From positions 1-21,484 of IMG/VR virus record IMGVR_UViG_3300037839_000907: 21,484 nucleotides of DNA; one strand, 5' to 3'. Positions 1 through 21,484 of the stretch are shown one piece after another (within the stretch, counting starts at the first letter, position 1; every line of letters begins with the position of its first letter). Made by a program: the position numbers and the translations under genes. Under the pieces are notes generated by a model. The model had not been told where the DNA came from. It made no database searches and saw nothing but the letters and a program-made list of their open reading frames with translations. The DNA is from a virus.

Positions 1-1668
1 TAATTGGAATTGAAATGTTCCATTGCTTCCATTTAACTCATAAGCAGTTAGCAGACCAGGACTATTGCCAGGGGCCACAATTCCGCCATTTAAAGTTAAA
101 CCTTGCACACTGCCAGAGCCACCTAATTTACCTCCTGAATTTACTAAAACATCTCCTGCGCTTCCATTTACAGATAGTAAGCTTCCATTAATTGTTGTGC
201 TTCCAATTACCCCACCTACATTTACTGTAGCAGTTCCAGAATTTACTGTGGTAGTTCCAGCTGTACCAGAGACTAATAGAGTACCGCCACCTACTGTTAT
301 AGATCCAACTGTACCGCCACTATCTACAAGTAAACTTCCGCTATTAAGAATTACTCCACCAGCAACTCCTTTGACTTGTAAAGTTCCACCAGAAACTATA
401 GAAGAGCTTGATAAAATAGAACCAGTTGTATTAACTAATAATTTTCCTTCTTGGACTGTTGTATCTCCATTGTAAGAATTTATTGCTTCAAAAGTAGTTG
501 TTCCAGTTCCTGTTTTCGTTAGACCTCTTAGTGCAGATGCTGTATTAAGTAGAGATCCTTTGAAGAGAAAATCACCAACCCCACCAATGGTATTTGCATC
601 TGCAACTGTAGATCCAATGTCCAATGTGCCATCAAACTGCACAGTTAAATTGGTACTGTTGTTAATCAATCTTCTTCCACCGCTGGTATCTGTGGATGAT
701 GAGAGTGTATTAGCAAGATTGGTAAATTGTAGCAATGTTTTGCCTCCACCATGATTAGTGAAGCTCATGTTATTACCTTGATATTGGTTCACAATAAAAG
801 TAGTAGTAGCATCTGGATTGACTCCTAACAAATCCAATGTACCCATAGTGCTTGCGCTGCTGGAACCTTTGAAGCTGTTGGCCACAGACAAGCCATTGGT
901 TGTGTTGATTACCAATTTAGGACCATTGGTTGTGCCAGTTGCAGCTGCAATTGTTACCAACCCTTGACCCACTCCAGTACCTCCATTCACATTCACAGTG
1001 CCTCCTCCTTTGATTTCAAAACCTCCACCCAGAGTGACTCCACCCAGAGTGTTGGTGCCATTGAATGTGACTGTGCCATTGCCTGTGTATAGCACTTTGC
1101 CAGCAGTGGAAGAACCTCCTTGTTTCAATTCATTGTTGAATGTGAATGCACCATCTCCTGCCAAAGTTAATACTCTGGATGTGCCAGAATTTGCAGTAGT
1201 AAGTGAAGCCACATTGTTGAACACCAATCCCCCACCTGCAGTTTGAAACCAAGTGTTGTTGCCATTGGCATTTTCTAATGATATGTTGAATGTTTGAATG
1301 GCAGTAGAATTGTTGGTAATGCCACCACTGGATGATAAGATCTGAGCACCATTGAAGCTGTTGAGCAAATATGGATTGGCATTGGTTACAAATGTTATGT
1401 TTCTTGCAGCTCTGGAGGAAGTCAACACAACAGTATTATTATTGGCTCCAAAATTACCAAACTGAATTTCATCTGTGGTGGTGCTGGAACTGGTGGATGC
1501 AGGTTGTACTCCATTGGTCCAACTGGTGGGTGATGTCCATTGGGTGCCAGTGTTGTTCCATAAGAACGTTACTGCATAAGATTCTTGGACGGCTCCAGAC
1601 ATTAAAAAAGCCGCAATTAATTTTGCGGCTGTGCTTTTTAGTACCTTTTTTAATAGGTTATTTTTCAT
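1..1668 (-). CDS. Exported autotransporter-type beta-strand repeat protein (C-terminus outside window)
   Basis: The minus frame is open without a stop from the ATG at 1666-1668 to the window edge, giving 556 codons with no end. Residues 1-32 form a Sec signal peptide: a Lys-rich start, a hydrophobic core (AAKLIAAFLM) and a likely cut after SYA. A WNNTGTQW motif follows near residue 36, as seen at the N-terminus of many secreted beta-helix proteins. The rest is Gly/Ser/Thr/Asn-rich with repeats such as LTKTGTGTTTFEAINSYNGD (about residues 382-401), which match the autotransporter-associated beta-strand repeat, and an APGNSPG motif near 531. A good SD (AAGGAG, 9 bases upstream) supports the start. 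G+C is higher than elsewhere: sampled 60-base lines reach 48-53%, against 27% in nrdA. Inferred role: exported surface adhesin or passenger, probably acquired. Whether a beta-barrel or anchor follows cannot be seen. The family call is good; a role in a phage is unclear. Confidence 0.82.
   Translation of the reverse strand, partial: MKNNLLKKVLKSTAAKLIAAFLMSGAVQESYAVTFLWNNTGTQWTSPTSWTNGVQPASTSSSTTTDEIQFGNFGANNNTVVLTSSRAARNITFVTNANPYLLNSFNGAQILSSSGGITNNSTAIQTFNISLENANGNNTWFQTAGGGLVFNNVASLTTANSGTSRVLTLAGDGAFTFNNELKQGGSSTAGKVLYTGNGTVTFNGTNTLGGVTLGGGFEIKGGGTVNVNGGTGVGQGLVTIAAATGTTNGPKLVINTTNGLSVANSFKGSSSASTMGTLDLLGVNPDATTTFIVNQYQGNNMSFTNHGGGKTLLQFTNLANTLSSSTDTSGGRRLINNSTNLTVQFDGTLDIGSTVADANTIGGVGDFLFKGSLLNTASALRGLTKTGTGTTTFEAINSYNGDTTVQEGKLLVNTTGSILSSSSIVSGGTLQVKGVAGGVILNSGSLLVDSGGTVGSITVGGGTLLVSGTAGTTTVNSGTATVNVGGVIGSTTINGSLLSVNGSAGDVLVNSGGKLGGSGSVQGLTLNGGIVAPGNSPGLLTAYELNGSNGTFQFQL
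1604..1630 (-). terminator. Terminator-like hairpin inside the signal-peptide codons (possible attenuator)
   Basis: On the minus strand an 8-bp perfect stem (AGCCGCAA with TTGCGGCT, 1623-1630 with 1609-1616) and a 6-base loop run straight into TTTTTT. This is the form of an intrinsic terminator, but it lies about 40-65 bases inside the coding region of the exported repeat protein, at codons 13-22. A ribosome close behind the polymerase would prevent folding, so transcription could depend on translation. That role is inference; the structure is visible. Confidence 0.5.
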
Positions 1669-1677
1669 ATATAGTTA

Positions 1678-1771
1678 CTCCTTTTTGTATTCCCTTAAAT
1701 AGATAGACATTTGATATTTGATTTTGTTCATTTTATTTTCTATATAAGAGAATTGTTCTTTTATCATTATA
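1678..1771 (-). promoter_or_regulatory. SD site and possible -10 box for the exported repeat gene
   Basis: Read on the minus strand, AAGGAG (1678-1683) lies 9 bases before the ATG at 1668, a strong ribosome binding site that fixes this start. A TATAAT hexamer at 1766-1771 could be the -10 element of a promoter with a leader of about 90 bases. The -35 region at 1789-1794 (CTTTAC) is poor, so the promoter call is weak. Positions 1800-1871, between this and the next gene's stop, hold no recognisable feature apart from a loose GGGG/CCCC pairing. Confidence 0.4.
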
Positions 1772-1871
1772 TGATACTTTTCATTAAAGTAAAGTTTTAT
1801 TTAAATAAGGGGACCAAGATACGATTAATGCAACCCCAACAAGTAATGTTTTTGTTTTCCAATTCCAAAGT

Positions 1872-2723
1872 TTACTTAATATTTTTTTCACCTTCAACTT
1901 GTTTAGCTTCAGTTTCTTCTTCTTTATTAAACATTACATAATTATGAATTGTTATCATGTAATCTTCTGCTAGCGCTGCTGTTTGCTGTAAAAATGGTTC
2001 TGTTAGATTTTCTTTAACCATTGGATCATTTAATTTATTTAAAATGTTTTGAGCGTGAACTTGAATTGAAGTGATAGAACCAACTATCATACCATAAAAA
2101 TCTTCTTTGTAATCTTCTAGATCTTCAATTTCTTCTGCTTGAGATAAGGAAGCGTCAATTTTAAGAAGTTCAACTTGATCAAATTCTGTTTCGCCATCCC
2201 ATTCATAACTCTCATTTTCATAATCTGAGCCTTGTGCTTTTTTAAGAGCTTCTTGAGTTGGTCTATCTTTTGATCCTGGTTTTGCTGGACGATAATTTTT
2301 GCCCATCCTTTTTTTCTTTTGTTGAATGTTATACCAAAGACCTTTATTCTTAGCTTGAACATCTATTTCTAAAGTGACTTCTTCTTCGTTTTGAACTGAA
2401 CCACAATTTGGTTTACCACATGATCCTGTGATTTTACTAACTGGTTTTGCGCTCCACATTTTGCAACTCCAATAATTTGCTTTATATTTTGGACCAGGAT
2501 TATCGCAACCGTGTCTTGCTCTGTAAGCTTTGCGTCTTTCGGGATTATCTCTTTTGATAGACATATTTGGATCACCGAAAGTAACTTTTACAATATTACC
2601 TTTATCGTTCTTTACATAGACACCAAATTTCTTTTTACTGCCAGAGGGTAATCTAAAAGGTTTATTAAGGGGAGCTTTACCTTTTTTTGCTGCTTGAATA
2701 TCGTTGGTAAAATCAATTTCCAT
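1872..2723 (-). CDS. Conserved phage protein with a basic, Cys/His-containing N-terminal domain
   Basis: This 283-residue protein starts at an ATG in an AT-rich leader. Residues about 20-92 form a basic domain with the blocks KPFRLPSGSKKKFGVYVK, VTFGDPNMSIKRDNPERR and NYWSCKMW. I recall this domain from uncharacterised proteins of marine T4-like phages and algal viruses. H71, C73, C87, C102 and C107 could bind zinc. The C-terminal half (about 150-283) is acidic and predicted helical, ending in a Lys/Glu-rich tail. There is no signal peptide or membrane segment. It stands alone on the minus strand, divergent from the RNA and nrdA to its right. Nucleic-acid or capsid-core binding is possible but only inferred; no enzymatic motif is seen. 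Confidence 0.75.
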   Translation of the reverse strand: MEIDFTNDIQAAKKGKAPLNKPFRLPSGSKKKFGVYVKNDKGNIVKVTFGDPNMSIKRDNPERRKAYRARHGCDNPGPKYKANYWSCKMWSAKPVSKITGSCGKPNCGSVQNEEEVTLEIDVQAKNKGLWYNIQQKKKRMGKNYRPAKPGSKDRPTQEALKKAQGSDYENESYEWDGETEFDQVELLKIDASLSQAEEIEDLEDYKEDFYGMIVGSITSIQVHAQNILNKLNDPMVKENLTEPFLQQTAALAEDYMITIHNYVMFNKEEETEAKQVEGEKNIK

Positions 2724-2750
2724 ATTATTAAATAAAATTACACTTTAAAA

Positions 2751-2779
2751 TTGACAAACTTACAATAAAAAGATACTAT
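2751..2779 (+). promoter_or_regulatory. Sigma70-type promoter for the structured RNA / nrdA leader
   Basis: A perfect -35 hexamer TTGACA (2751-2756) is followed after 17 bases by TACTAT (2774-2779), a 4/6 match to the -10 consensus. The start point would be about 2786, just ahead of the folded region and about 460 bases before nrdA. A perfect -35 with a 17-base spacer is rare by chance in such AT-rich DNA. Confidence 0.6.
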
Positions 2780-2785
2780 AACTAT

Positions 2786-3085
2786 ACATAGCTTCCTATT
2801 AAAGCAGTTTTGTGAGTTGTCAAATAAATTCACTAGTAACTTAGCTCCGCGATGGCAACGTCTTCGAAGGCTGACGACCATTAAAATATTGCTTGTCTAA
2901 AAGCTTGCAATGAAATGTAGGTGTAAGGTACAGCAAAATGCACAGGAATTACCAACCGCGTTCCTATAAATGCTGTAGCCATTCTTTGGAAGAAACGCCA
3001 AAGATACAGGAGTCAAAAGAAAAGTGGGCGAAGATACTATTTACACCTTTATAAATATACATTTATGAGGTAAAGCCTTCTAGGA
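2786..3085 (+). ncRNA. Unassigned structured RNA or long nrdA leader element with possible pseudoknot
   Basis: There is no credible coding frame here, yet perfect helices are frequent. They are: 2852-2855/2878-2881 stacked under 2859-2862/2873-2876; 2888-2892/2907-2911; a long-range closing helix AGGTGTAA/TTACACCT (2919-2926/3041-3048); inside it TACAGCA/TGCTGTA (2929-2935/2971-2977) carrying AGGAA/TTCCT (2944-2948/2961-2965), and TCTTTGG/CCAAAGA (2983-2989/2998-3004); and ATAAAT/ATTTAT (3051-3056/3061-3066). The loop of the first hairpin (GAAGGCT, 2866-2872) is a perfect 7-base complement of AGCCTTC at 3074-3080, a classic pseudoknot. G+C is also higher than in the flanks. It follows a good promoter and precedes nrdA, so it is either a separate RNA or a cis-regulator of the reductase. 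It matches no riboswitch, ribozyme or RNase P signature I know. The ends are estimates. Confidence 0.6.
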
Positions 3086-3245
3086 TATCAAAGAAAAGTT
3101 AATATATATAAGAATCTGAAGATACATTAGTACACTAGAAATACTTTTATAGTATCAATGTTAATAAAATTTAATATTTTTCTTTTATTTTTTACAAAAG
3201 TGCTGTAATATCTTCTACTCAAGGAATAAGGAAGTTGTTTATATA
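3086..3245 (+). other. AT-rich leader between structured RNA and nrdA
   Basis: No gene is seen. The stretch is very AT-rich, with T-rich tracts at about 3174-3193 that lack a preceding GC stem, so no convincing terminator separates the RNA from nrdA. TTATAGTATC (3147-3156) is a perfect complement of GATACTATAA at 2772-2781, which overlaps the promoter -10. AAGGAAG (3228-3234) is the likely nrdA ribosome binding site, with a rather long 11-base gap to the ATG. Confidence 0.5.
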
Positions 3246-5492
3246 ATGAATGTTAAAAAAAGAAATAATGCTACTGAAAAATTTGACATAGAAAAAATTA
3301 ACAAAGTAATTAATTGGGCTATAGATGGATACTCTGGGGTAAGTTTAACAGATATAGAAATAAATGCAAAAATTAATATAACCGATGGAGTTCATACAAA
3401 AGAAATTCATAGCTTATTAATTGAAAGTGCAGCTAATTTAATTTCAGTAGAAAAACCAAACTATCAATATGTTGCGGCTAGACTTCTTAATTATCAATTA
3501 AGAAAAGATGTTTGGAAGGGTAAGCATGCTCCAAGACTTTCTGAATTTATAAATAATGGTTTAAAAAACAAAATCTATGATCCGATTATCCTAGAAAAAT
3601 ACACAGAAGATGAAATAAACAAACTAGGCGAAATTATAGATCACGAAAGAGACTTCATCTTTACCTATGCTGGTATAAAACAATTATGTGATAAATATTT
3701 AATAAAAAATAGAACCACCCAACAGATTTATGAAACTCCACAATTCGCTTACATATTGATATCTGCCTATGCATTTATTAATTATCCAACTGAGACTAGA
3801 TTATCTTATGTTAGAAAATTTTACGATGCTATCAGTAAACATAAAATAAATTTACCAACTCCAGTTATGGCAGGAGTAAGAACATCTAGTAAAAATTATG
3901 CAAGCTGTTGTTTAATTGGGGTAGATGACACAAGAGAAAGTATTACTGCTAGCGCTACAGCAGTTAGTATGGCTACAGCAAATAGATGTGGTATTGGGAT
4001 TGATGTTAGCAAAATTAGAGCAATTGGCGCACCAATTAAAAATGGAGAAGTCGTTCACACTGGTTTAATTCCATTCTTAAAAATTTATGAGAGTAGCGTA
4101 AAAGCTTGGCAACAAAATGGACTAAGAGGTGGAAGTGCAACTTGCAATATCCAATGGTGGCATTACGAAATTGAAGATATCATAGTATTAAAAAATAACG
4201 CTGGAACAGACGATAATAGAGTTCGCAAACTTGATTATACAGTTGGGATGAGTAAATTATTTTATGATAGAGTTTTAAAAGATGAAGATATTATGTTATT
4301 TAATACTGCCGAAGTACCAGAGCTTTATGAAGCTTGGGGAACAAAAGACTTTGATAAGGTTTATAAAGAGTGTGAATCCAAGAAACTAAAAATTAAAAAG
4401 AAAATTTCTGCGCGTAAATTATTCTCCCTTATAATAAAAGAAAGAGTTGAGACTGGAAGAATTTATATTCTAAATGTAGATCATGCTAATAATCACGGGG
4501 CATGGTCTGATAAAGTAACTATGAGCAATCTTTGCACAGAAGTTATTCACCCTACAATTCCACTTAATGATTACCATGATAAAGATGCAGAAATTGGCAT
4601 GTGTATTCTTTCGGCAGTCAACATGTTAGAAGTAAAAAATTGGCAGGATCTAGAAAAAGTTTGTGATTTAATTGTAAGATTCCTTGAAGAAATTATAGAT
4701 ATCCAAGACTACTTTAATACTGCTGCTGAAAATTTTGCCAAAAAGCGTAGAAGTCTTGGAGTTGGAATTACTAATCTCGCAGCTTTTCTTGCTAAAAATG
4801 AATTAAAATATAATTCAGATAAGTCTCTTTCAGTAATAGATGAATGGATGGAGCATTTTCAATACTATCTTTTGAAGAGCAGTTGCCAATTATCTAAAGA
4901 AAAAGGCAGATGTGAAAAGTTTGAAAATACAAAGTACTCTAAAGGCATCTTGCCAATAGATACATACAAAGATAAAGTAGATGAACTAGTCAAAAGAAAA
5001 CTATCACTTGATTGGGAGAAGCTAAGAAAAGATATCAAAGAATTTGGATTAAGACATTCTACATTATCTTCCTGCATGCCTTGTGAGAGTAGTTCTGTAA
5101 TTCAATCTTCTACAAATGGTGTTGAACCTATCCGTAGTCTTATCACTTATAAAACAAGTAAAATGGGTAAACTTCCAGTTATGGTTCCAGGAATTGGGAG
5201 ATATGATCATAATTATGAATTAGCTTTTGATTTTAAAGACAATTTAGGCTTATTAAAAATAAATGCAGTAATTCAAAAATATATTGATATGGCTATTTCT
5301 ACTAATGTGTATTATAATTATAGTCATTATGATAACCATATATTACCAGATAGCAAAGTTATGAAAGAGATAATGTATGCTTATAGCCTTGGACTAATTA
5401 GTTTGTATTATAATAATACAGACGATGGAGATAAAGAGCAGTCTATGACACAAAAAGAAGATGACTGCGCTAGTGGAGCATGTAAATTATGA
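3246..5492 (+). CDS. nrdA: Class Ia ribonucleoside-diphosphate reductase, alpha subunit
   Basis: The enzyme reduces ribonucleoside diphosphates to deoxyribonucleotides in the cytoplasm, with NrdB supplying the radical. At 748 residues it matches E. coli NrdA (761). An ATP-cone-like segment fills residues about 1-90, so allosteric control by ATP/dATP is likely. Active-site residues are present by alignment from memory: C221 (E. coli C225), the N428-L-C430-T-E432 block, C453 (C462), and the radical-path pair Y721-Y722. The C-terminal DDCASGACKL carries the swinging-arm cysteine pair C741/C746, almost as in E. coli. The stop overlaps the nrdB start by 4 bases (ATGA), indicating translational coupling. 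The 5' leader is long and structured. Phages of this size often carry their own reductase. Identification is secure. Confidence 0.97.
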   Translation: MNVKKRNNATEKFDIEKINKVINWAIDGYSGVSLTDIEINAKINITDGVHTKEIHSLLIESAANLISVEKPNYQYVAARLLNYQLRKDVWKGKHAPRLSEFINNGLKNKIYDPIILEKYTEDEINKLGEIIDHERDFIFTYAGIKQLCDKYLIKNRTTQQIYETPQFAYILISAYAFINYPTETRLSYVRKFYDAISKHKINLPTPVMAGVRTSSKNYASCCLIGVDDTRESITASATAVSMATANRCGIGIDVSKIRAIGAPIKNGEVVHTGLIPFLKIYESSVKAWQQNGLRGGSATCNIQWWHYEIEDIIVLKNNAGTDDNRVRKLDYTVGMSKLFYDRVLKDEDIMLFNTAEVPELYEAWGTKDFDKVYKECESKKLKIKKKISARKLFSLIIKERVETGRIYILNVDHANNHGAWSDKVTMSNLCTEVIHPTIPLNDYHDKDAEIGMCILSAVNMLEVKNWQDLEKVCDLIVRFLEEIIDIQDYFNTAAENFAKKRRSLGVGITNLAAFLAKNELKYNSDKSLSVIDEWMEHFQYYLLKSSCQLSKEKGRCEKFENTKYSKGILPIDTYKDKVDELVKRKLSLDWEKLRKDIKEFGLRHSTLSSCMPCESSSVIQSSTNGVEPIRSLITYKTSKMGKLPVMVPGIGRYDHNYELAFDFKDNLGLLKINAVIQKYIDMAISTNVYYNYSHYDNHILPDSKVMKEIMYAYSLGLISLYYNNTDDGDKEQSMTQKEDDCASGACKL

Positions 5493-6553
5493 AAAGTGTA
5501 TTAAATTTTAAAAATGTAGATTTTACTAAACAACCATTGTTTCTTGGCGAAGATTTAAATTTGCAAAGATACGATAGGTTTAAGTATCCAATATTTTTTG
5601 AGCTATTCAAAAAGCAAAACGAAAACTTCTGGTGGCCTCATGAGATTGCTTTAGGAAAAGATAGAAGCGATTATAAGAATTTAACTGATACAGAAAGATT
5701 TGTATTTGATAGTAATTTAAGATTTCAAACTCTTGGTGATAGTATGTTATCTAGAAGTATACATTCATTAAAAGACTATGTGAGTAATCCAGAACTTGAA
5801 ATATGTATGAACACTTGGGCTCAATTTGAAGGTATTCATAGCTACTCTTACTCTTATCTTTTAAATAATGTTCATCCAGATCCTACAAAATTTTTTGATA
5901 GTATAATGGAAGATAAAGAAATAACAAGTCGCGCTCAATTGATTAGAGATAATTTCGATAAAATTCTTGGTAGCGATGAGAAAAAAGATGTTAAACAAAA
6001 GATTTTTGACGCTATTCTTTCTATTAATGTAATGGAAGGACTTGTATTTTATGTTTCTTTTGCTTGTTCTTTCTATTTTGGATATCGTGGTAAGATGGAA
6101 GGCAACTCTAAAATTATAAAATTCATTCAAAGAGATGAAGCTTTGCATTTTGCTACCTCTCAAAATCTCTTGAAGATACTTCGTGATGAAGATAAAGAAG
6201 GTTTTACGTCTATTGTAAAGAAAAATGAAGATAAGATCTATGCTTTCTATGAACAAGCCGCAAAGAATGAAAGTGAATGGTCTCAATATCTATTTAGTAA
6301 AGGTAGTTTACTTGGATTAAATGCTGATGTTTTAGATGGCTACTCCAAGTGGCTTTGTGATAGTAGACTAAGAAGCTTAGGATATAAGAAGATATTTAAT
6401 CAAAAAGATAATCCTATCGCTGGTTGGCATGATAGCTATTTAGACAGTAGTAAAGTACAAGTTGCGCCACAAGAAACAGAGATATCTAGTTATAAAGTCG
6501 GCGCAAGGAAGACAGACATAGAAGATAAAGATTTTGGTGATTTAAAGCTGTAA
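5489..6553 (+). CDS. nrdB: Class Ia ribonucleoside-diphosphate reductase, beta subunit
   Basis: This is the 354-residue partner of the upstream alpha subunit, holding the di-iron/tyrosyl-radical cofactor. All ligands can be placed: D84 (TLGD), E114 and H117 (FEGIH), E183 (VMEG), E217 and H220 (RDEALH), with the radical tyrosine Y121 in SYSY. The VQVAPQE-E-SSY motif near the end and the acidic, hydrophobic C-terminus (DFGDLKL) that docks into NrdA are present. The closest fold is the E. coli NrdB (class Ia) type rather than NrdF. It overlaps nrdA by 4 bases and is surely co-translated. No intron or homing endonuclease interrupts it, unlike some T4-type nrdB genes. Confidence 0.97.
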   Translation: MKSVLNFKNVDFTKQPLFLGEDLNLQRYDRFKYPIFFELFKKQNENFWWPHEIALGKDRSDYKNLTDTERFVFDSNLRFQTLGDSMLSRSIHSLKDYVSNPELEICMNTWAQFEGIHSYSYSYLLNNVHPDPTKFFDSIMEDKEITSRAQLIRDNFDKILGSDEKKDVKQKIFDAILSINVMEGLVFYVSFACSFYFGYRGKMEGNSKIIKFIQRDEALHFATSQNLLKILRDEDKEGFTSIVKKNEDKIYAFYEQAAKNESEWSQYLFSKGSLLGLNADVLDGYSKWLCDSRLRSLGYKKIFNQKDNPIAGWHDSYLDSSKVQVAPQETEISSYKVGARKTDIEDKDFGDLKL

Positions 6554-6582
6554 TAGTTATATATTAATGTGTAATTATCTAT

Positions 6583-6921
6583 GTGAACTTAGATATTACT
6601 ATTATATTTAACTTAGTTTTAGGGGCATTGTCCTTCTTAGGAGGATGGCTGTTTACTAGAGTATTCTCTCTTTTTGATAAGCAAGAGAATCTAATGAAGG
6701 ATATAAATGATAAAACATTTAGTGATTTCATAACACTAAGAAAAGAGATGGAATTAGAGGCAAGAAAACAACAACAAGAAATAGCTGATCTAGCTTTAAA
6801 AATTTCAACTACTTATGTGACTAAAGAATCATTTGAAGCTTACTTTGATAGAATTGAAGCTAAGTTAGATAGAAATTTCGATATAATACAGAATCATTTT
6901 AATAGAAGCGATAAGAATTAA
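6583..6921 (+). CDS. Small protein with N-terminal membrane helix and coiled coil (unknown)
   Basis: The 112-residue product begins at GTG (6583); an ATG two bases earlier is out of frame and reads directly into TGA. An in-frame stop at 6565 limits the start. Residues about 5-28 form one hydrophobic helix (FNLVLGALSFLGGWLF). The rest is charged and helical with coiled-coil heptads (residues 33-75 and 85-110), including the run ARKQQQEIADLALK. The topology resembles small phage membrane or spanin/holin-associated proteins, but no family is recognised. It follows nrdB by 29 bases and may share its transcript. Confidence 0.65.
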   Translation: MNLDITIIFNLVLGALSFLGGWLFTRVFSLFDKQENLMKDINDKTFSDFITLRKEMELEARKQQQEIADLALKISTTYVTKESFEAYFDRIEAKLDRNFDIIQNHFNRSDKN

Positions 6922-6933
6922 TTAATAGTCTAT

Positions 6934-7449
6934 ATGATTGTTTCAGATAGAGACATTGATTTTTTTGCTAAAAAATTAAAAATATCTCCAGAAAAAACTT
7001 TCTTATTAATTCAAGATCCAGATTGCCTTCCAGGAATTCTTGATAAGATATCCGAAGAAAAATTAGAAGGAATAGTAGACATAAGTTTCCCAGTATTCGC
7101 TGAAATTACGATTATAAAATATACTAAAGATATTAAATATAGTTTTGAAGAAAAAGAATATGTTTCTGAGAGTATTAGTAGTAAATTTTATGATCTCATA
7201 GAATATCCAATAACACAAAAATCTTTTTTTGAACTTAAAAAAGACGAAGAGACAGCTAAATCTTTATTAGTATTTTTAGGTTTTTTTTATAAAAGTCTAT
7301 CTAAAGCCAGAAGAGCATACCCATCAGAGAAAATTTATTATAATATAGCTAAAAATGGGTTTGAAAACTCTGATAAAATAAATATTTCAGAGCATTTAAG
7401 TGAATGGATAAAAGTACTAAGAGTGATATATAATGAAGTGTGGTTTTAG
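6934..7449 (+). CDS. Hypothetical protein
   Basis: This 171-residue protein has an ATG start 12 bases after the preceding stop. It is acidic, soluble and probably mostly helical, without signal peptide, membrane helix or metal motif. The N-terminus (DRDIDFFAKKLKISPEKTFL) and a helical segment KSLLVFLGFFYKSLSKARRA near residues 110-130 are its clearest blocks. I do not recognise the family. It is the last gene of the nrd block, and its 3' end overlaps the convergent gene on the minus strand by 4 bases (7446-7449). Confidence 0.65.
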   Translation: MIVSDRDIDFFAKKLKISPEKTFLLIQDPDCLPGILDKISEEKLEGIVDISFPVFAEITIIKYTKDIKYSFEEKEYVSESISSKFYDLIEYPITQKSFFELKKDEETAKSLLVFLGFFYKSLSKARRAYPSEKIYYNIAKNGFENSDKINISEHLSEWIKVLRVIYNEVWF

Positions 7450-7796
7450 TCTTGGCCAGATAAAGGATGTTTTTTCCCTTTGCGTTTCTTACTCCAATTT
7501 TCAAAATACTTTTCTTTAACTGGATCTTTGCCTATTTTATCTTTTCTTTTAGCAGAAAGCTCTGCACTCCTATCCCATAGGTCACCCATACTACCTTTTC
7601 TTTTACCAACGAACTCACTAAATTGTCTAGCACTACAATCAGCTTTTAAAGTACCTTCTGTATTTAATTCTGGAGCAGTAAATACCCTATTCCATTTTAC
7701 GTTTTTATTATCAATATATTCATGCTCGTCATGTACGCTTTGAATTATACTAATAATCTTTTCAGTCTTTGGATGTTGATATAAGTATTCTGGCAT
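7446..7796 (-). CDS. Small conserved phage protein (FmdB-like annotation in related phages)
   Basis: The 116-residue protein starts MPEYLYQHPKT, an N-terminus I recall from small marine T4-like phage proteins sometimes labelled FmdB-type regulators. The zinc-ribbon cysteines of true FmdB proteins are missing: only C54 is seen. Residues about 68-110 are strongly basic (GKRKGSMGDLWDRS, WSKKRKGKKHP), suggesting nucleic-acid or ribosome contact. The start is firm because the first residues match the remembered family. A TATAAT box lies 5 bases upstream of the ATG and there is no Shine-Dalgarno. Function unknown. Confidence 0.7.
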   Translation of the reverse strand: MPEYLYQHPKTEKIISIIQSVHDEHEYIDNKNVKWNRVFTAPELNTEGTLKADCSARQFSEFVGKRKGSMGDLWDRSAELSAKRKDKIGKDPVKEKYFENWSKKRKGKKHPLSGQD

Positions 7797-7801
7797 AATA
7801 T

Positions 7802-7807
7802 ATTATA
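7802..7807 (-). promoter_or_regulatory. -10-type box 5 bases before start codon
   Basis: TATAAT on the minus strand lies 5 bases ahead of the ATG at 7796, with no recognisable -35 at 17 bases. A transcript starting 6-7 bases after the box would begin at the start codon. It is one of a set with the same geometry in this window. Confidence 0.45.
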
Positions 7808-7809
7808 CT

Positions 7810-8445
7810 TTAGATTTCGTTAATTTTATAATTATAATTATCACTATCTTCTGTAACCCATTTAGGGTTGTCTTCTACAGTAAAAATATGATCATTTACT
7901 TTTCTTTGAATAAGAGTTTCGTTTGGTTTTGTAACGAAACTAGCATCAAAAATTTTCATTCTATTATTCGGTTGTATTGCATAATTACCACTATCTAATT
8001 CTAATACATGCCCGCATTTGTGTTCGTCTGGGGTTTCACTATAACCAAAATTGGTTTCGTTTAATTCTGCATGAGCCCAATCTAAAGTAAAAAGATATCG
8101 TCCAAGTCTTTTGTTTCCAGTGCGATCTAAATATTGCATTTTAGCATTTTTTAAAGCATAAAATTGATTAACACTAATGTAATAACTAAAACTATCCCAT
8201 AAAACCAATTGATGCAAATCTTCTTCAGGAATTCCTTCTTTTGTGCAAAAAGCGCTAATTGGCGCCCTCCACCATAAACCTCCATCTTGCATCATAAAAT
8301 GAAATAGAGGAGATCTATTTGGCAAGGAAGCAACCCCAAAAATTACACAAGGAAAATATTTATCATGGCTATCTTCTTGATTTCTAAGAAAGTTACCTCT
8401 TACATAACATTCTATTGGCGGGATATTAGCATTTAGAAAGCTCAT
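7810..8445 (-). CDS. Conserved phage hypothetical protein (MSFLNANIPP family)
   Basis: A 211-residue soluble protein. The opening block MSFLNANIPPIECYVR and the later blocks LVLWDSFSYYISV (about 80-92), FTLDWAH (about 118-124) and EHKCGHVLELDSGNYAIQPN (about 140-159) match, from memory, a family widespread in marine and T4-like phages and named hypothetical there. The mix of aromatic and beta-prone residues suggests a compact beta-rich fold. It follows the 54-residue gene upstream with 1 base of overlap, so the three genes 9429 to 7810 look like one transcription unit. No catalytic motif is obvious. Confidence 0.75.
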   Translation of the reverse strand: MSFLNANIPPIECYVRGNFLRNQEDSHDKYFPCVIFGVASLPNRSPLFHFMMQDGGLWWRAPISAFCTKEGIPEEDLHQLVLWDSFSYYISVNQFYALKNAKMQYLDRTGNKRLGRYLFTLDWAHAELNETNFGYSETPDEHKCGHVLELDSGNYAIQPNNRMKIFDASFVTKPNETLIQRKVNDHIFTVEDNPKWVTEDSDNYNYKINEI

Positions 8446-8609
8446 TATTTCTTTTTAATATAATATAAATTCTTATTTTTACCAGCAATTTTACTTATAT
8501 ATGCTTTTGCTGAAGTTAATCCATCTTCTGTTAATGGAAATACTCCATGCAAGAAGTTGTCGCTTTTCGAATGAATTGCGTAGTATTTTTTTCTTTTAAT
8601 TTTAGGCAT
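8445..8609 (-). CDS. Small hypothetical protein (54 residues)
   Basis: The start chosen is the ATG at 8607-8609, one base after the stop of the upstream gene (TAA T ATG), which fits translational coupling. A longer form starting at 8642 would overlap that gene by 32 bases. The product is basic (MPKIKRKKYYAIHSKSDN; ends YYIKKK) with a short central segment LTEDGLTSAKAYISK. There is no signal or membrane segment. No family is recognised. Confidence 0.55.
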   Translation of the reverse strand: MPKIKRKKYYAIHSKSDNFLHGVFPLTEDGLTSAKAYISKIAGKNKNLYYIKKK

Positions 8610-8610
8610 A

Positions 8611-9429
8611 TTATTTTTTACCAAATCCAAATGGGCAACCATTTAATTTTTTTTGATGTTCTTCAAATTTGTTTCCATAAATATCTTCACCTCGCATATA
8701 TCTTCCACCTACTGCTCCAGCGTATTTTGAGTCTATTTCTTCCCTTTCTTTACCGAAAAGATCTGAAGTTTGTCTTTCATTTTTTATTAATTGTTCAGAT
8801 ATACCGTCTTCATTTATTTTTAAATTATAATTATCAATAAAATATCTAGGATATGGAAGCATATAACCTATAGGTGTGTCTTTTTTTATTTCAATCCATA
8901 CATTTGGTCTAGTTATTTTTAAGTTAAAAGTAAAATCTCTTCTTAGGTTATCTGTTTCTACACATGCTGTCATATGAGTGATACCATCTATATAAAAATT
9001 TGGAGGATTCGTAACTAAAGTATTTACGCCATGGGGAGTTCTTACCATCCACGGGTTTTGTATAGTAAATGTACCCATGCCGAAATGAGATGAAATAATT
9101 TGCCCTTGGTCATCTTGTTCTTGATGTTTGACTATCACGTTTGGAAGATAACTTCCGCCATCCCAAAAAACAGAAAAATCATATGCTGCTTTTACAATAA
9201 ATCCATGTTGGTTTGCGATTGTTAATGGTAAACAAAAATAAGCATGATCTACAAACCAATCTCTTTTTTTATTGCCATTTAAAGATTCGATTAAATTTTC
9301 CGCTATTTTTCTATCATAATCATTATTTGTTATAATTAACAAAGTATCCTTAATAAGATATTTTATTTCATCTTTTATATTATGATCAACTTCTAGCTTT
9401 TCTTTTGGTTTTTCATATTTGGACTTCAT
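8611..9429 (-). CDS. DUF6065-like conserved protein
   Basis: The 272-residue protein carries blocks I associate with the DUF6065 family: LPLTIANQHGFIV (about 68-80), FWDGG, SHFGMGTFTIQNPW (about 114-127), a Pro/Asn-rich TNPPNFYIDGI, CVETDNL with DFTFNLKITRPN, and a Tyr-Pro-Arg near YMLPYPRY. The family occurs in phages and bacteria and has no assigned reaction. A C-terminal tail (about 215-272) is charged and ends GCPFGFGKK. A TATAAT box lies 5 bases before the ATG. It heads the small minus-strand set 9429 to 7446. Family call moderate; role unknown. Confidence 0.7.
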   Translation of the reverse strand: MKSKYEKPKEKLEVDHNIKDEIKYLIKDTLLIITNNDYDRKIAENLIESLNGNKKRDWFVDHAYFCLPLTIANQHGFIVKAAYDFSVFWDGGSYLPNVIVKHQEQDDQGQIISSHFGMGTFTIQNPWMVRTPHGVNTLVTNPPNFYIDGITHMTACVETDNLRRDFTFNLKITRPNVWIEIKKDTPIGYMLPYPRYFIDNYNLKINEDGISEQLIKNERQTSDLFGKEREEIDSKYAGAVGGRYMRGEDIYGNKFEEHQKKLNGCPFGFGKK

Positions 9430-9434
9430 AATTA

Positions 9435-9440
9435 ATTATA
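9435..9440 (-). promoter_or_regulatory. -10-type box 5 bases before start codon
   Basis: TATAAT on the minus strand lies 5 bases before the ATG at 9429, with the same spacing as at 7802 and 9613. The -35 position is not consensus. It overlaps the intergenic tail of the 52-residue gene. Confidence 0.45.
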
Positions 9441-9448
9441 GCTTTTTA

Positions 9449-9607
9449 TTATTTTGAAGATTTTTCATATTCTTCAATTAAAGATTTCAGCAATTTTAGA
9501 TTATGCACATTCCAATTATCTCCAGTTTCGCCTTTGTCTTTAACCAAAGAATCTTCCCATATATTCTTTTCAATTAATGCGTCTAATATTTTATAAATCT
9601 TATTCAT
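9449..9607 (-). CDS. Small hypothetical protein (52 residues)
   Basis: This short frame runs from the ATG at 9605-9607 to TAA at 9449-9451. The product begins MNKIYKILDALIEKNIW and ends SLIEEYEKSSK. It is charged, with two predicted amphipathic helices around a polar turn (DKGETGDNWNVHN). A complete promoter (TTGACT, 17 bases, TATAAT) sits 5 bases upstream of the ATG, the best support that this is a real gene. No family is recognised. Confidence 0.6.
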   Translation of the reverse strand: MNKIYKILDALIEKNIWEDSLVKDKGETGDNWNVHNLKLLKSLIEEYEKSSK

Positions 9608-9612
9608 GATAT

Positions 9613-9641
9613 ATTATAACAAATAAATTGATAAAAGTCAA
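9613..9641 (-). promoter_or_regulatory. Promoter for the 52-residue gene, leaderless geometry
   Basis: On the minus strand TTGACT (9636-9641), a 17-base spacer and a perfect TATAAT (9613-9618) end 5 bases before the ATG. It interleaves with the plus-strand tmRNA promoter, whose -35 lies in this spacer, so the two divergent promoters may compete. Confidence 0.6.
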
Positions 9642-9656
9642 AATCTAATGTAATAT
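9628..9656 (+). promoter_or_regulatory. Likely tmRNA promoter
   Basis: TTGATA (9628-9633), 17 bases, then TAATAT (9651-9656). Transcription would start near 9663, leaving about 14 bases to be removed by RNase P before the mature 5' end at 9677. The -10 is only moderate. Confidence 0.45.
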
Positions 9657-9676
9657 AAGTATAGTTCCTTAACATT

Positions 9677-10062
9677 GGGCCCGAATTGGTTTCGATTTTA
9701 GAGATATGAATTAAAATGCAAGTGGAGGTTGAATCGTGGACTCCTTAAAAAGTTTCAATTATATTAACTGCCAAAACAGCAAAATATAAAGGTCATATTT
9801 CAGCAAGAGTTTCTCTTGTTGAGTTGACCGCTTCTGTAGCTTAAGTTACAGCGTAATACCCATGACGCATCTATTGGGATATTGCGTAATTAGATGTTTG
9901 AGTATAGTAAGTTTTTTTATTCTTATTATATTCAATATCAAAAATAAAATCGCTGAGTATGTTTGTTCTTTATCTATACAAAGCTAAAAACAAAAAGAGC
10001 TAAACTTGTAGTATTTTAATTTGGATTTTTAAAAGACCGCAGTTCAACTCTGCGCGGGTCCA
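9677..10062 (+). ncRNA. ssrA: tmRNA (transfer-messenger RNA), phage-encoded
   Basis: This 386-base RNA frees stalled ribosomes by adding a tag to unfinished proteins, working with host SmpB and alanyl-tRNA synthetase. The ends form a tRNA-like half: GGGCCCG (9677-9683) pairs fully with CGGGTCC (10055-10061; one G-U), followed by discriminator A (10062), with CCA not encoded. The T arm is CGCAG-TTCAACT-CTGCG (10038-10054). The typical GGTTTCGA lies near the 5' end and a conserved TAAxCxTGTAGTA-like block lies near 9999-10015. The resume codon is probably GCC at 9770, after TTAACT, giving a 24-residue tag that starts AKTAKYKG and ends ELTASVA before TAA (9842-9844). The tag end differs from the usual bacterial ALAA. 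A GGAG/CTCC pairing at about 9724-9744 fits PK1. Identity is firm; the exact resume codon is less so. Confidence 0.92.
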
Positions 10063-10064
10063 AG

Positions 10065-10274
10065 TTATTTAAATAGTTTAAAGTCTTTTTTGTATACGAA
10101 TATATTTTTCGCACCCAACCCATTTACATCATTATTAATATAGGTATAACAAAGGCAAGGATACTGCTCTGGTTGATTTATGCTAGGATTATGAGGTAAT
10201 ACTAAATAACTACTTTTAAAGGTATCTATATGTTTTTTAAATTGATTCTGAGACTTTATTAATTTAAATGCCAT
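10065..10274 (-). CDS. Small hypothetical protein (69 residues)
   Basis: The ATG at 10274 overlaps the end of purA by 11 bases, so it is probably translated by coupling to it. The product begins MAFKLIKSQNQFKKHID and contains a Pro/Cys-rich centre (LPHNPSINQPEQYPCLCY) and a basic end. No family is recognised. Its stop lies only 2 bases from the mature 3' end of the convergent tmRNA, leaving no room for separate terminators. Confidence 0.55.
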   Translation of the reverse strand: MAFKLIKSQNQFKKHIDTFKSSYLVLPHNPSINQPEQYPCLCYTYINNDVNGLGAKNIFVYKKDFKLFK

Positions 10275-11259
10275 TTCTATTACCAGAGAATATTATTTCA
10301 CAATAGTCCTTAAGCTCACTAATAATATACTCTTCCATAGAAGTAAAATCAATAAAATCTATATGGTTAGGGCCATATTCATTGTCTGTTATTATCTTAT
10401 ATTTATTAATGTCTTGTAGAATATCGCATTTATTAATAATCAATTTATTTGTTCCAGAAATCTTAATAGCTTGTTTTAAATGGTTTATCCTTAACCAATT
10501 TACAATTCTTTTACGACCAGTAGTAGAACCAAATTCTTTTCCTAGTTCAATTATCTTATTAAGGTCTTCATCATTCCATAATGATTCTGGGAATAAAGGG
10601 TCTACTCCACTTTTAGTATCATAGATTTTAGTTACTCCAATAATGTCTCTAATTTTCTTAGGACTGAATCCAAGTGAGCAAGCATTATATGGCAAGGTTT
10701 CACTACTTGTAACATATGGATAATCTCCATAATTAATATCTAACCAAAAACTCTGAGCACCTTCACAAAGAATTTTTCCAGAAAGCTCTCCGTCCCAAAT
10801 GTACTTCTTATCCAAATATGAACCTGCTAGTTTTCCAACTCTAAGCATTTTATCTGCATATGCTGGAGCAATGCCTTGACCAGTTGTTCCAAGTTTAGGT
10901 TTTAAAAATTGAAGATCATATTGAATATGCTTTTCAGTAATGATGTGAGCCTTTGGACTTACCTTGATTAAAGAAGTATCAAAACCCTCTTTCTTTAAAT
11001 ATTCTATTTCATCAAAAAATTTATCAATGTTGATAACGCAATTTGGACCAATGATACTAAGTTTATTTTGAAAAACGCCACAAGGAATAATATGAGTTTT
11101 ATATTTCTTATCATTAATATAAACTGTATGACCTGCGTTGGGGCCACCATTCCAACGACATACCATATCATAATCTTTAGCAATAGCATTACTTATTTTA
11201 CCTTTGCCCTCATCTCCCCAAGCTAAACCAAAAATAATATCAACAAAATCAATTGGCAT
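10264..11259 (-). CDS. purA: Adenylosuccinate synthetase, short form
   Basis: The enzyme joins IMP and aspartate using GTP, the first step from IMP to AMP. Motifs in order: GLAWGDEGKGK (11-21), the P-loop-like start with catalytic D16; GGPNAGHT (38-45) with catalytic H44; GTTGQGIAPAY (124-134) for IMP; CEGAQ and YPYVTSS (180-186); TTGRKR (246-251), the aspartate-binding loop; and NKCD (276-279) for guanine. At 331 residues it is about 100 shorter than E. coli PurA (432), like archaeal and phage forms. PurZ of 2-aminoadenine (Z) phages has this length but, as I recall, lacks the catalytic Asp, so the retained D16 favours true PurA. A dGMP-using PurZ0-type variant is not excluded. It overlaps both neighbours by 11 bases. 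Confidence 0.88.
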   Translation of the reverse strand: MPIDFVDIIFGLAWGDEGKGKISNAIAKDYDMVCRWNGGPNAGHTVYINDKKYKTHIIPCGVFQNKLSIIGPNCVINIDKFFDEIEYLKKEGFDTSLIKVSPKAHIITEKHIQYDLQFLKPKLGTTGQGIAPAYADKMLRVGKLAGSYLDKKYIWDGELSGKILCEGAQSFWLDINYGDYPYVTSSETLPYNACSLGFSPKKIRDIIGVTKIYDTKSGVDPLFPESLWNDEDLNKIIELGKEFGSTTGRKRIVNWLRINHLKQAIKISGTNKLIINKCDILQDINKYKIITDNEYGPNHIDFIDFTSMEEYIISELKDYCEIIFSGNRNGI

Positions 11260-11488
11260 TTTTCTTTAATTGTGATTCGAAATAATTAGCTAATAGTTTT
11301 TGACAAAAATCTATATTATTTGCACCACAGCATTTTTTAAATTTTATATTCTTAAGAGGACAAGTATCATTTCTTCCCATCTTAGGAGCGATTCTATGAA
11401 TTGGACCACCTTCATAACCTTGAAGGTATGGTTTAAGGAAATATTCTAATGGACTATCTTCAGCTTTATGACTAATTTCTTCACTCAT
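11249..11488 (-). CDS. Small protein with degenerate SEC-C zinc motif
   Basis: The start is taken at the ATG of MSEEISHK (11488). The frame can extend to a TTG at 11497, but promoter geometry favours the ATG. The 79-residue product holds GRNDTCPLKNIKFKKCCG (about 38-55), close to the SEC-C motif found at the end of SecA and in stand-alone proteins. The usual second cysteine of the CxC pair is Leu here, leaving three cysteines (C43, C53, C54) plus a possible later C62. Zinc binding may use another residue or be lost. It overlaps purA by 11 bases. SEC-C proteins often bind zinc and protein partners; the partner here is unknown. Confidence 0.7.
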   Translation of the reverse strand: MSEEISHKAEDSPLEYFLKPYLQGYEGGPIHRIAPKMGRNDTCPLKNIKFKKCCGANNIDFCQKLLANYFESQLKKNAN

Positions 11489-11496
11489 ATTATACA

Positions 11497-11525
11497 AGTA
11501 TATATCTTATATTAATTAATATCAA
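11497..11525 (-). promoter_or_regulatory. Promoter before the SEC-C / purA genes, near-leaderless
   Basis: On the minus strand TTGATA (11520-11525), 17 bases, TATACT (11497-11502), then 8 bases to the ATG at 11488. The spacer shares AATATAAGATATA with the promoter at 12610, so the two are probably related copies of one promoter class. Confidence 0.55.
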
Positions 11526-11538
11526 GTTTTAATTTTAA

Positions 11539-12297
11539 TTAACACTTTATATTTTCATAAAGTTCGATTTGATCTTCAAACATCTTTTCCAATAAATCTC
11601 TTTTATAAAAATTACCTATATATGATATTGCATGTTCGCTATCAAATGGTTTGATATAAGAATCAAATATTTCACTTAACGACTTAAATGTTTTTTTAAT
11701 TTCTGAAAATTTACCAATATAATTAAAATCTTGTATATTTTCATATCCATAAAATAATTCCCTTATTGGCTGATATTTAATTCCATTATGGTAAAGATAT
11801 ATAGGCACCTGATTTAAGAACATATCTATGTACTCTTCTAAGGAATACAGTTTATTGCTTTTAAAAAGTATACTCAGCTTGTCGTCTAAATCCAATTCAT
11901 TCAATGGGTCAATAATATAATCATCTATTGAGTTAAAATTTGGATATAATATATTTCTATTTCTTAAAAAATTTAAACGCGCAAAAAGCTCATATATTTG
12001 ATCTATTGGATGATTAATTATAGTAAAATGAAAATCTTCTTCTTTTTTATTTAAATTAGACGTACTAAAAACTCCATGGAGCATGCCTTCAAATCTCTCA
12101 TGTTTTAATGTAGACGGTATCATTTTGAGTACATTATTTACATCTACATAATCACTTTCATTGCATAGTACAATAGGATGATGAAAATCTTTAATCTGTT
12201 TATTTTTTACATTTGAATATTCTGAATCCACCGCTTCTACTATAGAGCCAACTATTTTCGGATACAATCTTCCAGCCATAGCTTGATATATTATCAT
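11539..12297 (-). CDS. Sulfotransferase-like protein
   Basis: The 252-residue protein resembles the Sulfotransfer_2 group in its later motifs: FHFTIINHPIDQIYELFARL (about 88-107), in the place of the PAPS-binding FxRHPxxRxxSxY segment; FNYIGKFSEIKKTFKSL (about 190-206), like the family's FIGRFE block; and a terminal helix LLEKMFEDQIELYENI. The N-terminal P-loop (PKTxGT-like) cannot be seen, and the Arg and Ser that bind the 3'-phosphate of PAPS are absent. It may transfer another group or be inactive. No signal peptide. A TATAAATA box lies 6 bases upstream of its ATG. It probably acts in surface-sugar or lipid modification, an inference from family and neighbours only. Confidence 0.5.
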   Translation of the reverse strand: MIIYQAMAGRLYPKIVGSIVEAVDSEYSNVKNKQIKDFHHPIVLCNESDYVDVNNVLKMIPSTLKHERFEGMLHGVFSTSNLNKKEEDFHFTIINHPIDQIYELFARLNFLRNRNILYPNFNSIDDYIIDPLNELDLDDKLSILFKSNKLYSLEEYIDMFLNQVPIYLYHNGIKYQPIRELFYGYENIQDFNYIGKFSEIKKTFKSLSEIFDSYIKPFDSEHAISYIGNFYKRDLLEKMFEDQIELYENIKC

Positions 12298-12303
12298 ATA
12301 AAT

Positions 12304-12311
12304 TATTTATA
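12304..12311 (-). promoter_or_regulatory. T4-late-like TATAAATA box 6 bases before start codon
   Basis: On the minus strand TATAAATA, the exact T4 late-promoter core, lies 6 bases before the ATG at 12297, with no -35. A gp55-like sigma gene at 16569 makes a late promoter plausible. AT-rich DNA weakens the case. Confidence 0.4.
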
Positions 12312-12399
12312 ATATATTACAAATATATGATATTTTTTAAAACGTGCTTTGATCAAGGACTTCACTTTAGAAGTTTGATAAATAGCTTCTTTACCAATA

Positions 12400-12603
12400 T
12401 TATGGATATTCTGGTGAAGGAGATCTGATATCAAAAATATTAACTTCTTTAAAAGTGCCAAATTGATCCTCTACAATTACATGATCTTCATTTTTTACTT
12501 CGTAGACTTTACCATAGTAATACTTTGATTTAATAGAATCAGTAACTACTACTGTTCTACCAAGCATTTTTTTCAATACATTTAACTTTAATTTATTCTG
12601 CAT
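12400..12603 (-). CDS. Small protein with SH3-like beta-barrel pattern (unknown)
   Basis: The 67-residue product shows alternating beta strands: LGRTVVVTDS (about 14-23), YYGKVYEV (29-36), DHVIVED (40-46) and TFKEVNIFDIR (50-60). This resembles a small SH3/KOW-like barrel such as those of ribosome or polymerase binding proteins. No specific family is recognised. It starts at an ATG 6 bases downstream of a good promoter. An alternative start at M13 is possible. The 100 bases downstream (12298-12399) hold only a weak hairpin. Confidence 0.6.
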   Translation of the reverse strand: MQNKLKLNVLKKMLGRTVVVTDSIKSKYYYGKVYEVKNEDHVIVEDQFGTFKEVNIFDIRSPSPEYP

Positions 12604-12609
12604 AACACT

Positions 12610-12638
12610 AGTATATCTTATATTTAATAAAATATCAA
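12610..12638 (-). promoter_or_regulatory. Promoter for the 67-residue gene, leaderless geometry
   Basis: On the minus strand TTGATA (12633-12638), 17 bases, TATACT (12610-12615) and 6 bases to the ATG at 12603. The -35 overlaps the stop codon of the dCMP deaminase gene. The spacer shares an AATATAAGATATA block with the one at 11497. Confidence 0.55.
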
Positions 12639-13045
12639 CTAAATTTTTTAAGTTTTATTTTATAGAATTTAAATATATCTTTTGAGCTAGAATCAAGCTC
12701 ATACTCATCAAGGTATATGATCTTCTTTATACCTATAGATACTATAACTTTCGCACAAGAAGCACAAGGTAGCAAAGTACAAGCCAATAAGAATGGTTCA
12801 TCGTATTTATTAATGCAAGCTAAAGCATTCATTTCTGCATGAACAACGTATTTCCTTCTCTCTTCTCTATTTTTCCAAAAGGACATTAATGTTTTCTGTT
12901 TTGGTTTTAAACCATTATAACCAATACTTAAAATTCTACCTTCTTCATTCATAACACAGCATCCAACTTTTCTATGTTGATCTTCTGACCTTTCAGAAGC
13001 GCACTTAGCAATATTAATAGCTAATTCTTCAAATGTAATTCTCAT
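12635..13045 (-). CDS. dCMP deaminase
   Basis: A 136-residue cytidine-deaminase-fold enzyme that converts dCMP to dUMP, the route to dTMP. The zinc and catalytic residues are all present: H69-A-E71 (VVHAEMNAL) and C94/C97 (PCASCA). The N-terminal block CASERSEDQHRKVGCCVM and GYNGLK (42-47) are typical of dCMP deaminases of the T4 and ComEB group. It is shorter than T4 Cd (193) but complete. Its start overlaps the stop of the metallophosphoesterase by the ATGA arrangement. Regulation by dCTP/dTTP is usual in the family; a G-rich dCTP pocket cannot be judged here. Confidence 0.93.
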   Translation of the reverse strand: MRITFEELAINIAKCASERSEDQHRKVGCCVMNEEGRILSIGYNGLKPKQKTLMSFWKNREERRKYVVHAEMNALACINKYDEPFLLACTLLPCASCAKVIVSIGIKKIIYLDEYELDSSSKDIFKFYKIKLKKFS

Positions 13046-13728
13046 AGCTTATGTAATTCTATTTTACCTTTTTTATTTATAGTAACATAAGAACATTCTT
13101 TTTCACAAAAGCTACCAGTATTTATGTATTTGTCTGTATGTTCTGGAAGATGAGTATGTCCACATATTATAGTATCGTAGTTATTCATTTCAATATACTT
13201 GAGCGCATTTTTTTTAACATCAGAACTTTTTTCAACAAAATCATTTGTTCTAGCTTTAAAGAACCTAAAGAAGTCATCTGCAAATGGGGTATACTTTCTA
13301 ACAAAATAATAGCATCTAATAATAAAATTAGAAAGATGTTTGTATTTCGTGAAGTAAATATCGAAAACATCTCCATGGATTATTAATATTTTTTTACCTT
13401 TTAATTCTATTTCATGCTCATCTGCACAATGAAATCCTAATAGGATACTCATGAAGTCTGCTTTTAAAAAGCAATGATTGCCGATTAGATAAATTATATT
13501 ACTTTTTTTAGATAGCTTTCTTAGTTTAGACAAAACTTTCCAATGGTCTTTTTTAAGTCTGTGCAGGTTGTGATGATCAAATAAATCACCAGCAATTACT
13601 ATATTTTTTGCTTTATTCTTTTTAAGAACTTTTAATAATACTTCTGGTTTACAATCTTTGTCACCTAAATGGACATCAGAAATAATCAAATAATCAAAGT
13701 TTTCCATGAGCAAAACTTTCGTAAGCAT
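13042..13728 (-). CDS. Metallophosphoesterase, LpxH-like
   Basis: A calcineurin-type phosphoesterase of 228 residues with two metal sites: D18 and H20 (SDVHLG), D48 (GDLFD), N84-H85 (GNH), H118 (HGD) and H191/H193 (GHTH). The overall form is close to UDP-2,3-diacylglucosamine diphosphatase (LpxH) of lipid A synthesis and related phosphatases. The usual GNHD is GNHCF here. Between 125 and 170 lies a basic, aromatic insertion (NFIIRCYYFVRKYTPFADDFFRFF) where LpxH has its membrane-associating cap. An alternative ATG at 13707 (MENFDYL) would cut the overlap with the upstream reductase gene from 35 to 14 bases and is perhaps the better start. Substrate unknown; lipid or nucleotide pyrophosphate is possible. 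Confidence 0.85.
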   Translation of the reverse strand: MLTKVLLMENFDYLIISDVHLGDKDCKPEVLLKVLKKNKAKNIVIAGDLFDHHNLHRLKKDHWKVLSKLRKLSKKSNIIYLIGNHCFLKADFMSILLGFHCADEHEIELKGKKILIIHGDVFDIYFTKYKHLSNFIIRCYYFVRKYTPFADDFFRFFKARTNDFVEKSSDVKKNALKYIEMNNYDTIICGHTHLPEHTDKYINTGSFCEKECSYVTINKKGKIELHKL

Positions 13729-14803
13729 TATTTGAAGTGGTCCTTACAGCTTGAATTTTACCTTCCCATAATCCACCACGCATTTCTTCTATGGTTCTAA
13801 ATCCTAGATAACTCATCGTACTTCTTAAGCCATTTGTAAAGTCATAGACTATATCCTCTATAGTCTTGTCTTGAATCAATGGGATAAAAGTTTTGTCTCC
13901 TTCTACAAAGAGGTTCTTTTTGGTTCCATCATGTAATTCATAATCTTCTACAACATCTTTACTTGCCATACCTCTATATATCGCAAATAGTTTACCATCT
14001 TTTTCTACAATATCTTCTTCATCGACTACATCGCTTAAACCAGCAAAAATTCTACCACAAATAACTCCATCTGCCCCACTTGCAATAGCTTTAGCTAGGT
14101 CTCTTGGATTTCTAATTCCACCATCTGCTAAAATACTAGGTCTATTTTCTTCTTTAGGATTCTCTTGTCTAAAATGATCTAAATTAGCTAATTGATAATT
14201 TCTAACAGCATTCCAAGCATAAGATAATCCAGTGACACTTGGACATCCTATACCAGTTTTAATTTGAGTTAAACACATACTTCCTGGGCCAATAAGATGT
14301 CTGAATCCATCTGCTTTTAAATTAGCTAATCTATGGACGCTGGCCTTAGTTAAAGTATTTCCAACAATAATATCTTGTTTATATTCCGATTGCTTATAAC
14401 ATATTAAAAAGTCTTCAACACTTTTAGCTAAACCATTAGCCGTATCTAAAAAGAATATATCTGTATATTTCGACAGTATTTCAATTCTTTCTAATGCATC
14501 TTTTAATCCGATAGCATTAATGCAAAAATTACTTTGGTCTTTAATATATTTTGCTTTTCGAGCTTGCTCTAATGGACTCATAAATCTATGAAGAACTCCA
14601 GCACCACCAATTTGGTTCATTTTTATACAAGATTTTGCTGATGATACAGTATCCATTGGAGACAGTATTATTGGGATATCAATATATTTATTTTTTGAAA
14701 TTTTTGTGATGGTACAGACTTCTTTTCTGGAAGATACATTCGAAAAATTTGGTAATAACGCTATATCATCGTATCCAAGAGCTTCTTCAAATTGTATTTT
14801 CAT
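13694..14803 (-). CDS. GMP reductase / IMP dehydrogenase family enzyme without CBS domains
   Basis: A 369-residue TIM-barrel enzyme. Seen: SPMDTV (48-53), NAIGL, FLDTANG (118-124), the phosphate and catalytic loop GPGSMCLTQIKTGIGCPS (172-189) with C177, ADGGI (226-230), GADGVICG, the YRGMASK flap (276-282) and GLRSTMSYLG (325-334). No CBS pair interrupts the barrel, which fits GMP reductase (about 347 residues) better than bacterial IMP dehydrogenase (about 488). The flap Arg-Tyr pair diagnostic of IMP dehydrogenase is not seen, and EGDKTFIPL resembles the GMP reductase EGKTVxxP block. The N-terminal half and C-terminal ES-x-x-H resemble IMP dehydrogenase, so the direction of reaction is open. 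The stop lies in the phosphoesterase gene. An SD (GGAGGA) 11 bases upstream fixes the start. Confidence 0.85.
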   Translation of the reverse strand: MKIQFEEALGYDDIALLPNFSNVSSRKEVCTITKISKNKYIDIPIILSPMDTVSSAKSCIKMNQIGGAGVLHRFMSPLEQARKAKYIKDQSNFCINAIGLKDALERIEILSKYTDIFFLDTANGLAKSVEDFLICYKQSEYKQDIIVGNTLTKASVHRLANLKADGFRHLIGPGSMCLTQIKTGIGCPSVTGLSYAWNAVRNYQLANLDHFRQENPKEENRPSILADGGIRNPRDLAKAIASGADGVICGRIFAGLSDVVDEEDIVEKDGKLFAIYRGMASKDVVEDYELHDGTKKNLFVEGDKTFIPLIQDKTIEDIVYDFTNGLRSTMSYLGFRTIEEMRGGLWEGKIQAVRTTSNNAYESFAHGKL

Positions 14804-14806
14804 ATT

Positions 14807-15268
14807 TTACTTTTCCTCCGCATATTCAAAGTCATTCATTCTTTGTTTCATTTTTTTCTGTTGGATCGTTAAAGCTTCGATTTGATCTTGCATATTTTTC
14901 AATTTCTTTTTAGCTTCTCTAGCATCTCTCTCTGGTTTCATTTTAGCATTATAAGCGTCATTCTTAGCTCTCATTGCAGACCATATTTCAAATGCTTTTT
15001 TATCATCACCTTTGTCTAAAGCCATCTTACCAAGCATAAAATCTCCATATATATTTCCTTCTTTGTTACCATTATCTGAGCTTTTATTAAAATATTCTTT
15101 AGCTTTTTCTGGGTCTTTTTGAAATCCATTACTTCCATGAAGCATATAAGTACCAACCATATCGCAAGATCCAGAATCACCAGATTCTGCTTTCTTTAAA
15201 AGATTCTGATCTTGAGCGTTTAAATTTAAATTCAATAATAATACCGAAGCGATCAATTTAATTTTCAT
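14807..15268 (-). CDS. Secreted Sel1-repeat protein
   Basis: The 153-residue protein has a short signal peptide (MKIKLIASVLLLNLNLNAQ, cut about residue 18). Residues about 22-85 hold TPR-like Sel1 repeats (AESGDSGSCDMVGTYMLHGS, DPEKAKEYFNKSSDNGNKEG, ALDKGDDKKAFEIW). The C-terminal third is a charged coiled coil (about 105-150, KKLKNMQDQIEALTIQQKK). It would act in the host periplasm, or be secreted, as a protein-binding scaffold. It lies 3 bases before the GMP reductase/IMP dehydrogenase gene. A TATAAT box is 7 bases before its ATG, so it may start a transcript. Phage Sel1 proteins of this type are not well known to me. Confidence 0.75.
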   Translation of the reverse strand: MKIKLIASVLLLNLNLNAQDQNLLKKAESGDSGSCDMVGTYMLHGSNGFQKDPEKAKEYFNKSSDNGNKEGNIYGDFMLGKMALDKGDDKKAFEIWSAMRAKNDAYNAKMKPERDAREAKKKLKNMQDQIEALTIQQKKMKQRMNDFEYAEEK

Positions 15269-15275
15269 TAAACTG

Positions 15276-15281
15276 ATTATA
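15276..15281 (-). promoter_or_regulatory. -10-type box 7 bases before start codon
   Basis: TATAAT on the minus strand ends 7 bases before the Sel1 ATG (15268), whose position is fixed by the signal peptide. The -35 region is poor, though TTGATA occurs at too short a distance. There is no Shine-Dalgarno. Confidence 0.4.
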
Positions 15282-15305
15282 TATCAATCTATATCAAACT
15301 GCAAG

Positions 15306-15602
15306 TTAAAATTCAAATATAAAAAGGTCTTTATTCTCAAAGAAAAGAAGCTTGATGGCGTTCAATTTAGCTTTAATTTCATCTTTAATCTCTTGAGGCA
15401 TATCCTTTAATTGTTTATAAAATTCATTTGCTGCGACTAAATTTTTGTCTTTCCTGCATGCACAGCCATTAATTGAAGCGTGAAAATGATCATACAGGTC
15501 TATCATTACTCCATGTTTATTTTTTACATCTGATAGTCTAGAATTTAATAATTCATAAAAGTTTGCTACGGATTCTACTACAATTATTATGTTTTCACTC
15601 AT
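15306..15602 (-). CDS. Hypothetical protein (98 residues)
   Basis: A soluble, mostly helical protein starting MSENIIIVVESVANFYEL. A central HASINGCACRKDKN (about 41-54) holds a CxC pair that could bind metal, and a hydrophobic tail (LLFFENKDLFIFEF) ends it. The ATG overlaps the stop of the upstream membrane protein by 4 bases (ATGA), so they are coupled. Family not recognised. Confidence 0.6.
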   Translation of the reverse strand: MSENIIIVVESVANFYELLNSRLSDVKNKHGVMIDLYDHFHASINGCACRKDKNLVAANEFYKQLKDMPQEIKDEIKAKLNAIKLLFFENKDLFIFEF

Positions 15603-15952
15603 ATAGATATTTTACACATTATAAAATAAATCATCAAACTTAAAATATATACACAAGAGATATTTGCTAGTGAAACTGCCCCAAATAAAAAACAAGTAGC
15701 AAGCGACAACCAAAAGGTAAGGCAATAAGGACAAGACACTAGCCTAGAAATGAAACTATTATGCTTAACTAATAGATAATCCACATATTCCATACTTGAT
15801 CCATTATTCTTATATTCAAGATATTTATTAATTTTAAATAGATTGGTCAGTCGGAATAATTGAAAGTACTCTGTGAAGGCATGCGTTTTGAACCAGACAA
15901 TTAATATCGTAGCTGGAAATGTTGAAATAATTAATAAATCAATGAAATTCAT
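15599..15952 (-). CDS. Small membrane protein with CPYC motif (DUF1360-like)
   Basis: The 117-residue protein has an N-terminal hydrophobic helix (residues 4-20, IDLLIISTFPATILIVW), a polar middle, and a hydrophobic C-terminal part (about 74-116) after SCPYCLTFWLSLATCF. The CPYC-x-x-F-W pattern resembles small DUF1360-type membrane proteins. Whether the Cys pair is redox-active is unknown. An AGGA at 7 bases supports the start. It heads the long minus block, back to back with the plus promoter at 15954 whose -35 begins 1 base from its start codon. Confidence 0.65.
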   Translation of the reverse strand: MNFIDLLIISTFPATILIVWFKTHAFTEYFQLFRLTNLFKINKYLEYKNNGSSMEYVDYLLVKHNSFISRLVSCPYCLTFWLSLATCFLFGAVSLANISCVYILSLMIYFIMCKISI

Positions 15953-15953
15953 G

Positions 15954-15981
15954 TTGACATCCTACATCTATATGATATAAT
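15954..15981 (+). promoter_or_regulatory. Full-consensus sigma70 promoter
   Basis: TTGACA (15954-15959), 16 bases, TATAAT (15976-15981), both perfect. The start should be near 15988, giving an 18-20 base leader to the ATG at 16007. It has the strength of an early phage promoter read by host RNA polymerase and starts the kinase-sigma block. Confidence 0.8.
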
Positions 15982-16006
15982 TAATTAATAGAATTTTCTA
16001 AATAAA

Positions 16007-16585
16007 ATGATAAAACCAATAGGTATAACTGGATTTGCTAGATGTGGTAAAGACACGTTTTTTGAACTATTTACTAAATATTGCAATAAGAACAACATCA
16101 AAACAAAAAGAATAGCTTTAGCAGACTTATTAAAAAATGATATTAAACAGTTCGTGAGCCAAAATTTTAATATAGATATATCTAATGTAGACAATAAGAA
16201 TAAAGAATTCATTAGGCCACTAATGCTAGTTTATGGCAAACTTAAAAGGGAATCTACCGATGGAAAATATTGGACAAATAAAGTCCAAGGTCAATTAGAT
16301 GATTGCATTACCAATAGTATAATTCCAGTTATAACAGATTTAAGATACGATGAGTATGCACAAGACGAATATTTTTGGCTTAAACAAAAGAATAATGGTT
16401 ATTTAGTTTCAATAACATTAGCTAAAAATAAACCAGCAAATAAAGAAGAAAGAGTAAATATTACTAAAATCAAAAAATCTGCGGATTACAAGATAAGATG
16501 GAAGATTCAACCAAATATGGAAACTCTATATTCAAAATATGAAAAACATTTTAAGGAAATATTAAAAAATGCAACAACAAATTAA
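16007..16585 (+). CDS. Deoxynucleoside monophosphate kinase-like P-loop protein
   Basis: The 192-residue protein starts MIKPIGITGFARCGKDTFFE, with Walker A GFARCGKDT (9-17) as in phage dNMP kinases (T4 gp1 type). ALADLLK (38-44) corresponds to the fADpLK block and IPVITDLRYDEYAQDE (about 109-124) to the second conserved region with the DxR motif. The family phosphorylates dNMPs (dTMP, dGMP, hydroxymethyl-dCMP in T4) to diphosphates. There is no Shine-Dalgarno before the ATG. It overlaps the sigma gene by 17 bases and would feed the reductase-derived pool. The P-loop is certain; the substrate is inferred. Confidence 0.8.
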   Translation: MIKPIGITGFARCGKDTFFELFTKYCNKNNIKTKRIALADLLKNDIKQFVSQNFNIDISNVDNKNKEFIRPLMLVYGKLKRESTDGKYWTNKVQGQLDDCITNSIIPVITDLRYDEYAQDEYFWLKQKNNGYLVSITLAKNKPANKEERVNITKIKKSADYKIRWKIQPNMETLYSKYEKHFKEILKNATTN

Positions 16586-17168
16586 CGATTTAGATTTGAT
16601 TCTAAATATCAAAAACAATAATTGTAGTAGTTCTCTAAAACGTTTAGAGATTAAACATAGCGGAATATGTCATCAGATGATAAAAAGATACCAAGGTGTT
16701 TTAAATAACTTTGGTATTTCAAAAGATGATCTTGATGAAGAAAAAATCTTTGTAGTATATAAGTCTGCATTAAATTTCAACCCAGAGAAGAATGTTAAAT
16801 TCTCTACTTGGTTAGGCAATCAAATGAGATACTACTGCTTGAACCTTATAAATAAAAACAATTCAGCAATATCAATGGATGACGATAACATAAAATACAT
16901 CCTAGAAAAGAATCAAATAGCTATACCAGAAAATTTTGATAAAGAAAAAATTGAATTAATATTAGATATCTTAAGCCAAATGAAAGATAAAAGGATGTCA
17001 AAAATCTTTAGATCAAGATATTTTAACAAAAGTAACAAAGTGTCATCTTGGCACTCTATAGGTAAAAAATTAAAAATTAGTACTCAAACCGCAATTAATA
17101 TACATAATAAAGCTTTAAAGTTGATTAATACAAAATTAAATAGTCAAAATTCTTTTGACAAGATTTAA
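16569..17168 (+). CDS. Sigma factor, T4 gp55-like
   Basis: The 199-residue protein has a compact sigma70-type layout. FNPEKNVKFSTWLGNQMRYY (70-89) is a region 2.2-2.3 match to FDxxKGxKFSTYA. The C-terminal region 4 (about 130-190) carries a helix-turn-helix pattern SWHSIGKKLKISTQTAINIH followed by KALKLI. Regions 1 and 3 are missing, as in T4 gp55 and small ECF factors. It should direct RNA polymerase to phage promoters, plausibly the short -10-only boxes seen here. Start at ATG inside the kinase gene (17-base overlap). Late-gene role is inference from family and context. Confidence 0.85.
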   Translation: MQQQINDLDLILNIKNNNCSSSLKRLEIKHSGICHQMIKRYQGVLNNFGISKDDLDEEKIFVVYKSALNFNPEKNVKFSTWLGNQMRYYCLNLINKNNSAISMDDDNIKYILEKNQIAIPENFDKEKIELILDILSQMKDKRMSKIFRSRYFNKSNKVSSWHSIGKKLKISTQTAINIHNKALKLINTKLNSQNSFDKI

Positions 17169-17183
17169 AATTTAGATTATGAT
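17155..17183 (+). promoter_or_regulatory. Near-consensus sigma70 promoter
   Basis: TTGACA (17155-17160), 17 bases, TATGAT (17178-17183). The expected start is about 17190. A strong SD (AAGGAG at about 17193-17198) precedes the ATG at 17207. It lies partly in the end of the sigma gene, so the next gene can be expressed strongly and separately. Confidence 0.7.
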
Positions 17184-17206
17184 ACTTTGAAATAAGGAGA
17201 AAACAA

Positions 17207-17524
17207 ATGGAAAATAAAGAAAACAAAACAGATTGGGCGAAGAGAGACATCGGCGCACTATGGAAGCGTGAAGGAAAGAACCAAAAATATCTTTCTGGTT
17301 ATGTTAAAGTAGAAGGCTCTGATCAAGAAGTTAAAGTTGTTGTTTTTGCAAATAAAAACAAGAATGATAACGAAAGGGCTCCAGACTATAGAATCTATAT
17401 CTCTGCGCCTTTAGAGACTCAAGGCTCCGCTAAAACAGTTAGCCCTAAGCAAGCTGTTCCAGCAGTAGTTAAGACTAAAAACGTAGAAAAAGTAGCGGTA
17501 GAAGCAGACGAAGATATTCTATGA
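17207..17524 (+). CDS. Small conserved protein, DUF736-like
   Basis: The 105-residue protein has the pattern of DUF736-type proteins: WKREGKNQKYLSGYVKV (19-35), a strand-rich VKVVVFANKNKND and RAPDYRIYISAP (about 58-69), followed by a low-complexity Ala/Val/Lys tail (75-105). These small beta-barrel-like proteins recur in phages and bacteria without assigned function; a DNA or RNA contact has been supposed. With its own strong promoter and SD it is probably abundant. Its stop overlaps the glycosyltransferase start by 4 bases. Confidence 0.6.
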   Translation: MENKENKTDWAKRDIGALWKREGKNQKYLSGYVKVEGSDQEVKVVVFANKNKNDNERAPDYRIYISAPLETQGSAKTVSPKQAVPAVVKTKNVEKVAVEADEDIL

Positions 17525-18603
17525 GCTTAAGTATTAATGTCCCTATCAACTCTGTAAGTTTTGGTCAAATATCTACTCTCTTTTTAAGAGAGCTGCATAA
17601 AAGAAATACTGATATAAATTTAATTCCTATTGGAAATAATTTAGATTTATCATGTCAAGATGATGAACCAGTATTTTTTAATTGGCTAAAAGAAAAGAGC
17701 GTAGGTTACATTAAGAAAATTAAACGAAGCGATAAGGGCTTCAAGTTATGGCATTTGAATGGTTCGCTTGAAAGCTATTCAAATGACCAGACTTTGTTCT
17801 CATTCTATGAACTAGATAGTCCTACGGCAGAAGAAGTGAATATTGTAAAAAATCAAAAGTCTACAATATTTTCTTCTAATTATAGTTGCGAAGCATTTAA
17901 ACAAATGGGGTGTGAAAACGTTAATTATGTTCCACTAGCGTTTGATAAGTACAACTTTAAGAAATTAGATAAACAATATTTTAATGATGGTAGAATAGTA
18001 TTTAATCTTGTTGGTAAGCTAGAAAAAAGAAAAAATCATAAAAAAGTTATTGAAGCCTGGGTTAAGAAATTCGGCAATAACAAAGACTACATGTTGCAAT
18101 GTGCAATATTTAATCCATTTATTAAAATGGAAGACAACCAAACACTAATTTCATCAATCTTAATGGGTCAGAATTATTTTAATGTTAATTTCTTGAGCAT
18201 GATGCAAAAGAATAGTATGTATAATGATTTCTTAAATAGCTCTGATATTGTAATTGGAATGAGTGGTGGAGAAGGTTGGGGATTACCAGAATTTCAATCT
18301 ATAGCATTAGGAAAATATGGAGTTATTTTAAATGCACATTCTTACAAAGAGTGGGCGACCAAAGATAATGCTACATTAGTTAATCCATCTGGTAAAATAG
18401 AAGCGTATGATAATTTGTTCTTCCATAGGGGAGCGCCATTTAATCAAGGAAATATCTTTGACTTTAATGAAGATGAATTTATTCATGCTTGCGAATTGAC
18501 TATCGAAAAAGTGAAGTCGCAAAAGACAAATAAAGAAGGTCTAAAACTTCAAGATCAATTCACTAGCGAGAAGATGACAGATAAAATTCTTGAATTAGTT
18601 TAA
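17521..18603 (+). CDS. Glycosyltransferase (GT-B fold, family 4-like)
   Basis: The 360-residue protein has the GT-B signature at the start of the donor domain, GKLEKRKNHKKVIEAW (165-180), and the sugar-nucleotide motif SGGEGWGLPEFQSIALGK (248-265). In that E-x7-E block the second Glu is Gln (Q259), with E257 next to it. The N-terminal acceptor domain (about 1-150) starts SINVPINSVSFGQ. There is no signal peptide or membrane helix, so it acts in the cytoplasm on DNA bases, a phage structural protein or a lipid-linked sugar. Overlapping ATGA with the upstream gene. Donor and acceptor unknown. Confidence 0.85.
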   Translation: MSLSINVPINSVSFGQISTLFLRELHKRNTDINLIPIGNNLDLSCQDDEPVFFNWLKEKSVGYIKKIKRSDKGFKLWHLNGSLESYSNDQTLFSFYELDSPTAEEVNIVKNQKSTIFSSNYSCEAFKQMGCENVNYVPLAFDKYNFKKLDKQYFNDGRIVFNLVGKLEKRKNHKKVIEAWVKKFGNNKDYMLQCAIFNPFIKMEDNQTLISSILMGQNYFNVNFLSMMQKNSMYNDFLNSSDIVIGMSGGEGWGLPEFQSIALGKYGVILNAHSYKEWATKDNATLVNPSGKIEAYDNLFFHRGAPFNQGNIFDFNEDEFIHACELTIEKVKSQKTNKEGLKLQDQFTSEKMTDKILELV

Positions 18604-18606
18604 TAT

Positions 18607-18900
18607 ATGAATTGGGTCAAAATATTAAATTTTATTGATGGGGTTTTTCCAGAACAGCAAGTCCAACCAATGCTAGGAAAGCTTTATAAAATCAAAGGCG
18701 AAGAGTTACCATTTAGATATATCAGATTTGCAAATGACTCTTATCCAAATAAAGGTATATATCATTTTAAACATCATCAACTCAAAGAATATAAATTCAT
18801 TAATTTAAATAGAATTGAAAGAGAAGCAAACAAAGAAGAGGTTAGATTATATAATTTAATTAAAGAACACGTCAATGAAGTTGCAGAAAATAATGATTAA
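18607..18900 (+). CDS. Hypothetical protein (97 residues)
   Basis: The product begins MNWVKILNFIDGVFPEQQ and has a basic middle (HHQLKEYKFINLNRIEREA) and an acidic, helical end (EEVRLYNLIKEHVNEVAENND). The ATG lies 3 bases after the glycosyltransferase stop, without a Shine-Dalgarno, so it is probably translated by coupling. It runs to within 5 bases of tRNA-Asn. No family recognised. Confidence 0.6.
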   Translation: MNWVKILNFIDGVFPEQQVQPMLGKLYKIKGEELPFRYIRFANDSYPNKGIYHFKHHQLKEYKFINLNRIEREANKEEVRLYNLIKEHVNEVAENND

Positions 18901-18905
18901 TTTTT

Positions 18906-18977
18906 TGCCTAATAGCACAACGGTAGTGCGCTTCACTGTTAATGAAGATGTTCTAGGTTCAAATCCTAGTTAGGCAG
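18906..18977 (+). tRNA. tRNA-Asn (GUU)
   Basis: Acceptor TGCCTAA (18906-18912) pairs with TTAGGCA (18970-18976), discriminator G at 18977, CCA not encoded. The D arm is GCAC/GTGC, the T arm CTAGG-TTCAAAT-CCTAG. The anticodon loop CTGTTAA between CTTCA and TGAAG gives GTT (18938-18940). It is co-oriented with the preceding gene, 5 bases downstream. Confidence 0.95.
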
Positions 18978-18979
18978 AT

Positions 18980-19066
18980 GGAACGATGGCTGAGTGGTTT
19001 AAAGCAGAAGTTTACTAAACTTCCGATGGTTAATCCCATCCGTGGGTTCAAATCCTACTCGTTCCG
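18980..19066 (+). tRNA. tRNA-Ser with apparent ACU anticodon
   Basis: Acceptor GGAACGA (18980-18986) pairs perfectly with TCGTTCC (19059-19065), discriminator G (19066). The long variable arm GATGG/CCATC and the D arm (CTGAGTGG...CAG) mark a type II serine tRNA. The T arm is GTGGG-TTCAAAT-CCTAC. The stem GAAGT/ACTTC (19007-19011/19019-19023) leaves a 7-base loop TTACTAA, so the anticodon is ACT (19014-19016). Serine AGY tRNAs normally have GCU; A34 here is unusual. Two bases separate it from tRNA-Asn. CCA is not encoded. Confidence 0.88.
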
Positions 19067-19120
19067 AAAAATCAGATTTGCTAACTCGACATCTCCAAAT
19101 AAATATTACGGATAGACTTT

Positions 19121-19972
19121 ATGCTGATACCAAAGATAATATTAGAGGAGCATGACGAAATATTTTCATATATTCAAAATTTGCAAAACAAACTTGACTA
19201 TGTTTTTGTTAACGTTGATTCGCATTCAGATATGAGTATGAGAAAAAGTGAAAAAGAAATTAATTTAGGGAATTTTATATCTCAATTAATATTTAACGGA
19301 TCTTTTAATGAACATATTTGGATCAAAAATAAAAAAATTGTTTATCCTGATTTTTCAAATGGTAAGTATGACTTTTTAATTGGAGAAGATATTGATTTAA
19401 GCCTAAAATCAACTCTTGAGCGTCTGTATTTCCTTTCAGAAAATTCTTACAAAAAAGCCGAAGAATTAAAAAACTCTAGAAAAGTTGATTTTTTTGTTTG
19501 TGATTTAACTGATAACATAAAATTAAACTTTAAAAATAAAAAATGGATTTTATCTTTAGATTATGATTTTTTTTCTTGTAAAAATCCATATTTAAAAAAT
19601 TTAGATATAGAAGATATCAATATAATATTAAAGTCTATTTCAACAGAGACTATTGAAGCCTTACGAACAGAAGCCTATGAAATAAAAAATCAAAAAGAAT
19701 TTGAAATTTTTATAAATAAATTAATAAATATTAGTCCTAATATAATTAAATACATGGATCAATATTTTTTTCCAGACTTCAGATCTTCAAAAAATGAAAT
19801 TGAAAATTGTATATTACAAATTAATCGTTTTATTCTAAATCATTTTAAAACCGAAAACTGTTTAGGAATTTTTTTAATAAAATCTATAAGCTCTGGATTC
19901 ACTAATGAGATTGATTACCCTTTAATAGACGAGCTCGTAAAAAAATATTTACTTAATGACACTAATGTTTAA
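19121..19972 (+). CDS. UPF0489-like protein with arginase-type metal site
   Basis: The 283-residue protein resembles UPF0489, a branch of the arginase/deacetylase fold that includes peptide arginases acting on ribosomally made peptides. EEHDE (9-13), VDSHSDM (32-38) with D33, H35 and D37, GNFISQLIFNGSF (50-62), and SLDYDFFSCKNPY (145-157) with D147 and D149 lie in the expected order for a two-metal (Mn) centre. The C-terminal third is helical and less conserved. An ATG start is used, with weak SD. It lies just after the tRNAs. Substrate is not visible: a protein arginine, agmatine or acyl-amide is possible. Fold call moderate-good; reaction inferred. Confidence 0.65.
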   Translation: MLIPKIILEEHDEIFSYIQNLQNKLDYVFVNVDSHSDMSMRKSEKEINLGNFISQLIFNGSFNEHIWIKNKKIVYPDFSNGKYDFLIGEDIDLSLKSTLERLYFLSENSYKKAEELKNSRKVDFFVCDLTDNIKLNFKNKKWILSLDYDFFSCKNPYLKNLDIEDINIILKSISTETIEALRTEAYEIKNQKEFEIFINKLINISPNIIKYMDQYFFPDFRSSKNEIENCILQINRFILNHFKTENCLGIFLIKSISSGFTNEIDYPLIDELVKKYLLNDTNV

Positions 19973-20027
19973 GATAAAAAATACCTATTCGAAGACTTTG
20001 GGCATTTCGCTGGTTTATGGGGAGCAA

Positions 20028-21197
20028 TTAAGAAATATTTCTTTTTTTAATAATTAATTTTCCAGTTCCGCCACCTTTTATTACATTATCCGCATAAATG
20101 AAAACGGGCTTTCCTTCGAAAGTTGATGTCCATCCAATTACAAAATTTTTCTTGCGATAAATTTTTAAATTAGCATTTGAACTAGTAAAAATATTTCCTG
20201 CTACATTTGGCAAACTCCCTAAAAAATCAGCTCTAATTATCCTTGAACATGACGAAAATGCGCTCTCACCAATATCTGTTACACTTTTGCCAACTGTTAG
20301 ATTAGTTACAAGAGAGCAGCTTTCAAAAGCTCTGCCCCCAATACTAGTAACGCTATCTGGAATAATTAGAGCGCCAGTTAATTTAGTGCAATTATAAAAT
20401 GCCTTAAACCCAATACTACTTACGCTATTTCCAATATTTATACCGCTTAGATTAGGAGCTGATTGGAATGAATTCTCGCGAACAATCGTAACCGTATTAG
20501 GAACAGTATATGAAATTACATTTTTTTTAAGAGGATATTGTATGAGTTCCGTTTGAGATTTATTAAAAAGAACTCCATCAACACTAGCATAGTTTAGATT
20601 TGAAGGATCTACATTAAAACCAGTTAAACTAGAACATTGTGAGAATGGAGCACTTCCTATGCTAGTGACACCACTTGGAATAGTGATACCGCTAAAATTT
20701 CCACATTGTTGAAATGCAGAGCTTCCAATAGTTTTTAGACCGCTACCGAGAGTAATAGTTTTTGCTGAATAATTATAAAAAAATGCACTGTTCCCAATAC
20801 TCGTCACGCTGTCAGGAATAGTTACGCTCTGCACAGCATCACAATGATAGAATCCATAGTCATCAATACTCGTCACAGTATTTGGGATTGTAATGGTACT
20901 GAACCTACATCGCTCGAATGTGCTATAGTTAATAGTTGTTATACCACTAGGGATATTAGCTTGAGTTAAAAATGTGCAATTATAAAAAGCAGACCCTCCA
21001 ATACTCGTCACGCTATTTGGGATTGTGATGCCCGTTAAACGACTTTCATAAAAAGCAGCAGTTTCAATACGAGTCACGCCAGAACCAATATTAGCACTTA
21101 TTAAAGTTAATGCTCGATTATAGCTTCCTTGAGTAATAACTGTATCAGTACTATTAGTTGGATCACCACTGCTATAATAAAATGTAGATAAAGCCAT
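20028..21197 (-). CDS. BspA-type leucine-rich repeat protein without signal peptide
   Basis: The 389-residue protein consists of about ten BspA-like (LRR_5) repeats of roughly 23 residues, with the form IPNSVTSIGGSAFYNC and IPDSVTSIGNSAF, from about residue 38 to 330, interrupted near 180-215 by a YASVDGVLFNKSQTELIQYP insert as in other BspA proteins. A closing GWTSTFEGKPVFIY block (about 353-366) and a Gly-rich basic tail (KGGGTGKLIIKKRNIS) follow. Because no signal peptide is seen, a virion surface protein or tail-fibre adhesin is more likely than an exported one. A TATAAT box is 3 bases before the ATG. Repeat family is certain; role inferred. Confidence 0.85.
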   Translation of the reverse strand: MALSTFYYSSGDPTNSTDTVITQGSYNRALTLISANIGSGVTRIETAAFYESRLTGITIPNSVTSIGGSAFYNCTFLTQANIPSGITTINYSTFERCRFSTITIPNTVTSIDDYGFYHCDAVQSVTIPDSVTSIGNSAFFYNYSAKTITLGSGLKTIGSSAFQQCGNFSGITIPSGVTSIGSAPFSQCSSLTGFNVDPSNLNYASVDGVLFNKSQTELIQYPLKKNVISYTVPNTVTIVRENSFQSAPNLSGINIGNSVSSIGFKAFYNCTKLTGALIIPDSVTSIGGRAFESCSLVTNLTVGKSVTDIGESAFSSCSRIIRADFLGSLPNVAGNIFTSSNANLKIYRKKNFVIGWTSTFEGKPVFIYADNVIKGGGTGKLIIKKRNIS

Positions 21198-21200
21198 ATC

Positions 21201-21206
21201 ATTATA
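21201..21206 (-). promoter_or_regulatory. -10-type box 3 bases before start codon
   Basis: TATAAT on the minus strand ends 3 bases before the ATG at 21197. The -35 position (TTATTA) is weak and no Shine-Dalgarno is seen. It is the least convincing member of the set. Confidence 0.3.
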
Positions 21207-21258
21207 TTTACACCCTTATTTGCTAATAAGAAAATGCCAAATATATAAGAAAATTTTT

Positions 21259-21287
21259 TTGATAAACTCATATCTCATATATATAAT
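21259..21287 (+). promoter_or_regulatory. Promoter with leaderless geometry for exported protein
   Basis: TTGATA (21259-21264), 17 bases, perfect TATAAT (21282-21287), then 7 bases to the ATG at 21295. RNA polymerase would begin within a base or so of the start codon, and no Shine-Dalgarno is present, so the mRNA is probably leaderless. Confidence 0.6.
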
Positions 21288-21294
21288 ACATAAT

Positions 21295-21484
21295 ATGAAA
21301 AACATCAAAAATACACTATTAAGTCTCCTTCTGATCTCCGCCTCTTTTGCTTTCGCCGACTCTGGTACAGCTAATCAATCTACACCAGTAGCAGATGGCT
21401 TTCTAGCCGCAGGAGATCTAGTATTTGTTCGCCCAATCTCAACCGCAGCAACTATTGGTGCATTTGGAATTTTTGCAGTAGTAG
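21295..21484 (+). CDS. Exported small protein, N-terminal part only
   Basis: The open frame runs off the right edge after 63 codons. Residues 1-21 are a clear signal peptide (MKNIKNTLLSLLLISASFAF, then A, cut before DSG). The next block DLVFVRPISTAATIGAFGIF resembles a group of small bacterial exported or membrane-linked proteins with a VFVRP motif followed by an Ala/Gly-rich hydrophobic helix. Length and anchoring cannot be judged. Base composition is more GC-rich than the neighbours, as for the exported gene at the left edge, hinting at acquisition from a bacterium. Confidence 0.7.
   Translation, partial: MKNIKNTLLSLLLISASFAFADSGTANQSTPVADGFLAAGDLVFVRPISTAATIGAFGIFAVV

Follow-up and report, generated by a model that had tools for sequence, protein, structure and literature searches.

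The region between positions 2786 and 3100 of the window (the whole stretch of DNA analysed, a fragment of an uncultivated virus genome of 21,484 bases) is, on comparative evidence, a conserved, non-coding, structured RNA gene. The evidence comprises conservation of the unit, covariation with at least one covarying pseudoknot, a promoter sequence, a standalone position, and two separated motifs, A and B, that change in lockstep between relatives. About an even chance is given to the reading that the molecule would be a standalone trans-acting scaffold on which a single partner, most likely a protein, would find two identical sites. It is rated here as a new RNA class with a distinctive signature, and not as a proven new mechanism.

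The window also encodes a tmRNA, two tRNAs and genes of nucleotide metabolism, and the nearest NrdA among sequenced phages is found in Pelagibacter phages Mosig and HTVC008M (52% identity). Homologues of adenylosuccinate synthetase (10264-11259, minus strand) and IMP dehydrogenase/GMP reductase (13694-14803, minus strand) are present, and the occurrence of both on one phage fragment suggests remodelled purine synthesis. A protein of repeated TIPNSVTSIGxxAF units (20028-21197, minus strand), which by eye resembles BspA-type leucine-rich repeats, is possibly an adhesin or tail component judging from its sequence. The RNA region is placed between a divergent gene (1872-2723, minus strand) and nrdA. 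The features are as follows.

2751-2779, plus strand: sigma-70-like promoter TTGACA-17-TACTAT, 10 of 12 consensus matches, predicted start near 2786
2786-3100, plus strand: structured non-coding RNA, conserved unit of about 315 nt with homologues
2791-2805, plus strand: hairpin P1 (2791-2794/2802-2805), 4 of 4 pairs changed on both sides
2812-2833, plus strand: hairpin P2 (2812-2818/2827-2833), reached by 0 of 300 simulations
2834-2847, plus strand: 5' strand of long-range helix P3, pairing with 3026-3039; 12 of 13 pairs changed on both sides
2852-2881, plus strand: hairpin P4 (2852-2855/2878-2881 and 2859-2862/2873-2876), loop holding pseudoknot 1
2866-2872, plus strand: 5' strand of pseudoknot 1, GAAGGCT; 0 of 10,000 permutations, 0 of 300 simulations
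2888-2911, plus strand: hairpin P5 (2888-2892/2907-2911), 0 of 300 simulations
2917-2922, plus strand: 5' strand of pseudoknot 2, GTAGGT, pairing with 2951-2956 in the P7 loop
2929-2977, plus strand: P6 (2929-2935/2971-2977) and P7 (2944-2948/2961-2965), from covariation and tree-aware tests
2951-2956, plus strand: 3' strand of pseudoknot 2, from alignment and tree-aware test
2983-3004, plus strand: hairpin P8 (2983-2989/2998-3004), 97% paired, 0 of 300 simulations
3013-3025, plus strand: twin motif A, TCAAAAGAAAAGT, single-stranded in the consensus fold
3026-3039, plus strand: 3' strand of P3, same evidence as the 5' strand
3045-3071, plus strand: hairpin P9, of variable length, probable, by eye
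3074-3080, plus strand: 3' strand of pseudoknot 1, AGCCTTC, same tests as the 5' strand
3088-3099, plus strand: twin motif B, TCAAAGAAAAGT, single-stranded in the consensus fold, closing the conserved unit on the 3' side
3246-5492: nrdA
5489-6553: nrdB
9677-10063, plus strand: phage-encoded one-piece tmRNA, tmRNA model match of 116 bits

Relatives were collected from IMG/VR. A search with NrdA gave 80 loci, an iterated profile search recovered the RNA region in 45 of 81 loci, and pattern scans with conserved words together with a search using the neighbouring gene brought the total to 73 distinct relatives, of which 70 are full length; the yield of two later scans was small and of the same types. 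One weak model match (L344) was spurious and sits within the nrdB coding sequence. Neither blastn against 50,697 phage records (GenBank phages) nor a scan of 84,980 bacterial and archaeal genomes with two exact motif-pair patterns recovered a relative, and the family seems confined to one virus group. Long contigs with a more distant NrdA (77-80% identical) lack the RNA. When four RNA-positive long contigs were compared with three RNA-negative ones, 13 of the 84 genes shared by the RNA-positive contigs were also present in an RNA-negative one. The RNA-negative contigs thus share few genes with the RNA-bearing ones, which points to a difference between virus groups and not to loss within a group; as a route to a partner protein, the gene-content comparison held too many differences to be informative.

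The family has no counterpart in Rfam. None of 4227 Rfam 15 families matched over the RNA in the window and eight relatives at gathering thresholds, lax thresholds gave chance-level matches only in the window and relatives, and covariance models of tmRNA, RNase P RNA, 6S RNA, SRP RNA and group I intron did not match it. ARAGORN reported no tRNA and no tmRNA in 2786-3100, and a search of the open literature found nothing matching the family. The first-pass annotation, made from the window alone, had described an unassigned structured RNA with a possible pseudoknot that matched no nameable class, and both the Rfam results and the covariation described below bear it out.

The promoter that it had placed before the RNA is likewise present: TTGACA is retained in nearly all relatives, and the promoter moves together with the RNA. 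The RNA is probably transcribed during infection from this promoter of its own. Its 3' end is placed near 3100 from the point where sequence conservation stops, and the conserved unit reaches slightly past the earlier limit of 3085 to about 3100, at motif B. No terminator for the RNA was found in the sequence, and the RNA could therefore be cut from a longer transcript. A candidate resembling a T4 late promoter (TATAAATA at 3050-3057) was rejected, not being conserved. The stretch is gene-free as described, with no open reading frame of at least 50 amino acids overlapping 2786-3085; among the relatives there is no conserved open frame, and the alignment contains indels of various lengths.

The structure had been judged denser than expected by chance. 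The folding energy of the window sequence is moderately unusual (z = -2.18, with 4 of 200 shuffles as stable) and that of the minus strand is not (z = -0.35); single-sequence folding energy would on its own be weak evidence, and it is covariation that is strong. In an alignment of 25 relatives made from sequence only, 50 of the 74 proposed pairs show compensatory changes on both sides, the covariation in homologues that had been proposed as a check. Among these relatives 77% of cells are paired, compared with 63% in shuffles and 36-45% in slid controls, and on four of five covariation measures none of 500 shuffles reaches the real values. Tree-aware simulations were also run because kinship among sequences inflates covariation counts, with substitutions simulated 300 times along the tree from the inferred root and with the named helices as their scope. 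P2, P3a, P4a, P5, P7, P8 and pseudoknot 1 beat 300 of 300 simulations on both pairing and double changes, and P4b, P6 and the majority register of P3b beat all simulations on pairing and all but one on double changes, exact counts that are optimistic, as the choice of helices drew in part on these very sequences and a nested-helix model served to fit the 50-sequence alignment. The P3b majority register (3027-3034) is one column off the register of the window, owing to local misalignment. P1 is weaker (5/300 and 7/300 simulations reach its values), and P9 is not significant in this alignment, 41 of 300 simulations doing as well. Because the relatives form only a few clades, an untargeted all-pairs covariation scan gave no significant result once corrected.

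The central domain is closed by P3, in which 2834-2847 pairs with 3026-3039. Contiguous pairing in P3 extends from 5 to 19 pairs per sequence with compensatory changes, as in the variants TATCAATCC/GGATTGATA, TATCGATCC/GGATCGATA and CTTATTAGTTC/GAACTAATAGG, and the 19 contiguous pairs occur in one relative; for all the optimism of the counts, the compensatory pattern is obvious on inspection. The outer helix of P4 is paired in 97% of cells. Several relatives close P8 with a GNRA loop (GCC-GAAA-GGC, CCTC-GAAA-GAGG). At the P6/P7 junction (window 2944-2977) the strand linking P7 to P6 (ATAAG/ATAAA) is almost invariant, and a tetraloop-receptor contact between the P8 GNRA loop and this junction is conceivable. 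The perfect helices listed by the first-pass annotation are found at their positions in the window, and they fared differently among the relatives. The long-range helix 2919-2926/3041-3048 (AGGTGTAA/TTACACCT), around which it had nested the others, pairs at 8 of 8 positions in the window but is not conserved: 59.7% of cells pair, compared with 57.2% in shuffles, and this much pairing is reached in 73 of 300 tree-aware simulations. The 5' strand of the helix also shares bases with pseudoknot 2 (2917-2922).

The pairing of GAAGGCT with AGCCTTC, by contrast, covaries. It is complete in the window (7/7), and with flanking words as anchors the relatives show 12 variants of the 5' strand and 11 of the 3' strand; each sequence forms on average 6.88 of 7 pairs with its own partner and 5.2 of 7 with exchanged partners, a difference reached in none of 10,000 permutations. 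Pseudoknot 2 forms 5 of 6 pairs in the window and 6 of 6 in some relatives, with the variants GTAGCT/AGCTAC, GTGGCT/AGCCAC and GTGGAT/ATCCAC in the alignment. It is 91% paired, a value reached by 0 of 300 simulations, and its double changes are weaker (24/300). A third pseudoknot, in which the P1 loop would pair with the sequence preceding motif B (CCTA/TAGG, CCAA/TTGG), holds in many type 1 sequences and was rejected, being broken in two relatives (L217, L061).

Motif A lies just before the 3' strand of P3. A and B carry an identical 11-mer in all 70 full-length sequences. Among the 50 distinct sequences with a tree this 11-mer takes nine forms (CAAAGAAAAGT, TAAAGAAAAGT, CATTGGGAAGT, CATTGGGAAAT, CATTGGAAAGT, CACTGGGAAGT, CATTGGGAATT, CATTGGGAAGA and CAGGGAAAAAG), and the 15 single-site or 10 whole-motif changes on the tree are all concerted in A and B, with 0 of 50 sequences discordant. 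Repeated identical recognition elements under common selection, the mark of decoy-type RNAs, are thus found here. Motif A has one extra base after its first letter, which varies alone (L052, L127: CTCGATTGGG vs CTCATTGGG). The exact 9-mer TTGGGAAGT occurs in 19 type 2 contigs only as the twin copies in the RNA, apart from one contig that has a single stray copy instead.

Complements of the motifs were sought in the related contigs, which are fragments. The complement of TTGGGAAGT is absent from the 19 type 2 contigs, the type 1 11-mer has no conserved complementary site in 14 contigs, and a 14-mer search with two mismatches allowed gave no conserved complementary site in related contigs. In the phage tmRNA the complement of the twin motif occurs at chance level, and inside the RNA itself a comparison of close relatives with different motifs turned up no third change to match. 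Since A and B change in lockstep and have no conserved complement, the simplest inference is that both bind one outside partner and that neither copy is dispensable; a protein partner fits the missing complementary site.

The trans-acting scaffold would then work as follows. The sigma-70-type promoter would start the RNA at about 2786, and the transcript would fold into a compact scaffold in which long-range P3 closes the domain holding P4-P8. Two pseudoknots would lock it, pseudoknot 1 tying the P4 loop to the 3' part and pseudoknot 2 folding a single strand into the P7 loop. The scaffold would display A and B as two copies of one single-stranded recognition sequence, and in trans would hold its partner twice; this partner is most likely an RNA-binding protein from phage or host, and the RNA would serve as a decoy or form a dimeric RNP. 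The binding of both A and B by a single partner, the protein nature of that partner and the effect on the phage are points we infer. Put more broadly, the RNA may belong to a new class of phage RNA, in which a pseudoknotted scaffold would present one re-programmable recognition sequence twice. This sequence would evolve in step with a single partner, and the RNA would serve either as a guide with two seeds directed at a host molecule or as a bivalent decoy for a protein in host takeover; this broader statement is tentative and is given somewhat less than an even chance.

The genomic position bears on the proposal that the RNA is a riboswitch-like controller of ribonucleotide reductase. In the window and many relatives the promoter and RNA immediately precede nrdA and share its strand, the arrangement expected of a cis-acting nrdA leader or riboswitch. 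In another large group the RNA is beside a small gene near the tmRNA, away from the start of nrdA and on the strand opposite nrdAB, where it points at nrdB and no reading frame follows on its own strand; in other relatives a purA-like or another gene follows. The upstream neighbour is divergent in nearly every case. Several neighbourhoods and a divergent upstream gene argue for a freestanding RNA gene and not an nrdA leader, and the RNA-free contigs with NrdA 77-80% identical and the lack of an expression-platform terminator also speak against a leader, which is the least likely of the readings and is already largely refuted. Some cis effect is possible where nrdA follows the RNA, in the window and the second large group. 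Between the RNA and nrdA, the stretch 3100-3245 is AT-rich and contains words (GTACACT and TGTTAATAA) common to relatives with the RNA before nrdA, and it may serve as a control region belonging to nrdA itself. In the largest group the RNA and tmRNA genes are within about 0.3 kb and divergently transcribed, as in positions 96549-97548 of contig G050 (RNA 96549-96875, minus strand; tmRNA 97160-97548, plus strand) and in related contigs.

The main rival to the protein-binding scaffold is a base-pairing regulatory RNA, which is considered unlikely but deserves a real share of belief. A and B would be identical guide (seed) sequences for the same host or phage RNA or single-stranded DNA, and their lockstep changes would follow changes of the target. 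Perfect identity through about 10 changes is expected of two seeds with one target, both motifs are unpaired in the consensus fold, and the extra base of motif A, an A, varies as an unpaired bulge would. Against this stand the missing 9-nt (type 2) and 11-mer (type 1) sites, a tmRNA complement not above chance, and the purine-rich composition, which is unusual for seeds; the target could sit elsewhere in the genome or in the host. Quite unlikely is a purely structural or multimeric RNA comparable to ROOL, GOLLD or the phi29 packaging RNA, with A and B in RNA-RNA contacts. The present RNA is large, pseudoknotted and phage-encoded, and its fold is conserved more than its sequence; ROOL and GOLLD, described in PMC12286853 as large ornate RNAs that are often phage-linked, are reported there to form homo-oligomers. 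They resemble the present RNA in being phage-linked, highly structured, pseudoknotted, discovered by comparative genomics and open as to function, but they are much larger, Rfam searches gave no sequence or structure match to either family, and no self-complementary partner for A and B was seen inside the RNA. We know of no twin single-stranded motifs in ROOL or GOLLD. Very unlikely, finally, is that the repeats are DNA sites within the RNA gene, for example of an initiator or recombinase, with their identity reflecting a DNA-binding protein. They are direct repeats about 74 bases apart and the exact 9-mer is found almost nowhere else in type 2 contigs, but they are single-stranded in the fold and embedded in a structurally conserved unit, and no clear further copy or symmetry was seen. 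Among the three roles first suggested, a trans-acting RNA thus fits best, an ornate structural RNA keeps a small chance and a riboswitch is not supported.

The general kind, a structured phage RNA of unknown function, is already known from ROOL and GOLLD. CsrB/RsmZ-type decoys and dual-seed sRNAs (RNAIII, LhrC) carry several copies of one recognition sequence per RNA, mostly in hairpin loops and GGA- or pyrimidine-rich. By their repeated recognition sequence they may be regarded as work-alikes of the present RNA, in which the repeats are exactly two, single-stranded, purine-rich and lockstep-changing between phages. The glnA RNA (glutamine riboswitch) is linked to tmRNA in Melnitz-like and pelagibacter phages (PMC9004378). 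It is likewise a structured RNA, found in T4-like phages from aquatic habitats that are related by NrdA and encode a tmRNA; it is cis-regulatory and in Rfam, whereas the present RNA has no Rfam model and no fixed downstream gene. Bacterial tmRNA resembles it as a phage RNA with pseudoknots and as the neighbour gene in one large group, but the two are separate RNAs and the tmRNA model matches 9677-10063 only. The tmRNA of the window and of related contigs has a strongly conserved 24-residue tag, AKTAKYKGHISARVSLVEETASVA, which much exceeds the usual length and does not end in the common ALAA.

It is rare for a large structured phage RNA to have covariation-supported pseudoknots but no known relatives, and what such RNAs do is mostly an open question. 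The present one is defined enough for direct testing, with boundaries, promoter, fold, two mutable motifs and natural variants. That two separated 11-mers within a single RNA evolve in lockstep is unusual and points to one shared partner, and identifying this partner would show how these phages use non-coding RNA in infection.
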